From: Parapedobacter lycopersici
Lineage (GTDB): Bacteria > Bacteroidota > Bacteroidia > Sphingobacteriales > Sphingobacteriaceae
DNA length: 64,000 bases
Direction: 5' to 3'
Assembly (NCBI RefSeq): GCF_024643285.1
Contig: NZ_JAMSLW010000005.1
Span: forward strand, 186,001-250,000
Shown: positions 1 to 64,000 of the stretch, piece after piece
How positions within the stretch are numbered: position 1 is the stretch's first letter
How the letters are laid out: the number at the start of each line of letters is the position of its first letter
The notes under the pieces: model-generated
Databases searched by the model: none
What the model saw: the letters and a program-made list of their open reading frames with translations, nothing else
Told to the model about the DNA's origin: nothing
Made by a program: the position numbers and the translations under genes

Positions 1-191
1 AAGTGGGGTTCATCCCGATAACGGGAACACAGCCCCAGCTGTTCTGGGTGGATGCCCATACCTTTATGCGATACCATGAAGGGAGACTGCCTCCGACGCT
101 TCATGAAATGCCGGCGGCGGACCGGTTGCGTGCCGGATTTATCCCGGTCTACAACGGGGGGAGCATCAAACTCGTGAAAACATCCGGTTAG
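1..191 (+). CDS. C-terminal fragment of an unidentified protein
   Basis: An open frame enters from the left edge and ends at TAG 189-191, leaving about 62 residues. The visible part includes short pieces such as FWVDAHTF and GFIPVYNGG; I recognise no family. The GTG at position 3 is probably an internal valine, because the frame is open to the edge. It lies 36 bases before miaA on the same strand, so the two may be co-transcribed. Confidence 0.45.
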   Translation, partial: VGFIPITGTQPQLFWVDAHTFMRYHEGRLPPTLHEMPAADRLRAGFIPVYNGGSIKLVKTSG

Positions 192-200
192 CTGGTCACG

Positions 201-208
201 TATCTTTT
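201..208 (+). promoter_or_regulatory. Possible -7 box before miaA
   Basis: TATCTTTT matches TAnnTTTG at 7 of 8 positions, 19 bases before the TTG start of miaA. It is weak alone, and miaA may instead be read through from the upstream gene. Confidence 0.3.
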
Positions 209-227
209 TCCTATATTCGAAATCGTT

Positions 228-1142
228 TTGGAAGTGAAGAATACCCCACCGCTACTCGTAATTTTCGGACCCACCGCATCGGGCAAGACTTCCCTTGCAA
301 TTGCAGTTGCCAAACAGGTTAACGGGGAAATTATCAGCGCAGACTCCAGGCAGGTATACCGGGGCATGGATATCGGCACCGGAAAAGACCTGGAACTTTA
401 TCAGGACATCCCCTATCACCTCATCGACATCCGCGACGCGGGAGATACGTATCACGTTGCACAGTATCAGCAAGACTTCCGTAAAGCAATGAACACGGTG
501 ATCCGCCGCGGCAAGCAACCCATTTTATGCGGGGGTACCGGCCTGTACCTCCAGGCCGCGATTTCGGGGTTTGCCTACAGCGGAGTACCTGTTGTGGCCA
601 ACCGTCGGGAGGTACTGGAAAAACTGGATCGCGAAACCCTCCTCCGGCAGCTGCAGGAGCTGCCCGTACCGCCGGGTTTTACAGCAGATACCAGCACCAA
701 AAAAAGGATCATCCGGGCCATCGAGATTGCCGAATGGCATCAAGAGCACCCGGTGCCGCGGCCGGTACAACCCACAATTCGGGTGCAGGTGTTTGGCATC
801 AACCCACCGGTGGAAGTCCGGCGGCAACGCATAACCGATCGGTTGGTGGAGCGACTGGATACCGGGCTGGTCGAAGAGGTGCGGCGGCTGCTGGACCAGG
901 GCATTCCTCCGCAGCAGCTCATACGATACGGGCTGGAATATAAGTATACAACGCAATACCTCCTGGGCGAGCTAGATTATGATACGTTCTTCGCACGTCT
1001 TAATACCGAAATACACCGTTATGCCAAACGGCAAATGACCTATTTCCGTAAAATGGAGAAAGACGGGTTAGCCATCCATTGGTTACCGCAACAGCCGATA
1101 GCGGAAATGGCAGCCGAGATACTGACACACTCCGGCTGCTGA
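228..1142 (+). CDS. miaA: tRNA dimethylallyltransferase MiaA
   Basis: Transfers a dimethylallyl group from DMAPP to N6 of adenosine 37 in tRNAs that read codons starting with U; cytoplasmic. The 304-residue length is normal for the family. Seen directly: the P-loop GPTASGKTSL near residue 13, the D-S-R-Q-V-Y block that recognises the tRNA, and CGGTGLYLQA near residue 100. The start is TTG at 228; the only close alternative is GTG at 234, and no in-frame ATG precedes the P-loop. idi, at 34.1 kb, interconverts the IPP/DMAPP substrate pool. The gene is followed by a tandem repeat and a strong terminator shared with convergent rng. Confidence 0.96.
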   Translation: MEVKNTPPLLVIFGPTASGKTSLAIAVAKQVNGEIISADSRQVYRGMDIGTGKDLELYQDIPYHLIDIRDAGDTYHVAQYQQDFRKAMNTVIRRGKQPILCGGTGLYLQAAISGFAYSGVPVVANRREVLEKLDRETLLRQLQELPVPPGFTADTSTKKRIIRAIEIAEWHQEHPVPRPVQPTIRVQVFGINPPVEVRRQRITDRLVERLDTGLVEEVRRLLDQGIPPQQLIRYGLEYKYTTQYLLGELDYDTFFARLNTEIHRYAKRQMTYFRKMEKDGLAIHWLPQQPIAEMAAEILTHSGC

Positions 1143-1198
1143 GCCTGCCTTCCTTCTTGCGCCGAACATCCGGCGGCCACGCATCGGGAATGGTTCGG

Positions 1199-1242
1199 GG
1201 TGAGTCCACGGTGAGTCCACATTAAGTCCACGGTGAGTCCAC
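1199..1242 (+). repeat. Tandem repeat, four 11-bp units
   Basis: Three exact copies of GGTGAGTCCAC (1199-1209, 1210-1220, 1232-1242) and one variant, ATTAAGTCCAC (1221-1231), lie head to tail with no spacer. The unit length is close to one helical turn. The array sits between the miaA stop and the miaA/rng terminator, so it is not obviously a promoter operator. Confidence 0.85.
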
Positions 1243-1330
1243 CTTTTTCCGGTTAAATCGCGGAGTCAGCCTGCTGGCATCCTGTACGCGGTGCGCAGGG
1301 ATACCGAACAACGGCACCGGCAAATAGCAC

Positions 1331-1367
1331 GAAGCCCCGCAGTTTGTAGCTGCGGGGCTTCGTTTCT
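1331..1367 (+). terminator. Terminator hairpin between convergent miaA and rng
   Basis: A perfect 12-bp stem, GAAGCCCCGCAG (1331-1342) with CTGCGGGGCTTC (1350-1361), encloses a 7-base loop and is followed by GTTTCT on the plus strand. It lies 17 bases past the rng stop on the other strand and probably serves both genes, although a good T-tract is present only on the plus side. Confidence 0.8.
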
Positions 1368-1378
1368 AATGTTCGTTG

Positions 1379-2932
1379 CTACAACTTAATCTCAACGTCC
1401 TTACTGTTGAAGAAGTGGAATTCCGTGAGGTAATACGCCGCAACCGGCTTCACCCGGATCCACCGGCCAAACTTGAAGAACCATTTTACCCGGCGGGACA
1501 TTAGTCCGGATCTGATGTAGGCGTAAATATAAGGGTGCACGCATAGCGTAATGTCCCTTTCATTCTGTTCTTTAAGAATAAAACTCAGGTTATTCTCGAT
1601 ATCATCCATCAGGACAATACTAGACCGGATTTCACCCGTACCATTGCATGCCGGACATTTTTCGTTGGTAACGATCGACATTTCGGGCCGCACGCGCTGC
1701 CTGGTAATCTGCACCAGGCCGAATTTGCTCGGCGGCAGTATCGTGTGCCGTGCCCGGTCCGTGGCCATACACTGCTTCAGGTAGGTATGGAGTTCCTTCC
1801 GGTTGGCGGGCTTGTGCATATCGATGAAGTCGATAACAACGATTCCTCCCATATCGCGCAGGCGAAGTTGCCGGGCGATCTCCCTGGCCGCTTCTTTATT
1901 GACCTGTAACGCGTTTTCTTCCTGGGTTTCCTGGTTCGCTGTCCGGTTTCCGCTGTTTACATCGATGACATGCAGGGCTTCGGTGTGCTCGATCACCAGG
2001 TATGCACCCCCATGCAGGTTGACGGTTTTACCAAAAGCCGCCTTGATCTGCTTTTCTATTCCGAAATGCTCAAAGATGGGCTCTTTGTTTTTGTATAACT
2101 TAACAATTTTTTCCAGATCCGGCGAGATCCCATGGATATATGATTTGGTTTCATCATAGATCATGGGGTCGTTAATATAGATGTGGGAAAACTCGTCGGT
2201 GAGAATATCACGTAGGATGGTGGACGTGCGGTCCATTTCTCCCAGCACCTTCTGCGAGGCTTCCGCTGTGCGGAGGCGGCTGGTAAATATTTCCCATTTG
2301 GAGATCAGGTCAAGCAGGTCCTTTTGCAGTTCAGCAACGCCCTTACCTTCAGAAACCGTCCGGATAATAACGCCGAAATTTTCCGGTTTGATGCTTTCAA
2401 CAATCTTTTTCAGCCGGTTGCGCTCGGCATTGCCCTTAATCCGTTTGGATATGGAAACAATCCCTGAAAACGGCACCAGCACCACATAGCGCCCGGCAAT
2501 CGATAAATCGGAACTCAGTCGGGGGCCTTTAGTGGAAATCGGCTCCTTTGCGATTTGCACAGGCAGCAACAGGTTACGGGACAATACTTCGGAAATTTTG
2601 CCCGCCTTGTTGATGTCCTTTTCTAATTTTAAACTATTGAGCAGTTTCTCTTTGTAACTGCCATTCTTTACTATTTTAGTGAGCTTGATGAGCGACTGCA
2701 CCTGGGGGCCCAGGTCGAGGTAATGCAGAAATGCATCTTTCGAATACCCCACGTCAACGAACGCGGCATTCAAACCGGGCATGATCTTCTTGATCCTGCC
2801 CAGGTAAATATCACCGACAACATAGTTGTTGTTGGTTTGTTCTTTATTGAGCTCTACAAGCTGTTTATCTTGAAGTAAAGCAATAGTGACCCCTTTCTCA
2901 GGGGTCGAATCGATAATTAATTCCTTTACCAA
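1379..2932 (-). CDS. rng: Ribonuclease G (RNase E/G family)
   Basis: Single-strand-specific endoribonuclease for rRNA maturation and mRNA turnover. The 517 residues correspond to the RNase G core without the long RNase E tail. An S1-like domain occupies about residues 38-120. The catalytic DNase I-like part contains the metal-binding aspartates D324 (HVIDVNSGNR) and D368 (VVIDFIDM), followed by the zinc-link CPACNGTG near residue 427. The start is TTG at 2930-2932, chosen because the MVKELIIDST beginning fits Bacteroidota homologues. It is the last gene of the HU - TPR - 29-aa protein - rng series but is separated from it by 470 bases containing a likely terminator and several hairpins, so it may have its own promoter and a structured leader. 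Confidence 0.93.
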   Translation of the reverse strand: MVKELIIDSTPEKGVTIALLQDKQLVELNKEQTNNNYVVGDIYLGRIKKIMPGLNAAFVDVGYSKDAFLHYLDLGPQVQSLIKLTKIVKNGSYKEKLLNSLKLEKDINKAGKISEVLSRNLLLPVQIAKEPISTKGPRLSSDLSIAGRYVVLVPFSGIVSISKRIKGNAERNRLKKIVESIKPENFGVIIRTVSEGKGVAELQKDLLDLISKWEIFTSRLRTAEASQKVLGEMDRTSTILRDILTDEFSHIYINDPMIYDETKSYIHGISPDLEKIVKLYKNKEPIFEHFGIEKQIKAAFGKTVNLHGGAYLVIEHTEALHVIDVNSGNRTANQETQEENALQVNKEAAREIARQLRLRDMGGIVVIDFIDMHKPANRKELHTYLKQCMATDRARHTILPPSKFGLVQITRQRVRPEMSIVTNEKCPACNGTGEIRSSIVLMDDIENNLSFILKEQNERDITLCVHPYIYAYIRSGLMSRRVKWFFKFGRWIRVKPVAAYYLTEFHFFNSKDVEIKL

Positions 2933-3400
2933 CAGCTACTTTTTTAACAAAGCAGGCGGCTTTGGGGGCAGCTCATTGCTGCCTTACGATGGGAATAACA
3001 TGAAGTAAATGCAGACCACGAACTTAATTAATGGTGATCAGCCGGGTATCCAACAGCACAACCGCTCGCCTGGCAACTGCTGTCGGGCGGCGGATGCAGT
3101 GATGGCCAACGCGTAGCTTATGCTGCGGTGGCCACTGTTATCGTTGCGGATATCATCATATGATGCAATCTTGTTGAAATGACACCTCTATCTTCACCTT
3201 ACCATGCATTGTATCTCCAAACTCCTGCTCATGAGGATAAAACCATAAATACGTTTAATAGCGCCTAACACTAACCGAATGTATTCGGTTCCGTAGGCGC
3301 AGCAAAATCAAATCGGTCTGTTTTTCCGGATATGACGAGGCAGAGTTTGTATTGATGCTCGTTTATATGCCTCCTCCGAAAAGCAGCCTAAGAAAGGCTG
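2933..3400 (-). other. Structured non-coding stretch upstream of rng
   Basis: 468 bases with no convincing coding frame. It contains three hairpins: 2967-2983 (GGCAGC/GCTGCC, 5-base loop); 3097-3137 (CAGT/ACTG, then GGCCA/TGGCC, CGC/GCG and AGC/GCT around a TTAT loop); and 3261-3300 (GCGCCTA/TAGGCGC outside, AACCGAAT/ATTCGGTT inside). If transcribed toward rng, this is a long folded 5' leader. I found none of the conserved blocks of tmRNA or RNase P RNA in it. Confidence 0.55.
3384..3400 (-). terminator. Weak terminator after the 29-residue gene
   Basis: A 6-bp stem, CAGCCT/AGGCTG with a 5-base loop, starts immediately after the stop codon at 3401. On the minus strand it is followed by CTTTTC. 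It could end the HU-TPR-29aa transcript before rng, but the T-tract is poor. Confidence 0.45.
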
Positions 3401-3490
3401 TTATTTTTTCTTATGCCGATTTTTTCTTAAACGTTTTTTACGTTTGTGGGTAGCCATTTTGTGTCTTTTTCTTTTTTTTCCGCTTGGCAT
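3401..3490 (-). CDS. 29-residue Lys/Arg-rich conserved protein (COX24/AURKAIP1-like)
   Basis: On the minus strand ATG 3488-3490 to TAA 3401-3403 encodes 29 residues starting MPSGKKRKRHK and ending RKNRHKKK, with no acidic residue. I recognise it as the short protein widely conserved in Bacteroidota and usually annotated as hypothetical or as an AURKAIP1/COX24-domain protein. That domain family includes mitochondrial ribosomal protein mS38, so a small-ribosomal-subunit role is a reasonable inference, not shown here. It follows the TPR gene by 32 bases, downstream of HU and upstream of rng, a translation/RNA context. An in-frame ATG at residue 12 is a less likely start because the MPSGKK beginning is conserved. 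Confidence 0.85.
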   Translation of the reverse strand: MPSGKKRKRHKMATHKRKKRLRKNRHKKK

Positions 3491-3522
3491 AGCTTAATTT
3501 TTTTAAATGAATAAATTAATAA

Positions 3523-4359
3523 TTATTTACTCAGCTCATCAATTTTACGATTGATAAACTGCGTCAGGGTCGGATCCGCAGCAAGGTCCCTGCTTTTTTC
3601 AAAAGCAGCTACTGCCTCACGTTTCAGCCCAATGTTTTCGTAACTGGTTGCCAGGTAAAAGTAGGATTCTGCATCAGGCTGTAACGCCACAACCTTCTTA
3701 AACCGGTCAATTGCCCGGTCAAATTGCCTGGATTGCATGGAGAACAACCCCAGGCTTTTATTCGCTCCGACATGGTCCGGATCGGCCTTGACAACCTCCT
3801 GCAACAAGGCAATGCCGGCCATCGGGTTATTGGTACCGCTTACATATGCGCTACCCAGGCCGGTTTTGGCATCCAGGTCAGCGGAATTAATTTCCAGCGC
3901 CTGTTCATAGGCATTGATTGCGTAATCATTGAGCGCACGGGCAGTTACCGTATCCTGCAGGTTCGTATAGGCCGCACGGTAAGCGTCGCCCGCCTTCAGC
4001 CAGTAGCTAAACTGCGGATCAATTTTCGCCATCTCCTCGTACACAAATCCTAATGGAGCAGATTCATTCACATCGTCCCACTTGGCAGCAAGTTGTTGCA
4101 GCAGATCCAGCTTTGCTGTGCCCGATGCATCAGCCAGTTTGGACTCCAGATCGGATATCTCCTGGATAATACTGGCGTTTAAACCCCTTTTGGCCTGCTG
4201 CGATACCAGTTCAAAATTCACGGTATTGGCAGCGCCGGACCCTGCGGCATCGGCCGTACTTTTATCTTCATTGACCAAACCTTTGATGGGTTGTGCTAAT
4301 AAAAACCCCATCAATAAAACAACAGCGGCAACAGCTATGATTTGTTTGGTCCTGTGCAT
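3523..4359 (-). CDS. Membrane-anchored tetratricopeptide repeat protein
   Basis: 278 residues: a short basic N-terminus, one hydrophobic segment at about residues 7-25 (a signal anchor), then a region rich in alternating helices. The C-terminal half contains recognisable TPR units, for example GANKSLGLFSMQSRQFDRAI and the repeat beginning AESYFYLATSYENIG. TPR domains bind protein partners; the partner here is unknown. The gene begins 24 bases after the HU gene and is very likely co-transcribed with it, an arrangement commonly seen in Bacteroidota. The domain probably faces the periplasm, judging from the N-terminal anchor. Confidence 0.85.
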   Translation of the reverse strand: MHRTKQIIAVAAVVLLMGFLLAQPIKGLVNEDKSTADAAGSGAANTVNFELVSQQAKRGLNASIIQEISDLESKLADASGTAKLDLLQQLAAKWDDVNESAPLGFVYEEMAKIDPQFSYWLKAGDAYRAAYTNLQDTVTARALNDYAINAYEQALEINSADLDAKTGLGSAYVSGTNNPMAGIALLQEVVKADPDHVGANKSLGLFSMQSRQFDRAIDRFKKVVALQPDAESYFYLATSYENIGLKREAVAAFEKSRDLAADPTLTQFINRKIDELSK

Positions 4360-4383
4360 AATGGAACGCTTGAAAGGTCCGTG

Positions 4384-4668
4384 TTATTTGTTGCCGGTTT
4401 TCACCTTTTCAACAAATGTTTTAGCCGGCTTGAACGTGGGTACGTAATGCGCGGGAATAATGATCGCTGTATTTTTTGAAATGTTACGGGCTGTTTTCTC
4501 TGCCCGCTTCTTTACCACAAAACTACCGAAACCTCTTACGTAAACATTCTCGCCACTAATCATGGCATTCTTCACCACCTTGAAAAAAGCTTCAACAGTT
4601 TCCTGAACATCTACTTTCTCTAACCCCGTCTTGTTAGAGATTTCTGCGATAATTTCTGCCTTAGTCAT
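4384..4668 (-). CDS. HU/IHF-family DNA-binding protein
   Basis: A 94-residue nucleoid protein, the normal length. Seen: the helical N-terminus TKAEIIAEISNKTGLEK, the GFGSF turn leading into the beta arm, and the NPxT-type region replaced by ARNISKNTAIIIPAHYVPTF, which lacks the usual proline of the N-P-x-T/R motif. That change is common in some Bacteroidota HU paralogues. It is the first gene of the minus-strand group and has a clear -7 box about 60 bases upstream. Known family role: bends and compacts DNA. Confidence 0.93.
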   Translation of the reverse strand: MTKAEIIAEISNKTGLEKVDVQETVEAFFKVVKNAMISGENVYVRGFGSFVVKKRAEKTARNISKNTAIIIPAHYVPTFKPAKTFVEKVKTGNK

Positions 4669-4727
4669 ATCTATATTTTTGTAATTAATTATTTTTCAAC
4701 ACGTAAGCCCTTCCCATGTTGGGGATG

Positions 4728-4735
4728 CAAAAGTA
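4728..4735 (-). promoter_or_regulatory. -7 promoter box for the HU gene
   Basis: TACTTTTG on the minus strand matches TAnnTTTG perfectly and would give a leader of about 55 bases. The sequence upstream of it is very A/T-rich. Confidence 0.6.
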
Positions 4736-5014
4736 TTGCTTTAAAACGAGATCTTAAAATAAAATTGTTAAATTTTTGTAATGAAAGCCGCTCACCGCCC
4801 GCGGTTTCCGGGGTTGTATATCAGCAAATGTAACCGTACACGGATGTTTATGTCCGGAAGGGTCCTGTGAATTTGTAAAATGTTCACCTGAATTCGGGGC
4901 GATTTGCCTAATATTGGGATTTAGATTGAAAACGACAGTGGGACAAATGGGCCGGATAGCGGTCAGGAAAGGAGAACGACAGCAAATAGATTTTGACTGA
5001 ATAACTCGATTGGG

Positions 5015-6181
5015 ATGACAAAGAAATTAACACAAGCATGGCGCTGGTACGGTCCGGCCGATTCGGTAACCTTAACCGATGTGAAACAGGCCGGCGCCAC
5101 GGGCATTGTAACCGCCTTACACCACATTCCGCACGGGGATGTGTGGCCCGTTTCTGAAATTAACGAACGGAAGCGCATCATTGAAGAAGCGGGACTGCAC
5201 TGGTCGGTCGTGGAGAGCCTACCGGTACATGAGGCCATTAAGACCCGCGGAGCCGACGCGGATGCATACCTTGAAAACTACAGGCAGAGCCTGCGTAACC
5301 TCGCCTCCTGTGGAATCCGCACGATATGTTACAATTTTATGCCGGTACTCGACTGGACACGTACACAGCTGGGCCTGGAAATGGCGGACGGGTCAAAAGC
5401 GCTGTATTTTGACTGGAATGACCTTGCTGCGTTTGATCTCTTTATTCTGAAACGGGAACGGGCAGGGCAGGACTATCCTGAAGCCGTCCGGACAGCGGCA
5501 GAAAAAAGGTATCAGTCCTATACCTCACAACAGGTGGAGGAACTGTCTACCAACATACTGATGGGCATACCCGGCGAACGTAATATCGGACTTAGCGAGT
5601 TGCAGGAAAGTATACGGGCATACGGGATTATCGGGCGTGAAGGGCTTCGGGAAAACCTGATCTGGTTTCTTTCCTCCATTGCGGAGGTATGCGAAGAAAC
5701 TGGAGTCTACATGACCATCCACCCAGACGACCCCCCTTATCCCATACTTGGCCTACCGCGTATTGCCGGCAGCCAGGAAGACCTGCTTTACATCATCCGT
5801 ACGGTGGACAGGGCCTTTAACGGCATCTGTTTCTGCACCGGGTCGCTGGGGGCCGGTGTAACCAACGACATCCCGGCGATCTTCGACGCCATTAAGGAGC
5901 GCGTTTATTTTGCGCACCTGCGGAATGTACGCAAGGATGCACAGGGGAGCTTTTATGAGGCGGACCACCTGGACGGCGACGTAGATATGTATGCGGTGAT
6001 GCGGGCCCTGGTGGCGGAAAATCAGCGACGGGACATCCCGATACCTTTCCGGCCCGACCATGGACATCAAATGCTCGATGACCTGGACAAAACCACCGCA
6101 CCCGGCTATTCGGCCATCGGGCGCCTTCGCGGGCTCGCCGAATTAAGGGGGCTGGAGCTTGGCATTCTCGGAAGCAACTAA
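5015..6181 (+). CDS. uxuA: D-mannonate dehydratase UxuA
   Basis: Dehydrates D-mannonate to 2-keto-3-deoxygluconate in glucuronate catabolism; cytoplasmic, Mn/Fe-dependent in the family. The 388-residue length and N-terminus WRWYGPADSVTL fit UxuA. Typical blocks are present: TALHHIPHGDVW near residue 35, YNFMPVLDWTRT near 107, MTIHPDDPP and the C-terminal PFRPDHGHQM, whose His/Asp residues bind metal and substrate. ATG at 5015 is used. It is followed by uxaC 12 bases downstream, so the two form an operon. The middle enzyme, fructuronate reductase (UxuB), is not adjacent and would have to be encoded elsewhere. Confidence 0.96.
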   Translation: MTKKLTQAWRWYGPADSVTLTDVKQAGATGIVTALHHIPHGDVWPVSEINERKRIIEEAGLHWSVVESLPVHEAIKTRGADADAYLENYRQSLRNLASCGIRTICYNFMPVLDWTRTQLGLEMADGSKALYFDWNDLAAFDLFILKRERAGQDYPEAVRTAAEKRYQSYTSQQVEELSTNILMGIPGERNIGLSELQESIRAYGIIGREGLRENLIWFLSSIAEVCEETGVYMTIHPDDPPYPILGLPRIAGSQEDLLYIIRTVDRAFNGICFCTGSLGAGVTNDIPAIFDAIKERVYFAHLRNVRKDAQGSFYEADHLDGDVDMYAVMRALVAENQRRDIPIPFRPDHGHQMLDDLDKTTAPGYSAIGRLRGLAELRGLELGILGSN

Positions 6182-6193
6182 CAGAAAATTAAC

Positions 6194-7600
6194 ATGCGCG
6201 CCGGTTATTTTTTAACTGATCATTTCCTGCTGCAGTCCGATACGGCGATAAGGCTGTATAACGGATATGCCAAAGGCCTGCCGATTATTGACTATCATTC
6301 CCATCTTCCACCGGACGTTGTCGCCTCCGATACTGCCTTCCGGAACCTGACCCACATCTGGCTGGCGGGCGACCACTATAAATGGCGGGCGTTACGGGCG
6401 TTGGGCGTTTCCGAACGATACATTACCGGCGATGCTCCTGATGAAGAAAAGTTTTACAAATGGGCGGAGGCCGTCCCATACACGGTCCGCAATCCGCTTT
6501 ACCACTGGACCCACATGGAACTTCGTGACCCGTTCGGCATTACCGAGCTGCTGGGTCCGGACAACGCTCCCCGGGTTTTTGAGCGCGCAACGGGGATGTT
6601 GCAGTTGCCTGAATTCCGTCCGCGCGGCCTGCTCAGGCATTTCGGCGTGGAAATGGTGGGTACAACAGATGATCCGGCAGACAGCCTGGAGCACCATGCT
6701 GCTATTGCCGTATCGGGGTTTGAAACCCGGATACTTCCATCCTTCAGGCCCGACAGGGCATTCCAGCTGAATGGCGGCACGGCTTATCGAAGTTATATTG
6801 AGCGCCTGCAGGCCAGCAGCGGTACCGCTATTGTAGACATTGACACACTGCTTGACGCCCTTTGGAACCGATTGTATTATTTTCACCGGCACGGATGCCG
6901 CATTGCAGACCATGGACTGGACCACCTGCCCCTCGCCCGCCAATTACCTTTGCCCCTGGAAACTGTATTTAAACAGGTTCTTCAGGGCGATGATCGCAAT
7001 GCTGCCGAGTACGAGGAAACATTTACGTATGCGGTATTATCCGAGCTATGCAAGCTTTATCACGACAAAAATTGGGTACAGCAGTTCCATCTCGGGGCCC
7101 TTCGGAATACGAACAGCCGACAGCTGCGGACACTCGGCGCGGACACCGGATTTGATTCCATCGGCGACTTACCGCAGGCCGGGAGCATGCAGCGCTTTTT
7201 TAATACCCTGGAGGATGAGAACCGACTGGCCAAAACCATTATTTACAACCTGAACCCGGCAGACAATGCGGTATTTGCATCCATGACCGGCAATTTTCAG
7301 GCGGAGGGTATCAGGGGAAAGATACAATTCGGATCTGGATGGTGGTTCCTTGACCAGTTGGATGGCATGACCAACCAACTGAACACCCTGTCCAATATCG
7401 GGTTGATCAGCTGCTTTGTGGGCATGTTGACCGATTCCCGGAGTTTTCTTTCCTATTCGCGTCACGAGTATTTCCGCCGGCTGTTATGCAACCTGTTTGC
7501 GGAGGACATCAATAGGGGTGTTTTGCCTCGCGATGAGCAGTGGATCGGCAAAATCATTCAGGACATCTGCTACCATAACGCCAAGTCATTTTTTGCCTGA
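6194..7600 (+). CDS. uxaC: Glucuronate isomerase UxaC
   Basis: Interconverts D-glucuronate and D-fructuronate (or D-galacturonate and D-tagaturonate), the first step of hexuronate use. It has 468 residues, the usual length. An amidohydrolase-fold protein with the metal-site motif DYHSHLPP near residue 33, the block VGTTDDPADSLEHH, and FQLGSG-type residues read here as IQFGSGWWFLDQLDGM. Expected substrates are uronic acids released from plant or host glycans. It is in an operon with uxuA; no SusC/SusD or glycoside hydrolase gene is adjacent, so supply of the uronate comes from another locus. Confidence 0.96.
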   Translation: MRAGYFLTDHFLLQSDTAIRLYNGYAKGLPIIDYHSHLPPDVVASDTAFRNLTHIWLAGDHYKWRALRALGVSERYITGDAPDEEKFYKWAEAVPYTVRNPLYHWTHMELRDPFGITELLGPDNAPRVFERATGMLQLPEFRPRGLLRHFGVEMVGTTDDPADSLEHHAAIAVSGFETRILPSFRPDRAFQLNGGTAYRSYIERLQASSGTAIVDIDTLLDALWNRLYYFHRHGCRIADHGLDHLPLARQLPLPLETVFKQVLQGDDRNAAEYEETFTYAVLSELCKLYHDKNWVQQFHLGALRNTNSRQLRTLGADTGFDSIGDLPQAGSMQRFFNTLEDENRLAKTIIYNLNPADNAVFASMTGNFQAEGIRGKIQFGSGWWFLDQLDGMTNQLNTLSNIGLISCFVGMLTDSRSFLSYSRHEYFRRLLCNLFAEDINRGVLPRDEQWIGKIIQDICYHNAKSFFA

Positions 7601-7644
7601 TCCGCACGATCGACGATCCGGATGCCAGCCGTTTTCATCACCAA

Positions 7645-8349
7645 TTACGGCATGTCCTTACTCCGGGTAAAGGGCACGAACCGCACGGGGATTAAGGCCG
7701 TTTTCACCAGTTCCCCGTTTCGTTTTTCAATTAAAACAAGGGTTTGCTCTTCCGTTTGGGCTCCGATCGGCACGATGATCTTCCCGCCCTCCTTTAATTG
7801 AGCAATCAGCGGCGGGGGGACTTCCTCGGGTGCTGCGGTTACAATGATGGCGTCATAGGGTGCTTTCTCCGCCCATCCATTGTAGCCGTCACCAACGATT
7901 ACCGTTACGTTTCTATAGCCCAGTTCGCTTAATAGCTGCTTCGCCTTCGCACCCAGCTGCGGAATAATTTCCATGGTATATACTTCACCCGTCATTTCGG
8001 CCAGGATAGCGGCCTGGTATCCCGATCCTGTACCGATTTCCAGTATACGGTCATCCGGCCCGGGTTGAAGCAGCTGCGTCATCATGGCCACCATAAAAGG
8101 CTGAGAGATGGTTTGTCCATATCCAATGGGGAGCGGCGTATCCCGATAGGCATCTTGCTGGCAGGCAGGCGGAACGAATCGGTGTCGTTCCACCTTCCGC
8201 ATGGCTTCCAGTGTAGGGGTATGGTTAATTCCACGGGGTTCGAGCTGCTGGCTGACCATTTCGGCACGCAGCTGACCAAAATCCTGCGGTAGGGCCTGCT
8301 GGCATGTTGCCAATACGATCAGCGCAGGCAAATATGTTTTGATACACAT
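7645..8349 (-). CDS. pcm: Protein-L-isoaspartate O-methyltransferase with signal peptide
   Basis: Methylates L-isoaspartyl residues of damaged proteins, using S-adenosylmethionine, as the first step of repair. The SAM-binding motif EIGTGSGYQAAILAEM and the downstream VIVGDGYNGW and DAIIVTAAPEEVP blocks are clear. The 234-residue protein begins with about 20 residues that look like a secretion signal (CIKTYLPALIVLATCQQALPQ) before the catalytic domain at about residue 27. A cysteine in LATC could be read as a poor lipobox. Export is therefore likely, which is odd for a SAM-dependent enzyme. It starts 17 bases after the AlkB-like gene and is probably co-transcribed with it. Confidence 0.9.
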   Translation of the reverse strand: MCIKTYLPALIVLATCQQALPQDFGQLRAEMVSQQLEPRGINHTPTLEAMRKVERHRFVPPACQQDAYRDTPLPIGYGQTISQPFMVAMMTQLLQPGPDDRILEIGTGSGYQAAILAEMTGEVYTMEIIPQLGAKAKQLLSELGYRNVTVIVGDGYNGWAEKAPYDAIIVTAAPEEVPPPLIAQLKEGGKIIVPIGAQTEEQTLVLIEKRNGELVKTALIPVRFVPFTRSKDMP

Positions 8350-8366
8350 GGCTGCCGGGGTTTTTC

Positions 8367-8987
8367 CTAATAACCCTGCTGACCGTCAATTGTTCTAAAT
8401 GTCAGGTTAATACGCGGGGTTAGGATTTTTTTGGTGGGGGGCAGTCGGTGAAGCCAGTAGGTCTGCGTGGCTCCCTTCATTAGCAGCAGGCTGCCATGCG
8501 CCAATACGATGGACGTTTTTTCTCCGGTGAGTTTGTGTTTAAAAGCAAATTTGCGTTCGGCGCCGAAACTTAACGAGGCGATGGTTCCGTTTTTTTTCAG
8601 GTCTTTTTCCGCATCGCTATGCCAAGCCATACCTTCCTGGCCATCATGGTAAAGGTTAAGCAGGCAGGAGTTGAACGTTTCCCCCGCGTGCCGCTCTACG
8701 ATACGCTTAAGCGTCTGCAATTCCCTCGTCCACGGCAGGGCCTGCTTGGTGACGTTGGAATAGGTATACCGGAAGGCCGAATCGCCATACCACGCCACCA
8801 TGCGTTTCGTTTGGATGAGCCGTCCGAAAACCACCGCTTCATCGTTCTTCCAAGCCACCGAATGCAGTAGGTAGTCGAGGTAACCAGCGGCTTCCCGTGC
8901 TTCCATTATTTTTCCGAAATAGTTCACCTCGCCGTCCCGCGGCAATAAATTAGCCGCTTTATCCATGCCGGTACCGAATAGATCCAT
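8367..8987 (-). CDS. alkB: AlkB-like 2-oxoglutarate/Fe(II) dioxygenase
   Basis: Predicted oxidative demethylase that removes methyl groups from N1-methyladenine and N3-methylcytosine in nucleic acid. Visible family features: iron ligands WHSDAE (His and Asp) and a later His in YWLHRLP, plus 2-oxoglutarate-binding arginines in RINLTFR at the C-terminus. 206 residues. The ATG at 8985-8987 is preferred over the GTG one codon upstream. It lies next to the gene for an AraC-alkyltransferase fusion, so the pair looks like an alkylation-repair operon. It is closer to the AlkB homologues ALKBH2/3-like group than to E. coli AlkB, judging only from the motif context. Confidence 0.9.
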   Translation of the reverse strand: MDLFGTGMDKAANLLPRDGEVNYFGKIMEAREAAGYLDYLLHSVAWKNDEAVVFGRLIQTKRMVAWYGDSAFRYTYSNVTKQALPWTRELQTLKRIVERHAGETFNSCLLNLYHDGQEGMAWHSDAEKDLKKNGTIASLSFGAERKFAFKHKLTGEKTSIVLAHGSLLLMKGATQTYWLHRLPPTKKILTPRINLTFRTIDGQQGY

Positions 8988-9001
8988 CACGTACTGTTTT
9001 C

Positions 9002-9874
9002 TTACTGAGCGTAATGCAGTTGTGCGGGGTCAGCACCTATTTTGGCACCCTCCCAGCCAATCATAGCCGTTTTCCGTGTTTCTCCCCACATGTAGCCGCC
9101 GAATGTACCGGTGGATTGGATGACCCGGTGACATGGAATTAGGAACGCTACCGGATTGCTTCCAATGGCGGTTCCTACTGCCCGGGACGCGCTTGGCATT
9201 TCAATTTGCTGTGCAATGGAACCATAGGTGGTGAGCTGCCCCATGGGTATTTTCAGCAGGGCTTCCCAGACCTTCAGCTGAAAGGCCGTCCCTTTCAGAT
9301 GCAGCTTCACTTCCGGAAGTTTCTCCCAGTCGCTTTGGAAAACTGACAATGCATCCTGCTGTATATCAACCGATTTACGACTCATGTTGGCATTGGGAAA
9401 TTTGGCCTGCAGGTCGGCCAGCGCCTGCCTTTCATCGGTAAAAAAGGCCAGGTGGCATACCCCCTTGGAAGTTGACGCTACGATCAGACGGCCAAACGGA
9501 CTGCCACCAAAATCATAAGCAATTTCCAGCTGCTTTCCGCCATTTTTATATGCTGCCGGAGTCATTCCCTCGATCTGTACGAACAGGTCGTGCAGCCGGC
9601 TGGTGCCCGATAAACCCGTTTCGTAGGCCGTGTCAAATAGCGTTGCTTCCCTATTTCCGCGTAAAATACCCTTCGCATGGGTCAGGCTGGTATACTGCAG
9701 AAATTTCTTGGGACTAACACCGGCCCAGTCGGTAAACAACCGCTGAAAATGAAACGGGCTTAGGTTTACCTCTTCGGCAACGGCATCCAGATTGGGCTGC
9801 TCCTTAAAATGCTGCCTGATGTAGTCGATCGCTCTGGCGATGCGTTCATAGTTTAACTGTTGCTGCGTTTCCAT
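9002..9874 (-). CDS. AraC regulator fused to O6-methylguanine-DNA methyltransferase (Ada-like, short form)
   Basis: 290 residues. The first ~105 form an AraC-type helix-turn-helix (LDAVAEEVNLSPFHFQRLF); the C-terminal half is the suicide alkyltransferase with active-site IPCHRVI near residue 240 and a conserved SRAVGTAIGSNP block. The N-terminal zinc domain of E. coli Ada, whose cysteine senses methylphosphotriesters, is absent. The start is ATG 9872-9874; a longer frame reaches 10003 but would run into the HxlR gene and adds residues unlike the family. The stop lies 14 bases before alkB, forming one repair operon with alkB and pcm. Confidence 0.92.
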   Translation of the reverse strand: METQQQLNYERIARAIDYIRQHFKEQPNLDAVAEEVNLSPFHFQRLFTDWAGVSPKKFLQYTSLTHAKGILRGNREATLFDTAYETGLSGTSRLHDLFVQIEGMTPAAYKNGGKQLEIAYDFGGSPFGRLIVASTSKGVCHLAFFTDERQALADLQAKFPNANMSRKSVDIQQDALSVFQSDWEKLPEVKLHLKGTAFQLKVWEALLKIPMGQLTTYGSIAQQIEMPSASRAVGTAIGSNPVAFLIPCHRVIQSTGTFGGYMWGETRKTAMIGWEGAKIGADPAQLHYAQ

Positions 9875-9959
9875 ATGATACCTGTTATTAGACAAAGATC
9901 TGAAGGTTTTATAGATTACAAAACCCGAAACTTGCTTTCGTTGAAAACGCGGTAACTGG

Positions 9960-10355
9960 TTATTTAGCCAAAGTGGCCAGGGATTCGGGTTGTAATTCAG
10001 CACGTTCCCCCTGTTCCCTGTGCATATTTCCCCAATCGGAAATACTGTTCAGCATGGGTTCTGCCGAATGTCCCAGTTCGGTCAATTCATATTCTACCCG
10101 GGGTGGCACCTCCGGATAAACAATGCGACGGATCATCCCGTGTTTTTCCAGCTCCCGCAATTGTGCTACCAGCATGCGTTCCGAAATACCGGGGATACAT
10201 TTCAACAGTTCGCTGTATCGCATTTTACATTTTATCAGGCTAAATAAAATGGTCGGCTTCCACCTTCCGCCGATGATCGATAAGGTATAGTCCATTCCGC
10301 AGTTCCGAATCAGACGCGTCTCATTGAGGGAATTGGTAGAGTTCGGTTTTCGCAT
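9960..10355 (-). CDS. HxlR-family transcriptional regulator
   Basis: A 131-residue winged helix-turn-helix protein of the HxlR/YodB type: a cysteine near the N-terminus (IRNCGMDYTLSIIGGRWKPTIL), then the recognition helix region RYSELLKCIPGISERML and wing PPRVEYELTELG. Members often sense electrophiles or redox state through that cysteine. It is divergent from the SDR gene with 105 bases between, containing repeated operator-like sequence; the expected target is the SDR and itself. The conserved cysteine is present, so a redox or electrophile signal is plausible. Confidence 0.93.
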   Translation of the reverse strand: MRKPNSTNSLNETRLIRNCGMDYTLSIIGGRWKPTILFSLIKCKMRYSELLKCIPGISERMLVAQLRELEKHGMIRRIVYPEVPPRVEYELTELGHSAEPMLNSISDWGNMHREQGERAELQPESLATLAK

Positions 10356-10360
10356 AGCAT

Positions 10361-10412
10361 ACTTACTTTTTTGTTAGTACTTAACAATTTTTACAGTACT
10401 TACAAAAGTAAG
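10361..10412. promoter_or_regulatory. HxlR operator region between divergent promoters
   Basis: Repeated palindrome-like elements: ACTTACttttttGTTAGT at 10361-10378 and CTTACaaaaGTAAG at 10399-10412 (perfect inverted repeat), plus AGTACTTA at two places. The second overlaps the minus-strand -7 box of the regulator gene. This is the layout expected for an autoregulated HxlR-type switch. Confidence 0.6.
10403..10410 (-). promoter_or_regulatory. -7 box of the HxlR gene
   Basis: Minus-strand TACTTTTG, a perfect match to TAnnTTTG, 47 bases before the HxlR ATG and embedded in the palindrome at 10399-10412. Confidence 0.6.
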
Positions 10413-10422
10413 GCTTTCCCTC

Positions 10423-10430
10423 TACTTTTG
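10423..10430 (+). promoter_or_regulatory. -7 box of the SDR gene
   Basis: TACTTTTG matches the consensus perfectly, 30 bases before the ATG at 10461. It is identical in sequence to the opposing box of the regulator gene. Confidence 0.65.
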
Positions 10431-10460
10431 TTGTTCTTTATTAATTAAAAAATAAATCAG

Positions 10461-11201
10461 ATGGAAAAACTACAAAACAAGGTGGCGCTGGTTACCGGAG
10501 CGAGCCGGGGTATAGGTGCCGCCATTGCAAAAAGATTGGCCCGTGAAGGAGCCTCCGTAGCCCTTACTTATCAGGCTTCAAAAGACAAAGCCGAACAAGT
10601 GGCACAGGAAATCAGGCAACTGGGTGGCAAGGCCATTGCCCTTCGGGCAGACAGCGCCGACCCCCAGGCCGTTATTTCGGCAGTGGATAAAACTGTCCAG
10701 GAATTCGGCGGGTTACATATACTGGTTAACAATGCGGGAGTTGCCTTCTATAACGACATTAGCCAGTTTACGCTGGAAGACTTTGATCACATGATGGCGG
10801 TCAATGTCCGGGCTGTATTTGCGGCTTCACAGGCGGCGATAAAATACCTGGGAGATGGCGGGCGTATCATCAACATTGGCAGCTGCCAGGCCGAAAGGAT
10901 GCCCGACCCCGGAGGTTCGCTTTACGCGATGAGCAAAAGTGCGCTGGTGGGCCTAACCAAGGGAATGGCCAGGGATCTGGGTCCCAGGGGCATTACGGTA
11001 AACGTCATTCACCCCGGCCCTATCGATACAGACATGAATCCGGCCAGCGGCCCCACTTCCGCCTATCAACGTTCGCTGATGGCCCTGTCTGATTTTGGAA
11101 CCGCCAATGATATTGCTGCGCTCGCAACCTACTTAGCCGGAACAGAAAGCGCTTATATGACAGGGGCGGGGCTTACCATCGATGGTGGAACAAATAGTTG
11201 A
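10461..11201 (+). CDS. Short-chain dehydrogenase/reductase
   Basis: A 246-residue classical SDR. Seen: the Rossmann motif TGASRGIGAAIAKRL near residue 12, NNAG near residue 89, the catalytic serine in IGSCQAE, and the YAMSK active-site Tyr/Lys around residue 155, then NVIHPGPIDTDMNP. The substrate cannot be read from sequence; it resembles FabG but sits alone behind an HxlR regulator, which points to an electrophile- or carbonyl-reducing detoxification role rather than fatty-acid synthesis. Strong -7 box upstream. Confidence 0.93.
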   Translation: MEKLQNKVALVTGASRGIGAAIAKRLAREGASVALTYQASKDKAEQVAQEIRQLGGKAIALRADSADPQAVISAVDKTVQEFGGLHILVNNAGVAFYNDISQFTLEDFDHMMAVNVRAVFAASQAAIKYLGDGGRIINIGSCQAERMPDPGGSLYAMSKSALVGLTKGMARDLGPRGITVNVIHPGPIDTDMNPASGPTSAYQRSLMALSDFGTANDIAALATYLAGTESAYMTGAGLTIDGGTNS

Positions 11202-11211
11202 TAACAAATGG

Positions 11212-11261
11212 ATTGCCCGGCATGTATGCCATTAATATCAATTTGGGGTACACCGGGCAAT
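11212..11261. repeat. Inverted and direct repeat after the SDR gene
   Basis: ATTGCCCGG (11212-11220) can pair with CCGGGCAAT (11253-11261) across a 32-base loop that itself contains GGCATGTATGCC. An 11-base direct copy, ATTGCCCGGCA, recurs at 11346-11356 inside the end of the convergent DoxX gene. There is no T-tract, so it is not a typical terminator. Confidence 0.45.
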
Positions 11262-11343
11262 ATATATTCCGGTTCATTGCTATGTGCCTGCCTGGCTTCG
11301 TTGCAAACGCCTCGGGTCTGAAAAGTTCGGGGCATTTGCTTTA

Positions 11344-11808
11344 TCATTGCCCGGCACTGCTTTTCGTTTTTGTTAAATAGTTATCTATACTATAAGCATG
11401 ACTTTTGACCGCCCCCAGCAAAAGGCAGCCTGCCGCACCAATCCAAACGGAATAGTCCAATGTTGATTTTATTCCAATTGAAATGGTCATCGCTATAGCA
11501 AAAAGCGCCAGGAGGACAGCAGATCCATAAGCAGCCCACTTGATCCGATACCCCACCAAAAGCAGCAGGGCCAAAACTAGCTCAAGTGCTGTCGCAGCGC
11601 GGGCCAGGAATTCCCTCAGGAACTCGGGAGCGAAGCTATTTACCTGATTTGAATAGTGGAGAAACTGTTCCCAATCTCCCCAGGTGGCATCGGGACTGCC
11701 CGGTTTTCCCCAAAAACCGAGTCGATCCGCAACAGCGGATAAAAACGCGCTGGAAACGGCAAGCCGAAGCCAAAGTTGACCTATACTGGTTATATTCATT
11801 TTTTTCAT
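11344..11808 (-). CDS. DoxX-family membrane protein
   Basis: 154 residues with four predicted hydrophobic segments and the DoxX-like beginning LWLRLAVSSAFLSAVADRLGFWG. Related proteins are accessory subunits of quinone or thiosulfate oxidoreductases or of oxidative-stress complexes; a specific job cannot be assigned. It is the last gene of a minus-strand set with the AhpD-like and Crp-like genes (54-base and 62-base gaps), suggesting a stress-linked operon. ATG at 11808; a second ATG three codons later is also possible. Confidence 0.85.
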   Translation of the reverse strand: MKKMNITSIGQLWLRLAVSSAFLSAVADRLGFWGKPGSPDATWGDWEQFLHYSNQVNSFAPEFLREFLARAATALELVLALLLLVGYRIKWAAYGSAVLLALFAIAMTISIGIKSTLDYSVWIGAAGCLLLGAVKSHAYSIDNYLTKTKSSAGQ

Positions 11809-11862
11809 TAGCTAAACTAACCGCGGGCCTGGGCCAGCGGGATGCTTTCAAAAAGCGGGGGA

Positions 11863-12339
11863 CTATAACGTTACCTTATCCAATCCCAATACCCGGTCAA
11901 GTGAACCCGGTTCGGCTCGAAAGCCTACCCCAAAACGGTTGAACGCATTAATAAGGGCGATCAGCATCGTGAGCTTGGTAAGCTCGGTGTCATCAAAAAA
12001 GGACCTTACGGATTGATAAATTTCGTCCCTTGTGCTTTCCGTGCTCAGCCGGGTTAATGCTTCTGTCCATCGTAAAGCGGCCTTTTCCTGCTCTGAAAAC
12101 AGGGTGGATTCATGCCAACCCGGTAAATGGTGTAGGCGTAAGGGGTTTTCACCATCCCGAACCGCCTGTTTTGTATGTATATCTATACAAAACAGGCAAC
12201 CATTGATTTGGGATGCCCGCAGCCTTACAAGATGTACCAGGAGATTATCCAATCCGGAATTACCCGCCATAGTGTCCAGCTCCAGCAGCTTTTTGTAGGC
12301 CGCTGGAAAATGTGTGCTGTAGTTTAATCGCTGTGCCAT
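11863..12339 (-). CDS. AhpD/carboxymuconolactone decarboxylase-like protein
   Basis: 158 residues, all-helical. The signature INGCLFCIDIHTKQA gives the C-x-x-C...H catalytic pattern of AhpD-type alkylhydroperoxidases, not the cysteine-free CMD decarboxylases, so peroxidase or disulfide reductase activity is likely. The partner reductant is unknown. It sits between a Crp-like regulator and DoxX on the minus strand. Confidence 0.9.
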   Translation of the reverse strand: MAQRLNYSTHFPAAYKKLLELDTMAGNSGLDNLLVHLVRLRASQINGCLFCIDIHTKQAVRDGENPLRLHHLPGWHESTLFSEQEKAALRWTEALTRLSTESTRDEIYQSVRSFFDDTELTKLTMLIALINAFNRFGVGFRAEPGSLDRVLGLDKVTL

Positions 12340-12401
12340 GTTGAATTAATTATTGTACTGGCAAAGGTACCGCGGGCCGCGCGGAAAAAAATTGAACGGG
12401 T

Positions 12402-12977
12402 TCAAGAAATATGTTTACGCCTCAACTTACTAACGTATTCTGCGGAGAGCCCGAGGTAACTCGCGACAAGATACTGCGGAATGCTGTTTACAAAGTCTGG
12501 GAACGAATCCCTGAACTTGAAATAAATTTCCTCTTTGGAATAACTTAGGATGTACTTCATCCGGGTTTGATAAGCGCCATAAGCAATTTGGTATACCGCC
12601 CTGAAATAAGATTCCATTTTTGGAAAAGCAAGGAACAGTTCCGCTCGTTTTGCTGGGGATATACTGAGCAGCACCGAATTTTCCACGGCTTGAATATAGA
12701 ATTCGGTAGGCCGTTTTTTATGAAGGGCTAAATAGTCTGCCAGCCACCAGCCTTTTAAAGCGAATTGAACGGTATGTTCTACACCATCACTGCCAATAAA
12801 ATACATATGCAGGCAGCCGGCCAATACAAAATAGTCGCAGACCGACCGGTCCCCCGCGCGCATTAACAGCTCCTTCTTCTCCACGTTTTCCCTATTGAAA
12901 TACGATATAATGTCATCGTATTCACTTTCGTCAATGGAAACGTGCTGATTAATGTATTGAAATAGCGTCCTGTCCAT
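12402..12977 (-). CDS. Crp/Fnr-type transcriptional regulator
   Basis: 191 residues: a cyclic-nucleotide-binding-like beta barrel (about residues 20-115, with DRSVCDYFVLAGCLHMYF) followed by a helical linker and a C-terminal DNA-binding region ending IPQYLVASYLGLSAEYVSKLRRKH. The effector pocket is not of the cAMP type, as is usual for these Bacteroidota proteins, so the ligand is unknown. It probably controls the AhpD-like and DoxX genes behind it. Confidence 0.9.
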   Translation of the reverse strand: MDRTLFQYINQHVSIDESEYDDIISYFNRENVEKKELLMRAGDRSVCDYFVLAGCLHMYFIGSDGVEHTVQFALKGWWLADYLALHKKRPTEFYIQAVENSVLLSISPAKRAELFLAFPKMESYFRAVYQIAYGAYQTRMKYILSYSKEEIYFKFRDSFPDFVNSIPQYLVASYLGLSAEYVSKLRRKHIS

Positions 12978-13180
12978 TTTAGTGTTTTAGGTCACTCCTT
13001 TTACTCGCTGATTAATTGCTGATCCGCTTTTACCGTCGCAATGAAACAGTACATATTAGCCATACCCGGCCGGGCCACTTTCGGTGCAGCGCAGACAAAT
13101 TCAAGTTGAAGTTACATTATAAAATTGGAATGATACAATCGCAAGCCTATTTCCAGATCAGGATAGGTTACTTCTAAATA

Positions 13181-13220
13181 AAAAAAGAAAAGCGGGTATA
13201 AATTATCGCTTTTCTTTTTT
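13181..13220 (-). terminator. Bidirectional terminator after tRNA-Arg
   Basis: A perfect 14-bp inverted repeat, AAAAAAGAAAAGCG (13181-13194) with CGCTTTTCTTTTTT (13207-13220), has a 12-base loop and a T-run on either strand. It begins three bases after the tRNA 3' end on the minus strand. Confidence 0.85.
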
Positions 13221-13222
13221 AG

Positions 13223-13294
13223 TAGCCCCGACGGGAATCGAACCCATATCTAAAGTTTAGGAAACTTCTATTCTATCCGTTGAACTACAGGGCC
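13223..13294 (-). tRNA. tRNA-Arg (anticodon CCU)
   Basis: The minus strand folds as a cloverleaf: acceptor GGCCCTG with CGGGGCT (two G-U pairs), D stem GTTC/GAAT-like, anticodon stem GAAGT/ACTTT around loop TTCCTAA, T arm GGGTTCGATTCCC-like. The anticodon CCT reads AGG codons. The CCA end is not encoded (the next bases are CT). The length of 72 is one base short of standard, probably in the D or variable loop. Confidence 0.9.
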
Positions 13295-13315
13295 ATGGTA
13301 AAACTGCAATTGCGG

Positions 13316-13323
13316 CAAAAATA
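13316..13323 (-). promoter_or_regulatory. -7 box of tRNA-Arg
   Basis: Minus-strand TATTTTTG, a perfect match to TAnnTTTG, 21 bases before the tRNA 5' end. Confidence 0.6.
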
Positions 13324-13456
13324 CGATTTTAACAAAATAACCCGAAATTAATTATGCCAATCAACCTCATTGTCAAAATATATGTTAAATAAATATTAAA
13401 TAGTTTTTGTCTATGAACCATAAGGAAAAGTGATGCTTTTTCCCTTAACAAAAGGT

Positions 13457-13464
13457 TATCTTTG
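13457..13464 (+). promoter_or_regulatory. -7 box of the peroxiredoxin gene
   Basis: TATCTTTG, a perfect match, 25 bases before the ATG at 13490. The box lies inside the longer open frame that begins at 13430, which supports the later start. Confidence 0.7.
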
Positions 13465-13489
13465 CACCAACAAAAAGAAAAAGGATATT

Positions 13490-14140
13490 ATGAGTTTAGT
13501 TGGTAAAAAATTTCCAAACATTACAATTGACGCCATGGACCACATGGGCGATGACCTAAGGATTAACATATTGGATGAGGCCGTTAACAAAGGCAAAAAA
13601 GTATTGCTTTTCTGGTACCCCAAAGACTTCACTTTCGTTTGTCCTACTGAACTGCACGCTTTCCAGGAAGCATTACCGGAATTCGAGAAGCGGAACACAA
13701 TTGTTATCGGCGCCTCCTGCGACACAAATGAAGTACACTTTGCCTGGCTGAACACGGCAAAAGACAATGGCGGAATCGAGGGTGTTACTTATCCGATACT
13801 GGCCGATACGACCCGTAATCTGGCAAACACCCTGGGTATACTGGATATCCAGAAAGCCACGTACGACGAAGAGCTGGACACCATGCTGATCGAAGGATCT
13901 AACGTGACTTTCCGTGCCACCTATTTAATAGACGAGGATGGAAAAATATTCCACGAGAGCGTAAATGACATGCCCCTGGGCCGCAACGTTAAGGAATATA
14001 TCCGCTTGGTTGACGCTTACGCACACGTACAGCAATTCGGGGAAGTATGCCCAGCCAACTGGGAAGAGGGCAAAGAGGCAATGCACGCCACACGTGACGG
14101 CGTAGCTACCTACCTCGCCAGCAAGATATCCCTGAGCTAA
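13490..14140 (+). CDS. 2-Cys peroxiredoxin (AhpC/TSA type)
   Basis: Reduces hydrogen peroxide and organic peroxides in the cytoplasm. 216 residues from ATG 13490. The peroxidatic cysteine lies in FTFVCPTELHAF near residue 50 and the resolving cysteine in GEVCPANWEEG near residue 185, as in typical 2-Cys AhpC. It belongs to the long AhpC/Prx1 branch. A frame-extended start at 13430 is rejected because of the promoter box. Thioredoxin and a DUF6952 gene follow, and they likely supply reductant. Confidence 0.95.
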   Translation: MSLVGKKFPNITIDAMDHMGDDLRINILDEAVNKGKKVLLFWYPKDFTFVCPTELHAFQEALPEFEKRNTIVIGASCDTNEVHFAWLNTAKDNGGIEGVTYPILADTTRNLANTLGILDIQKATYDEELDTMLIEGSNVTFRATYLIDEDGKIFHESVNDMPLGRNVKEYIRLVDAYAHVQQFGEVCPANWEEGKEAMHATRDGVATYLASKISLS

Positions 14141-14199
14141 CCCCCACGCATGCGCCTATCGTTAATAACGAATCCGGGCGTCTCTATTTTATTTAACAT

Positions 14200-14234
14200 C
14201 AGCACACGTCTGTAACGCATAACGGCGTGTGCTG
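14200..14234. other. Hairpin between peroxiredoxin and thioredoxin genes
   Basis: A perfect 9-bp stem, CAGCACACG (14200-14208) with CGTGTGCTG (14226-14234), with a 17-base loop in the 145-base gap. There is no T-tract, so it is more likely an mRNA processing or stability element between the genes than a terminator. Confidence 0.5.
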
Positions 14235-14285
14235 TATGGTACCTTAAACTTCCGTTCTCCGGTGTTTAAACTAAGTGATTAAGAT

Positions 14286-14600
14286 ATGATACAAGAACTT
14301 GATAAAGATAACCTGGCCGACATTGTAAATGAAAACGATGTGGTCATGGTACAATATTCGGCATCATGGTGCGGCAACTGTCGGATTATGAAACCGAAAT
14401 TTAAAAAACTGGCCTCAGAAAATGAAGGCGTGGCCTTTGTTATTGCCGACGCGGAGAAATTCCCGCAATCCCGCCAGCTGGCCAACGTCAGTAATTTACC
14501 CACGTTTGCTGCCTTTAAAGCCGGCCAATTGGTTGGCCAGGTACAAACAAATAAGTTTGATCCATTAATTGATCTGTTCAATGAAACTACCCGTAATTAA
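14286..14600 (+). CDS. Thioredoxin-family protein
   Basis: 104 residues, one thioredoxin domain with the redox motif SASWCGNCRIMKPKF near residue 30 (CGNC instead of the classical CGPC) and cis-proline segment NVSNLPTFAAF. The altered middle residues probably shift the redox potential. It is the likely partner of the upstream peroxiredoxin. Its end overlaps the start of the next gene by 20 bases. Confidence 0.93.
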   Translation: MIQELDKDNLADIVNENDVVMVQYSASWCGNCRIMKPKFKKLASENEGVAFVIADAEKFPQSRQLANVSNLPTFAAFKAGQLVGQVQTNKFDPLIDLFNETTRN

Positions 14601-14841
14601 GCATTTGGTCGAGTTCATTGCGCAGAACGACCAGGATTATGTACTTGAAACGATTGAAACCCTGGAAGCGCTTACCGAAGTGCCTTCGTTAAAAGATGAG
14701 GAACTGGATGTAATCGGCGAGTTGATCTCCAATATGTATGGTGCCATTGAGGTTGATAAGCTGATTAAGGAGGGGGCGGACCGAAAAGAAGCCCTCAATT
14801 CTTTTATGCAGCGCGTTCTCGGATCAATCGATAAATCCTGA
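14581..14841 (+). CDS. DUF6952-type small conserved protein
   Basis: 86 residues from ATG 14581, overlapping the thioredoxin gene. Predominantly helical and acidic, with PVIKHLVEFIAQNDQDYV at the start and a C-terminal RKEALNSFMQRVLG. I recognise the peroxiredoxin-thioredoxin-short protein order as conserved in Bacteroidota; the function of the third protein is not established. No catalytic residues are visible (no cysteine). The overlap suggests translational coupling and a physical or stoichiometric link with the thioredoxin. Confidence 0.8.
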   Translation: MKLPVIKHLVEFIAQNDQDYVLETIETLEALTEVPSLKDEELDVIGELISNMYGAIEVDKLIKEGADRKEALNSFMQRVLGSIDKS

Positions 14842-15093
14842 CAGACCCCTTCCGACCACAGTCGCTTTCCACAAAAAAGTGTTAACAATCGTTTTTTTGT
14901 GGAAAACTTGTTGGCCGCTTTACGCGGCGGCACATTATTTATTGTCGTAAATTTACCCTTGTTAAAGGTTAACTTCTTAAAACGGGGCTTTATTAAAAAA
15001 TGGGCTAACCCTAATTACTCCGTTTGACAATTGCCGGTAATTACCGAAGCTGTGTTTTAAGATTTAAATGTTTTTTAATTGTTAATTTACAGG

Positions 15094-15126
15094 AGCCGCC
15101 CCGACATAGCTGGGCGGCTTTTGTTT
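15094..15126 (+). terminator. Rho-independent terminator
   Basis: AGCCGCCC (15094-15101) pairs with GGGCGGCT (15112-15119), with a 10-base loop and TTTTGTTTT after it. It ends plus-strand transcription from the peroxiredoxin operon or from an unseen short transcript in this gap. Confidence 0.8.
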
Positions 15127-15216
15127 TAGCCCCCATCTGCCTTTCGGCCAACGTAATATTTATGTGAAGTGACGCCTATTAATCCCCTGCGGTGTAGAGA
15201 TATAGGAGGAATGCCT

Positions 15217-15224
15217 TATCTTTA
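15217..15224 (+). promoter_or_regulatory. -7 box almost touching the next start codon
   Basis: TATCTTTA (7 of 8 matches) ends five bases before the ATG at 15230, which would place the transcript start at or next to the ATG. Confidence 0.5.
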
Positions 15225-15229
15225 AACCC

Positions 15230-17713
15230 ATGAATATACGATCGGTATTATCCTTCCTCAGCATTTTTTTTATTTTCCATTATGCAATTGCTCAGTCGCA
15301 GCCTGCGATGAATGGCGCAGAAATCAAGCTGGCACTTAAAAAATTGAATACGCTGGGGTCGGTGCTTTATTTTGCCGCGCATCCGGACGATGAAAACACC
15401 CGGCTCATCTCGTGGTTGGCCAAAGAGCGACTATATCGTACGGGTTACCTGTCGCTTACCCGGGGAGACGGCGGACAGAACCTGATCGGCACAGAGCAGG
15501 GAGAGGAGCTGGGGTTGATCCGGACCAATGAGCTGCTGGCTGCCCGTCAGGTGGACGGCGGTGAGCAGTTTTTTTCCCGGGCCAATGATTTTGGATTCTC
15601 CAAGACGTATGACGAGACATTTGAATTCTGGGGTAAGGAGAATATTCTTGCGGATGCTGTGTGGGTAATTCGGAAATTCCGGCCCGATGTGATTATCACC
15701 CGGTTCCCACCGGACGAGCGCGCGGGTCACGGACAGCACCAGGCATCCGCAATACTGGCAATCGAAGCCTTTAAGGCCGCAGCAGATCCTAACCGGTTCC
15801 CCGAACAGCTGACTGAAGTATCGGTCTGGCAGGCAAAACGCCTGCTTTGGAACACATCCAATTTTAGTCTTGGGGAGGGCGCAACGTCATCTGATGGATT
15901 CCGAATGGATATCGGGGATTACAATCCGCTTCTGGGTCAGTCGTATGGTGAAATCGCTGCAGAAAGCCGGACGAATCACAAAAGCCAGGGATTCGGAGCG
16001 GCCCGTCAGCGGGGCGCTATCACGGAGCGTTTTGAATTGCTGGGCGGTGATCTGCCACAGCAAACCCTGTTGGACGGGGTGGAAACATCCTGGAGCCGGG
16101 TAGCCGGCAGCAAAAAGATACAGTCATTGGCAGCGAAACTTAATGCGGATTTTGACATTACCCATCCGGAAAAATCAATAGATGACCTGCTGGCACTGCT
16201 CCCGCTGGTGAATCAAATTACCGATGCACACTGGAAAACAGTAAAATCCGAAGAGTTGAAACAACTCATTCTAGCCTGTGGCGGAATATGGTTTGAAAGT
16301 TATGCCGCTGCACCTAAATTCGCCCTCGGCGAACAGGTACCTGTCCGGACAGCTTTTATTGTTCGGCGTCCTGGTATTCAGGCAGCAGTTGTTGGTGTCC
16401 GTGCAACGGGGGACGGGGAGATAAGCGAAACACCGGAAACAACTCTTCTTCCATATAATGAGCTGCACGAAGTATCTACGGTTTTCCATGCGGCCGCTCT
16501 TACTCAACCCTATTGGCTTAACCACCCCCATGGACTTGGCCGCTTTGCTATTGACCGTCAGACAGACGTAGGGTACCCGCAAAACCCGGATGGGCCCGCC
16601 ACGACGGTGGTACTCCGGATTAACGGCAAAGAAATCGCGTTCAAGCGGCCTATTGTTTATAAATATACCCACCCGGTACGGGGCGAAGTCTACGAGCCCC
16701 TGGCCATTTCCCCGCGCATAACGGCCAATATCGGCCAGCGGGCACTGGTGTTTAATGGCGATGAACCCAAAACCCTCCAGGTGATATTTACCGGGCACAC
16801 CCAGGGGTCGGTTTCGGCCACCGCATCCCTCCGCCTGCCGGAGGGATGGCGTGCAACGCCGGAACAGACTTCCCTACAATTTGCCTTGCCGGACGAAGAA
16901 CAAGCCGTCCAATTCACCATATATCCCGGCAAAACCGCTACGCTAACAGATTCCGTGTCTGTTGACCTGAAATACCCCGATACCGGGCAGGAAGCGCAAG
17001 CCTTCCGTGTAATCGACTATACACATATTCCCAAGATTACCTGGTTTCCTCCGGCCGCAGCCCGCTTAAGCAAAGTCGAAACCGGCATATCGGCACAGCG
17101 GATTGGTTACCTGCCGGGAGCAGGGGACCTGGTTCCACAGGCACTTCGCGAAATTGGCCTGGAGGTCGATCTGCTGAACGAGCGTGACGTCACTGCCGAA
17201 AAGCTTTCCCAATACGATGCCATTGTTACCGGGGTCCGGTTGTATAATGTAAATGACCGGATGCGGTATATGCATCCGCGATTACTGGAATACGTCGAAA
17301 ACGGCGGGACATTGGTTGTTCAGTACAACACCACCGGCGGACTATCCATGGACGGCATCGGGCCATATCCGTTTACGCTTACACGCAATAGGGTTACCGA
17401 TGAAACGGCTACCGTAACTTTTCTGGAGCCGGAAAGCCGCGTGCTTCATTTTCCGAATGAAATAACCGCCGCCGATTTTGAGGGATGGATACAGGAGCGG
17501 GGCCTTTACTTTGTGGGTGAGGCCGATGAACGCTACCAGCGCCCGTTGCGGATGGCCGACCCCGGAGAACAGGCCTACAACGGCTCCCTGTTAGTTACAC
17601 CCTATGGGAAAGGTAACTTTGTTTATACATCACTCTCTTTTTTCAGGCAATTGCCCGTCGGAGTGCCGGGCGCTTATAGATTATTTGTAAATTTGCTCGC
17701 CAAACGCAATTGA
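15230..17713 (+). CDS. Secreted LmbE/PIG-L-type deacetylase with C-terminal GATase-like domain
   Basis: 827 residues with a signal peptide (about residues 1-21, ending AIAQ). The N-terminal domain has the zinc motif AHPDDEN near residue 46 and the later GHGQHQAS, as in deacetylases that act on N-acetylglucosaminyl compounds. A beta-rich middle follows, and the last ~230 residues (from TWFPPAAARL) resemble a class I glutamine-amidotransferase-like fold without an obvious catalytic cysteine. The substrate is unknown; periplasmic location makes a sugar or cell-wall amide more likely than bacillithiol synthesis. It begins an operon with two small membrane proteins and a symporter. Confidence 0.88.
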   Translation: MNIRSVLSFLSIFFIFHYAIAQSQPAMNGAEIKLALKKLNTLGSVLYFAAHPDDENTRLISWLAKERLYRTGYLSLTRGDGGQNLIGTEQGEELGLIRTNELLAARQVDGGEQFFSRANDFGFSKTYDETFEFWGKENILADAVWVIRKFRPDVIITRFPPDERAGHGQHQASAILAIEAFKAAADPNRFPEQLTEVSVWQAKRLLWNTSNFSLGEGATSSDGFRMDIGDYNPLLGQSYGEIAAESRTNHKSQGFGAARQRGAITERFELLGGDLPQQTLLDGVETSWSRVAGSKKIQSLAAKLNADFDITHPEKSIDDLLALLPLVNQITDAHWKTVKSEELKQLILACGGIWFESYAAAPKFALGEQVPVRTAFIVRRPGIQAAVVGVRATGDGEISETPETTLLPYNELHEVSTVFHAAALTQPYWLNHPHGLGRFAIDRQTDVGYPQNPDGPATTVVLRINGKEIAFKRPIVYKYTHPVRGEVYEPLAISPRITANIGQRALVFNGDEPKTLQVIFTGHTQGSVSATASLRLPEGWRATPEQTSLQFALPDEEQAVQFTIYPGKTATLTDSVSVDLKYPDTGQEAQAFRVIDYTHIPKITWFPPAAARLSKVETGISAQRIGYLPGAGDLVPQALREIGLEVDLLNERDVTAEKLSQYDAIVTGVRLYNVNDRMRYMHPRLLEYVENGGTLVVQYNTTGGLSMDGIGPYPFTLTRNRVTDETATVTFLEPESRVLHFPNEITAADFEGWIQERGLYFVGEADERYQRPLRMADPGEQAYNGSLLVTPYGKGNFVYTSLSFFRQLPVGVPGAYRLFVNLLAKRN

Positions 17714-17716
17714 ATC

Positions 17717-17920
17717 ATGGAAAAACAACTTGAAAATCACGGTGTAGAAGTGAAAAATGTGAACAGCACCTTCTATCTATTGGGCATACTGTTCGGTGGC
17801 ATAACCGGAGGTTACATCCAGGAAACGGTGCTGGGTGCAGTAATAGGCATCGTGATAGGCCTTATTTTCAGTGCCTTTTTCGTAAGGGTGCTCCTCAACG
17901 GCCGGTCGCATGACCGATAA
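17717..17920 (+). CDS. Small membrane protein (67 aa)
   Basis: 67 residues with a hydrophilic start and two glycine-rich hydrophobic segments (about residues 18-33 and 38-58). It begins three bases after the deacetylase stop and overlaps the following 39-residue gene. No family recognised. The tight packing suggests an accessory subunit for the deacetylase or the symporter. Confidence 0.7.
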   Translation: MEKQLENHGVEVKNVNSTFYLLGILFGGITGGYIQETVLGAVIGIVIGLIFSAFFVRVLLNGRSHDR

Positions 17921-18029
17921 GGGACTGCCTCCCTTTATCCGCTCCTGGAAGCGCTTCTACTGGATCATCGTGTTCTGGCTGCTCTTCCTTATCCTCCTGT
18001 TTTTCTTATTCACGATCTATTTTGAATGA
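17910..18029 (+). CDS. Very small single-pass membrane protein (39 aa)
   Basis: ATG 17910 to TGA 18027-18029 encodes 39 residues. The start MTDKGLPPFIRSWKRFYW is polar/basic, then about 20 strongly hydrophobic residues (I, V, F, L), ending TIYFE. The frame overlaps the previous gene by 11 bases and the symporter start by four (ATGA), which is the signature of translational coupling. This resembles the small partner subunits of some sodium:solute symporters (for example the DUF4212 or YhdT-type partners), but no sequence match can be claimed. Confidence 0.7.
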   Translation: MTDKGLPPFIRSWKRFYWIIVFWLLFLILLFFLFTIYFE

Positions 18030-19732
18030 GCAATATAGATTGGATAGTACTGTTTTGTACCCTCTCCCTGATCGTAATATACGGCGTATATAAGAGCAGG
18101 GGGATCCGGAATATCGACGGTTACCTGCTGGGGAATAAATCGCTCCCTTGGTATCACGTCGCCCTGTCGGTCATGGCCACCCAGGCGAGTGCCATTACCT
18201 TCCTTTCGGCTCCGGGGCTGGCCTATACCTCGGGGATGAGTTTCGTACAGTTCTATTTTGGCCTTCCGCTAGCCATGATTTTGCTGAGCATCACGTTTGT
18301 CCCCATTTTTCACCGGCTACGCGTTTTTACCGCCTATGAATTTTTAGAAAAGCGGTTTGACGTACGTACGCGGGTCTTCACCGCTTTCCTATTTTTAGTC
18401 CAGCGCGGGATATCCACCGGCATTACCATCTATGCACCGGCGATTATCCTATCGAGCATACTACAGATCAACGTAACCTATACAACGCTGTTTATCGGCA
18501 CGCTGGTCATTCTTTATACCGTATACGGTGGGACAAAAGCAGTGTCATATACCCAGTTGCTGCAGATGAGCATCATCTTTGGCGGGCTGCTTACCGCAGG
18601 GATGCTGGTAATCTATTTGCTGCCCAGCGATATCGGCTTGGTAAAAGCATTGCATATCGCCGGGAAGTCCGGCAAGACCAATGCGATTGATCTTTCCTTC
18701 GACTGGAATAATCAATACACGCTCTGGAGCGGGATTCTTGGCGGCTTTTTTCTGCAGCTTTCCTATTTTGGTACAGATCAGAGTCAGGTTGGCCGCTACC
18801 TCACAGGCTCGTCTATCCGGGATAGCCGGATCGGGTTGCTTATGAATGGGCTGCTGAAGGTGCCCATGCAATTTGCCATTCTGCTTATTGGCATACTGGT
18901 ATTTGCTTACTACCAGTATAACAGTCCACCCATTTTTTTCAATAAGTTCGAGCTGAACAAAATTGAAAACAGCCAATATGGCCCCGAGGTAGCCAAGCTG
19001 GAAGCCGCACATCAGCAGGTTTTCCAGGAAAAACAGGCACACATCAACAAGCTTACCACAGCGCTTGACCAGGAGGATGATGCGGCTGTAGCAGAGGCCC
19101 GGACGCAATTACATGCGGCGGACAAACAGGCGAAAACGATACGGGAAGATCTGGTCGCCCTTATGCAGAAAAATGATAAAGCAGCGGACACCAATGATAA
19201 TAATTATATTTTTCTCTCCTTTGTCACCGACAATTTTCCCAAGGGACTGATCGGGCTCTTGATTGCCATTGTTTTCATGGCGTCGATGGGGGCTACTGCA
19301 AGCGCTATCAACTCCCTGGCTTCCACAACTGTTATCGATATTTATAAGCGCTTCGTCCGCAAAAAGGGGAGTGAGCAGGGTTACCTTTCTGCTTCCCGGA
19401 TTTTTACATTGGTCTGGGGAATATTCTGCGTGATCATCGCGCTTTATGCCAGTCGCTTAGGCAACCTGCTGGAGGCCGTAAACATTCTCGGCTCCCTTTT
19501 TTACGGCACCATACTGGGCATATTTGTCGTTGCCTTTTACATCAAAAAGGCAGGGGCCAAAGCGGTCTTATGTGCAGCTGTCCTCACGGAGTTCATCGTC
19601 GTTTCCCTCTGGCTGGCAGACGTGATGGCATTTCTTTGGCTAAACTTGGTCGGCTGTGCAGGCGTTGTACTGTTTGCATTACTTTTCCAGTCGCTTCCAC
19701 TTACCACCAAAAGGCAACCGGCACAGCGTTAA
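18026..19732 (+). CDS. Sodium:solute symporter (SSS family) with hydrophilic insert
   Basis: 568 residues, about 13 transmembrane helices with the SSS pattern (N-terminal IDGYLLGNKSLPWYHVALS, then QASAITFLSAPGLAY). Between helices 8 and 9, roughly residues 310-395, lies a charged helical insert (KLEAAHQQVFQEKQAHIN onwards), predicted to be a coiled coil in the cytoplasm or periplasm. The substrate cannot be read; neighbouring LmbE-type deacetylase suggests a sugar or amino-sugar product. Start ATG 18026 overlaps the preceding stop. Confidence 0.88.
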   Translation: MSNIDWIVLFCTLSLIVIYGVYKSRGIRNIDGYLLGNKSLPWYHVALSVMATQASAITFLSAPGLAYTSGMSFVQFYFGLPLAMILLSITFVPIFHRLRVFTAYEFLEKRFDVRTRVFTAFLFLVQRGISTGITIYAPAIILSSILQINVTYTTLFIGTLVILYTVYGGTKAVSYTQLLQMSIIFGGLLTAGMLVIYLLPSDIGLVKALHIAGKSGKTNAIDLSFDWNNQYTLWSGILGGFFLQLSYFGTDQSQVGRYLTGSSIRDSRIGLLMNGLLKVPMQFAILLIGILVFAYYQYNSPPIFFNKFELNKIENSQYGPEVAKLEAAHQQVFQEKQAHINKLTTALDQEDDAAVAEARTQLHAADKQAKTIREDLVALMQKNDKAADTNDNNYIFLSFVTDNFPKGLIGLLIAIVFMASMGATASAINSLASTTVIDIYKRFVRKKGSEQGYLSASRIFTLVWGIFCVIIALYASRLGNLLEAVNILGSLFYGTILGIFVVAFYIKKAGAKAVLCAAVLTEFIVVSLWLADVMAFLWLNLVGCAGVVLFALLFQSLPLTTKRQPAQR

Positions 19733-19751
19733 CGCATCGTTGCGGCACGGC

Positions 19752-20633
19752 TTAGTATTTCAGATATAAATTATACAAAACCTGCAGATCATGCGGGGTC
19801 AGTTCAGGACTTAAGTCCTGCTGGATATACCGCCGTTTAAAGGCCACAATAGCAGCATTAAGGTCGCTGATGTCGTAGCCGATTATCCGAAGTGCATCAC
19901 GGGGATTGAAATTTGCCGGCGGTTCCTCCAGGTGCTCATCCGGCCAAAGGCCGAAGCCCCGCTCCGCAAGCTTTTCCCAGGGGAAAAGCACGCTGGGATC
20001 GTTTTTACGGGTGGGCGCGATGTCGCCATGCGCCAAAAAATTAACGGCCGGAATACGATAAGTGGTTTTAAGCTTTTCCAGTAACTGGAGCAGGCTGTAG
20101 ATCTGGGCATCCGGAAACGGCTCGCTTCCGTTATTGTCCAGTTCGATGCCAAGCGAAACCGAATTGAGATCGGTTACGTTTCCCCATTTCCCTGCCCCTG
20201 CATGCCAGCCCCGCAGGTAGTCATTGAGCAACTGATACACCTCGCCATCGCGTCCGATCACATAATGTGCGCTTACCTGTGTATGCGGCACAGTAAAGGT
20301 ATGCAGGGTTTGCTCCAGGCTATCCTGTGCCGTATGGTGAATGACCACATAATTGGGCTTGCGCAGGTTAAAATTGATCGTTCCTACCCAAGGCTGCTCA
20401 CGCTGCGCTGTACGCGGTGAGAAAACCACGGTATCCATGAGTGAGTCGTATGTGGCTGTCGGTGCCGGGAGAGGTGGCGGTAGCGGCTGTCTGATTTCCG
20501 CGGCCAATGCCTTCACCTGTTCCGTGTACTGTTTGTTGGTTTTTGCGTAACGGTTCGTACTGCACCCTGCCAAAACGAGGCATGCAGACAAGAGCAATGC
20601 AAAATCATATCGCCGATAAACAAACACACTCAT
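19752..20633 (-). CDS. N-acetylmuramoyl-L-alanine amidase lipoprotein (Amidase_2)
   Basis: 293 residues from ATG 20633. A lipobox LAGC near residue 22 predicts an outer-membrane or periplasmic lipoprotein. The AmpD-like zinc domain shows PNYVVIHHTAQDS (first His ligand), the middle segment GRDGEVYQLL and NFLAHGDIAPTRKNDPS (later His/Asp). It cleaves the bond between MurNAc and the stem peptide in peptidoglycan fragments. The longer upstream frame (to 20702) is not needed because the signal sequence begins at MSVFVYRR. It overlaps no gene; DUF3078 lies 7 bases upstream on the same strand, so the two are one operon. Confidence 0.9.
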   Translation of the reverse strand: MSVFVYRRYDFALLLSACLVLAGCSTNRYAKTNKQYTEQVKALAAEIRQPLPPPLPAPTATYDSLMDTVVFSPRTAQREQPWVGTINFNLRKPNYVVIHHTAQDSLEQTLHTFTVPHTQVSAHYVIGRDGEVYQLLNDYLRGWHAGAGKWGNVTDLNSVSLGIELDNNGSEPFPDAQIYSLLQLLEKLKTTYRIPAVNFLAHGDIAPTRKNDPSVLFPWEKLAERGFGLWPDEHLEEPPANFNPRDALRIIGYDISDLNAAIVAFKRRYIQQDLSPELTPHDLQVLYNLYLKY

Positions 20634-20640
20634 TGGAGGT

Positions 20641-21624
20641 CTATTTTGGAATTTTATACAGCAGACCGAGCGCCAGTGTCTGGCTCGTTTGTACTGCGCC
20701 ATCCATCCGGCTATCGTACAGGATAATGCCGTTGAGCGTGACGTTTACAATCCGCGTGACGCGTGCGGTCAACGTGGCATCCAAACGGTGCGCAGGGTCG
20801 CTTAGTTCGTTGTAGTTGGCAAACAGGTTATAGCGGCTTTTCAGGTTGAAGTTCTCTCCCAAGTCCCGGTCCAGGTTGGCGGTAAGCTGGAACGCAAGGT
20901 CATTACGGAATCGCTTCCCGGGCTCAACCCCAAACCGGGGTTCCAGTATCGGCAGGAGCCTGTCGTCCATAATAAACGTTTGCCTGGCAGTACCCGTACC
21001 GAACCGCAACGAAAAGGTTTCGTCCGGTTTAAACTCCAAACCGAGTGATTCGGTGATGTAACCTGGTGCCATGAAGTTAGAGATGAGTCCGGTGATGCTA
21101 TCCCGCCCGTCGCTTGACGTCCCGTAGGAATAACCCACATCAAACTGGGTTTCAAAAGTCAACGCGGTATAGAGTGACCAGTTCTTGGCAATTTTTACCG
21201 ACAATTTATTGTCCCAGAAAATCCGGTCGTTGTTTTTGCGTGCAAATTGATCCCGGTTCTTCACCTTACCGTACTGCAAGGCCAGTTCGGTAACAAAATT
21301 CGTGTTGTTGCGCGTATAGTCTGACTTATGGCTGATCAACGCCCCAACCGAAATGGAGTTCACCCCACCGGCATTCCAGTTCTCACTGAAGGAAGACTGG
21401 TTGACATTGATTCCAAAAGAAGACCAGTGACGCCAGTAGATTACCCGTAAATCCAATGGCGACTGCGGGAGCGTCACTGGGCGCACCGCCAACACCGGCA
21501 CCTCCACTTTCAGGCTATTGGTATCGGGCTTGTGGCGCAATTCATCCAGGTTGTACGTTTGGGCACCAGCAACGGAAACGCCACATACCAGCAAAAAGTA
21601 TAGCGAAAAATAAATGTGTTTCAT
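20641..21624 (-). CDS. DUF3078 outer-membrane barrel protein
   Basis: 327 residues with a signal peptide (ending VAGAQ) and alternating beta-strand patterns throughout. The block IYWRHWSSFGINVNQSSFSENW is typical of DUF3078 proteins of Bacteroidota. The family is thought to form an outer-membrane beta barrel; the cargo or ligand is unknown. It precedes the amidase, linking it to cell-wall or envelope maintenance. Confidence 0.88.
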   Translation of the reverse strand: MKHIYFSLYFLLVCGVSVAGAQTYNLDELRHKPDTNSLKVEVPVLAVRPVTLPQSPLDLRVIYWRHWSSFGINVNQSSFSENWNAGGVNSISVGALISHKSDYTRNNTNFVTELALQYGKVKNRDQFARKNNDRIFWDNKLSVKIAKNWSLYTALTFETQFDVGYSYGTSSDGRDSITGLISNFMAPGYITESLGLEFKPDETFSLRFGTGTARQTFIMDDRLLPILEPRFGVEPGKRFRNDLAFQLTANLDRDLGENFNLKSRYNLFANYNELSDPAHRLDATLTARVTRIVNVTLNGIILYDSRMDGAVQTSQTLALGLLYKIPK

Positions 21625-21723
21625 ATCCGGGACTAAATTAACAAATATCGTGCTGTTTTTGATTTCTTGGTATACGGTTCCTAAAATGTGTGTGCCAGCT
21701 ATGGGTATAAAACTGTCTGTCTC

Positions 21724-22470
21724 TTAATTTCCTGCCGGAAAACGTGGAATGCGATTCAGTTCTGGGTTCTGCTTGTAACGGACAAACGATTCACGGATGT
21801 AGAATGCCAGGTTGTAATCGTTTGCACTCAACACAAAATAGTATGACGGGCGGTACTGCTGCATAAAATCAACCAGTTTTTCATCCGTTAAACCGGTAAC
21901 CTGTGCCACTAACTCCGGTGTAAACCGGTAGCTGATGACCGACTCACGGTAATCGCGCTCAATAATCTCCTGCAGGCGCCGGGCATTCTTTCCTTCGCGG
22001 CTGATCAGGTTATACAGGGCGTCAATACTCAACCCGCTTCCGGTAGGGCCTACGGAAAAAATCGATCCCGCGCTACCTTTGGAATAAGCCGTGCTGTACT
22101 CCCGCTTATTTTGCAGCAGCTGCTCTTCAGGGCTGCGCCGCGCAATAACCGACACTTCATCAATCCAGATCGAGGATCTTTCCATGTTAAATAAAACGAC
22201 GTCGTGGTCACCAACGGCCAGCGTGTCCGGGAAATAACCTTTGGCGGCAGCAATGAGTACGTCGCCGCGGCTGGCCGGGATATCAAATTCACCGCGCAGA
22301 TTGTTAAACCCGCCCGCATCATTGGCCGTATTATAGATGTATACCTGTGCAATGCGCTGCTTGGTATGCTTGTCAAACACAATGCCCTGAATAGCTTTCT
22401 GGGCCATCGTATAATGTGGCAAAAGCAGGAGCCACAGCCCAACACATAAAAAACCAAACGTATGCTTCAC
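21724..22470 (-). CDS. Secreted protein with carboxypeptidase-like regulatory domain
   Basis: 248 residues, GTG start at 22468-22470, signal peptide ending TMAQ. The first third after the signal (QGIVFDKHTKQRIAQVYIYNT) matches the CarboxypepD_reg-like beta-sandwich found at the start of TonB receptors and other Bacteroidota envelope proteins. The rest has no recognised domain and is helical. A -7 box with one mismatch lies five bases before the start. Envelope-structure role is inferred only from location among cell-wall genes. Confidence 0.8.
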   Translation of the reverse strand: MKHTFGFLCVGLWLLLLPHYTMAQKAIQGIVFDKHTKQRIAQVYIYNTANDAGGFNNLRGEFDIPASRGDVLIAAAKGYFPDTLAVGDHDVVLFNMERSSIWIDEVSVIARRSPEEQLLQNKREYSTAYSKGSAGSIFSVGPTGSGLSIDALYNLISREGKNARRLQEIIERDYRESVISYRFTPELVAQVTGLTDEKLVDFMQQYRPSYYFVLSANDYNLAFYIRESFVRYKQNPELNRIPRFPAGN

Positions 22471-22559
22471 TGTCGTAAAACTACGGTTAAGTTTGGAGTT
22501 GGCGAAAAAATTAACATCATTTTACAGTTCCATTCGCCTAGCCCGTTAACCCCGCGGTC

Positions 22560-23405
22560 CTAAAGGGATACCAGAATCAATTGCCCGATAAAAAGGGATT
22601 CGGTTTTTAGTCCGTTCAGGTCCATCAGCTCATTGGTGGACATGCCATATTTTCTGGCGATACCGGCTAGGGTATCCCCCGATTTTACTTCATGTACCTC
22701 AATTGCCACCGGTGGTTTGGCCTCTTCCACCTGCGGCTCCTCCGGTATTTTTTCCACGATCTCGGTCTGGACTTTTTCTTCGCGTGCCACCTTGGCTACC
22801 TGGGATTCGGGACGGTCATAGCGGTAAAGCTCATAACGCTCGATCAGGCTGATCAGCATATCGGCATACTTGGGGTTGGTAGCATAACCTGCGGCTCTCA
22901 GTCCCCTGGCCCATCCCTTGTAGTCGTCTTTGTCGAGTTCAAAGAGTGAAGCATACCGGCTGCGCAGTAAAAACTGGGAATGGTCTCTGAACGAGTCTTC
23001 CGCCCGCTCATATACACGGAAACAGTCGTTTCTCCGGTCGTCGTCTTTATATGCCTTCCTGCCTGACCATTCCGACGTGCATTTAATCCCGAAATGATTA
23101 TGCGCTTCCCGCGCCAGCATGCTGTTGCCGTTACCCGATTCAAGGAGCGCCTGCGCGAGCTTGATGCTTGCCGGAATCCCGTATTCGTTCATTTCCTCAA
23201 TGGCAATTGCTTTATATTGCTCGATATAATCGTAGCCCGACAGGCTGGTATATGCCCGAGCGGGCCGGCCTGTTTCCCGCGTTTCGGTGCCGCCCGTACC
23301 CGAACCTGGCGGCTTCACTACCCGTGGGTTCTGCAATACTTCATGTTTAGACAGGCACGAAGCGAGCACCAATGGAAGAAGGAAAAGATAAACCCGGATT
23401 CTCAT
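22560..23405 (-). CDS. LysM glucosaminidase lipoprotein
   Basis: 281 residues from ATG 23405. Lipobox LASC near residue 16. The middle domain is a glucosaminidase (family GH73-like): IKLAQALLESGNGNSMLA with the catalytic Glu, then HNHFGIKC and FRVYERAEDSFRDHSQFL. One LysM repeat at the C-terminus (VKSGDTLAGIARKYGMSTNELM) binds glycan. It cuts the N-acetylglucosamine side of peptidoglycan. It is paired with a second, shorter homologue upstream, with 7 bases between them. Confidence 0.93.
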   Translation of the reverse strand: MRIRVYLFLLPLVLASCLSKHEVLQNPRVVKPPGSGTGGTETRETGRPARAYTSLSGYDYIEQYKAIAIEEMNEYGIPASIKLAQALLESGNGNSMLAREAHNHFGIKCTSEWSGRKAYKDDDRRNDCFRVYERAEDSFRDHSQFLLRSRYASLFELDKDDYKGWARGLRAAGYATNPKYADMLISLIERYELYRYDRPESQVAKVAREEKVQTEIVEKIPEEPQVEEAKPPVAIEVHEVKSGDTLAGIARKYGMSTNELMDLNGLKTESLFIGQLILVSL

Positions 23406-23412
23406 GTTACTT

Positions 23413-24096
23413 TTACAAAAAAAGTTGCTGACCAATCTGCAGCCGTGAATTTGACAGCCCATTATTCAGCTGTAAGGCTTTAACGGTGGTGCCGTGCCTG
23501 CGGGCAATGGCGGACAGGGTATCGCCTTTCTTTACTACATATATTTCCGGTTCGGACGATAAATCAGCATCCGTGGTTTCCGCCTCAGCACCATCCACCC
23601 GGTCAAACGCATCGAGATTATACTTTTGGATCATGCCCAGTACCTTCGCCGACCAGGAGGGGCTCTGTGCGTAACCCGACCGGGCGATACCGCGCACCCA
23701 CTCGCGGTATTCATGGGATTCATGTTCTTCAAACAGTTCCTGTGTGCTCTCGCGTCTTTTGAGAAAATCAATGAAATCCTGATACGATTCTTCCACGGAA
23801 TCGTATCCTTTGTAGGCCGAACGGATAACTTTGCTGTTATTCGGCCCTTTGATGCCAAAATGATTGTTGAGGTGGTGCGCAATCCGGCTATTCCCATACG
23901 CGCTTTCATGCATGGCAATGGCCAGGATAATACTTGCTGGCAGGCCATGCGTCCTCATGGAGTTAATGGCCATGTCTTTATATTGCTGAATGTAGGCTGC
24001 AGGCGAAATCTGCTGTGCTGCCGCCTGCATGATTCCGATAATCATAAGTCCACCTACCAGGCACCATGTGCGCAATACGCTGTTTATTTTCTTCAT
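23413..24096 (-). CDS. LysM glucosaminidase (second copy)
   Basis: 227 residues from ATG 24094-24096; a TTG two codons earlier is rejected. Signal peptide ending QAAAQ, glucosaminidase domain (SIILAIAMHESAYGNSRIA, NHFGIKG, YDSVEESYQDFIDFL) and one LysM (VKKGDTLSAIARRHGTTVKAL). A paralogue of the downstream gene, probably from a tandem duplication; unlike that copy it lacks a lipobox and should be soluble in the periplasm or secreted. Confidence 0.93.
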   Translation of the reverse strand: MKKINSVLRTWCLVGGLMIIGIMQAAAQQISPAAYIQQYKDMAINSMRTHGLPASIILAIAMHESAYGNSRIAHHLNNHFGIKGPNNSKVIRSAYKGYDSVEESYQDFIDFLKRRESTQELFEEHESHEYREWVRGIARSGYAQSPSWSAKVLGMIQKYNLDAFDRVDGAEAETTDADLSSEPEIYVVKKGDTLSAIARRHGTTVKALQLNNGLSNSRLQIGQQLFL

Positions 24097-24117
24097 AACC
24101 AAATGGGTTGGTTTTCC

Positions 24118-24753
24118 TTACCGTTTCCGCAGCACAAAAACACCATCACGAATGGGAAGGATCAGTTTATCAATACGTTCGTCCACTGTTAATTTCTGGT
24201 TTAGTGTTGCGATTTGCCGGGTCTGTACATCGGAATCGCCGGCCGCGATCTTTCCTTTCCAAAGTACATTATCGATCAGGATCAGGCTGCCCTTCCGGCT
24301 TTTCTCGAGCACGAGCTCGTAATATAAATGGTTGTTTTTCTTGTCGGCGTCAATGAAGGCGAGGTCAAAAGGCCCCGCTAATTCCGGGATAATGGTGGCC
24401 GCGTCGCCGATATGATAATGGATGGATTCTCCGTTGGGGGCCGCTGCGAAATAACCGCGTACCCGGTCTTCCAGTTCGGGGTTGATGTCTATGGTATGCA
24501 ATACACCATCGGCGGCAAGCCCTTCGGCCAGGCATAACGTCGCATAGCCGGTGAAGGTGCCCACTTCCAGGATCTGCTTTGGAGCAACCAGCTTACTTAG
24601 CAGCGCCAGCAGCCTACCCTGGTAATGCCCCGATAGCATATGAGGCCGGGTTTCCCTGAGGTAGGTATCCCTGTGAATACGCTTTAATAATTCGGGTTCA
24701 GCATCACAGGTACCTTCCAGATAGCCCGTTAACATGTCATCGAACATATCCAT
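24118..24753 (-). CDS. O-methyltransferase (catechol/caffeoyl-CoA-type)
   Basis: 211 residues from ATG 24751-24753. SAM-binding block ILEVGTFTGYATLCLAEGL near residue 62, then TIDINPELEDRV and the metal-binding AFIDADKKNNHLYYE and DNVLWKGKI. This is the class I divalent-metal-dependent O-methyltransferase family; the natural acceptor is not known. A perfect -7 box (TACATTTG) ends six bases before the ATG, so the mRNA is probably leaderless. The farther TTG at 24762 would lie inside that box. Confidence 0.92.
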   Translation of the reverse strand: MDMFDDMLTGYLEGTCDAEPELLKRIHRDTYLRETRPHMLSGHYQGRLLALLSKLVAPKQILEVGTFTGYATLCLAEGLAADGVLHTIDINPELEDRVRGYFAAAPNGESIHYHIGDAATIIPELAGPFDLAFIDADKKNNHLYYELVLEKSRKGSLILIDNVLWKGKIAAGDSDVQTRQIATLNQKLTVDERIDKLILPIRDGVFVLRKR

Positions 24754-24759
24754 CGGACA

Positions 24760-24767
24760 CAAATGTA
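24760..24767 (-). promoter_or_regulatory. -7 box of the O-methyltransferase gene
   Basis: Minus-strand TACATTTG, perfect match; six bases (TGTCCG) separate it from the ATG. Confidence 0.6.
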
Positions 24768-24795
24768 AGGAAGATGGACGAAAACTGAAAGAAGT

Positions 24796-25428
24796 TTAAT
24801 CCAACGAGGCGGTGATCAGCCGCAGGAATTCATTTCGCGTACGCTCACGGGCAAACTCGCCGGTAAAAGCCGAAGTGGTGGTTACTGAGTTTTGCTTCTG
24901 CACACCGCGCATAGCCATACAAAGGTGTTTGCATTCAATAACTACCGCTACGCCAATCGGCTTTAGTGTGTCCTGTATGCAATCCCGTATTTCATTGGTA
25001 AGCCGTTCCTGCACCTGCAACCGGCGGGCGAAAATATCAACCACACGCGGAATTTTACTGAGGCCGACGATGTGTCCGTTAGGAATGTAGGCGATGTGTG
25101 CTTTACCGAAAAAGGGCAGCAAGTGGTGCTCGCAGAGCGAAAATACTTCGATATCTTTTACAACCACCATCTGGCTGTATTCCTCTTCGAACATGGCCCC
25201 TTTTAATATTTTGGCGGCATCCAGATCGTAACCATGGGTTAGAAACTGCAATGCCTTGGCTACACGCTCGGGAGTTTTCAATAGCCCGTTGCGGGTTGGG
25301 TCCTCACCAAGCGATTCCAGGATATCGGTATAATGCGTCGCAATCCGGTTTACTTTTTCCGGATTATAGCGGTCGATCTTTACGTAGCCGTCAATTTCTT
25401 CCTCGCGTAGCGGAAAATCATTGTCCAT
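24796..25428 (-). CDS. folE: GTP cyclohydrolase I
   Basis: Converts GTP to 7,8-dihydroneopterin triphosphate, the entry to folate and, via QueD, to queuosine. 210 residues. Seen: [20 protein letters not shown] with the zinc-binding Cys/His, [20 protein letters not shown] and the C-terminal [10 protein letters not shown]. It lies 26 bases after queD on the minus strand, so the two are one transcription unit. This is the classical zinc type I enzyme. Confidence 0.96.
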
Positions 25429-25454
25429 AGTTGTATTATTTATTTTCGGATAGG

Positions 25455-25868
25455 CTATTCCCCGAAATATTCCACGTAATTGTTTTCCGTCTCATGCAAT
25501 CGAACGGAATGTAATTTAACCTGGTATGCTTCAATGTGGGGTCTCAGCTGATTGAAGATCTCCACGGCAAGCACTTCTGTCGAAGCGATCTTGCCCTGCA
25601 TAAAATCCACATCCAGGTTGATATTCCGGTGGTCTACCTTATCAATTACATAGGTCATGATGATCCGCTTCAGTTCTTTCAGGTCGATCACAAATCCCGT
25701 TTTCGGATCCACATGCCCCTTCACTGTTACAAAAAGTTCGTAATTGTGCCCGTGCCAGTTTGGATTGGAACATTTACCGAAGATGGCCTCGTTCTGTTCC
25801 AGTGTCCATTCTTCCCGATACAGCTTGTGCGCTGCATTAAACCGTTCGCGCCGTGTAATATACATCAT
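25455..25868 (-). CDS. queD: 6-carboxytetrahydropterin synthase QueD
   Basis: 137 residues from the first ATG of [10 protein letters not shown]. It converts dihydroneopterin triphosphate to 6-carboxytetrahydropterin in 7-deazaguanine (queuosine) synthesis. Zinc-binding histidines lie in [22 protein letters not shown]; the catalytic Cys in [11 protein letters not shown]; and Asp/His in [12 protein letters not shown] and LHETENN. An upstream TTG (25877) is possible but would begin within the -7 box TATCTTTG (25875-25882), so ATG 25866-25868 (or the next, 25863-25865) is preferred and the mRNA is probably leaderless. Confidence 0.93.
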
Positions 25869-25874
25869 AGGCTG

Positions 25875-25882
25875 CAAAGATA
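25875..25882 (-). promoter_or_regulatory. -7 box of queD-folE
   Basis: Minus-strand TATCTTTG, perfect match, six bases before the queD ATG. Confidence 0.65.
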
Positions 25883-25949
25883 GCGGTTAGATTTGAGATT
25901 TGCCCTCTTTTCGCCAAGTTTGCAATGCATAAAACGAGTTTTTGCCCGC

Positions 25950-26142
25950 GACTGCTGGCGTACGCTTTAACTGTATGGGATGGTCTTGGATAAATGCCTG
26001 TCGTGCACATCGGCCAGCTAACGCAACTAGGTGGGCTTTAGGGATTAAAGCCCACCCAGTTAGTCCCGGAAATAGCTTCCGGACCGTCTTAGCGCCGACC
26101 CACGGTTGTGCAGTGAAGGTTCCACTGCACACGCCGCCAGTC
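25950..26142. other. Nested inverted-repeat element (structured RNA or small mobile repeat)
   Basis: A 193-base stretch between queD and typA folds into nested pairs. Ends: GACTGCTGGCGT (25950-25961) and ACGCCGCCAGTC (26131-26142), inverted at 10 of 12 positions. Inside: TCGGC-CA-GCTAA (26010-26021) pairs with TTAGCGCCGA (26089-26098), 10 bp with a 2-base bulge. That stem encloses two adjacent hairpins: 26025-26061 (15 bp with one mismatch, loop GGGAT) and 26063-26084 (8 bp with one bulge). A further perfect hairpin, GTGCAGTG/CACTGCAC, is at 26108-26130. No coding frame is apparent. It could be the 3' end of typA mRNA, a separate RNA, or a MITE-like repeat. Confidence 0.65.
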
Positions 26143-26167
26143 AGACATTGCTTGTGACGAAGGATCG

Positions 26168-27973
26168 TTACTGGAATTTCTTGGCATTCACCTTGCGCTC
26201 ATTTTCCGTAAGGTAAATTTTGCGCAGCCGGATGCTTTTCGGGGTTACCTCAATATACTCATCGGCCTGAATGTATTCCATCGATTCTTCCAGTGAAAAT
26301 TTTATCGCCGGTGCGATGCGCGTATTATCGTCGCTGCCGGAAGCACGCATATTCGTGAGCTGTTTGCCTTTTACGAGGTTTACGACCAGGTCATTATCCC
26401 GGATGTGCTCACCCACGATCTGCCCTTCGTAAACGTCAACGCCGGGCTCAACGAAAAACCGGCCGCGGTCCTGTAGTTTATCAATCGAGTAGGCCGTTGT
26501 CTGCCCCTTTTCCATCGACACCAGCACACCAGCCAGGCGTCCGGGAATCGGGCCTTTCCAAGGCTCATACGCTTTAAAACGGTGTGCCATCACAGCCTCA
26601 CCAGCCGTGGCAGTCAGTACGTTATTACGCAGGCCGATAATACCCCGCGAAGGGATATCAAATTCCAGGTGTTGCATATCCCCTTTGGTCTCCATGATCA
26701 GCAGCTCACCCTTGCGTTGGGTAACCAGCTCAATGACCTTGCCTGATACCTCAGCAGGGACATCCACAACCAATGTTTCGATTGGTTCGCACTTTACGCC
26801 ATCTATCTCCTTAACGATGACCTGCGGTTGTCCGACCTGTAACTCGTATCCTTCCCGGCGCATGGTTTCGATCAGTACCGACAGGTGGAGAATGCCGCGC
26901 CCATAGACCAGAAATGAATCCGGGGAATCGTTCGGTATCACCCGCAACGCCAGATTTTTCTCCATTTCCTTATGTAACCGGTCGTGCAGGTGTCTGGATG
27001 TCACAAATTTGCCCTCTTTTCCGAAAAACGGCGAATTATTGATAGTGAAGAGCATATTCATTGTAGGCTCGTCAATTTTGATCACCTCCAGCTGCTCCGG
27101 GTTTTCAAAATCGGCAATGGTATCACCAATATCAAAACCCTCAATGCCCACTACCGCACAGATATCCCCAGCCTTTACCTCCTGTACTTTTACACGTCCA
27201 AGCCCCTCGAAGGTATGCAGCTCCTTAACCCGCGATTTCACGATCTTGCCATCACGTTTTACCAGCGATACCGGCTGGTTTTCCTTGATTTCACCGCGTG
27301 CCACCCGTCCGATGGCTATCCGGCCCACAAACGAAGAGTAGTCCAACGACGTAACCTGCATCTGCAACGTACCTGCCGCATACGGTGCTGCGGGGATGTG
27401 TTCCAAGATTGCGTCCAACAGCGGCGTAAAATCGGTGCTCGGCTGTTTCCAGTCCGTAGACATCCATCCCTGCTTGGATGAACCGTAAAGCACCGGAAAG
27501 TCCAGCTGTTCCTCGGTTGCATCAAGATTGAAAAACAGCTCAAATACCGCCTCATAAACTTCGTCGGGCCGACAGTTTTCCTTATCTACTTTATTAACCA
27601 CCACAATGGGCTTAAGGCCCAGTCCAAGTGCCTTCTGGGTAACAAACCGTGTCTGGGGCATCGGGCCCTCAAAAGCGTCCACCAATAAGATAACCCCGTC
27701 CGCCATTTTGAGTACCCGCTCCACTTCTCCGCCAAAGTCGGCGTGGCCTGGTGTATCGATAATGTTAATCTTTACATCCTTATATTTTACGGCTACATTT
27801 TTCGATACAATGGTAATCCCGCGTTCTCGCTCCAAATCATTGTTGTCCAAAATCAATTCCCCGGTTTGTTCATTATCCCGGAAAAGATTGGTGAAGTGAA
27901 GGATTTTATCGACCAGTGTTGTTTTGCCGTGGTCTACGTGAGCGATAATCGCTATATTTCTGATTTTCTGCAT
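26168..27973 (-). CDS. typA: Ribosome-associated GTPase TypA/BipA
   Basis: 601-residue translational GTPase that binds ribosomes and influences subunit assembly and stress adaptation. G motifs: [15 protein letters not shown] (G1, near residue 11), the ERERGITI switch, [15 protein letters not shown] (G3), [13 protein letters not shown] (G4). EF-G-like domains III and V and the TypA-specific C-terminus ([14 protein letters not shown]-like) follow. Length is normal. Its promoter is a good -7 box at 28007-28014, with a leader of about 30 bases. Confidence 0.97.
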
Positions 27974-28006
27974 TCAACGAAGTTGATTTTATAAAATTTG
28001 AGGGCG

Positions 28007-28014
28007 CAAAGGTA
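28007..28014 (-). promoter_or_regulatory. -7 box of typA
   Basis: Minus-strand TACCTTTG, perfect match, 33 bases upstream of the ATG. Confidence 0.65.
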
Positions 28015-28143
28015 ACGAAAATATGTGGGACTTTTTTCATCTTGCTGTTATTGGAGACATTTTTTTTCTGCCCGATGCATTGACCTGCAATGGTTTTGCC
28101 TTTTTAAGCAAAAATTAATTACTTTGTACACCGCCTTGCAATT

Positions 28144-29556
28144 ATGATAACCATGAAGATGTATCCGCCATACGGCTTTATTTTCCATAAAAGGGTGCAA
28201 TTACTCTTCGTTTTACTGGTGTTTCTCGTTGCTGGTGTGCCAAAATACGGTGCCGCGCAATCGATGAAACCCGGCATGGCCCTCGCACCTCCGAATATTA
28301 TTGTGCTGTTTGCCGACGACATGGGATACGGCGACCTTGGGTCATATGGCCATCCCACAATACGAACACCCAACATCGATAGGCTTGCCGGGGACGGGAT
28401 ACGGTTTACCTCTTTCGTAACGGGAAACTGGTGTGTGCCCTCAAGGACACAACTCATCACCGGCAGGTATATGAACCGTATCAACTTCGAGGGGCATACC
28501 GGCGCGGACGGCACCGGGGGGATTCCGGATAGCGTGCTGACACTGGCAGAGGGACTGAAAAAAGCGAATTATCAAACGGCCATGCTTGGTAAATGGCATC
28601 TCGGTTACAAAGAAGACCGGTTTTTGCCTCCCAATCAGGGGTTCGACTATTGGTTTGGGCTTCCGTATTCCAATGACTACATGCGACCTTGGGTGCAGAC
28701 AGACGAGCCACTGGTGCTGTACAGAAACCTGGAGATCATTGAGCACCCCATTGAACAGACAACATTGACACAGCGGTATACCGCCGAATCTATCCGCTAT
28801 ATCACGGCACACGCCCATAATAAACAGCCTTTTTTTCTTTACCTGGCTTACAACATGCCGCATCTCCCATTGCAAACTACCGATCAATTCCGTGGCAGGT
28901 CTAACGCAGGCTTGTATGGCGATGTCATTGAAGAGCTGGACTGGAGCGTTGGACAGATCCTTGAAACACTGGAAGACCAGGGCATAGCCGGCAACACGCT
29001 TGTGTTTTTTGCTTCGGACAACGGTCCGTGGCTAAACCTGCCGAACCGCATGAAGCAAAACGGCATTGAAGTGTGGCATGCGGGTTCGCCCGGTCCGCTG
29101 CGCGGGTCAAAGGCAACTACCTATGAAGGAGGCAGCCGGGTACCGGCCATCATCCGCTGGCCCGGGACTATTGCGCCCGGCCAGGTAACCGACCAGCTGG
29201 TGGCCAGCCTGGATATTTATCGGACGCTCTTACAGATCGCCGCCGTGGATGTCGGCAACGAGCAGCTGGATGGTTATGACTTATTGCCGTTTTTAACCGG
29301 CCAGGCCGCGGCGAGCCCCCGCAACGAATACCCTTATTTCCTGGGGGACGACGAAACACTGCAGGCTTTCCGTGAAGGGGCCTGGAAACTGAGGCTCGGC
29401 GATATGGGACCCGAGCTCTACAACCTGCAGGAAGATCCGGCAGAGCGGCACAACCGCGCCGCATCCGAACAGGAAATCGGACAGCGACTACGGCAGAAAA
29501 TGGAAAAAACAGCCGCAAATCTCCGTGTTTCAGTATATGTACCGGCTAGTAATTGA
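28144..29556 (+). CDS. Sulfatase (type I, formylglycine-dependent)
   Basis: 470 residues with a signal peptide (ending GAAQ), so periplasmic or exported. Metal site PNIIVLFADDMGYGDLGSYG near residue 50, and the modification motif CVPSR (FVTGNWCVPSRTQLITG) whose cysteine becomes formylglycine; then GKWHLGY. It hydrolyses sulfate esters, probably from a glycan. It is not accompanied by a maturase, a SusC/D pair or other sulfatases here, so the substrate is unknown. ATG 28144 is used; an ATG three codons later is possible. Confidence 0.93.
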   Translation: MITMKMYPPYGFIFHKRVQLLFVLLVFLVAGVPKYGAAQSMKPGMALAPPNIIVLFADDMGYGDLGSYGHPTIRTPNIDRLAGDGIRFTSFVTGNWCVPSRTQLITGRYMNRINFEGHTGADGTGGIPDSVLTLAEGLKKANYQTAMLGKWHLGYKEDRFLPPNQGFDYWFGLPYSNDYMRPWVQTDEPLVLYRNLEIIEHPIEQTTLTQRYTAESIRYITAHAHNKQPFFLYLAYNMPHLPLQTTDQFRGRSNAGLYGDVIEELDWSVGQILETLEDQGIAGNTLVFFASDNGPWLNLPNRMKQNGIEVWHAGSPGPLRGSKATTYEGGSRVPAIIRWPGTIAPGQVTDQLVASLDIYRTLLQIAAVDVGNEQLDGYDLLPFLTGQAAASPRNEYPYFLGDDETLQAFREGAWKLRLGDMGPELYNLQEDPAERHNRAASEQEIGQRLRQKMEKTAANLRVSVYVPASN

Positions 29557-29655
29557 CCTGTGGTATCGTTTCCGGATGCTAGCACCCGGAAAACCCGTAT
29601 TTCACAAACATTTCGCTTCTGCGCTTGTTATCCTTCCATATAAAACAGATCTGCA

Positions 29656-30126
29656 ATGAAAGCTTTTTCCTTCATTTTTATCAGCACTTGGCTTTTTCTT
29701 TCCTGCCAGAACGGCACGGCAAACCGGGATGGCAACACCGGCCAGTCAGCGGAAGAACAGCAGACCTTGCCGGACTCGGAGCAGAAGCGTTGTTTCATCC
29801 GACTCGACGGCAACCAGCAACAGGACTCCTCTTACCTGCAGCTGGTTATCCGCGGAGAAACGGTCAGCGGCACGTACAACTACGTCCCTTACGAAAAAGA
29901 TGCCCGGCGTGGCACGGTACTGGGTACCATGGATATGGACACCCTTAACCTGGTCTGGACATTTAAACAGGAGGGAATGCAGGACACCATGCGTGTAGCT
30001 TTCCTATTCGACGGAGAAAAATTACTCCGGAAATCACTTTCCGTGGATACGGCAACCGGCCGGCAGATGACGCTGGATGGCAGCCAGTTCTCCGAGATCT
30101 ACGAACCCGTCGACTGTTCGCAATAG
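29656..30126 (+). CDS. Predicted lipoprotein, unknown function
   Basis: 156 residues with a lipobox LFLSC near residue 16. After a polar, glutamine-rich linker comes a small beta-rich domain (RCFIRLDGNQQQDSSYLQLV onwards) with regular strands, containing GTYNYVPYEKDARRGTV. It resembles short META/lipocalin-like lipoproteins of Bacteroidota in pattern only. It overlaps the tail of the convergent HEPN gene by 28 bases. No specific function is claimed. Confidence 0.75.
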   Translation: MKAFSFIFISTWLFLSCQNGTANRDGNTGQSAEEQQTLPDSEQKRCFIRLDGNQQQDSSYLQLVIRGETVSGTYNYVPYEKDARRGTVLGTMDMDTLNLVWTFKQEGMQDTMRVAFLFDGEKLLRKSLSVDTATGRQMTLDGSQFSEIYEPVDCSQ

Positions 30127-31010
30127 ATTTGCTGATATTCCGCCGGGTAGTCTGCTCCTGCATAACGCTCCATTGCTTTTATCTGTTGGTTACACCGGTC
30201 ACCGATGGCCCGTAGTAAGGTGCCCGCACGGTGGTACAGGACCCATGCCTGCTCCTCCCGCACTTCAAATACCGCAGCATATCTGCAATCGATATAACTC
30301 CCCTTTAGAAGATTAAACAGCGCCTTCTCATCAGGGCTATTGCGGGGAAACAGTGTGCCTATCTCGGGAATGACGCTACTGCATAGCTTCAGCATCCAGG
30401 CTAGGTTATGGGTATTTGAACCAATATGCAAAAGCACCTTGATCACCGCTTTACAGGCTTGTTCGATGGTTTGGTGCACCATGAATACGGCCAGTCCAAA
30501 GTTGCTGTCCATCAGGCAATAGGCGGCACAGTCCATAAACTGGCAGCCCGTGTTAAACCATCGCCGCCATTCCCGGCGCATGCTCTGCAGCCAGGTTTTA
30601 TGGCAAACGTAGCCCCACCGCTTTGGCAGGGCTACGCCATGGCTATACAGCAGCGTACCCTTACTGAAGACCTGGTTGATAAAAGGATCGCCAGCTTCCA
30701 GCAGCGGCATGGCCTCCCCGTATGGCATCGCTACCGTGATGTATTGGTACTGTGCATTGCTGTGGCTGTTTGCCTGGTCCTGTATTTCATTTGCGCGCCG
30801 GGTCTCTTCATCGCGATAAATCAGCAGTAGGTCGGCTTGGAACCACAGCGACCGTGTCGGCGGCGCAAAGCAATGGGTATGTGCGGATTGACGCTGCTGC
30901 AAGGCAAAGCAAAACAGGTATGCGGTCGCAACGCGGGTGGTAATGGTTTCGATAAACTGTTTCAGCGCCTTCTGCTGTGCTTCGTGGAGTTCGGTCAGTG
31001 TAATGTCCAT
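30099..31010 (-). CDS. NTase-like/HEPN two-domain protein, degenerate copy
   Basis: 303 residues. The N-terminal ~130 residues have the size and strand pattern of a nucleotidyltransferase fold, but the GS and DxD positions are lost (SLWFQADLLLIY). The rest has a HEPN-like helical pattern (GLAVFMVHQTIEQACKAVI, then GSNTHNLAWM). In the upstream paralogue the HEPN RNase motif is R-x4-H; here the Arg position is Ile196 while His201 is kept, so nuclease activity is doubtful. It follows the paralogue by 11 bases, the same strand, so the two are one operon, probably controlled by the divergent S24 regulator. A regulatory or structural partner role is plausible. Confidence 0.7.
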   Translation of the reverse strand: MDITLTELHEAQQKALKQFIETITTRVATAYLFCFALQQRQSAHTHCFAPPTRSLWFQADLLLIYRDEETRRANEIQDQANSHSNAQYQYITVAMPYGEAMPLLEAGDPFINQVFSKGTLLYSHGVALPKRWGYVCHKTWLQSMRREWRRWFNTGCQFMDCAAYCLMDSNFGLAVFMVHQTIEQACKAVIKVLLHIGSNTHNLAWMLKLCSSVIPEIGTLFPRNSPDEKALFNLLKGSYIDCRYAAVFEVREEQAWVLYHRAGTLLRAIGDRCNQQIKAMERYAGADYPAEYQQIYCEQSTGS

Positions 31011-31021
31011 GGCAAAACGGG

Positions 31022-31918
31022 TTATGTGGTTTTATAGGAAACTTCCCCGGTTTTGAGCTGCTGAATCCGCCCTCGGCAATGAGTGTCAGCTGCACCGACG
31101 ATCCGTGTTACAAGCTCGGTCAATGCGGTAACCTGCTGTGGGCTGGCTTCAAAGGTTTCCTTATACCGGGCATCCCCAAAACCCTTTGACAGGAGTTCAT
31201 AAAGCTGGGCGTCTTCACCCGCTTTGCGGGGAAACGCCAGCGATAAATGTGGAACCATTGTTTCCATGAGCCGCTGTAACCGGTTCAGGTGCTGCGCATT
31301 GGTGCGGTAGCCAACCATCACGCGAAGCGTGCCGCAATAGGCATGCTGGATCGCCTGATGGAGCATATATACCGATAGGTGGAATAAGCCGTTGGTTGCA
31401 TAGAAATCTGCGCCAAGCAAAAACCCGTTTGCCAGCCCATGCCATTTATTCCAGAAATGCTCCCGGCGGCTGATCCGCGTGACGATGGGCTGTCCTTCTC
31501 CCCCGGGGTGGAACGGGATGGTGCCCAAGTCATAAAGCAGCGTCCCTTTTCGGTACACCGTAGTGAAAAAGGTGCTACCTTCCCGCAGCGCGGCATTTAC
31601 CTCATCCATGGTGTGCACGAGCACGGTTACCTCCGCGTCCGGCTTGAGGGCATCTTCCACCTGTCGCTGTAACACGGCATGGCTGACCGCCTGCGGCTCC
31701 GCTGGGACTACCAGCAAGTGATAGCTACTGACTGCACTGCTGGCATGTACCTCATCGGCAAAGCAGCTTTTTCTTACCGTTTGATGGCTGACACTGCCGA
31801 AGCAGATGATTTTTTCCGCACTCACTGTCTGAAGGGCATCACGCAACCGGGTGAATTCGGCGTTTAGCGGTCGCTGGCCATGCACCGACGCGGCATTTTG
31901 ATGAATTAATGTTTCCAT
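31022..31918 (-). CDS. NTase-like/HEPN two-domain protein with intact R-x4-H
   Basis: 298 residues. N-terminal part: an MNT-like fold starting IICFGSVSHQ near residue 37, where the acidic pair of active nucleotidyltransferases (SDxDLxV) is replaced by SSYHLLVV, so catalysis is unlikely. From about residue 153 the protein is HEPN-like: LFHLSVYMLHQAIQHAYCG, followed by the R205-TNAQ-H210 motif, and GFGDARYKETFE. HEPN proteins with this motif are often metal-independent RNases held in check by an MNT partner; here both halves are in one chain. Divergent from the S24 regulator with a palindrome between. Function is inferred. Confidence 0.75.
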   Translation of the reverse strand: METLIHQNAASVHGQRPLNAEFTRLRDALQTVSAEKIICFGSVSHQTVRKSCFADEVHASSAVSSYHLLVVPAEPQAVSHAVLQRQVEDALKPDAEVTVLVHTMDEVNAALREGSTFFTTVYRKGTLLYDLGTIPFHPGGEGQPIVTRISRREHFWNKWHGLANGFLLGADFYATNGLFHLSVYMLHQAIQHAYCGTLRVMVGYRTNAQHLNRLQRLMETMVPHLSLAFPRKAGEDAQLYELLSKGFGDARYKETFEASPQQVTALTELVTRIVGAADTHCRGRIQQLKTGEVSYKTT

Positions 31919-31973
31919 AGTTTAGGGTATTTTAGTAGTTTTGGTTTACGGTATAAGAAATACACGAACAAAT

Positions 31974-31993
31974 ATAATATCTTTTGATATTAT
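31974..31993. promoter_or_regulatory. Palindromic operator between HEPN operon and regulator
   Basis: TAATATCttttGATATTA (31975-31992) is a perfect 7+7 inverted repeat around TTTT, extended by one more A-T pair. It is centred in the 108-base divergent gap. It is the natural binding site candidate for the S24-type regulator and would control both directions. Confidence 0.65.
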
Positions 31994-32026
31994 CTCCAAG
32001 TCTTTGGTTACATTTTTACTTATCAA

Positions 32027-32737
32027 TTGAAAAACCTTGATCTACAATCTGAAAAAGTCGGCGAACGCCTGAAATCGATCCGCAACTCGCTTGGTTTAAC
32101 CGTAGAAGAATTCTACCGTCCGGTGATGAAAAGCTTCAATAATGGCTCCTCGATCGAAAACAATAAGCGCCGCTTGGGGAAAAGACTCGCAAAAGATATT
32201 ATCGATTACTATCGGATTAATCCTGTGTTTCTTGCAGCCGGCGAAGGTGAGATGCTGCAAAAAGGGCGGCGACGCCCCGTCGACTCAGGGCCGCAGGCCC
32301 ATTCGTCCGAAGCTGTTGAAACACCCGTCCCGTATTATAACCTTCGTCCGGACGAACTGGAGCAACGGCTGCCCGCGGACATCTTTGCGGATAGCACCCC
32401 GGAGTATTATGTCAATTATCGGCCTTTCAACGACTGCACCGCCTACCTACCGGTATATGGCAACAGTATGTTTCCGCTTTTCAACAGCGGAGAGATCATC
32501 GCGGTTAAGGAGGTGGTCAATCCCGGTATTATCCTGTGGGGCGAGGCCTACCTGGTCGTTACCCACGAACAGGCAAACAACATGATTGCCATCCGGCTGC
32601 TTCACGAGCACCGCGATCCCGAAAAAATTATTCTCCGTGCTTCAAATCCAGAATATAAAGGTGACATTGTAATACACCGGTCGGCCATTAAAACGTTGTA
32701 CCTGATAAAGGGCAAGGTTACGCGATATCAGCTATAA
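32027..32737 (+). CDS. XRE/S24 (LexA/cI-like) transcriptional regulator, catalytic Lys replaced
   Basis: 236 residues: an HTH region at about residues 10-65 (GERLKSIRNSLGLTVEEF) and an S24 peptidase-like C-terminus with catalytic-serine motif YGNSMFPLF (Ser147). The usual lysine that activates it aligns with Arg190 (IAIRLLHEH), so self-cleavage is doubtful. The start is TTG at 32027; no in-frame ATG exists before residue 34. Divergent from the HEPN pair; likely their repressor and its own. A damage- or nucleic-acid-responsive signal is possible but not shown. Confidence 0.85.
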   Translation: MKNLDLQSEKVGERLKSIRNSLGLTVEEFYRPVMKSFNNGSSIENNKRRLGKRLAKDIIDYYRINPVFLAAGEGEMLQKGRRRPVDSGPQAHSSEAVETPVPYYNLRPDELEQRLPADIFADSTPEYYVNYRPFNDCTAYLPVYGNSMFPLFNSGEIIAVKEVVNPGIILWGEAYLVVTHEQANNMIAIRLLHEHRDPEKIILRASNPEYKGDIVIHRSAIKTLYLIKGKVTRYQL

Positions 32738-32758
32738 GCCCCTATTTCCCTGGCACTG

Positions 32759-34123
32759 CTACAACGTCGCGATGCGCCACGTCTTGGGATAATAGTTATT
32801 CACGCGGTTAGGCATCAGTTTCATCCATCCTAAGGACGCACCGTTGTAATCGGCGATTGCCCATCCGGTATGTCCCTGTGGATTGATCGCCGTGCTGAGG
32901 TTACCTTTACGGAGGTAATCCAACGCCTGTGTCCGGTCCAGGGAAATCCGGGGTATATCGGGGTGCAGGGCGATATTCATGGCGAGATCATGGTGAGGAA
33001 TAACCTCACCCTTGACGAGCTTACCCACACAGGTTCCGGCATGCCGGATATATAGCATCCGCTGCACCATTTCGAGATCTTCGCGTCGCTCCACCGGGAA
33101 AACAAATAGGTCATCGCCCAGATTAAACGTTGTGAAACGGGCGGGCAATACCAACCACTTTTTCAGTACATTCAGGTTCGGGGCTTCAGCCGCTTTGGTC
33201 CTTCGCCTATCCGCTACTGGTGTCTCCGCCACTTTACGGAATGCAGCAAGGAAAAAGCCTTCGCCACGAACCCGGTGTGGATAAAACCGATAGCCCGGGC
33301 AGTTCCATTTAGCAGAGTATGTTTGCTCAATGCCCCACTCGTCGACCAGCGGAATGGCAACCGGCGCCATGCCCTGTTCTTCACACAACCAGTCGGCAAT
33401 CTCTTCATTTTCTTCAGCAGAGTAGGAACACGTCGAATAGAGCAGCACCCCACCCGTTTTAAGTGCCGGCAGACTATCCGCCAGAATACGCCGTTGCCGT
33501 TCACTGCACAGCTGCACAACGGCCTCCGACCATTCATCGACAACCGCCTGATCCTTTCTGAACATCCCCGAACCGGAACACGGTGCATCCACCAGCAGCA
33601 GGTCGGCATAACCAGGCAGCCTACCGAAGGCAGACGGGTCGTTTTGGGTAACTACGGTATTTGTATGTCCCCATCTTACCAGGTTATCCGCCAGCACATG
33701 GGCGCGCGTTTTGATTGGTTCGTTGGCAATGAGTAAGCTATCGGGATGCAGGTAAGTACGGAGCAGCGTGCTTTTTCCACCCGGTGCGGCACAAAGGTCC
33801 ACTGCGATCACCGGCTGCGCATGCAATGCGAGAGCCTGTACCGTGTGTGCCACAAACATGGATGAGGCCTCCTGAACATAGTAACACCCCGCATGAAACA
33901 GTGGGTCAAGGGTAAATACCGGCCGCTCAGGCAGGTAATATCCGGTGTCGCACCAGGGCACCCGTTCAAGTGCTCCGGTGTCGGGACCTTCGGGCTTCGC
34001 CGGGTTTATGCGGATGGAAACCGGTGCCACACCCTGTGCATGCACCTGCTCAAAGGCAGCGGTGTCAAAACCGGCCTGGTTGCCCAATTTACGTACTAAC
34101 GGTGGCGGGATAATATGACTCAT
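32759..34123 (-). CDS. 16S rRNA (cytosine-C5) methyltransferase (RsmF/RsmB-like, NOL1/NOP2/Sun)
   Basis: 454 residues. SAM motif DLCAAPGGKSTLLRTYL near residue 105, DLLLVDAPCSGSGMF with the catalytic-family Cys (PCSGSG), and LLYSTCSYSAEENE with the second conserved Cys. A C-terminal extension beyond 300 resembles a PUA-like RNA-binding region, as in RsmF. It methylates cytosine in rRNA; the exact position cannot be read. It converges on the S24 regulator gene with 21 bases between. Confidence 0.9.
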   Translation of the reverse strand: MSHIIPPPLVRKLGNQAGFDTAAFEQVHAQGVAPVSIRINPAKPEGPDTGALERVPWCDTGYYLPERPVFTLDPLFHAGCYYVQEASSMFVAHTVQALALHAQPVIAVDLCAAPGGKSTLLRTYLHPDSLLIANEPIKTRAHVLADNLVRWGHTNTVVTQNDPSAFGRLPGYADLLLVDAPCSGSGMFRKDQAVVDEWSEAVVQLCSERQRRILADSLPALKTGGVLLYSTCSYSAEENEEIADWLCEEQGMAPVAIPLVDEWGIEQTYSAKWNCPGYRFYPHRVRGEGFFLAAFRKVAETPVADRRRTKAAEAPNLNVLKKWLVLPARFTTFNLGDDLFVFPVERREDLEMVQRMLYIRHAGTCVGKLVKGEVIPHHDLAMNIALHPDIPRISLDRTQALDYLRKGNLSTAINPQGHTGWAIADYNGASLGWMKLMPNRVNNYYPKTWRIATL

Positions 34124-34140
34124 GCGGTTTTCTTACAGGG

Positions 34141-34671
34141 TTAAGTGCTATAATGGTCTTCCACGTATGCAAAAACGCGGCGGTAGCTGTGTTTAAACCA
34201 CGCGGTAAATCGTTGGGGCTGCGTGGTAACCCAGCGCTCGATTTCTTCAAGGCCGGCCCACCGGAAATCAGCTGCTTCATCGGGGTTAAGAATTGGGTCC
34301 TGATTACTGTATGCTACAAACACGTGGTCGATCTCATGCTCAATCAGTCCTCCGCCAACCGTTGCCCGATAACGGAAGGTAAAAGCCGGGGCCGGTGCGG
34401 CCTGCAGTCCCATTTCCTCCTCCAGCCGCCGGATAGCCGCGGTAACCGTGGCTTCATCCGGACGCGGATGGCTGCAGCATGTGTTTGTCCACAACCCCGC
34501 GCTGTGGTATTTGTGCAGGGCCCGTTGCTGTAAGAGCAACCGCTTCTCCCCGTCGAACATAAACACGCTGAATGCCCGGTGGAGCAGTCCCTGCCTGTGC
34601 GCTTCCATTTTTTCCATGGTGCCTACAGCCTGGTCCTGTTCATCCACTAATATGACATTTTCGAGAGACAT
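34141..34671 (-). CDS. idi: Isopentenyl-diphosphate delta-isomerase, type I
   Basis: 176 residues. Interconverts isopentenyl and dimethylallyl diphosphate; Nudix-like fold. Catalytic Cys in WTNTCCSHPRP, the Glu-rich segment AAIRRLEEEMG, and the metal-binding residues around YRATVGGGLIEHEIDH. DMAPP made this way also supplies MiaA at the left end. It follows the 437-residue gene on the same strand with about 20 bases between. Confidence 0.94.
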   Translation of the reverse strand: MSLENVILVDEQDQAVGTMEKMEAHRQGLLHRAFSVFMFDGEKRLLLQQRALHKYHSAGLWTNTCCSHPRPDEATVTAAIRRLEEEMGLQAAPAPAFTFRYRATVGGGLIEHEIDHVFVAYSNQDPILNPDEAADFRWAGLEEIERWVTTQPQRFTAWFKHSYRRVFAYVEDHYST

Positions 34672-34692
34672 CGTTTTCTGTATTTATGCTGC

Positions 34693-36006
34693 TTATACCG
34701 TTTTTACATGCCGTTCATCGTAGTTCTCAATATCGATAATGTAATTATTCTTAATGAGAAAATCAAAAAGCGGCCGTGCTTCGTCAGACACCGGCATATT
34801 CCGCGTCGTGATAATCTGATTATCCTTCTTATTGAGGTACGGATAGGCATACAGTTTCACATTTTTACTGAACAGACCGCTGATGTAGGCCAACAACTCG
34901 TCGGTGTAAACTGCTTTATTATATTGGTCTGAGTTAAAGATGTTCCGCAGGTTGGATATGTTTGTGGATATCCCCACGTTGCTCGGCTTGAATTGCGACA
35001 GGTATTCCGCCAGGTAATGGTTTCGTGTGAAATTGGAAACCAGCACATGGTTGCCCGTTCCGCACAGGTATTCCGCACGTTCGGCAAAATAAACCAGGTC
35101 CTCGTGGCTCAGCACCGGGTTTTCATCCAGTGCGTTGCTCATCAATACCTCAATCATCACCACCAGGTTACTATCCTGAATATGGAGATTTCGCTTAAAT
35201 TGCTCGACAGCCAGGTTAAACAGATCAAAATTCGGGTTGGATTTCTGCCGGTATTTCGTCCGCAGAATCATGATGTCCTTTTTATAAAGAAAATCCTTGC
35301 TTTGGTAAGCCGATCCCTCGGGATTAAAAATGGCTGCTTTGGAAAAACCTTTTGCAATCAGGTATAGGTTGATCAGTCGCTCGTTTACTCTCTCGAATAC
35401 CGGACCGCTTACCTTCACCAGGTCGATTTCCACCGATCCCGGCGACAGGTTGTCAACCAACGATTCGATCATCGTCTGCACATCCCGCATATAGAAGTAT
35501 GCGGCAAACACCAAATTTACGCCCAGGATACCCAATACTTTCTGCTGCAATGAATTATCGCTGTCCAATAACCGCACGTGGAAGATAATATCATTGGGTG
35601 CACTCCCCGCCTCGTGCTGAAAACGGATGCCGATCCAGCCATGGGGGTCGTTCGTTTTGCTAAAATTGAGCGCGGATACAGTATCGGCAAAAGCAAAAAG
35701 ACGCCTTCCCTGATATTTCTCGGCGGTAAGCCGTTCGGTAAGCAGGTTATATTCGTGTTCCAGCATTTTTCGCAGCCGCGACCGGCTTACATACCTGCCC
35801 GACCCCTCCACGCCATAGATGGCGTCGCTGAACGTCATATCGTATGCCGACATGGTCTTCGCAATGGTGCCCGATGCCGCCCCGGCATTAAAAAAATTCC
35901 GGGCGACTTCCTGTCCGGCACCTATTTCCGCAAATGTTCCGTAAATTTCTTCGCTTAGGTTGATCCGCAGGGCCTTCCGCTTCGTTTCAAAAATTTCTCT
36001 CGCCAT
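34693..36006 (-). CDS. Conserved Bacteroidota protein of unknown function (437 aa)
   Basis: 437 residues from ATG 36004-36006; an upstream frame continuation to 36036 is rejected because the -7 box TATCTTTG lies between. Conserved beginning [21 protein letters not shown] and a repeated [21 protein letters not shown] segment. I recognise this as a widely conserved family in Bacteroidota that databases sometimes label as a TonB receptor or nicotinate-nucleotide adenylyltransferase, without supporting motifs in this sequence: no signal peptide, no barrel, no HxGH. Length and content are ordinary soluble protein. Function unknown. Confidence 0.75.
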
Positions 36007-36010
36007 GGCG

Positions 36011-36018
36011 CAAAGATA
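36011..36018 (-). promoter_or_regulatory. -7 box of the 437-residue gene
   Basis: Minus-strand TATCTTTG, perfect match, only four bases before the ATG at 36006. Confidence 0.6.
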
Positions 36019-36051
36019 AAAATTTATGACCACCATCTATTTACTAAAGGT

Positions 36052-36059
36052 TACCTTTG
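36052..36059 (+). promoter_or_regulatory. -7 box of kbl
   Basis: TACCTTTG, perfect match, 16 bases before the ATG at 36076. It lies back to back with the opposite box of the 437-residue gene. Confidence 0.65.
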
Positions 36060-36075
36060 TAGAAACCAATTGCTT

Positions 36076-37263
36076 ATGTATAACACCTTAAAACCCCTAT
36101 TGCAGCAGGAGCTGCAGCAGATCAGGGATGCCGGATTATATAAGAAAGAACGTGTGATTGTAAGTCCACAGGGAGCAAGCATTCAGCTGGCGAGCGGGGA
36201 CAAGGCCATCAATTTCTGCGCAAACAACTATCTGGGACTTTCGTCGCACCCGGCCGTCATTGAGGCGGCAAAAAACGCACTGGACACGCATGGTTACGGA
36301 TTATCGTCTGTCCGCTTCATTTGCGGCACACAGGATATTCATAAAACGCTGGAAGCGAAGCTCTCATCCTTCCTCGGCACGGAGGACACGATACTCTATG
36401 CCGCGGCGTTCGATGCCAATGGTGGCGTCTTTGAACCGCTGTTTGGTGCCGAGGATGCCATCATTTCGGACGAGCTTAACCACGCTTCTATCATTGATGG
36501 TGTACGCCTTTGCAAGGCACAGCGGTTCCGGTACCGGAACTGTGATATGGCCGACCTTGAAGCGCAGCTCCAGGCAGCGGCACAGGCGCGCCACCGCATC
36601 ATCGTCACCGACGGTTCCTTTTCCATGGACGGCCGCATTGCTCCGCTGGACAAAATATGCGACCTGGCCGATCGGTATGAGGCGCTGGTCATGGTCGACG
36701 ATTCCCACAGCACGGGCTTCATCGGTGAGCATGGGCGCGGTACGCCCGAGCTGCATGGCGTCATGGGCCGCGTAGACATCATCACTGGTACACTGGGCAA
36801 AGCGTTAGGTGGCGCCTCTGGCGGCTTTACATCCGGCAGGAAAGAAATCATCGCGCTTTTACGCCAACGCTCACGGCCCTACCTATTTTCTAACACCCTG
36901 GCGCCTGCCATCGCTGGCGCTTCCATTGCGGTACTGGATCTGCTAAGCGAAACAACTGCACTCCGGGATAAGTTGGAGCACAATACACGTTACTTCCGCG
37001 AAAAAATGGTTGCCGCGGGGTTTGATATCAAACCGGGCACGCACCCGATAGTTCCCGTGATGTTATACGATGCAGCCCTTGCCCAGCAGTTTGCCGCCGA
37101 CATGCTGAAAGAAGGAATTTACGTAATTGGTTTTTATTTTCCCGTTGTGCCCAAGGGCCAGGCACGCATACGCGTCCAGTTGTCGGCAGCGCATCATCAG
37201 GATCACCTCGACCGTGCTGTGGCGGCGTTTATAAAAGTAGGCAAAGCCCTTGGGGTAATCTGA
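36076..37263 (+). CDS. kbl: Glycine C-acetyltransferase (2-amino-3-ketobutyrate CoA ligase)
   Basis: 395 residues, pyridoxal-phosphate enzyme that with threonine dehydrogenase turns threonine into glycine and acetyl-CoA. Seen: [17 protein letters not shown] near residue 47, [11 protein letters not shown] and the PLP-lysine segment [13 protein letters not shown]. Preferred ATG 36076; a TTG two codons upstream is possible. No threonine dehydrogenase (tdh) gene is adjacent. The gene is back to back with the 437-residue gene and converges on the AraC-type gene. Confidence 0.95.
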
Positions 37264-37269
37264 TCCGGT

Positions 37270-38151
37270 TTACGAACCGGCCGATAGGCTTCTCCTGAAT
37301 GCTTCGGGGGTATTTCCGCTGTATTTTTTGAAAAACTTGGTAAAATAGGAATTGTCCTTGAAGTTCAGCTCATAGGCAATCGCCGAAACAGAAAGTCCGG
37401 GATTGATCAGCAGCCGCTTCGCTTCCAGCAGAATACGGTTCCGTATCACTTCACCCGCAGAAATCCCAAGGATATCCGAACAAAGTGCATTTAAATGATT
37501 CGGCGTAATGTACAGCATCTCCGCATAGTCCTTTGGATGCCTGTGCTGGATAAAATACTTATCCACCAGCCGCTGAAAATTACGCAGTACGGTATGCTTA
37601 TAGTCGCGGGCCGGACCCTGTCCCGACGAGCTTAGCGCGGCCGCATTGAGCAATACCTGCAGGGCAAGTACCCTTATTTTATCAAAATTAATTGGGTTAA
37701 TCGATTCCCTCAGGACTACCATTTCGTCAAAAATGGCCGTTGTCTGCTCCTGAAGCGCAGTAGGGAAGTGAACAACACACGCTGTTGCCTGGCCCTGGAA
37801 AAAGGAGAATTCATCAATGTAATCGGGTCGCAATAAAAACGACTGGAAAAAAGAGGCCGAAAAGTTAAATGCATATCCTGTCACCTGACCGGCCTGAAAC
37901 TCCCAATGGTGCACCTGCCCGGGTGCCATGAAATAGATCTGCCCCGGCTCCACTTCAAAACGATGAAAATCGATGAAATGTATGCCCGTACCCCCGGTAA
38001 AATACACCGCATGATAAAATGAATGGCGGTGGGGGGTGTAGAGTTTATGTCGATGAGCAGCAATATATTGCTCCAGTGGCATCACGAGCATACCCTGGTG
38101 GCTCACATCAAAACCCGTAATATCATATACCGGATAGCTTGTCGCTGCCAT
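37270..38151 (-). CDS. AraC-family transcriptional regulator
   Basis: 293 residues: an AraC-type cupin sensor (HRHKLYTPHRHSFYHAVYFTGG, EVEPGQIYFMAPGQVHHWEF) and a C-terminal double helix-turn-helix (YAEMLYITPNHLNALCSDILGISAGEVI; AIAYELNFKDNSYFTKFFKKYSGNTPEAFRRS). The sensed compound is not known. ATG at 38149-38151 is preferred over earlier starts because a TATATTTA box lies five bases before it. Convergent with kbl, seven bases away. Confidence 0.88.
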   Translation of the reverse strand: MAATSYPVYDITGFDVSHQGMLVMPLEQYIAAHRHKLYTPHRHSFYHAVYFTGGTGIHFIDFHRFEVEPGQIYFMAPGQVHHWEFQAGQVTGYAFNFSASFFQSFLLRPDYIDEFSFFQGQATACVVHFPTALQEQTTAIFDEMVVLRESINPINFDKIRVLALQVLLNAAALSSSGQGPARDYKHTVLRNFQRLVDKYFIQHRHPKDYAEMLYITPNHLNALCSDILGISAGEVIRNRILLEAKRLLINPGLSVSAIAYELNFKDNSYFTKFFKKYSGNTPEAFRRSLSAGS

Positions 38152-38156
38152 TCGGG

Positions 38157-38164
38157 TAAATATA
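38157..38164 (-). promoter_or_regulatory. -7-like box close to the AraC-type start codon
   Basis: Minus-strand TATATTTA, 7 of 8 matches, five bases before ATG 38151. Confidence 0.45.
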
Positions 38165-38184
38165 CCCATTTTTCCGGACAAGCC

Positions 38185-38607
38185 CTACGGTTTAGCCGCC
38201 GGGTTACTGCTTTTGCTGGCCAGTTCCGGTTCATACGACAGTCCCGGAGTAAGCCAATGCAGCAGAATCAGTCGGGAATAACGGAAATTTACAGGCGAAA
38301 GACCAACACCGACCACCAGGGCTACGCCGGTATAAACCCACGGGTTCTCCGTATTTCCGAACAGGATATAAGCCGCTATACACGCGGCAACCAACTCTGC
38401 CACGATCAGCGCATAACTGACGAACATCGCCACGTAAAAATAACCCGGCTCACGCTCATACCGAAGCCCGCAATGGGGACATGTTTCCAGCATTAGCTGG
38501 CGCTTCCTTCCGTATGCCGGGCCTGAAAAAACCTGGCCGGTCCGGCACCGCGGGCACAATCCCCGTACTACGGCCTGCGCTGCGGTTAATTCCTTCTGTG
38601 TTTCCAT
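38185..38607 (-). CDS. DUF983 membrane protein with two zinc ribbons
   Basis: 140 residues from ATG 38605-38607. Two CxxC pairs, RGLCPRCRTG and ETCPHCGLRY, form a zinc-ribbon-like head; two or three hydrophobic segments follow (YVAMFVSYALIVAEL, AAYILFG, TGVALVVGVGLSP). DUF983 function is unknown. The upstream ATG at 38649 would add an unconserved stretch. It precedes the AraC gene by 33 bases on the same strand, so may be co-transcribed. Confidence 0.85.
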   Translation of the reverse strand: METQKELTAAQAVVRGLCPRCRTGQVFSGPAYGRKRQLMLETCPHCGLRYEREPGYFYVAMFVSYALIVAELVAACIAAYILFGNTENPWVYTGVALVVGVGLSPVNFRYSRLILLHWLTPGLSYEPELASKSSNPAAKP

Positions 38608-38713
38608 CTTCCTGTTTGTGTATGCTTTTCCCTGCATTGAGAAAACCACGTATACAAAATTCGGACGGATCGGCCTATTTTAATGGCGCTATCACGGGAT
38701 GTTATGGTATTAT

Positions 38714-40654
38714 TTACGGATTGACCTCCTCGTCTTCAAACCGCCACCGCACGAACGCCTCGATGGCTTCGTATTCCGCCATCCCTAAACCGTCATACAA
38801 TCGTGCGGTTTCGCGGGTACGTTCCTCGGCCCGGACCCAGAATTCGCGTGCGTCATCGCCCGGGAATACCGGTATGTCCTTCTGTGACTGATGTTTGAAG
38901 ATGGCATGTCGCTTGCGCAGCACTTCTTTGGGTGACAGTGGTACGGCCATCTCGATTTCATGGATTTCAAATTCATGCCAGGCACCCCGGTAAAGCCAGA
39001 TCCAGCAATCCTTCGTCCAGGCATCCGTTTTACGCAGTCGCCGCATCGCCTCAGAAACAATGTCAAAACAGATTTTGTGCGTCCCGTGCGGGTCGGCAAA
39101 GTCTCCAGCAGCAAAAATCTGATGTGGTTTGATCTGTTGTAAAAGCACCATGGTCTGCTGTACATCATCTTCATACTTCAGCGTCTTACGGTGTTTGCCC
39201 CGGTCATAGAACGGCAGGTTCTGGAAATGGATGTTCGTATCCGGCAATCCCGCAAAACGGGCCCCTGCAATGGCTTCGCCCTTCCGGATGAGACCCTTGA
39301 CCGTTAACAGCTCCCGGGTGTCCATCTGATTGGGCTTTTTGCCTGCAATAAACTTCCGGGCATCTTTATAAAGCGTATCGAGCTTTTGCGTATCAATTCC
39401 CTGTGACTTAGCAAAGTCGGTGGCAAACTCAATAAAACGAAGTGCCTCGTCGTCCCAAACCGCCGTATTGCCCGAGGTTTGGTAAGCCACATGCACGTCG
39501 TGGCCCTGGTCTGCCAGGCGGATGAACGTGCCACCCATGGAGATTACATCGTCGTCCGGGTGCGGGGAAAAAATGATCGACCGCTTTTTCGCCGGATCCC
39601 GCCTTTCGGGCCGTTGGCTGTCATCGGCATTGGGTTTTCCGCCCGGCCAACCGGTAATCGTATGCTGGAGCTGGTTAAAAATATCAATGTTGATATCATA
39701 CACCGGGCCTTTTTCCGTAGCCAGCTGGGCCATGCCGTTATTATTGTAATCGTCTTCCGTTAGCTTGAGTATGGGTTTTTTCAGTGTTTGCGAAAGCCAA
39801 ACCACGGCTTTCTTGATGGTCTTGCGATCCCATTCACAGTCTTTCACTAACCAAGGGGTATCAAACCGCGTCAACATGGAGGCAGCATCCTGGTCCAGCA
39901 CAAACTCCACACTATCCGAAAGCTGCAGGAACGTTGCCGGCACATCGGCGGAAAGTTCTCCTTCCACGGCTTTTTTTACAATCTCTGCCTTCTTTTGATT
40001 CCAGGCCATCAGGATGATTTCCCGCGCCTTGAAAATCGTGCCGATACCCATCGTGATCGCTTTCGTCGGCACATTTTCCTTGCCCCCGAAATCGCGGGAT
40101 GCATCGCGGCGCGTCAGATCGTCCAAGGTAACCAAGCGTGTTCCCGAGTTAGGTGCCGAGCCTGGCTCATTGAACCCGATGTGACCCGTACGGCCAATGC
40201 CAAGCACTTGTAAATCAAGTCCGCCGAGCGCCGTTATCTTTTGCTCGTAAGCGAGGCAATACTCGTGGATAGCCTCCATTGGCAGTGTCCCGTCGGGTAT
40301 ATGCACATTGGCCCGTTCGATATCTATGTGGTCAAAGAGGTTCCGGTTCATGAACGTCACATAGCTTTGTTCAGAATCGGGTTGCATTGGATAATACTCA
40401 TCCAGGTTGAAGGTAATCACGTTTTTGAAACTGAGGCCTTCTTCGCGGTGCAGGCGGACCAGTTCTGCATAAACACCCACCGGGGTTGCACCAGTAGCAA
40501 GGCCAAGGATAGCCTGCTCACCTTTTTCTTGTTTATTGCGGATCAGGTCTGCAATTCGCCTGGCCACGGCCAGTGAAGCCGCTTTGGGATCGGGATAAAC
40601 GCTCACGGGAACTTTCTCGAAGCGTGTTTCTTCCAGTAAATTTAATCGTGCCAT
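38714..40654 (-). CDS. nagB: Glucosamine-6-phosphate deaminase fused to a LmbE-type deacetylase
   Basis: 646 residues. Residues 1 to about 260 are NagB: ILGLATGATPVGVYAEL, FNLDEYYPM (catalytic Asp), GIGRTGHIGFNEPGS (GHIGFNEP with the catalytic His) and DVPATFLQ. Residues 370-640 are a LmbE/PIG-L domain: FSPHPDDDVISMGGTF with the zinc-binding HPDD and DPHGTHKI. NagB deaminates glucosamine-6P to fructose-6P; the second domain may deacetylate an N-acetyl sugar, but its substrate is not established. The fusion is typical of Bacteroidota. It has a clear -7 box at 40683-40690 and lies apart from nagA (46.8 kb). Confidence 0.92.
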   Translation of the reverse strand: MARLNLLEETRFEKVPVSVYPDPKAASLAVARRIADLIRNKQEKGEQAILGLATGATPVGVYAELVRLHREEGLSFKNVITFNLDEYYPMQPDSEQSYVTFMNRNLFDHIDIERANVHIPDGTLPMEAIHEYCLAYEQKITALGGLDLQVLGIGRTGHIGFNEPGSAPNSGTRLVTLDDLTRRDASRDFGGKENVPTKAITMGIGTIFKAREIILMAWNQKKAEIVKKAVEGELSADVPATFLQLSDSVEFVLDQDAASMLTRFDTPWLVKDCEWDRKTIKKAVVWLSQTLKKPILKLTEDDYNNNGMAQLATEKGPVYDINIDIFNQLQHTITGWPGGKPNADDSQRPERRDPAKKRSIIFSPHPDDDVISMGGTFIRLADQGHDVHVAYQTSGNTAVWDDEALRFIEFATDFAKSQGIDTQKLDTLYKDARKFIAGKKPNQMDTRELLTVKGLIRKGEAIAGARFAGLPDTNIHFQNLPFYDRGKHRKTLKYEDDVQQTMVLLQQIKPHQIFAAGDFADPHGTHKICFDIVSEAMRRLRKTDAWTKDCWIWLYRGAWHEFEIHEIEMAVPLSPKEVLRKRHAIFKHQSQKDIPVFPGDDAREFWVRAEERTRETARLYDGLGMAEYEAIEAFVRWRFEDEEVNP

Positions 40655-40682
40655 GTTATGGAATTACGTATAAGGTGAGAAG

Positions 40683-40690
40683 CAAAAATA
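40683..40690 (-). promoter_or_regulatory. -7 box of nagB
   Basis: Minus-strand TATTTTTG, perfect match, 28 bases before the nagB ATG. Confidence 0.6.
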
Positions 40691-40824
40691 GCAATAAATG
40701 TCTATTACCCTGCAATATTTGTTGTCTCTTTTGAAGCAAGTTACGCAAACGTGTGCATGAGTCTGCAGGCGGCAATCGGACCCGGCTGTGTGTTTTTCAC
40801 TATGGAGAATAAAATATAATCACG

Positions 40825-40832
40825 TACCTTTA
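40825..40832 (+). promoter_or_regulatory. -7-like box of the GH109-type gene
   Basis: TACCTTTA (7 of 8 matches), 53 bases before ATG 40886. Confidence 0.4.
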
Positions 40833-40885
40833 GCTTCCAGGCCCTGCCAGCGGGCTGTACCAATTAAAAACTAAAGCAGATAATC

Positions 40886-42307
40886 ATGAAATACAACCGC
40901 AGGAATTTTCTGAAAAACGCCACGGTGCTGTCCGGATCAATGGCAGTATTGCCCGCATTAAGCGGAACCGCGCAGGGGAATGTGCTGCAAGCCCGACAGG
41001 AAACCGGCCGGCCTCAGCAGGTTAATATGTGCGGTTATGCAGCGCCTAAACTGGAAACCGTCCGCATTGGTTTTATCGGCCTTGGCATGCGCGGACCGGG
41101 TGCTGTAACCCGCATGGCACGAATCGAAGGTGTAGAAATAAAGGCACTTTGCGATAAGGATGCATCAAGAGCTGCCAAGGCACAGGAAATCCTGGAGAAG
41201 CAGGGACTGCCGAAAGCCCGGGAATATTCAGGGGATGAGGGCTGGAAAGCGATGGTGGCCGATGAATCCCTGGACCTCGTGTACATCTGCACACCCTGGG
41301 AGCTCCATACCCCCATGGCCATCTACGCTATGCAGCATGGTAAGCATGTTGCCTGTGAAGTGCCGATCGCGGTCACGGTTGACGAGTGCTGGGCGCTGGT
41401 AGAGACCTCAGAGCAAACCAAAAAGCACTGTATGATGCTGGAGAACTGCTGTTATGATTTCTTTGAAATGCTCACGCTCAACATGGCTCGAAACGGTCTA
41501 TTCGGTGAGCTTATCCATGCCGAAGGTGCATACATCCACGATTTGGTGGAACTTAATTTTTCAAAAGAGGGATATGCGGATATGTGGCGTCTTAAAATGA
41601 ATGCTTCGCGAAACGGTAGCCTGTACCCCACCCATGGGCTTGGGCCGATTGCCCAATGCATGAACATCAACCGGGGCGACAAGATGGATTACCTTGTTTC
41701 GATGTCAACCAACGACTTCATGATGGGCAATATCGCTGCCACCAGGGCCGGGGAAGATCCCTTTTACCGGCCGTTTGTGGGTAAGCATTACCGTGGCAAC
41801 ATGAATACCACGCTGATTCACACGGCAAAGGGCAAAACCATGATGGTACAGCACGATGTGACCTCTCCCCGCCCTTATTCCCGCATCCACCTGGTCAGCG
41901 GCACAAAAGGCATCGCATCTAAATACCCGGCGCCGGAGCGCATCGCATTCGGCCACGAGTGGCTACCCAAAGCGGAGCTGGATGCGCTATATACAAAATA
42001 CACCCCGCCGCTGATTAAACACGTGGGTGAAGTAGCCAAGCAGGTCGGTGGGCACGGCGGTATGGATTTCGTGATGGACTGGCGGCTGATTGACTGCCTC
42101 CGAAATGGATTGCCGCTGGACCAGGACGTGTACGACGGCGCGCTGTGGAGCTGCGTATTTCCGCTGAGTGAGCAGTCGGTAAACCAGCGGTCGCAATCGC
42201 TGGATGTGCCCGATTTTACACGCGGGGCGTGGCAGCGCAACCAGCCGGTAAACCTTACCCTGGAAGGCGGTGCCACAACGGGCGTACGCAAAGAGGGACA
42301 GTCTTAA
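40886..42307 (+). CDS. Tat-exported Gfo/Idh/MocA oxidoreductase-like protein (GH109-like)
   Basis: 473 residues with a twin-arginine signal (YNRRNFLKNATVL). The NAD-binding start FIGLGMRGPGAV and NAD-linked catalytic regions EVPIAVTVDECWALVE, and CCYDFFEM follow; YPTHGLGPIAQCMNINRGD with the conserved His is characteristic of GH109 alpha-N-acetylgalactosaminidases, which use bound NAD+ in hydrolysis. The Tat export suits a cofactor-carrying periplasmic enzyme. Acting on an N-acetylated sugar would fit the amino-sugar genes around it. Convergent with def, with one base between. Confidence 0.87.
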   Translation: MKYNRRNFLKNATVLSGSMAVLPALSGTAQGNVLQARQETGRPQQVNMCGYAAPKLETVRIGFIGLGMRGPGAVTRMARIEGVEIKALCDKDASRAAKAQEILEKQGLPKAREYSGDEGWKAMVADESLDLVYICTPWELHTPMAIYAMQHGKHVACEVPIAVTVDECWALVETSEQTKKHCMMLENCCYDFFEMLTLNMARNGLFGELIHAEGAYIHDLVELNFSKEGYADMWRLKMNASRNGSLYPTHGLGPIAQCMNINRGDKMDYLVSMSTNDFMMGNIAATRAGEDPFYRPFVGKHYRGNMNTTLIHTAKGKTMMVQHDVTSPRPYSRIHLVSGTKGIASKYPAPERIAFGHEWLPKAELDALYTKYTPPLIKHVGEVAKQVGGHGGMDFVMDWRLIDCLRNGLPLDQDVYDGALWSCVFPLSEQSVNQRSQSLDVPDFTRGAWQRNQPVNLTLEGGATTGVRKEGQS

Positions 42308-42308
42308 T

Positions 42309-42911
42309 TTATTGCTTTTTCAGCCTTTTCTCCAGATACAGCTGCACCTCGTCGTTGATCATCGAATAAGTATTTGCCTCCTGCTCGGCCAGCCGGTCTG
42401 TAAACAGCACACCCAAAAGATGGTCGGTTTCATGTTGAAAGATGACGGCCGTAAATCCCTCAATCAGCTCTTCCTGCCATTTACCGGATGTATCCTGATA
42501 AGCCAACCGGATGGTATAATGCCGCAGAACATCACCCACGGTATCTGGTATGGATAAGCAGCCTTCCTGCCCCTTGCGCAGCAGGTCCGACCGCCAGGTA
42601 ATAACAGGATTAAGGTAATGTTCGAATGGTTCTCCCGGCTTATCAAAGCGCTGCACCCAGATCAGGCTCCTGTTAATGCCAACCTGTGGTGCCGCGATAC
42701 CCACACCCGGACGGGCAGGGTCGGTTACGGCCAGATACATCCGCCGGGCCAGTAGCGGAAGCAGTTCCTCTTCCGGATCTATGGCGACGGAAGGTACCCG
42801 GAGTATCTTCCGCTCCATGGCAACGGTATCCTGAAGTACCCGCATGGCCTGTGCAGTATCTTCCGCTAAAATAAGCCGCCGTTCAGCATCGGTCAATGGC
42901 GAATTGATCAT
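42309..42911 (-). CDS. def: Peptide deformylase (second-type, long N-terminus)
   Basis: 200 residues from ATG 42909-42911 (a longer frame reaches 43013 but collides with the symporter gene). Motifs I-III are intact: GVGIAAPQVG, EGCLSIP and QHETDHLLG, giving the metal-binding Cys and two His. The first motif starts near residue 73, later than in standard deformylase (about 45), so an N-terminal extension of about 30 residues (MINSPLTDAERRLIL...) precedes the core. This is the form often found next to metabolic genes rather than beside fmt; the substrate may be formylated peptides. It ends the minus-strand salvage series. Confidence 0.88.
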   Translation of the reverse strand: MINSPLTDAERRLILAEDTAQAMRVLQDTVAMERKILRVPSVAIDPEEELLPLLARRMYLAVTDPARPGVGIAAPQVGINRSLIWVQRFDKPGEPFEHYLNPVITWRSDLLRKGQEGCLSIPDTVGDVLRHYTIRLAYQDTSGKWQEELIEGFTAVIFQHETDHLLGVLFTDRLAEQEANTYSMINDEVQLYLEKRLKKQ

Positions 42912-42939
42912 CACATCAAAATCAGTTGCCGCAAAAAAA

Positions 42940-44427
42940 TTAAACCGCACCCGTCGGCTGCGCCTGCGGTTTACTGGACGTTGCCCACAGCATGATCCAG
43001 GTAATCGCTCCATTGTAGATAATCAGCTCAAACCCCATGGCATAGGCCGTATAAGGCGTCAAAACGTATACATTCAGCAGGTAGCACAATGCCGGCGAAA
43101 GCAAACAGATGTAGGGAACAGCCCGGTCCGCAACCTGTCGCCGGGTAAGCAGCCCAAAAGCAAACAGGCCCAGCAATGGGCCATAGGTATAGCTGGCTGC
43201 AGTGAAAATGGCGTTTACCACCGACTCGTCGTTAATCAACCGGAAAACCAGAATAACCAGTAACAAAAGCACGGAAAAAGCAAAGTGTACCCGGTTTCGG
43301 GCACGTACAAGGGAGCGGTCGTTGGGGTCAGCTTTTTTATTGAAATTCAGGAAATCCACACAAAAGGACGTCGTGAGCGCCGTCAGTGCCGAGTCCGTTG
43401 TGGCAAAGGTTGCTGCGGTAAGGCCCATCATAAAAATAATGCCGGGCACAAGGGTAAGGTGCCGGAGCGCAACCTCCGGATAAAGGTAATCGGGGGTCCG
43501 CAGCCCACTGACGTCAATGCCGGCCTGCGCCGCATAAATGTACAGCAGCGCACCCACGGCCAGGAAAAACAGGTTGATGACCACGAAGATTCCGGTGAAC
43601 GTAAGCATATTGGTCTGTGCTTCGCCGATCGTTTTCATGCTCAGGTTTTTCTGCATCATATCCTGATCCAGGCCGGTCATGCCGATCGTGACGAATATAC
43701 CGCCCAGAAAATGTTTCCAGAAATACATGTTATTGCCCAAGGGGTCTTCCCAGAAAAATATCCTTGAATAACTGCTCTCCTTCACCGTTTCGATGGTTTG
43801 AAGCAGTCCCATACCCAGACTATCGGCCATGAAATAAATGGACAGCACAACGGCCAGCACCAGAAAAAACGTCTGCATCATGTCGGTGATGATAATCGTT
43901 TTAAGTCCGCCTTTATTGGTGTAAAGCCAGATCAGCAACAGGCAGAGCATGATGGTAACGGCGAAGGGGACATTCCAGGCATCAAAAATAAACCGCTGCA
44001 AAATGATAGCAACCAGGTAAAGCCGGAATGCGGAGCCTATCGTACGCGATATCAGGAAAATCATCGCCCCGGTCTTATAGCTGCGGTGCCCCAACCGCTC
44101 TTCCAGATAGGTATAGATCGAAGTGAGGTTCATCCGGTAATACAGCGGCAGCAGCACATAGGCAATAATGATAAACCCTACCGCATTTCCGAGAATGAAC
44201 TGAAAGTATCCAAAGTCCGTATTCCCTACCGCGCCGGGAACGGAGATAAAAGTTACCCCCGAAAGTGCGGTACCGATCATGCCGAAGGCCACCATATACC
44301 ATTTAGCACTCCGGTTGGCTACAAAAAAGGACGCGTTGTCCGCTGATTTACGCGAAGTAAAATAGGCAACACCCAGCAATAGGCTGAAGTACGCGATAAG
44401 GAACAGGAGAAGGATGCCCGGTGTCAT
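42940..44427 (-). CDS. Sodium:solute symporter, probable MurNAc/amino-sugar importer
   Basis: 495 residues, about 13 membrane helices of the SSS family (FLIAYFSLLLGVAYFTSRKS, SGVTFISVPGAVGNTDFGY). It is directly in front of murQ in a MurNAc-salvage set; in Tannerella forsythia an inner-membrane MurNAc transporter gene (murT) sits beside murK and murQ, so MurNAc uptake is the likely role, inferred from neighbours. Start ATG 44425-44427, five bases after the murQ stop. Confidence 0.85.
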   Translation of the reverse strand: MTPGILLLFLIAYFSLLLGVAYFTSRKSADNASFFVANRSAKWYMVAFGMIGTALSGVTFISVPGAVGNTDFGYFQFILGNAVGFIIIAYVLLPLYYRMNLTSIYTYLEERLGHRSYKTGAMIFLISRTIGSAFRLYLVAIILQRFIFDAWNVPFAVTIMLCLLLIWLYTNKGGLKTIIITDMMQTFFLVLAVVLSIYFMADSLGMGLLQTIETVKESSYSRIFFWEDPLGNNMYFWKHFLGGIFVTIGMTGLDQDMMQKNLSMKTIGEAQTNMLTFTGIFVVINLFFLAVGALLYIYAAQAGIDVSGLRTPDYLYPEVALRHLTLVPGIIFMMGLTAATFATTDSALTALTTSFCVDFLNFNKKADPNDRSLVRARNRVHFAFSVLLLLVILVFRLINDESVVNAIFTAASYTYGPLLGLFAFGLLTRRQVADRAVPYICLLSPALCYLLNVYVLTPYTAYAMGFELIIYNGAITWIMLWATSSKPQAQPTGAV

Positions 44428-44432
44428 GTCGA

Positions 44433-45254
44433 CTAATCTATGTTAATGTTCTTGGTGTACTCATCAATGGCCTTCCGTACGCTGCCATGCCTCTCCAGCA
44501 GGTTCGATGCCGTTACAGCGTCGAGCCCCAGTTCGTCCATCAAAATCCGCGTTCCGCGGCCAAACAGCTTGTTGTTCGTCATTTGCATGTCGACCATCTT
44601 GTTCCCCTTCACGCGCCCCAGCTGGATCATAACTGTCGTACTGATCATGTTAAGCGCCAGTTTCTGGGCGGTGCCGGCCTTCATCCGTGTAGAACCGGTA
44701 ACAAACTCCGGACCCACAATAATCTCAATCGGGTACTGCGATACCGCGGCAATAGGGGTATTTTCATTGCAGACAATGCAGCCGGTCTTCAGTCCGGCTT
44801 CGTTTGCCGCTTTCAGCCCCCCCAGCACATAAGGCGTACTTCCTGAGGCCGCAATGCCCAGCACCACGTCTTTCGCATTGATGTGATGTTCCTGGAGATC
44901 GCGCCAGGCCTGCCCCTCATCGTCCTCCGCAAATTCCACTGCCTTGCGGATGGCCATATCCTTTCCCGCGATAAGCCCGATAATCCAGTTGTCGGACACG
45001 CCGAAGGTGGGCGGGCATTCCGATGCATCCAGGATACCCAGTCGGCCGCTTGTTCCCGCGCCGATGTAAAACAGCCTTCCGCCCGCCTTCATGGAGGACA
45101 CCGTGACGCTGATCAACTGTTCAATCTGCGGGATCGCCTTTTGTACGGCCAGCGCTACAGTCTGGTCTTCCCTGTTAATGTTCGTCAATATTTCCCCAAC
45201 GGACATCTTTTCCAGGTGTTGGTAGTGCGAGTCTTGCTCTGTCGTATTTGTCAT
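44433..45254 (-). CDS. murQ: N-acetylmuramic acid-6-phosphate etherase
   Basis: 273 residues, SIS domain. Splits MurNAc-6P into GlcNAc-6P and D-lactate in the cytoplasm. Seen: GRLFYIGAGTSGRLGILDASECPPTFGV (substrate-binding loop), VLGIAASGSTPYVLG, and GSTRMKAGTAQKLALNMISTT. Length normal. The MurNAc kinase (AnmK or MurK type) needed upstream is not in this window. Confidence 0.96.
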   Translation of the reverse strand: MTNTTEQDSHYQHLEKMSVGEILTNINREDQTVALAVQKAIPQIEQLISVTVSSMKAGGRLFYIGAGTSGRLGILDASECPPTFGVSDNWIIGLIAGKDMAIRKAVEFAEDDEGQAWRDLQEHHINAKDVVLGIAASGSTPYVLGGLKAANEAGLKTGCIVCNENTPIAAVSQYPIEIIVGPEFVTGSTRMKAGTAQKLALNMISTTVMIQLGRVKGNKMVDMQMTNNKLFGRGTRILMDELGLDAVTASNLLERHGSVRKAIDEYTKNINID

Positions 45255-45364
45255 CTATCTTCGTATACTTAGCTATGTCTTATAATTCAGGATCCGGAAA
45301 CCATGGCGTTATACCACTGCTGATGGCCGGAAACCGCAGGGTGCAGTCAGTTTATGTTATAACG

Positions 45365-46582
45365 CTATTCAAAATCCGGATATAACAGGTATTTCTTGCG
45401 CATCTGCTTGTATGCTGTCAGATCGGCAGCCCAACTCGCCCGGATGGCCTCCTCATCCAGTCCGGCAATAATCTGTTTCCGCAGTTCATCCGTTCCAGCC
45501 AGTTTGTCAAAGAATTCCGGGCGTGAAAAGAACCGGTCTTTGAACGGGGATTTATTATAGAAGTCCAACAGGTATTTTAGTGTGAAATGCTGTTCATCTG
45601 GATTTGATTGCCGCAGATCAAGGCCATAGCACAGGTTTCCTTGCTGCTCCACGTGCTCGGCCATGCCCTCGCGCGTACCGGGCGTAAACGTAAAGCTGCC
45701 GAATACCGGGTCGGGATAGCCCACAACCTGAAACGGCCAGTCCGTGCCGCGGCCGACACTGAAGTCGGTGGCTTCAAACAAACATAACGACGTGTAAAGC
45801 CGCACCGATACCTGATTGGGCAGGCTGGGTGAGGGGATTACCGGCAGTGAATAGGGCGTGCTGTGGTCGTAATGCTCCACCGGAATCACCTCCAGATCGC
45901 ACTTGGCACCACCATCGAGCCAGCCTTCGCCATTGATCATCTGCGCCAGCTCACCTACGGTTAGCCCATGGATCATGGCGATTTTATGGTAGCTTACATT
46001 CGACTTAAACCGGTCGTCTTTTCTTACCGGCCCATCTACCTGGTCGCCGTTCGGGTTCGGGCGGTCCAGTACAATCAGTTTTTTTCCCTGATTGGCACAC
46101 AGTTGCATCACCCGGTGCAACGACGCAATATACGTGTAAAACCGGGCACCTACATCCTGCAAATCAAAAATCATTACATCCACGGAAGCCACAATGGAAT
46201 CCGCCTTTTCATTCTTTCCGTATAACGTATGGAGCGGCAGGCCCGTTCGTTTATCCACCTCATTGGAAACCTTTTCACCCCGCTCAATGTCGCCCCGGAA
46301 CCCGTGTTCCGGTGCAAAGGCAAATTTCAGGTTTACGCCTTTTTCCAGCAACACGTCCACCAAATGGCGATCGCCGACCACCGACGTCTGGTTTCCCATC
46401 ATACCTGCCGTTTTACCCTCCAGCAGTGGCAGGTAACGGTCAAACTGTTCGGCACCGGTCACTATCGCAGTCGATACGGTATCGCCATGGTTGTCTGCAT
46501 CGCTGTTTTTCGCGGTATTCGGACCACAGGCAAACAGGGTGACCAAAGTCAGGCCCACCAAGAATAAATTGCTGTTTTTCAT
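45365..46582 (-). CDS. namZ: Exo-beta-N-acetylmuramidase NamZ (DUF1343)
   Basis: 405 residues with a signal/lipoprotein start (LVTLFACGPNT; possible lipobox LFAC). DUF1343 members were shown to release terminal MurNAc from peptidoglycan non-reducing ends. Seen: GNQTSVVGDRHLVDVLLEKG, FAPEHGFRGD, VMIFDLQDVGARFYTYI, LDRPNPNGD, and RGTDWPFQVVG. Its place beside murQ, nagA and the symporter makes a self-contained MurNAc-salvage path. Located in the periplasm or outer membrane, as needed to act before import. Confidence 0.92.
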   Translation of the reverse strand: MKNSNLFLVGLTLVTLFACGPNTAKNSDADNHGDTVSTAIVTGAEQFDRYLPLLEGKTAGMMGNQTSVVGDRHLVDVLLEKGVNLKFAFAPEHGFRGDIERGEKVSNEVDKRTGLPLHTLYGKNEKADSIVASVDVMIFDLQDVGARFYTYIASLHRVMQLCANQGKKLIVLDRPNPNGDQVDGPVRKDDRFKSNVSYHKIAMIHGLTVGELAQMINGEGWLDGGAKCDLEVIPVEHYDHSTPYSLPVIPSPSLPNQVSVRLYTSLCLFEATDFSVGRGTDWPFQVVGYPDPVFGSFTFTPGTREGMAEHVEQQGNLCYGLDLRQSNPDEQHFTLKYLLDFYNKSPFKDRFFSRPEFFDKLAGTDELRKQIIAGLDEEAIRASWAADLTAYKQMRKKYLLYPDFE

Positions 46583-46810
46583 ATCGGAATAATGTGTTTA
46601 TTAACGGCAATAACCTCGTATAAACCGGAAATAGTCGTACACGAACTTCCGGGCTATCTTACAAGTATAGAAAACATTATCTGAAAATCTGCATGTTTTT
46701 GCGCGCTTTATTAAAAAGCAAAACAAAACCGCTTTATCTTTTCATCCAGTTGGTTTATCGTCATCGTCGTTTCCTGCCATGGTCGGGTTACCGGTGGCAC
46801 GGAAACGCCG

Positions 46811-46836
46811 GTGGCACAGCGTTATTGCTGTGCCAC
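46811..46836 (-). other. Hairpin containing the nagA stop codon
   Basis: A perfect 10-bp stem, GTGGCACAGC (46811-46820) with GCTGTGCCAC (46827-46836), has a 6-base loop holding the nagA stop (46822-46824). No T-tract follows on the minus strand. A second partial copy of CCGGTGGCAC lies about 20 bases further out. Confidence 0.5.
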
Positions 46837-47934
46837 ACCATCCAGCAGCACCTGCTGTATCCGGTACTCTCCGTCAAACAAAATGAGGTTGGCCCGGGCG
46901 CCCGGGGCAATGCGGCCAAGGTGGTCTGCACCAATTAAGCGGGCCGGGTACAACGAGGCCATGCGCAACGCTTCCTCCAGGGGAATCCCCACATGTTTTA
47001 CACAATTGGCTACGGCGTCCATCAGGCTGAGCGCCGATCCCGAGAGCGTCCCGTCGGGCAGCGTAAAGTGGTCGCCGTTGCGCACATGGGTGTAGATGCC
47101 CGTTGCGGCTTCCGTAACAGCATCCGTAATGAGAAACAGGCGTTCCCCCATCAGCTGTTTACTCAGCGAAACCGCTTTATAGTCAACATGTATTCCATCG
47201 GCAATAATGCTCGCGCAGGCCGTTTCATGAAAAAAAGTGGCACCGGGCAATCCGATTTCACGGTGGTGTAGCGGCGACATGGCGTTGAAAAGATGGGTTG
47301 CCGCTTTTATTCCCCGGTCAAATCCGGTCATGGCCTCCTCGTACGTTGCATTGCTATGTCCGGCAGAAAGCAGCACATTGTGCTGGAGAAGCACGTCCAG
47401 ACAGTCAGCATCGAAGGTTTCCGGCGCAATGGTCATGATTTTGACCTGATCCCCGGCACGCTCAAACAGAGCCGAAAGTTCGGCCCGGTCGGGCTGCCGG
47501 ATCAGCTCGGCAGGATGCGCCCCGCGTTTGACCGCGTTCAGGTACGGGCCTTCAAAATGCAGGCCCATAAAGGCCGGGTGGCTATACGCGTTCGCTGCCT
47601 CAATTGCCTGGTCAAATACCGCCGGAGTATTGGTAGCAAGTGTCAGCATAAAGCCGGTCGTCCCGGTCTGCACCAGCGCAGCGGCAATATGCGCCAGCGA
47701 CTCCGGGGTAGGGTCTTCGGAAAAGAGTCGGGTGCCCCCGCCATAGATCTGTAAATCAATTAATCCTGGAGCGACGCCCAGGCCGCCGGCATCGATACGC
47801 TGCGCGGCTTCGGGAAGTGCCTGTTCGTCGATCAGGTCAACTACAGTATCTCCCTGTATCAGCAAGGCTTTGCCTTCCAGCACACCTTCCCCTGTGTAGA
47901 TGCGGCCATTGGTAATTGCGGTATAATTTTTCAT
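46822..47934 (-). CDS. nagA: N-acetylglucosamine-6-phosphate deacetylase
   Basis: 370 residues, amidohydrolase fold. Removes acetate from GlcNAc-6P, giving GlcN-6P for NagB. Metal-ligand/catalytic blocks: APGLIDLQIYGGG near residue 57, MGLHFEGPYLN, LSAGHSNATYEEA, THLFNAMSPLHHREIG, ITDAVTEAATGIY. It links MurQ output to NagB at 38.7 kb. An 18-bp palindrome lies 12 bases before its start. Confidence 0.96.
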   Translation of the reverse strand: MKNYTAITNGRIYTGEGVLEGKALLIQGDTVVDLIDEQALPEAAQRIDAGGLGVAPGLIDLQIYGGGTRLFSEDPTPESLAHIAAALVQTGTTGFMLTLATNTPAVFDQAIEAANAYSHPAFMGLHFEGPYLNAVKRGAHPAELIRQPDRAELSALFERAGDQVKIMTIAPETFDADCLDVLLQHNVLLSAGHSNATYEEAMTGFDRGIKAATHLFNAMSPLHHREIGLPGATFFHETACASIIADGIHVDYKAVSLSKQLMGERLFLITDAVTEAATGIYTHVRNGDHFTLPDGTLSGSALSLMDAVANCVKHVGIPLEEALRMASLYPARLIGADHLGRIAPGARANLILFDGEYRIQQVLLDGVAQQ

Positions 47935-47945
47935 CGTGCTACTTC

Positions 47946-47963
47946 GATCCGCAGGTGCGGATC
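47946..47963. promoter_or_regulatory. Palindrome upstream of nagA
   Basis: GATCCGCaggtGCGGATC is a perfect 7+7 inverted repeat, 12 bases upstream of the nagA ATG. A regulator-binding site or leader hairpin; no regulator gene is adjacent. Confidence 0.5.
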
Positions 47964-48090
47964 AGTCCTGCAAAATAACGATTTGTCTCATTAATTAACG
48001 CTTTTTATGCGAATATTCGATGCCCTGCGTGTTAAAACCGCAAAAACAGGTGTTGGTCGGCCCTGGGTTTCTGCAAGGCGAAAAAGGACG

Positions 48091-48777
48091 TTATTGCGGT
48101 GCACCCTGCAGGTTCAGGTCCCGGATCCGGTGCCGCACCTTCCGCATAAATTTGTCGCCCGGATCCGACTTCTGCGTTAGATAATCGGGGTCGGTCTCTT
48201 TCCACAGCGGGTGGTCCCTGAACAACTGGTACTCATGGTGCCCGATCACATACGCAATGGGGTATTTGGTTTTCAGGTACCGGATCAGGGCCTCATTGGC
48301 CTTCACCTGCGCCCGGGTCAGCGGCATATTGCTACTTCCGATATTCTCCACCCCAATGGCGCAATAATTCAGTCCGATCACGTGCCGCGCGAACGCGGTA
48401 TCCGGGAGCAGCCGGAAGATCGTGCCGTCGCGGTCGACCACAAATTGGGAAGATACATTAAGTGCACTTGCTCCAGAGATGGACGCCCGGGCCGTGGGCA
48501 GTGTCGAGGGGGCAAAAACATCAAACGTCTTCTCGACGCTCGGGATTGCAGTCCAGTGCAGGACGATTACCTGGGGCTCGATGGACGGGATTTCCTTTTC
48601 CATACCGTGACGTTCCTTCAGGTAAGCCAGTGACAAGGCTTGCCGCTCCGCATTGAAATCCAGCGGCTTTTCAAATATCCGGAAGGTGGACCGCGAGCAG
48701 CCCGAAAGTAACGATGTCATTAAAAGCAGGAAAAAAATGCCGGACCCTGGTGCCGGCCGGTAGTTAAGTATGTTCAT
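48091..48777 (-). CDS. N-acetylmuramoyl-L-alanine amidase lipoprotein (second Amidase_2)
   Basis: 228 residues with lipobox LSGC near residue 26. AmpD-like: PQVIVLHWTAIPSVE (first His ligand), FVVDRDGTIFRLLPDTAFARHVIG-type segment, and AYVIGHHEYQLFRDHPLWKE. Removes stem peptides from peptidoglycan fragments in the envelope. Six bases after the beta-lactamase-fold gene, so co-transcribed. Second such amidase in the window (see 19752). Confidence 0.92.
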   Translation of the reverse strand: MNILNYRPAPGSGIFFLLLMTSLLSGCSRSTFRIFEKPLDFNAERQALSLAYLKERHGMEKEIPSIEPQVIVLHWTAIPSVEKTFDVFAPSTLPTARASISGASALNVSSQFVVDRDGTIFRLLPDTAFARHVIGLNYCAIGVENIGSSNMPLTRAQVKANEALIRYLKTKYPIAYVIGHHEYQLFRDHPLWKETDPDYLTQKSDPGDKFMRKVRHRIRDLNLQGAPQ

Positions 48778-48783
48778 TTGGTA

Positions 48784-51192
48784 TTAGTTGTTGGATACAT
48801 AATCGTAAAACAGCTTCGAAACGGAAGCCAGCACATCGCGAGCCAGGGATACCTCCACATTACCCGACAGGAGTACCAGCACATAGCTGCGGCCGTCTGG
48901 AAGGAAGACAATTCCCGAATCGTGGCAAATCCCGGAAATTGAACCCGTTTTGTTAGCCACTTTTACCCCGTCCGGCAGTTTTGCCGGGATCATACCCCGG
49001 TAGTGCTGGTCCATTAGAATGTCAATCATGGCCTTGCTTGCCGGCCCGTTCACCAGGTCTCCCCTTGCCATCCGCTCAAAAATCAATAAAAGATCATGGG
49101 CGGTTACCGTATTATTAAGTCCCTTTTCAAACGCCTTGTCGTCTTCCACTCCCCGCAGTACCTGGATGTCCTTCGCACCGATTGCCCGCATGGCCAGCAT
49201 AACCCGTTTGGCGCCAACCTGGTCGACAACGATGTTTGTGGCCAGGTTACTGCTTTCGGTAATCATCCGGTATAGCAGGTCGTCCCACGTCACCTTTTGA
49301 CCTACCTGGCTATACAACAGCTGCTCGCTGTCGTTTTCCGGGCGCAGCGAATAGGTGCTGTTGTCCGCAATGCTCTTAAACTGATTGTACACTACAACAG
49401 AATCAGTCAGTGCGAGTTTTCCCTGTGCCTGCTGACCAAAGGCCGCCGTCATAACAGCGGTTTTCATGGTACTGGCCGCGTGGAATCGTTCGTCGGACCG
49501 GTAATCCATCCGTTCACCGGTCTGCAGGTCCAGAAAAGCATAAGCAAAATGACCCTCAGGATATTTATCCAATACTTCCGATATCCGCCGGCGTAGATCA
49601 GCTGTATCGAGGATGGCCGATTTATCCGGTTTCAGCACCAACTGTTCCAGCTCACTTTCCGAAGCGTCGGCCGGGACAAACCGTGCCTCCCGGATCGTTT
49701 TGTCCGGATTAAGGGCAAAAGAGAGGAAGGGTCCCTCGCCACCGTCCTTATTGTCATATACCAGCCGGAAGAGGTCGCCATGAAAATGCACCAGTTTACC
49801 GCTGAGCTGTGCAGACCGTGTAAATTGCAGGTGCAGGCTACTGTCTGTTTCCGCCTTTATGATGGCCCGGCCAATGAAGCCGTCGCAGTATGCTCCCGTA
49901 TAGGCAGCCAATGGGAGTGTGCGCTTCCAGGCAGGGTCAGGGGTTGGTGTTTTCCGTGTACGCGCAATTGAGTCCTGCCGGTTGATCGACCGGTCCAGTT
50001 CCTTTTTATATCCCGCAATCCAGTCGAACGTCGGGGCGTCGAGGTAATAATCCAGAATGTGGTTGATAATCGCCCAGTAAGCACCGGAAGAAAGCTGGTT
50101 AGTCAGCACCACCACGCCCAGGCGCTGTTCAGGCACCATCGCCAGCTGCGACACGAAACCGGTAAGCAGCCCGCCATGACCAACCACTTTGACGCCGCGG
50201 TAATCGTAGGTACGGAATCCAAGTGCGTAGCCATAAAAATTCTTCTGTGCCGGCTTCAGCCATTCCGGTTCACTGGAGATGGGCATCGGACGGACAATCT
50301 TCCAGAGCTGTTCCGTTGCTTCGGGCGCAAACAGTCGGCCATGTTCCGGTGTGCGCCCCGAATCCAGGTGCGTAATAAGCCAATTGGCCATATCGGCCGC
50401 AGAAGAGGCGATACCCCCCACAGGATCTCCCGGGTCACCGATATTCCGGTCAAAAAACGAGTCCACCGGCCTCACCTTTCCCTCCCGGCGGGCGTGGGCA
50501 TACGCCACATTCGGCTGATCCCGTAACGAGGAAAAACGACTGATGCTGTTCGGCATACCCACCCGGTCGAAAATTCGACGGCGGATAAATGTTTCCCACT
50601 CCATGCCCGACACGGCTTCGATCACCTCGCCGGCGGCAACGTACAGGATGTTGTCGTAGGCATAAACCGACCGGAAATCGTGTTCCAGCGGCACATCCTT
50701 CAGTTTGGTGAGCAGTTCCCTGCGGGTAAATGTCGACGGTGGAAACAGCAAGAGGTCGTTTACATAAGCCGGCAACCCGCTATGGTGTACCAGGAGATCG
50801 CGGATGGTCAGGTGCTGTGTCACATAATCATCCGAAAGCGCAAACCACGGCAGGTAGTCAATCACCCGATCTTCCCATTTCAGCTTTCCGGCTTCGACCA
50901 GCATGGCCAACGCCGTCGCCGTGAATGCCTTGCTATTTGAAGCAATGCTGAATAGCGTATGTTCGTCCACCGGTTCAGGGCTGCCGAGACGCCTCACGCC
51001 GTATCCCTTTGCCAGGACGACCTGGCCATCTTTTACGATGGCCACGCCAACGCCGGGAACGTCAAATGTCTCAAGTACCCGGGCGATGTACGCATCAAGC
51101 CCTGGTGGCGGGGCCTGCTGGGCACTTGCCCTGCCCCAGACAAGGCCGGCCAACAACAAAAGGCCCAGGCCAATCTTCTTGCTGATTATCAT
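48784..51192 (-). CDS. Two-domain serine hydrolase: class C-like plus class A-like beta-lactamase folds
   Basis: 802 residues, signal peptide ending ASAQ. Domain 1 (about 30-400): class C/DD-peptidase-like, with SIASNSKAFTATALAML (SxxK), YAYDNILYV (YxN) and VVGHGGLLTGF (HxG). A beta-rich spacer follows. Domain 2 (about 540-800): class A-like, with HAASTMKTAVM (SxxK), ESSNLATN (SxN) and VANKTGSISG (KTG). Both active sites look complete, so either domain could be an acyl-serine carboxypeptidase, esterase or beta-lactamase. Placement next to amidase and NamZ favours a peptidoglycan-peptide role. Start overlaps the S9 peptidase stop by 4 bases. Confidence 0.85.
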   Translation of the reverse strand: MIISKKIGLGLLLLAGLVWGRASAQQAPPPGLDAYIARVLETFDVPGVGVAIVKDGQVVLAKGYGVRRLGSPEPVDEHTLFSIASNSKAFTATALAMLVEAGKLKWEDRVIDYLPWFALSDDYVTQHLTIRDLLVHHSGLPAYVNDLLLFPPSTFTRRELLTKLKDVPLEHDFRSVYAYDNILYVAAGEVIEAVSGMEWETFIRRRIFDRVGMPNSISRFSSLRDQPNVAYAHARREGKVRPVDSFFDRNIGDPGDPVGGIASSAADMANWLITHLDSGRTPEHGRLFAPEATEQLWKIVRPMPISSEPEWLKPAQKNFYGYALGFRTYDYRGVKVVGHGGLLTGFVSQLAMVPEQRLGVVVLTNQLSSGAYWAIINHILDYYLDAPTFDWIAGYKKELDRSINRQDSIARTRKTPTPDPAWKRTLPLAAYTGAYCDGFIGRAIIKAETDSSLHLQFTRSAQLSGKLVHFHGDLFRLVYDNKDGGEGPFLSFALNPDKTIREARFVPADASESELEQLVLKPDKSAILDTADLRRRISEVLDKYPEGHFAYAFLDLQTGERMDYRSDERFHAASTMKTAVMTAAFGQQAQGKLALTDSVVVYNQFKSIADNSTYSLRPENDSEQLLYSQVGQKVTWDDLLYRMITESSNLATNIVVDQVGAKRVMLAMRAIGAKDIQVLRGVEDDKAFEKGLNNTVTAHDLLLIFERMARGDLVNGPASKAMIDILMDQHYRGMIPAKLPDGVKVANKTGSISGICHDSGIVFLPDGRSYVLVLLSGNVEVSLARDVLASVSKLFYDYVSNN

Positions 51193-53294
51193 TGGTGTTT
51201 TTGTTCTATGAGGTGTTTTTCGAGAAAGTCGGTAATTGCCTGATCCACCAATACCTGATGCTTATACAACATCCAGTGATGGGTTTCATCCGGTATGACC
51301 AAGGTTTCGTGCGGGACATCGTGCTGCTGCAACCGGCGGACAAGGTCAACACTCTGCTGAAAGTCCACATTGCCATCGTGGTCGCCGTGGATGAGCAATA
51401 CCGGCGACCGCCATGTGCTTACATACGATACTGGCGAAGCATCCCTCGCCAGGGCAATTGCCTGCTCCGCATCGGGAGCCGGCTCGGCACTTACCGGTGG
51501 AATCCGGCCAATATAATTATGTACTCCATGGATATCCACCCCTGCTGCAAACAAGTCAGAATCCTTGCCCAGCGCCAGCGCTGTAAGGTAACCGCCGTAC
51601 GACCCGCCATATACCCCGATCCGGGTGGCGTCGACCTGCGGCAAAGCCGCCAGCCATTCGCCCGCAGCCTTGATATCCTGGTATTCCGAAGCGCCATACC
51701 GCCCCGCAAAAAGCGGCTTATGAAAATCGTAACCGTAGCCAATGCCCAGCCGGTAGTTGACAGCCAGCACCACAAAGCCCCGGCTTGCCAGGTACTGGTT
51801 GAGGGCATACGTATTGGCGTAATAATCTCCATAGTGCCACCCCAGCAGCATCTGTCGCTGCGGGCCGCCGTGGATAAACACGATAGCCGGTTTCGCTGCC
51901 GCCCCACCTTTCGGTTCAAACAGCTGGCCATATACGGTCTTACCATCCGGGGCCTTGAATTCCACCCGCTTCGGCACAACCTGCGCAGCATTCTTCAACA
52001 CGTCGGGGATAAGCGCTTCCCCCAGTAGCCGGGCGGCTTTCCCGGTACCGGGCCAGTCGACTATGGCGGGCAGTGTGGGGCGGGTTGCCGTAGCACTGAA
52101 AAATACGACGTGTGCTCCATCCCCCGTTACCGTCGGAAATGTTTCAATACCCGACCCCGGTGTAAGCACTTCCATCTCCGGCTGGTCCACCGGTACCCGG
52201 ATCAGGTGCCTGCGGTCGATATCATCGCCTTCGGGCCCCGTATTTGCGCTCGCCAGCAACCACGTTTTATCGGGAGAAAGCGTGATGTGCTCCACCATGA
52301 AGTCTCCGGGTGTGAGCAGCAGTGCTGCCCCGCCCGTTTCGGGTATGGAATACAGGTGCGGCCACCCGTCGTGATAGGATACAAATGTGATGCGGTTCTT
52401 TCCCGCCCAGCGCAGGTTGGTCCCGCCGTGCGTCGTCGGTACGGCGCCCTGGGGGGTCTGCGGCGACTGCCAGACACAGCTTCCTGCACCCCCGGCGATA
52501 TTCGCCGTCCAGATCGACCACGGGTTGTGTACCGGAGCCAAAATGGAGTCCGGGAGGCCTCCGGAGCTATTCCGGCGCACAAAGGCGAGCCGCTTTCCAT
52601 CGGGTGACCAGCTCGGTGAGCTGTCGTGCGCAAACGCCGGAACAACCCACTGAACACGCCGGTCATTATCGTGGTAAACACCAATAAAGGAATGGTTGCC
52701 CCGCGACGACACAAAAGCCAGCGACCGCCCATCCGGCGACCATTGCAGGGAGCCGTTCTCCCCCCTGGCGTAAAACAGGGGTTCCGGCTTTTCCGAGCCA
52801 TCTATCGGGCTGATCCAGACCTGTCCATCCCGCAGGAATGCCACCTGGTCGTCCCCGGGAGCGATCGCCGGTTCATCCCCGTCGCCCAGCAGGACGGGTG
52901 CGCCGCCATCAAAAGGGACGCTCCAGACCTGGACCTCCGGTGGCTCCGGCAATGAGGCGGGGTTTCGCGGTGTGGTGCCGTTATACGCCCCATGATCCCC
53001 GCCCTTTACAAAGACAACCCATTTTCCGTCGGCCGAGAGCTGCACGCCGGTTATCTCGTCGCCCAGATCTGAATCATAGTCGGTCAGTTTACTCAGGGTA
53101 AATGAAGGGCCTTCGGCAGCATACAGGTTGCGGCGGCCCTGTTGGTTAATGGCCAGGACCATCCGGTTTCCCGTGGCCGATGTACGCAACTCGGAAGGAA
53201 AAGGATAAGCGGTAAGCGCTTCGACAGTGGGCGACTGTGCCATCAGCAGATTTCCGGAACAACACAGCAAAACAAGTAATGTAAATAACCTCAT
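51189..53294 (-). CDS. S9 family serine peptidase (prolyl oligopeptidase type)
   Basis: 701 residues with a signal peptide (ending LLMAQ). The N-terminal ~420 residues form a WD/TolB-like beta-propeller (LQWSPDGRSLAFVSS, PSWSPDGKRLAFVR); the C-terminal hydrolase has YGGSYGGYLTALALG (nucleophile Ser), LIHGDHDGNVDFQQS (Asp), and PDETHHWML (His). Probably degrades small periplasmic peptides; here perhaps muropeptide stems. It is the first gene of the minus-strand set ending at def. A 278-residue antisense frame on the plus strand is a codon-usage shadow. Confidence 0.92.
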   Translation of the reverse strand: MRLFTLLVLLCCSGNLLMAQSPTVEALTAYPFPSELRTSATGNRMVLAINQQGRRNLYAAEGPSFTLSKLTDYDSDLGDEITGVQLSADGKWVVFVKGGDHGAYNGTTPRNPASLPEPPEVQVWSVPFDGGAPVLLGDGDEPAIAPGDDQVAFLRDGQVWISPIDGSEKPEPLFYARGENGSLQWSPDGRSLAFVSSRGNHSFIGVYHDNDRRVQWVVPAFAHDSSPSWSPDGKRLAFVRRNSSGGLPDSILAPVHNPWSIWTANIAGGAGSCVWQSPQTPQGAVPTTHGGTNLRWAGKNRITFVSYHDGWPHLYSIPETGGAALLLTPGDFMVEHITLSPDKTWLLASANTGPEGDDIDRRHLIRVPVDQPEMEVLTPGSGIETFPTVTGDGAHVVFFSATATRPTLPAIVDWPGTGKAARLLGEALIPDVLKNAAQVVPKRVEFKAPDGKTVYGQLFEPKGGAAAKPAIVFIHGGPQRQMLLGWHYGDYYANTYALNQYLASRGFVVLAVNYRLGIGYGYDFHKPLFAGRYGASEYQDIKAAGEWLAALPQVDATRIGVYGGSYGGYLTALALGKDSDLFAAGVDIHGVHNYIGRIPPVSAEPAPDAEQAIALARDASPVSYVSTWRSPVLLIHGDHDGNVDFQQSVDLVRRLQQHDVPHETLVIPDETHHWMLYKHQVLVDQAITDFLEKHLIEQKHQ

Positions 53295-53518
53295 GCGTTC
53301 TATTTAGGTATTCATCAATTGCGCGAGCCCGGTGATTCCCGGTGCCGCACAGGATGGTTAGTACAAGAAAAACTCTTTTGGAGAAACAAGAATAAGTAAA
53401 ATAGTTGAATATGCCAATAAGCCAAATGGGACTAGCGAGAATTGAATCGTTGAAAACCCTCCGGTCAGACACGTATGAAAATGGCAAAAAAGATTCTTTT
53501 TTTGCCTAAACTTGTACC

Positions 53519-54820
53519 ATGCAACCCGCGTCATTATATCGCTATTACCAAGAGTGCCCGAGGATATCCACCGATACCCGTGCCATTAAGCCCGACAGTC
53601 TCTTTTTTGCCCTTAAGGGCACGCATTTCAACGGCAACGCGTTTGCCGCGGAAGCTCTTGAAAAAGGGGCCCGCTATGCCGTCATCGATGAGCCCCGGTA
53701 TCGGCAGGACGATCGCTTTCTGTTGGTGGCGGACGTGCTGGCTGCCTTACAGAAATTAGCCCGGTATCATCGCGAGCGGCTCCGGATTCCCATTATCGGC
53801 ATTACCGGCAGCAACGGTAAAACCACCACCAAGGAGCTGTTGCACGCCGTGCTATCCCGAACGTTCAACACCTACGCGACCCAGGGGAATCTCAATAACC
53901 ACATTGGCGTGCCGCTCACGTTGTTATCCCTGGACAGACAAACGCAGCTGGCCATTGTCGAAATGGGGGCCAACCACCCTGGCGAAATCGCGTTTCTCTG
54001 CAACATCGCCCAACCGACCCACGGACTTATTACGAATGTCGGCAAGGCCCATCTGGAGGGCTTTGGCGGTTTTGAAGGGGTCATGCGGACCAAAGGGGAG
54101 CTTTACGACTACCTGGCGGGCCATGGCGGTACTGTTTTTTTACAGCAGGACAACCCGAATCTGCGGGAAATGGCCGAATCACGAGCCATTAACCAACCGG
54201 TTACCTACGGTTTTTCGGAAGGTAACGACGTCGTTGGTCTGCTGCAATCGGCCGATCCCGTACTGGAAATACAGTGGCATGCCCACGGCAGCCATACACA
54301 TCATACGGTAACCACACGGCTTACGGGCGCCTACAATACCGAAAACCTGTTGGCCGCGGTTTGCGTTGGCCGGCATTTCGGTGTCAGCGCAATTGACATC
54401 AACAAAGGGCTTACCGATTACACACCGTCCAACAATCGATCGCAGTTGACCAAAACAGCAGCCAATACTGTTATCCGCGATTACTACAACGCCAATGCCA
54501 GCAGCATGGCCGTGGCGCTCGAAAACCTGAAGCTGCTCAAGGCCGACCGGAAAGTGATTATCCTGGGCGATATGTTTGAACTGGGCGAAGCATCCCCTGA
54601 AGAGCACCGGAAGCTGGTAGACCTGGCCTGCGCAATGGGGGTCGACCGGGTGCTGTTTGTGGGTCATGAGTTTGCACGGCATAAGCGTCCCGGGGCCGAA
54701 TTCCACGATACAACCGATGCGGCAAAAGCCGCATTACAGCAACACCCCGTTACCGGCGCCCTGGTACTGCTCAAGGCCTCCCGGAGCATGGCCTTCGAAA
54801 AACTGATGGATAGCCTCTAA
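53519..54820 (+). CDS. murF: UDP-N-acetylmuramoyl-tripeptide-D-alanyl-D-alanine ligase
   Basis: 433 residues. Adds D-Ala-D-Ala to UDP-MurNAc-tripeptide, the last cytoplasmic peptide step of peptidoglycan synthesis. Seen: ISTDTRAIKPDSLFFALKG, the ATP loop GITGSNGKTTTKELLHAV, EMGANHPGEIAFL, ITNVGKAHLEGFG and DYYNANASSMAVALENL, DMFELGE. It lies away from any cell-division/mur cluster. A TAAACTTG box ends four bases before the ATG. It overlaps the convergent holin-like gene by four bases. Confidence 0.96.
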   Translation: MQPASLYRYYQECPRISTDTRAIKPDSLFFALKGTHFNGNAFAAEALEKGARYAVIDEPRYRQDDRFLLVADVLAALQKLARYHRERLRIPIIGITGSNGKTTTKELLHAVLSRTFNTYATQGNLNNHIGVPLTLLSLDRQTQLAIVEMGANHPGEIAFLCNIAQPTHGLITNVGKAHLEGFGGFEGVMRTKGELYDYLAGHGGTVFLQQDNPNLREMAESRAINQPVTYGFSEGNDVVGLLQSADPVLEIQWHAHGSHTHHTVTTRLTGAYNTENLLAAVCVGRHFGVSAIDINKGLTDYTPSNNRSQLTKTAANTVIRDYYNANASSMAVALENLKLLKADRKVIILGDMFELGEASPEEHRKLVDLACAMGVDRVLFVGHEFARHKRPGAEFHDTTDAAKAALQQHPVTGALVLLKASRSMAFEKLMDSL

Positions 54821-55176
54821 TCCCGGGGCTTGCCGCCAAATATACCGCCCAGCAACAGCTGGATCAGTGCGACAACCAGCGCAAACACCGCCGCCCACCA
54901 GAAGTTGGCCACGTCAAACTTGCCGCCCATCAGGTAGCTGGTGAACTGCACCATCAGCACGGTGATAATAAACGAAACGAGCCCTAGCGTCAGGATGTTC
55001 AGTGGCAGGGTAAAAAGCCGTAATACCGTACCTACGGTGGCATTTACCAATGCAATAATTAATCCGGCCAATACCGCCCACCAGAATCCCGCCACCTGTA
55101 CCGCTGAATCGGGAAGGATATAGGCCCCTACGAAAATGGCTAATCCTGTCAATAGCACGTCAATGATAAAACGCAT
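54817..55176 (-). CDS. Phage holin-IV-type small membrane protein
   Basis: 119 residues with four hydrophobic segments (LLTGLAIFVGAYILP, GFWWAVLAGLIIALVN, LPLNILTLGLVSFIITVL, FWWAAVFALVVALIQLLLGGIFG). This matches the mycobacteriophage-holin-like (phage holin family 4) group that is common in ordinary bacterial genomes. No phage genes are near, so a lytic role is unlikely; a general membrane protein is more plausible. Confidence 0.82.
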   Translation of the reverse strand: MRFIIDVLLTGLAIFVGAYILPDSAVQVAGFWWAVLAGLIIALVNATVGTVLRLFTLPLNILTLGLVSFIITVLMVQFTSYLMGGKFDVANFWWAAVFALVVALIQLLLGGIFGGKPRD

Positions 55177-55320
55177 GTTGTTTAAGCTTTAAGGTGAATC
55201 ATTAGTTAAGGATAAATAAGGTTTTATGCCTTTTTGTTTTACGGCAACACGATAAAATTAACAAATTTATTGTGGAATTTACACCGGTCGTCCATCTATA
55301 CCCATAGAAACGAACCAATT

Positions 55321-56028
55321 ATGGACTACATCATCCAAACCGATGCGCTGGATTTTCAGTATGCAGCGGACAAAAAGGTGCTCAATGGTATTTCGCTCCA
55401 CGTGCCTAAAGGGGCAATCTACGGCTTTCTCGGACCAAACGGTGCTGGAAAATCGACAACCATGATGCTGCTCACGGGCATTATCCCGCAGCAGGGAGAT
55501 GCCATCCGCCTGTTCGGCGCGCCGTTGCAACAGCAGTTGCCCCACGTGTTTACCAAAGTCGGCGCACTGGTGGAGCAACCCGCCTTGTATCTGCATCTCA
55601 GCGGCATTAACAACCTCCGTTACATGGCCAGACTACGGGGTATCGATGAAAAGCACATTCCACACGCCCTCGCACAGGTAGGGCTTGCCCGGGATGGCAG
55701 GCGCAGGGTCCGTCAGTATTCCCTGGGCATGAAACAGCGGCTGGCCATTGCCATGGCGCTGCTGGGCGACCCGGAATTGCTGATCCTTGATGAGCCGGTC
55801 AACGGGCTGGACCCCCACGGCATGATGGAAATCCGGCAACTACTGGTGCGGCTCAATAGGGAACGGGGCGTAACCGTTTTCATTTCCAGCCACCTGCTCA
55901 CCGAAATTGAAAAAATGTGTACGCACATCGGGGTCATCCACGAAGGGAAGCTGAAATTCGAGGGGCCGGTCAGTGGCGGAAAAGACCTTGAACAGTGGTT
56001 TATGTCGCTAACCAGTAACTCAAATTGA
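55321..56028 (+). CDS. ABC transporter ATP-binding protein
   Basis: 235 residues from ATG 55321. Walker A GPNGAGKSTTM near residue 40, Q-loop with TKVGALVEQP, signature YSLGMKQRLAIAM, Walker B LLILDEPVNGLDPHG, H-loop VFISSHLLTEI. It partners the permease-thioredoxin protein 6 bases downstream. The substrate is unknown; the ATPase most resembles those of ABC-2 type exporters such as bacitracin/lantibiotic or membrane-bound systems. Confidence 0.93.
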   Translation: MDYIIQTDALDFQYAADKKVLNGISLHVPKGAIYGFLGPNGAGKSTTMMLLTGIIPQQGDAIRLFGAPLQQQLPHVFTKVGALVEQPALYLHLSGINNLRYMARLRGIDEKHIPHALAQVGLARDGRRRVRQYSLGMKQRLAIAMALLGDPELLILDEPVNGLDPHGMMEIRQLLVRLNRERGVTVFISSHLLTEIEKMCTHIGVIHEGKLKFEGPVSGGKDLEQWFMSLTSNSN

Positions 56029-56034
56029 CACCTC

Positions 56035-58245
56035 ATGGCTACTTCCACACGAACCTCATTCATCGCCACGCTCAGGGCGGAACACATCAAGAAAAAAGGA
56101 ACAGGCATCTATGTAATGAGTGCGCTGGTGGGCGCCCTGTTCCCCTTAATGACGCTGCTAATCATCCTTTTTCGGAACGTTCAACAAGCGAAGCCCTTTG
56201 CCTATTCGTTCTATTTAAACTTCATTACGGAATCGACGATCCCGTTTACGGACTTTTTCTTTCCGTTGCTGATTATTGTGCTCACCAGCAGGGTCACGCA
56301 GCTTGATCATCGAAATGGCGGATGGCGCCTCATGGAGTTGCAGCCCCTGGCCAAGTCTACGATCTATTTTTCCAAGTTTTCCATTGTACTCATCAGTAAC
56401 GCCATTGCCATCGGCACACTGATCCTGTCCGGATTGGTGATGGGCTGGGTTACCCTTAGGCTTACCGGCATACCGGTCAATGCGGTGCTGGATATTCCTT
56501 ACCTGGCGCTCCTGCAGCTCGCTGCCCGGCTCTTCGTGGCAAGTCTGTACGTAGCGGTAGTGCAGTATGTAATCGCCGTACTGATACCGGGTTTTATTTG
56601 GTCCGTTCTGGTTGGATTCGGTGGATTACTGGGTGGGGCTTTGCTCAGGTCACAGGGACTTAACTTCGACTGGTACCCTTATCATATCTTATCCCGCGAC
56701 TATAGCGTCAGAAGCGACCTGGGTTACTGGTTTACCTATACCGATGGCATCTGCCTGTGTATGGCTATCCTGCTGTTGTACATCGGATTTCAGTGGTATC
56801 GCCATAAAACCCTAAAGCGGGCGTTTTTAAGTCCACCCTCACGGTTGTTGCCGCTGGCAGCGGTATGGATCGTCTTCGGTGGGGTAACGACCTACCTGTT
56901 GGTCCCGAAAGTGTCACCACCTTATAAGGCCACTGTATTAGCGGGAGAAATAGACACGTCATTGCCACTGCACACGTTGTATGTTATCAATCCGGTTCTC
57001 CACGATACCCTGGCCACCATACCCGTCAATGAAAATACATTCCATCATGTTTTGGCGGATGATATCACCGACGATTATTACGTCATTATTTTCGATGATT
57101 ATTTCGGAAAGCAGGTTTACTTCGGTGGAACCGATAGCGTTTACATCAAAGCCCGGCTGAATGAACAGGCAAACGAGTTAACAGTAACGGGCACCCGGCT
57201 TGCGGAAAACCAGCTTTCACCCCCCGCGCAAATCCGGTCGATAGCCGACCATTACCTACAACAGCATACCTTCCTGGATAATCCGGCAGGTTTTAGCACA
57301 GCAATCCACCAGGAATGGAAGAAAGCCCTGCGCGGGCGCAAACGCTTCAAAACGGTGGACGGCTATACCACCCATGACGATTTTAATGCGCGTATTGATA
57401 AGCTGCTGGCGGTGCAGTACCTCAATTACTGGAACACGTACCGGCAAAACCGCCTTGCCGCGTTTCCGGATGAAAATACCGAACTAACTCCCGGAATGCA
57501 GGAAATAAGCGCGAGGGTGTCGCTGACCGACGAGCAGCTGTTGGGGAATGAAAGCTACATGGAGTATGTGATAGACCACCTCACGGCGGCCAACCAGGCT
57601 GATATCGGCCAGGATATAAAGGCGCTGGAAGGCATAAACACGTTGCCTGAAGGTGATTTCAGGAACCGGGCTTTTTACTGGCAGCTGGATAAAAGCCTGA
57701 ACAGCATTACGGATGAACTCGAGCGGGCGGCACTGATCGATCGGTATGCAGGGCAGATTTCCGACGGGCAACTAAGCGGACGGCTAATGCAAACTTATCA
57801 CCGGCTGCAGCGCCTGAATGCAGGAGCCGCCGCTCCCGTATTCCAGGCGATGGACTTAACCGGTAACACAGTATCGCTGGGCGATCTTCGCGGCCAACAC
57901 CTGCTTATTGACGTTTGGGCGACCTGGTGCGCACCGTGTAAAAAGCTGTCGCCACTCTTTGAAAAACTGGCGATTAAATATAAGGACCAGCCAGTCCGTT
58001 TTCTTGCGTTAAGTGTCGACCGCGACGAAAGCAAATGGCGCATTAGCGCTAAAAACAAGTCCGAATCGGTATTGCAGTGGCGGGTGCTGGACAACGGTGC
58101 CTTTGGGCAGGAATACCGCGCGTCGGTGATTCCCCAGTTCATTTTCATCGACCCCGACGGTCGCTTCGTCCACGCCAAAATGCCGCTGCCCTCGGAAAGC
58201 GCCTTTGAAATCCTGTTGCGAAATGCGCTGGGGGTGGCGGATTAA
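56035..58245 (+). CDS. ABC-2-type permease fused to a TlpA-like thioredoxin domain
   Basis: 736 residues in one frame. Residues 1 to about 300: ABC-2 membrane domain, with six or seven hydrophobic segments (VMSALVGALFPLMTLLIILF first). Residues 300-600: hydrophilic region, probably periplasmic, with beta-rich (YKATVLAGEIDTSLPLHTLY) and helical (YLEYV-like) stretches. Residues 610-736: thioredoxin-like TlpA domain with redox motif WATWCAPCKKLSPLF and DVSVDRDESKW-type segment. A permease joined to a reductase is unusual. It may couple export of a metal, haem or peptide with disulfide reduction. Confidence 0.85.
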   Translation: MATSTRTSFIATLRAEHIKKKGTGIYVMSALVGALFPLMTLLIILFRNVQQAKPFAYSFYLNFITESTIPFTDFFFPLLIIVLTSRVTQLDHRNGGWRLMELQPLAKSTIYFSKFSIVLISNAIAIGTLILSGLVMGWVTLRLTGIPVNAVLDIPYLALLQLAARLFVASLYVAVVQYVIAVLIPGFIWSVLVGFGGLLGGALLRSQGLNFDWYPYHILSRDYSVRSDLGYWFTYTDGICLCMAILLLYIGFQWYRHKTLKRAFLSPPSRLLPLAAVWIVFGGVTTYLLVPKVSPPYKATVLAGEIDTSLPLHTLYVINPVLHDTLATIPVNENTFHHVLADDITDDYYVIIFDDYFGKQVYFGGTDSVYIKARLNEQANELTVTGTRLAENQLSPPAQIRSIADHYLQQHTFLDNPAGFSTAIHQEWKKALRGRKRFKTVDGYTTHDDFNARIDKLLAVQYLNYWNTYRQNRLAAFPDENTELTPGMQEISARVSLTDEQLLGNESYMEYVIDHLTAANQADIGQDIKALEGINTLPEGDFRNRAFYWQLDKSLNSITDELERAALIDRYAGQISDGQLSGRLMQTYHRLQRLNAGAAAPVFQAMDLTGNTVSLGDLRGQHLLIDVWATWCAPCKKLSPLFEKLAIKYKDQPVRFLALSVDRDESKWRISAKNKSESVLQWRVLDNGAFGQEYRASVIPQFIFIDPDGRFVHAKMPLPSESAFEILLRNALGVAD

Positions 58246-58360
58246 ATAATACAACCGTAATATATCCGTTAAATACAGCAGGGGATTTTGTATTGGGGCT
58301 ATATTACCCTAATTTAGCCCGCGCATAATTTTCGTCCATCATTTAATAGTTAATCGCATA

Positions 58361-59554
58361 GTGCAATACGTATTCAGACTCGCTTTCTTATTTCTTTTGT
58401 TTACCGCGCTTGTCGCATCATGTACGTCTTCCGAAAAGAGAAAAATCCGCGCCGAAAAAAAACAGCACGAAAAAGATAGCCTGGCATTGATCTACGATAG
58501 CGCCGGGGCAGACCCCCGGCTCGATGCATTTATGCAGCGATTGCACCGCCGCTCCGGATTCAACGGGAACGTGCTGGTGGCCAAAAACGGCAAAATCATT
58601 TACCAGCATGCCTTCGGCTGGGCAGATTACCTGCACAAAGACAGCCTGAACATCACCTCTCAATTTGAGCTGGCGTCGGTTTCCAAGCCACTGACAGCGA
58701 CGGCCATACTCCAACTCTGGGAAGCAGAGAAAATCTCGCTTGATCAAACGGTGGATGAATTTTTTCCTAATTTCCCATATCCCGGCATTACCATTAAAAT
58801 GTTGCTCAGCCATCGTTCCGGCTTAACCAATTACCTGTATTTTACCGATAAGGTATGGCCCGACCGGCAAAAAGGGATGACGAACATGGACGTTATGGCG
58901 CTCTTCGAAAAACACAAGCCGGAGAAGTATGCCAGTCCGGATGTGCGGTATTTTTATAACAACACCAACTACATGATCCTCGCCGCCATTGTGGAAAAGG
59001 TAACCGGCCAGGATTTTGCGGTTTATATGCAGGAAAACATATTCGGTCCGGCGGGAATGAAAAATACGGCGGTATATTCCAAGGCGGTATATGAAAAAAT
59101 ACCGGTCAAAGTGATTGGCCACGACCGGGTATGGCGCCGTTCGGTTGTCCAGAATTTTCAGGACGGTCCCGTGGGGGATAAGGGCACATACAGTACCGTG
59201 CAGGATCTTTTCCTGTTTGACCGTGCCCTGCGGGATGGGCGTCTGCTCAAAATGGAGACACAGGACTCGGCCTATGTCGGCCGCAGCAAGCCCATCAAAA
59301 CACTGTTTAATTACGGCTATGGCTGGCGCACGTTTGACCCGGGCAATCACCAAGTGGTTTACCACACGGGGTGGTGGCACGGCTTCCGTAGCCTGTTTAT
59401 CCGCGACCTAAAAAAAGACATCACCATTGTTTTGCTGACGAACCTGGTCAATGCCAGCCTGCTTCACCTGGATGAGTTGTATGAAATTCTCGATATGCCC
59501 GTCATCCGGCAGGCAGCCTATTCGGCACAGGGTGAATTTGCGGGCGATGAATAA
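58361..59554 (+). CDS. Serine hydrolase lipoprotein (class C beta-lactamase-like)
   Basis: 397 residues, GTG start at 58361, lipobox LVASC near residue 21. Active-site ELASVSKPLTATAIL (SxxK), YFYNNTNYMILA (YxN) and VYHTGWWHGFRS (HxG-like, here H-T-G). These proteins include D-Ala carboxypeptidases, esterases and class C beta-lactamases; I cannot decide which. It is one of three such active sites in the window (with the two-domain protein at 48.8 kb). Confidence 0.88.
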   Translation: MQYVFRLAFLFLLFTALVASCTSSEKRKIRAEKKQHEKDSLALIYDSAGADPRLDAFMQRLHRRSGFNGNVLVAKNGKIIYQHAFGWADYLHKDSLNITSQFELASVSKPLTATAILQLWEAEKISLDQTVDEFFPNFPYPGITIKMLLSHRSGLTNYLYFTDKVWPDRQKGMTNMDVMALFEKHKPEKYASPDVRYFYNNTNYMILAAIVEKVTGQDFAVYMQENIFGPAGMKNTAVYSKAVYEKIPVKVIGHDRVWRRSVVQNFQDGPVGDKGTYSTVQDLFLFDRALRDGRLLKMETQDSAYVGRSKPIKTLFNYGYGWRTFDPGNHQVVYHTGWWHGFRSLFIRDLKKDITIVLLTNLVNASLLHLDELYEILDMPVIRQAAYSAQGEFAGDE

Positions 59555-59564
59555 CGGAAAACCG

Positions 59565-59572
59565 TATCTTTG
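59565..59572 (+). promoter_or_regulatory. -7 box of the CoA-binding gene
   Basis: TATCTTTG, perfect match, 18 bases before ATG 59591. Confidence 0.6.
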
Positions 59573-59590
59573 TATATCGTGCTTGACGTC

Positions 59591-59956
59591 ATGGACAAAA
59601 AGAAAACACTCATCATCGGGGCAACTCCCAACCCTGCCAGGTACGCGTACCTCGCGGCTCACCGCCTGGTTGATGCGGGACATGAAATTGTCAACATCGG
59701 AATAAAAAAAGGCGAGGTTGCAGGTGTTGCTATTCAGCCTGCCGGAGATCCGCTGCCGGACATTCACAGCATTACCCTCTATATCGGCCCGCAGACGCAA
59801 CCCCTGTATTACGATTACATCATCCATACCAAACCGCAGCGTCTCATCTTTAATCCCGGCACCGAAAATCCGGAACTGGAAGCAAGGGCGCAGGCCGCAG
59901 GGATTGATACCATTCGGGCCTGCACGCTTGTTCTGCTGTCCACCAACCAGTATTAA
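59591..59956 (+). CDS. CoA-binding Rossmann protein
   Basis: 121 residues from ATG 59591 (an earlier start at 59570 would begin inside the -7 box). IIGATPNPARYAYLAAHRL at the N-terminus and GIKKGEVAG form a CoA_binding_2-type nucleotide site, as in the small YccU-like proteins. Residues PGTENPELEARAQAAGI end the fold. Function is not known; some related proteins bind CoA and regulate. The downstream PAP2-like gene begins 143 bases later. Confidence 0.85.
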   Translation: MDKKKTLIIGATPNPARYAYLAAHRLVDAGHEIVNIGIKKGEVAGVAIQPAGDPLPDIHSITLYIGPQTQPLYYDYIIHTKPQRLIFNPGTENPELEARAQAAGIDTIRACTLVLLSTNQY

Positions 59957-60099
59957 GGGTGTGCCAGCCCTATTGCTAACTTCCCGGAGATTAGTTACCT
60001 TAGCCTTCGAAAGCAAATTCATCGCTGAAATCGGGGAGTTGAACGGACTTTGGCAATGATGACGGCCGGCTACGCACTTTTTATCGTACATTATTACCC

Positions 60100-60672
60100 T
60101 TGAAAACAAAATTTGCCACATTCGTCTCCACGCTCGGCCATCCCTTTTTGACCCTTCCGGTGTTTATTATATTTCTGCTTTTCAGCACCGAGCCTGTTGC
60201 GAAAGCCGGACTGCTCACGCTCCTGATCATTGGAGGTATCTTTATTCCGGTTGGCCTGCGGACGCTGCTCGGTGTCCGGAAAGGCAAGTATACCAACCTG
60301 GATGTATCGGATCAGGCCCAGCGTCAGCAATGGTTTATCGTGACCACGCTGCTGCTGCTGGTCGTCACGGCCATCGTCTGGATTACGGACCAGAACCGTA
60401 CCCTGCGGCTGGGCATGATCTGCGCCTTTTCACTGCTGCTGGTATCCCAGTTGGTAAACACCCGTGTAAAGGCCTCGATGCACCTGGCTTTCCATACCTT
60501 CCTCGGGCTGCTGATTCTGCATATGAATGCCGTAGCCGGGGCCATTTTCCTGCTTTTTGCACCATTATTGGCCTGGTCGCGACTATACCTGAAACGCCAC
60601 GTACTTGAAGAGGTATTGGTCGGGGTGGTGCTCGGTGGGCTATTCGGACTGATTTTCTGGATTATTTACTAG
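60100..60672 (+). CDS. Divergent PAP2-like membrane phosphatase
   Basis: 190 residues, five to six membrane helices, TTG start at 60100 (no ATG available). The PAP2 signature is partly present: KASMHLAFH in place of the PSGH motif, and SRLYLKRHVLEEVLVG, where the last acidic position is Glu instead of Asp. The first motif (KxxxxxxRP) is not convincing. So it is a relative of PAP2 lipid phosphatases that may be inactive. It ends 11 bases inside the convergent mutT. Confidence 0.7.
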   Translation: MKTKFATFVSTLGHPFLTLPVFIIFLLFSTEPVAKAGLLTLLIIGGIFIPVGLRTLLGVRKGKYTNLDVSDQAQRQQWFIVTTLLLLVVTAIVWITDQNRTLRLGMICAFSLLLVSQLVNTRVKASMHLAFHTFLGLLILHMNAVAGAIFLLFAPLLAWSRLYLKRHVLEEVLVGVVLGGLFGLIFWIIY

Positions 60673-61081
60673 CTGCCACTCCGGCTTCCGAAAGCCGGCG
60701 AACAATGGGCCGGTCTGCCGCAGCCCAGTTCAGTTCGGCAAGTCGCGCCGGGGGTAGCCATAGGGCATGAACGTGTTCATTAAGTTGCAACGCCCGCACA
60801 TCGGAAACCGTGCACAGGTAGCTTTGCAGCGTAATGCTAAAATCGGGGTAACCGTGCTCCACAGTCAGGTAGGCGTCGGTTATCTGGATGTCAAGGCACA
60901 ATTCTTCCCTGATCTCCCGCCGGAGCGCAGCGTCCGGGGTTTCCCCTTCTTCAATTTTTCCGCCCGGAAATTCGTATGTATACTGTAGGTAGGGGTATTT
61001 TCCCGCTCCTTTTTGTACACACAGGATATTTCCTCCGTACTGAATGATTGCAGCAACGACCACATAATGGGGTTGTTTCAT
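60662..61081 (-). CDS. mutT: MutT-type Nudix hydrolase
   Basis: 139 residues from ATG 61079-61081; other ATGs up to 61108 exist. Nudix box GGKIEEGETPDAALRREI with REELCLDI matches the GX5EX7REUXEEXGU pattern except for Cys-Leu at the end. It probably removes 8-oxo-dGTP or similar, protecting DNA. It shares the strand with the amidohydrolase 37 bases upstream, so the two may be one unit. N-terminus differs from E. coli MutT. Confidence 0.9.
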   Translation of the reverse strand: MKQPHYVVVAAIIQYGGNILCVQKGAGKYPYLQYTYEFPGGKIEEGETPDAALRREIREELCLDIQITDAYLTVEHGYPDFSITLQSYLCTVSDVRALQLNEHVHALWLPPARLAELNWAAADRPIVRRLSEAGVAASK

Positions 61082-61118
61082 GTCATGGGGATGCGGATTG
61101 GTCATCATCATGGGGTTG

Positions 61119-62288
61119 TTAAAGTGGGTGGACGGTCGTTTCCGGTGTGATTGCCAGTCCATCGGTATGCATTAGGAGGTTAATTCCGGGCCTTTTGCCT
61201 TTTTCAAATGAGCCATACCTGTCCGCCAGGCGGAGTGCCAACGCTCCGTTAATTGTTGCCCATTTGATGGTCTCCGTAAATGGCAGTTCAGGAAAATGTT
61301 CGTGCAATGTCCGGAGTTCCGACAGTATACAAAGCTGGCCGTTGGAGGCCAGGCTGTCGGTGCCCAGGGCAATCCGCTGGTCATGCCGGATGAAATCGGG
61401 CACATGGGGCAGGGTACCTTCGATATATAAATTTGCATTCGGACAAAGGCACCACGTTACCTCCCGTCCGGCTGCGGCGGCAAACCGGATGTCCCCCGCG
61501 ACCGAAAATGTGTTATGTACCAGCAGCAGCGGTGTTTGTTCCCCGAGGTAAGGTACATAGGCCCGCAACGCGGTTTCCGCGCCGGAAGCGAATCCTGAAA
61601 TGTCCTTCCCCAGTGCATGGTAAAAGTCCAGGAATACCCCACTTTTATCGCGAAAGAAATCGTTTTCCGCCGCACTTTCCTGGTTATGTATGCTTAGTGG
61701 CACTGGCACCTCCCTTGCCCCATCGAGCAACGCAAACAGTGTTCCCGATACGGAATAGGGGGCGTGCGCGGTAATTGATACGCGACGCGCGTCAAAGGTT
61801 TCCGCTGTCGCGCGCGACAGCCGAAGCTTCTCCGCTGCCAGCTCGGGTTCTACGCCAATGGTCTCGACAAAGGTATGGTAGTGCAGGCTGCTCCGATGCT
61901 TAATCGTCGCCGAAAGGCTGTTATTGGCATGGTCGCCTACCGCAACGATACCGTTGGCCGCCATCTGCTCATCCGCCGCTTCCATCGCCTGCGACACCGT
62001 GTCTTCCGCTGCGATCCGTGAGCGCATCACAGCCAGGAGAAATGGAACCAGGCCGGTATGCTTCGGTATTACACCCAGCATATGCGACAATTCCAGATGG
62101 CAATGGGCGTTGACAAAACCCGGCACGATTATTCCGCGGTGGCGGTAGACTTCCCGACGGGCCAATGCCCGGCTATCCGGGGAGTGTACCGCTACAATGG
62201 TACCATCCCCGGTGATTTCAAGCACCCCGTTTTTCACGGGCGGTTGGGTCACCGGCACAATATAATCTGCGGAAAGAAGCGTAGTCAT
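61119..62288 (-). CDS. Amidohydrolase of the aminohydrolase (TrzN/SsnA/MqnX-like) group
   Basis: 389 residues from ATG 62286-62288. Metal motif VNAHCHLELSHML near residue 60, ITAHAPYSVSG and SIHNQESAAEND (His ligands), and ALGTDSLASNG with the catalytic Asp. Members deaminate adenosine-like or other cyclic amidines; aminofutalosine deaminase in menaquinone synthesis is one candidate in this family for Bacteroidota, but no other futalosine gene is here. Substrate unassigned. Confidence 0.83.
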   Translation of the reverse strand: MTTLLSADYIVPVTQPPVKNGVLEITGDGTIVAVHSPDSRALARREVYRHRGIIVPGFVNAHCHLELSHMLGVIPKHTGLVPFLLAVMRSRIAAEDTVSQAMEAADEQMAANGIVAVGDHANNSLSATIKHRSSLHYHTFVETIGVEPELAAEKLRLSRATAETFDARRVSITAHAPYSVSGTLFALLDGAREVPVPLSIHNQESAAENDFFRDKSGVFLDFYHALGKDISGFASGAETALRAYVPYLGEQTPLLLVHNTFSVAGDIRFAAAAGREVTWCLCPNANLYIEGTLPHVPDFIRHDQRIALGTDSLASNGQLCILSELRTLHEHFPELPFTETIKWATINGALALRLADRYGSFEKGKRPGINLLMHTDGLAITPETTVHPL

Positions 62289-62375
62289 GGTATAAACCGT
62301 TTTATATCCAGGCGGATGCACATCGCTACAAATGTGTGAATTTTTAAGTGCTTAACCAAAATCCTGTAAAAGCCG

Positions 62376-62383
62376 TATCTTTG
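62376..62383 (+). promoter_or_regulatory. -7 box of rlmN
   Basis: TATCTTTG, perfect match, four bases before the GTG start at 62388. Confidence 0.65.
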
Positions 62384-62387
62384 TGCC

Positions 62388-63452
62388 GTGGCTCATTCAA
62401 CAGCAAAAATCGACATCCGCAAACTCTCGCTGGAACAGCTCCGCGGGCACCTGACCGACATGGGCGAACAGGCGTTCCGTGCTAAACAGGTTTACGAATG
62501 GCTCTGGCAGAAAGCCTGTACCGATTTTGACCAAATGAGCAACCTCAGCAAACCGCTCCGTGAAAAACTCAATACGCACTTTGTCATCAACGCAGCCACG
62601 GTGCTGCGCGCACAGCGTAGCGCGGACAGCACGATCAAGAGCAGTTTCGTGCTGGCCGACGGAAACATTGTCGAGGGGGTGCTGATTCCGGCTCCCGACC
62701 GCATGACTGCCTGCGTCAGTTCGCAGGTGGGCTGCAGTCTTACCTGCAAATTTTGTGCAACCGGCTATATGGACCGTAAACGCAACCTGAATGCCGACGA
62801 GATTTACGATCAGGTAGTGCTCATCACCGGACAGGCACAGGAGAACTACCGGCAGCCGCTGACCAACATTGTGTACATGGGTATGGGAGAGCCCTTGCTC
62901 AATTATGCCAACACGCTGGCATCCATTGAGCGGATCACCGCTCCCGACGGACTTAACATGGCCGCAAAGCGGATCACGGTTTCAACAGCCGGTATTGCCA
63001 AAATGATCAAAAAGCTGGGTGACGACGGTGTAAAATTTAACCTGGCCCTGTCCCTGCATGCCGCCAATGACCAAAAGCGGAATGAAATCATGCCCATCAA
63101 TACGCAAAATTCACTCGCCGCATTGGCTGAGGCGCTGAAATATTTTTACGCAAAAACAAAGAATCCGGTAACCTACGAATACATTGTATTCAATGGGTTC
63201 AATGATGAGCTAAGCGATGCCCGGGAGCTGGCGGCTTTCTGCAAGCACGTGCCCTGCAAGGTGAATATTATTGAATATAATCCCATTGCATTCGCTGATT
63301 TTGAAAATGCCGCGGTGGACAAGATCGATCAGTTTGCGGCGTTCCTCCGGCAAAAAGGCATCATCACCAATATCCGCAGAAGTCGCGGAAAGGACATCGA
63401 TGCAGCCTGCGGGCAGCTGGCCATTAAAGAATCCGCCGCACCCAGCGCTTGA
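62388..63452 (+). CDS. rlmN: 23S rRNA (A2503)/tRNA methyltransferase RlmN
   Basis: 354 residues, radical-SAM enzyme that methylates C2 of A2503 in 23S rRNA and A37 in some tRNAs. The cluster motif is CSLTCKFCATG (C-x3-C-x2-C), followed by NIVYMGMGEPLLNY, and the C-terminal catalytic cysteine in RSRGKDIDAACGQL. GTG start at 62388, set by the adjacent -7 box. Length is standard. Confidence 0.96.
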   Translation: MAHSTAKIDIRKLSLEQLRGHLTDMGEQAFRAKQVYEWLWQKACTDFDQMSNLSKPLREKLNTHFVINAATVLRAQRSADSTIKSSFVLADGNIVEGVLIPAPDRMTACVSSQVGCSLTCKFCATGYMDRKRNLNADEIYDQVVLITGQAQENYRQPLTNIVYMGMGEPLLNYANTLASIERITAPDGLNMAAKRITVSTAGIAKMIKKLGDDGVKFNLALSLHAANDQKRNEIMPINTQNSLAALAEALKYFYAKTKNPVTYEYIVFNGFNDELSDARELAAFCKHVPCKVNIIEYNPIAFADFENAAVDKIDQFAAFLRQKGIITNIRRSRGKDIDAACGQLAIKESAAPSA

Positions 63453-63500
63453 GTTTTCTTCCCCGATTGCTTACCTTTATCGGTATCAACCCGGTAACCG

Positions 63501-64000
63501 ATGCTGATCAAACCGCACCTGCGTGATTTCGTATCCCTCTTTTTTCCTCCTGCCTGCGCCGGATGCGGAGCTGTCCTTGGTAAAGGAGAGCCGGTGATCT
63601 GCGTCGCATGCGCGTATCACCTTCCCTACACCCATTTCCATAAAGACCCCGCCAACCGCGGTGCGAGGCAGCTTTGGGGGCGGGTGCCTCTCGAGGGCGT
63701 AACGGCATACCTGTATTTTTATGAACCCTCGCGTGTACAAAACATCGTACACCTGCTCAAATACCGGAACCGGCCGGATATCGGCGTGGCCATGGGCAGG
63801 AAATACGGCGAAGTGCTCTGCGGTACCGCGCCCTACAGCAAAGCAGACTGCATCATCCCCGTTCCGCTACACCCCCGCAAGCTGCGCCGCCGGGGCTACA
63901 ACCAGAGCGCAAGCTTCGGCCAGGGCCTTTCGGTAACCATGCAAAAGCCACTGATCGAAAATGGGCTGAGGCAGTGCCGACCCACAAAGAGCCAGACCAG
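63501..64000 (+). CDS. comF: ComF family protein, 5' part only
   Basis: An open frame from ATG 63501 runs to the right edge, giving 166 residues so far. Zinc-finger-like CAGCGAVLGKGEPVICVACA near residue 19, then a phosphoribosyltransferase-like domain with ADCIIPVPLHPRKLRRRGYN near residue 114. ComF proteins assist DNA uptake or recombination in many bacteria, with a PRTase-like fold; activity is not known. The C-terminal PRPP loop lies beyond the window. The ORF begins 48 bases after rlmN. Confidence 0.88.
   Translation, partial: MLIKPHLRDFVSLFFPPACAGCGAVLGKGEPVICVACAYHLPYTHFHKDPANRGARQLWGRVPLEGVTAYLYFYEPSRVQNIVHLLKYRNRPDIGVAMGRKYGEVLCGTAPYSKADCIIPVPLHPRKLRRRGYNQSASFGQGLSVTMQKPLIENGLRQCRPTKSQT

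Follow-up and report, generated by a model that had tools for sequence, protein, structure and literature searches.

A locus in the window (the whole 64,000-nt stretch of Parapedobacter lycopersici DNA that was analysed) is probably one half, comprising regulator and effector, of a split system in which a regulator, REG, represses both the adjacent HEPN_B-HEPN_A operon and an unlinked gene of a second protein family, X. REG, a CI/LexA-like S24 repressor, would occupy an operator that fills the -33/-7 spacer of the promoter. From there it would repress the HEPN_B-HEPN_A operon, which runs divergently from it, the unlinked X gene of the same genome, and probably also its own gene. Release of REG by some signal would lead to HEPN and X being produced together and acting jointly; joint action is suggested by relatives in which the two are neighbours in one operon or parts of one fused protein. 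No description of an S24-HEPN-X locus was found among the open PMC papers that literature searches listed.

Locus organisation

The three open reading frames of the preliminary description were confirmed, as was a palindrome between REG and the HEPN genes. Coordinates of these and of the candidate promoter elements are collected in Table 1.

Table 1. Features of the REG-HEPN locus, in window coordinates
Feature	Position	Strand	Description
HEPN_A	30099..31010	(-)	303 aa; pseudo-nucleotidyltransferase domain + HEPN domain; Pfam PF05168 E 6.1e-9, predicted model, fold matches
HEPN_B	31022..31918	(-)	298 aa; architecture as HEPN_A; PF05168 18 bits (below cut-off), predicted model, fold matches
REG	32027..32737	(+)	236 aa, TTG start; HTH + S24 domain; Pfam PF00717, HTH profile against PDB
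Proposed operator	31969..31992	.	21-bp site CAAATATAATATCTTTTGATA at 31969-31989, one mismatch to consensus
Palindrome TAATATCttttGATATTA	31975-31992		most of it inside the 21-bp site of the proposed operator
Candidate -7 box, HEPN operon	31969..31976	(-)	TATATTTG; consensus TAnnTTTG
Candidate -33 element TTG	31997..31999	(-)	20 bp from candidate -7 box

The HEPN proteins

The two tandem proteins are paralogues, as had been proposed (HEPN_A against HEPN_B, E 5.3e-21, 24% identity). Structure prediction of each chain alone, which had been suggested as a check, gives a pseudo-nucleotidyltransferase plus HEPN architecture in both models. The predicted model of HEPN_A (pLDDT 77.9) matches the HEPN structure 4nqf (Z 21.9 by fold comparison; E 1e-24 by sequence profile against the PDB entry). 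Its N-terminal part resembles structures of MNT antitoxins, with Z values of 7.6-8.6 that according to the comparison tool possibly reflect just a common arrangement. The HEPN_B model (pLDDT 64.5, low in the N-terminal part) resembles the same HEPN structure (Z 20.4), and its match to an NTase fold is weaker (MNT 8xeo, Z 7.3). Fold matches beyond HEPN and NTase, e.g. to designed bundles and vinculin-like and other structures, were discounted as common arrangements. Against the Pfam HEPN model PF05168, with a cut-off of 22 bits, HEPN_A scores above (36.5 bits) and HEPN_B below (18 bits). The acidic DxD residues of the NTase part, earlier reported as lost, are gone from both chains alike, and GSX10DXD is missing from both, which makes control by modification unlikely.

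Four residues are near-constant among 56 HEPN relatives, namely Glu183, His201, Arg243, and Tyr244 in HEPN_A numbering, their columns being retained in 50-56 of the 56. Exceptions at the Glu and His columns belong to a B clade with full tree support (100/100): His occupies its column in 50 of 56 relatives, the remainder being six B-clade rows, and the same six lack the Glu. HEPN_A has all four residues; HEPN_B has Gln191 and Gln209 at the Glu and His columns and retains Arg251 and Tyr252. The active/inactive assignment made previously is thereby reversed. That assignment took HEPN_B as the active chain for its R205-x4-H210, letters that are really there but lie off the family columns, the His column falling on Gln209 and no HXY following at the conserved place. 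Similarly, the Ile reported at the Arg position of the other chain adjoins the family Arg/Lys column, which is Gly197 in HEPN_A and Arg in three Parapedobacter orthologues. RX4HXY is found in neither chain. HEPN_B was rejected as the active chain, the conserved residues being kept by HEPN_A. From these alignments HEPN_A is likely the active chain and most likely the RNA-acting member, with Glu183, His201, Arg243, and Tyr244 forming a possible alternative HEPN active site; in PMC3710099 a His located in the insert between helices 2 and 3 is put forward as a site of this kind. HEPN_B resembles a pseudo-enzyme and would most likely play a structural or regulatory part.

A somewhat unlikely alternative is that HEPN_A is no RNase, both chains being domesticated binding proteins (inactive NTase and inactive HEPN) and X-HEPN a non-catalytic regulatory complex with, e.g., transcription or mobile-element functions. 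The loss of the NTase acidic residues from both chains, the lack of canonical Rx4-6H across the family, and the position of many relatives near recombinase- or mobilisation-like genes (judged by eye) or in repeated chromosomal settings all agree with it, as does the statement in PMC3710099 that MNT-fused HEPN domains are typically without catalytic residues and most likely inactive, yet the conservation of all four columns (Glu, His, Arg, Tyr; 50-56 of 56 relatives), broken in one clade, fits a site in use.

The regulator

REG exceeds the cut-off for Peptidase S24, PF00717 (26.7 against 23.3 bits), its HTH matches PDB chains by profile, and it matches a PHROG transcriptional repressor at E 2.3e-14. 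Both parts needed for an S24 LexA/CI-like repressor, HTH and Peptidase S24, are thus present. An alignment of relatives bears out the earlier reading of Ser147 and Arg190. Arg190 is a minority variant at a column that is Lys in 58 of 64 relatives, and the Ser-Lys dyad of self-cleaving S24 LexA/CI-like repressors is incomplete in REG. The regulator of G003 shares the Arg, whereas those of G007 and G008 have Lys.

Family X and its linkage to REG and HEPN

Relatives of REG are usually divergent from a gene of family X, with HEPN often next after X. Among 57 other REG places, X or HEPN is divergent from REG at 51 (X plus HEPN at 28, X at 19, HEPN at 4), and X-HEPN fusion proteins occur at seven loci, counts obtained with our own ORF caller (at least 60 aa, greedy by length) and HMMs built on these loci, so that diverged or split genes may escape them. 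Of 19 X-only genomes, 7 yielded no HEPN relative, so X and HEPN are not inseparable. X lies away from the REG locus in the genome that contains the window and in three further Parapedobacter genomes; the former has no X at the REG locus and carries X at G000:C1:739608-740381.

Family X is built of approximately 90-residue units. No convincing match to a known family was found in Pfam (10 X proteins) or NCBIfam (21 members), and the best PDB match by sequence has E 0.31. PADLOC models gave no match for X alone or X-HEPN, and no PADLOC family was hit at E<=0.1 by HEPN_A, HEPN_B, REG, or X. Profile comparison with HEPN yielded an hhalign probability of 0.2%, so X is not recognisable as a HEPN protein. 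A viral_contigs search with one X-HEPN and one X protein, and a phage search with the X-HEPN protein, returned zero relatives. The X-HEPN protein matched 63 plasmid records, and among the 20 matches listed solely residues from 192 on, i.e. the HEPN side, were aligned. X is most likely a partner that controls or targets HEPN, possibly through complex formation.

A shared site at unlinked promoters

The REG|HEPN site has the consensus CAAAGATAnTATCTTTwGATA, and all five unlinked X promoters (5/5, in the four REG-bearing Parapedobacter genomes) match it exactly. The X gene of the window's genome has its exact site 29 bp upstream of the start codon; the copy in the window has one mismatch. In 8 of 9 cases the site lies between a TTG and a TAnnTTTG element spaced 19-20 bp apart, TAnnTTTG being given as the -7 consensus in PMC7366714. 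As the site overlaps predicted promoters, one repressor would control both halves of the system. The control through the palindrome by the divergent S24 regulator that was envisaged in the preliminary description gains strength from the recurrence of the site at unlinked X promoters.

It is the extended 21-bp site that gives the weight: a search of 60 genomes gave 8 exact copies, each at a REG|HEPN or X promoter. The plain palindrome alone is within chance, both in the window (2 seen against 2.34 expected at <=3 mismatches) and in its own genome, where at <=2 mismatches it occurs at 15 places and its reversed control at 14. The 18-mer is not enriched at <=2 mismatches (59 strand hits against 81 in the reversed control), and at <=1 mismatch two of its eight matches lie away from X or REG (G007 C5, G002 C7). 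In other genera, no common site was found between REG-X loci and unlinked HEPN genes, scores being at most one base above the best of 5 shuffles.

Half of the 21-mer coincides with the -7 box, so its conservation may partly be promoter conservation. This lends something to the very improbable reading in which a different transcription factor recognises the shared site, or the site is largely a common promoter form, and REG acts on its local divergent promoter only. That reading has to contend with a distribution that follows REG, all 4 Parapedobacter genomes that encode REG having the site and none of the five that lack REG (<=2 mismatches), with the confinement of exact copies to the promoters of the system, and with eight Parapedobacter X units beside other HTH genes, whose promoters differ from it by at least 6 mismatches.

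Separability of HEPN_A and HEPN_B

The survey of related genomes that had been called for gave a divided answer on the A-B pair. HEPN_A and HEPN_B stand together in three loci (the window, G007, and G066, the last with X genes between them). HEPN_A is alone in G003 and G008, two of the four Parapedobacter genomes with REG, and in G026 and G142 a B-type HEPN accompanies X with HEPN_A absent from the locus. In view of these four genomes, the pair was rejected as an obligate unit. It is accordingly improbable that an active/inactive HEPN_A/HEPN_B hetero-complex, checked by transcription alone, is the whole toxin module: although the two are ancient paralogues that share a locus in three instances from two genera, and the Glu and His columns are kept by the one and lost in the other, each chain occurs without its partner, and X has the same regulator site and, at other loci, forms fusions with HEPN.

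Relation to known systems

The closest counterparts to HEPN_A and HEPN_B are HEPN-T/PF05168 proteins that carry an MNT fusion ('nucleotidyltransferase and HEPN domain-containing protein'); the HEPN half of an X-HEPN protein has matches in plasmid records. The present proteins differ in their lost NTase acidic residues, in the companion X, and in an S24 repressor whose second target is unlinked. HEPN and MNT-like folds are shared with HepT/MntA (HEPN-MNT, type VII), the predicted models matching HepT and MntA structures; PMC7641770 gives RX4HXY and GSX10DXD as the two signature motifs of that system. Membership was rejected, both motifs and the two-gene layout being absent: HepT/MntA comprises two adjacent genes, with MNT neutralising HEPN, whereas here both domains lie in one chain, twice, and an S24 repressor and X are added.

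AbiV-type HEPN abortive infection proteins have in common the HEPN fold and, according to PMC3710099, a non-canonical motif; the fold match of HEPN_A is weak (Z 9.1), and the components are without PADLOC match. IrvR of Streptococcus mutans, a divergent LexA-like stress regulator (PMC7101444), is like REG an S24/LexA-like protein outside the classical SOS regulon. Its targets differ; here two unlinked target operons have a common site, and in the window Arg stands at the Lys position.

Implications

The leading guess is that the system is a putative RNA-directed effector of stress response or defence, which may include defence against phage, with RNase activity presumably residing in HEPN_A. 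The locus links uncharacterised HEPN proteins with a family, X, that is nameless in the libraries searched, and the exact site by which one repressor probably runs HEPN and X at a distance makes their function testable. More tentatively, X-HEPN might represent an undescribed effector type distributed across Bacteroidota, consisting of a repeat-built adaptor or sensor, X, and a pseudo-NTase HEPN nuclease under interchangeable repressors (S24 or small HTH); the Parapedobacter version would then have become a regulon acting in trans, with a single S24 repressor and one operator governing physically separated X and HEPN genes.

Gene arrangement and neighbourhood of REG relatives

The three genes of the preliminary description are all present in the window as open reading frames. 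HEPN_A and HEPN_B (303 and 298 aa) are tandem paralogues with a pseudo-nucleotidyltransferase part and a HEPN part, and are read as one operon since only eleven bases lie between them. REG (236 aa), encoded divergently, combines an S24 domain with an HTH. At 30099-30126, 28 bp are common to the 3' ends of HEPN_A and of a convergent gene, whose 156 aa, lipoprotein-like product has no Pfam match. The closest HEPN_A genes found in named records are those of P. pyrenivorans, P. tibetensis, and P. soli.

Features of the locus, in window positions
Feature	Position	Strand	Type
Convergent gene	29656-30126	+	gene
HEPN_A	30099-31010	-	ORF
HEPN_B	31022-31918	-	ORF
Proposed operator, 21-bp part	31969-31989		21-bp site
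Palindrome	31975-31992		
REG	32027-32737	+	ORF

REG relatives (E<=1e-15) occupy 58 places in 56 of 301 genomes of the family, Sphingobacteriaceae. On the divergent side of all 57 places besides the window (first four ORFs), HEPN genes are accompanied by members of a family named X here at 28, while 19 have X only, four have HEPN only (G003, G007, G008, and G261), and four have neither (G014, G251, the second place in G204, and contig C16 of the window's own genome, G000); one is cut by a contig end and one is without intact REG. The C16 gene (L066:6203-6874) is a second S24 regulator of the REG family, 35% identical to REG, and the small genes beside it resemble a prophage segment.

Iterated searches from 11 members recovered X as one family of at least 62 ORFs, built from units of about 90 residues, with no convincing match in Pfam, NCBIfam, PADLOC or PDB sequence searches. 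X is present in 17 of 296 genomes sampled across the phylum and in all nine Parapedobacter genomes, with 14 X groups in total. Seven loci, all in genus g14 or genome G032, have X fused to HEPN, with a small HTH-like gene alongside (HTH shown by Pfam for one relative, L060). Near an X-HEPN locus of G115 lies an ORF (L146:7585-9999) whose start may resemble Cas9. In Parapedobacter without REG, X adjoins a double-HEPN protein of 564-617 aa (L141:5310-7004, L142:4976-6829, L143:4752-6518, L144:3715-5448), and most of these loci have a 131-aa regulator matching REG in its HTH part only. A protein of ~440-570 aa comes after other HEPN relatives (L056:4522-6219, L060:7362-9074, L061:4428-6125, L064:4557-5885), with no Pfam family in the two searched (L056 and L064).

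G066, from another genus, has the order REG-X-HEPN_B-X-HEPN_A, and its two HEPN proteins group in the B and A clades. On the simplest reading, the ancestral locus would have had two X-HEPN pairs; the window lineage would have retained both HEPN genes while its X was lost or relocated, and G003 and G008 would have retained A alone. The proposed co-occurrence of the three genes is seen in G007 and G066 but not in G003 or G008, which of the two HEPN genes have HEPN_A only.

A site shared with unlinked X genes

The window locus is without X, and its genome has one X gene (G000:C1:739608-740381). At up to two mismatches the palindrome occurs in this genome at 15 places, against 14 for a reversed control; one of the 15 is immediately upstream of the X gene. 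The four REG-bearing Parapedobacter genomes have five X groups that include neither HEPN nor the small HTH genes found in other groups, and all five have an exact CAAAGATAnTATCTTTwGATA 29-41 bp before the start codon. Eight of the other nine Parapedobacter X groups match the site at best with 6 to 9 mismatches, which is the shuffle range; the ninth is in G006, a genome without any copy at up to two mismatches. Each of the four REG genomes also has the site between REG and HEPN, as an exact copy except in the window, where one base mismatches. Across Parapedobacter, at up to two mismatches, it occurs in 4/4 genomes with REG and 0/5 without.

Among 60 genomes, the 21-bp site at up to two mismatches is found at 20 places (8 exact, 2 with one mismatch, 10 with two), against 10 for the reversed pattern. 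All eight exact copies are at REG-HEPN or unlinked X promoters, and the one-mismatch copies are the window and one in G024. A shorter 18-bp site is unspecific at up to two mismatches (59 strand matches, control 81) and better at up to one (8, control 0); two of these eight (G007 C5 and G002 C7) are away from X and REG and without the CAAAGA part.

Unlinked X is divergent from a RES-domain toxin and Xre/MbcA antitoxin pair at L214:5524-6503 (G000 C1) and L261:3991-4946 (G003 C3), assigned by Pfam for the former and by look-alike sequence for the latter. In both genomes a REG-type site lies between pair and X, so REG may also touch the toxin-antitoxin pair.

Read towards HEPN or X, all nine sites end in TATCTTTG (window version TATATTTG), which agrees with the Bacteroidetes -7 box, TAnnTTTG, as given in PMC7366714. 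TTG lies 19-20 bp upstream at eight of the nine, so the palindrome would occupy the stretch between the two promoter elements, where a repressor site is expected. From this anatomy, the place beside REG, and the co-occurrence, we infer that REG is a repressor acting at the putative operator. Among 64 non-redundant REG relatives, Ser is kept in 62 and Lys in 58. The Arg190 reported where Lys is expected is present, yet it is a minority state, shared by six proteins including those of the window and G003.

Folds and HEPN residues

The HEPN_A model (mean pLDDT 77.9) matches HEPN structure 4nqf over residues 135-287 (Z 21.9, rmsd 1.8, 151 residues). For its N-terminal part the matches are to structures of MNT antitoxins, at Z 7.6-8.6, where Z below 8 is by itself insufficient proof of an NTase fold, and two-domain protein 3c18 matches at Z 10.6, yet with rmsd 8.3. 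The poorer HEPN_B model (pLDDT 64.5) again matches 4nqf (Z 20.4), with a weaker NTase match than HEPN_A. The NTase origin is also visible in sequence, as six aligned relatives (L012, L013, L015, L016, L020, and L030) retain the GS and DxD of the MNT part. The architecture first described is recovered, and so is the loss of acidic residues, DxD being gone from both window chains.

Of 66 non-redundant HEPN matches, 56 proteins of 265-375 aa were aligned; the set excludes two fragments and the longer proteins of double-HEPN or X-HEPN type. Near-constant columns (HEPN_A numbering) are Glu183 (Glu or Asp, 50/56), His201 (50/56), Arg243 (55/56), and Tyr244 (56/56). The same six rows are without Glu/Asp183 and His201; they form one clade (support 100/100) that includes HEPN_B. 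The R205-x4-H210 described at first is in HEPN_B; it is HEPN_A that keeps the Glu and the His. According to PMC3710099, PF05168-type HEPN domains exist without the His of Rx4-6H, and an alternative site is proposed with a second conserved His from a helix 2-3 insert. HEPN_A fits such a site and HEPN_B does not. The same paper calls MNT-fused HEPN domains most likely inactive; HEPN_A is accordingly called a candidate RNase here.

Possible role

No paper on such a locus was found among open PMC papers. Counted against a role in stress or defence are the lack of any PADLOC match of system components, the recurrence of neighbours around chromosomal loci across many genomes, and, in 7 of 19 X-only genomes, X without a detected HEPN relative. 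Counted for it are the HEPN residues conserved outside the B clade, the inferred control by a repressor, the mobile-looking context of fused relatives, and matches to defence models for 8 of 10 neighbours picked by eye, a biased choice. Our leading guess from these sequence comparisons is that the locus may encode an RNA-directed stress or defence effector.
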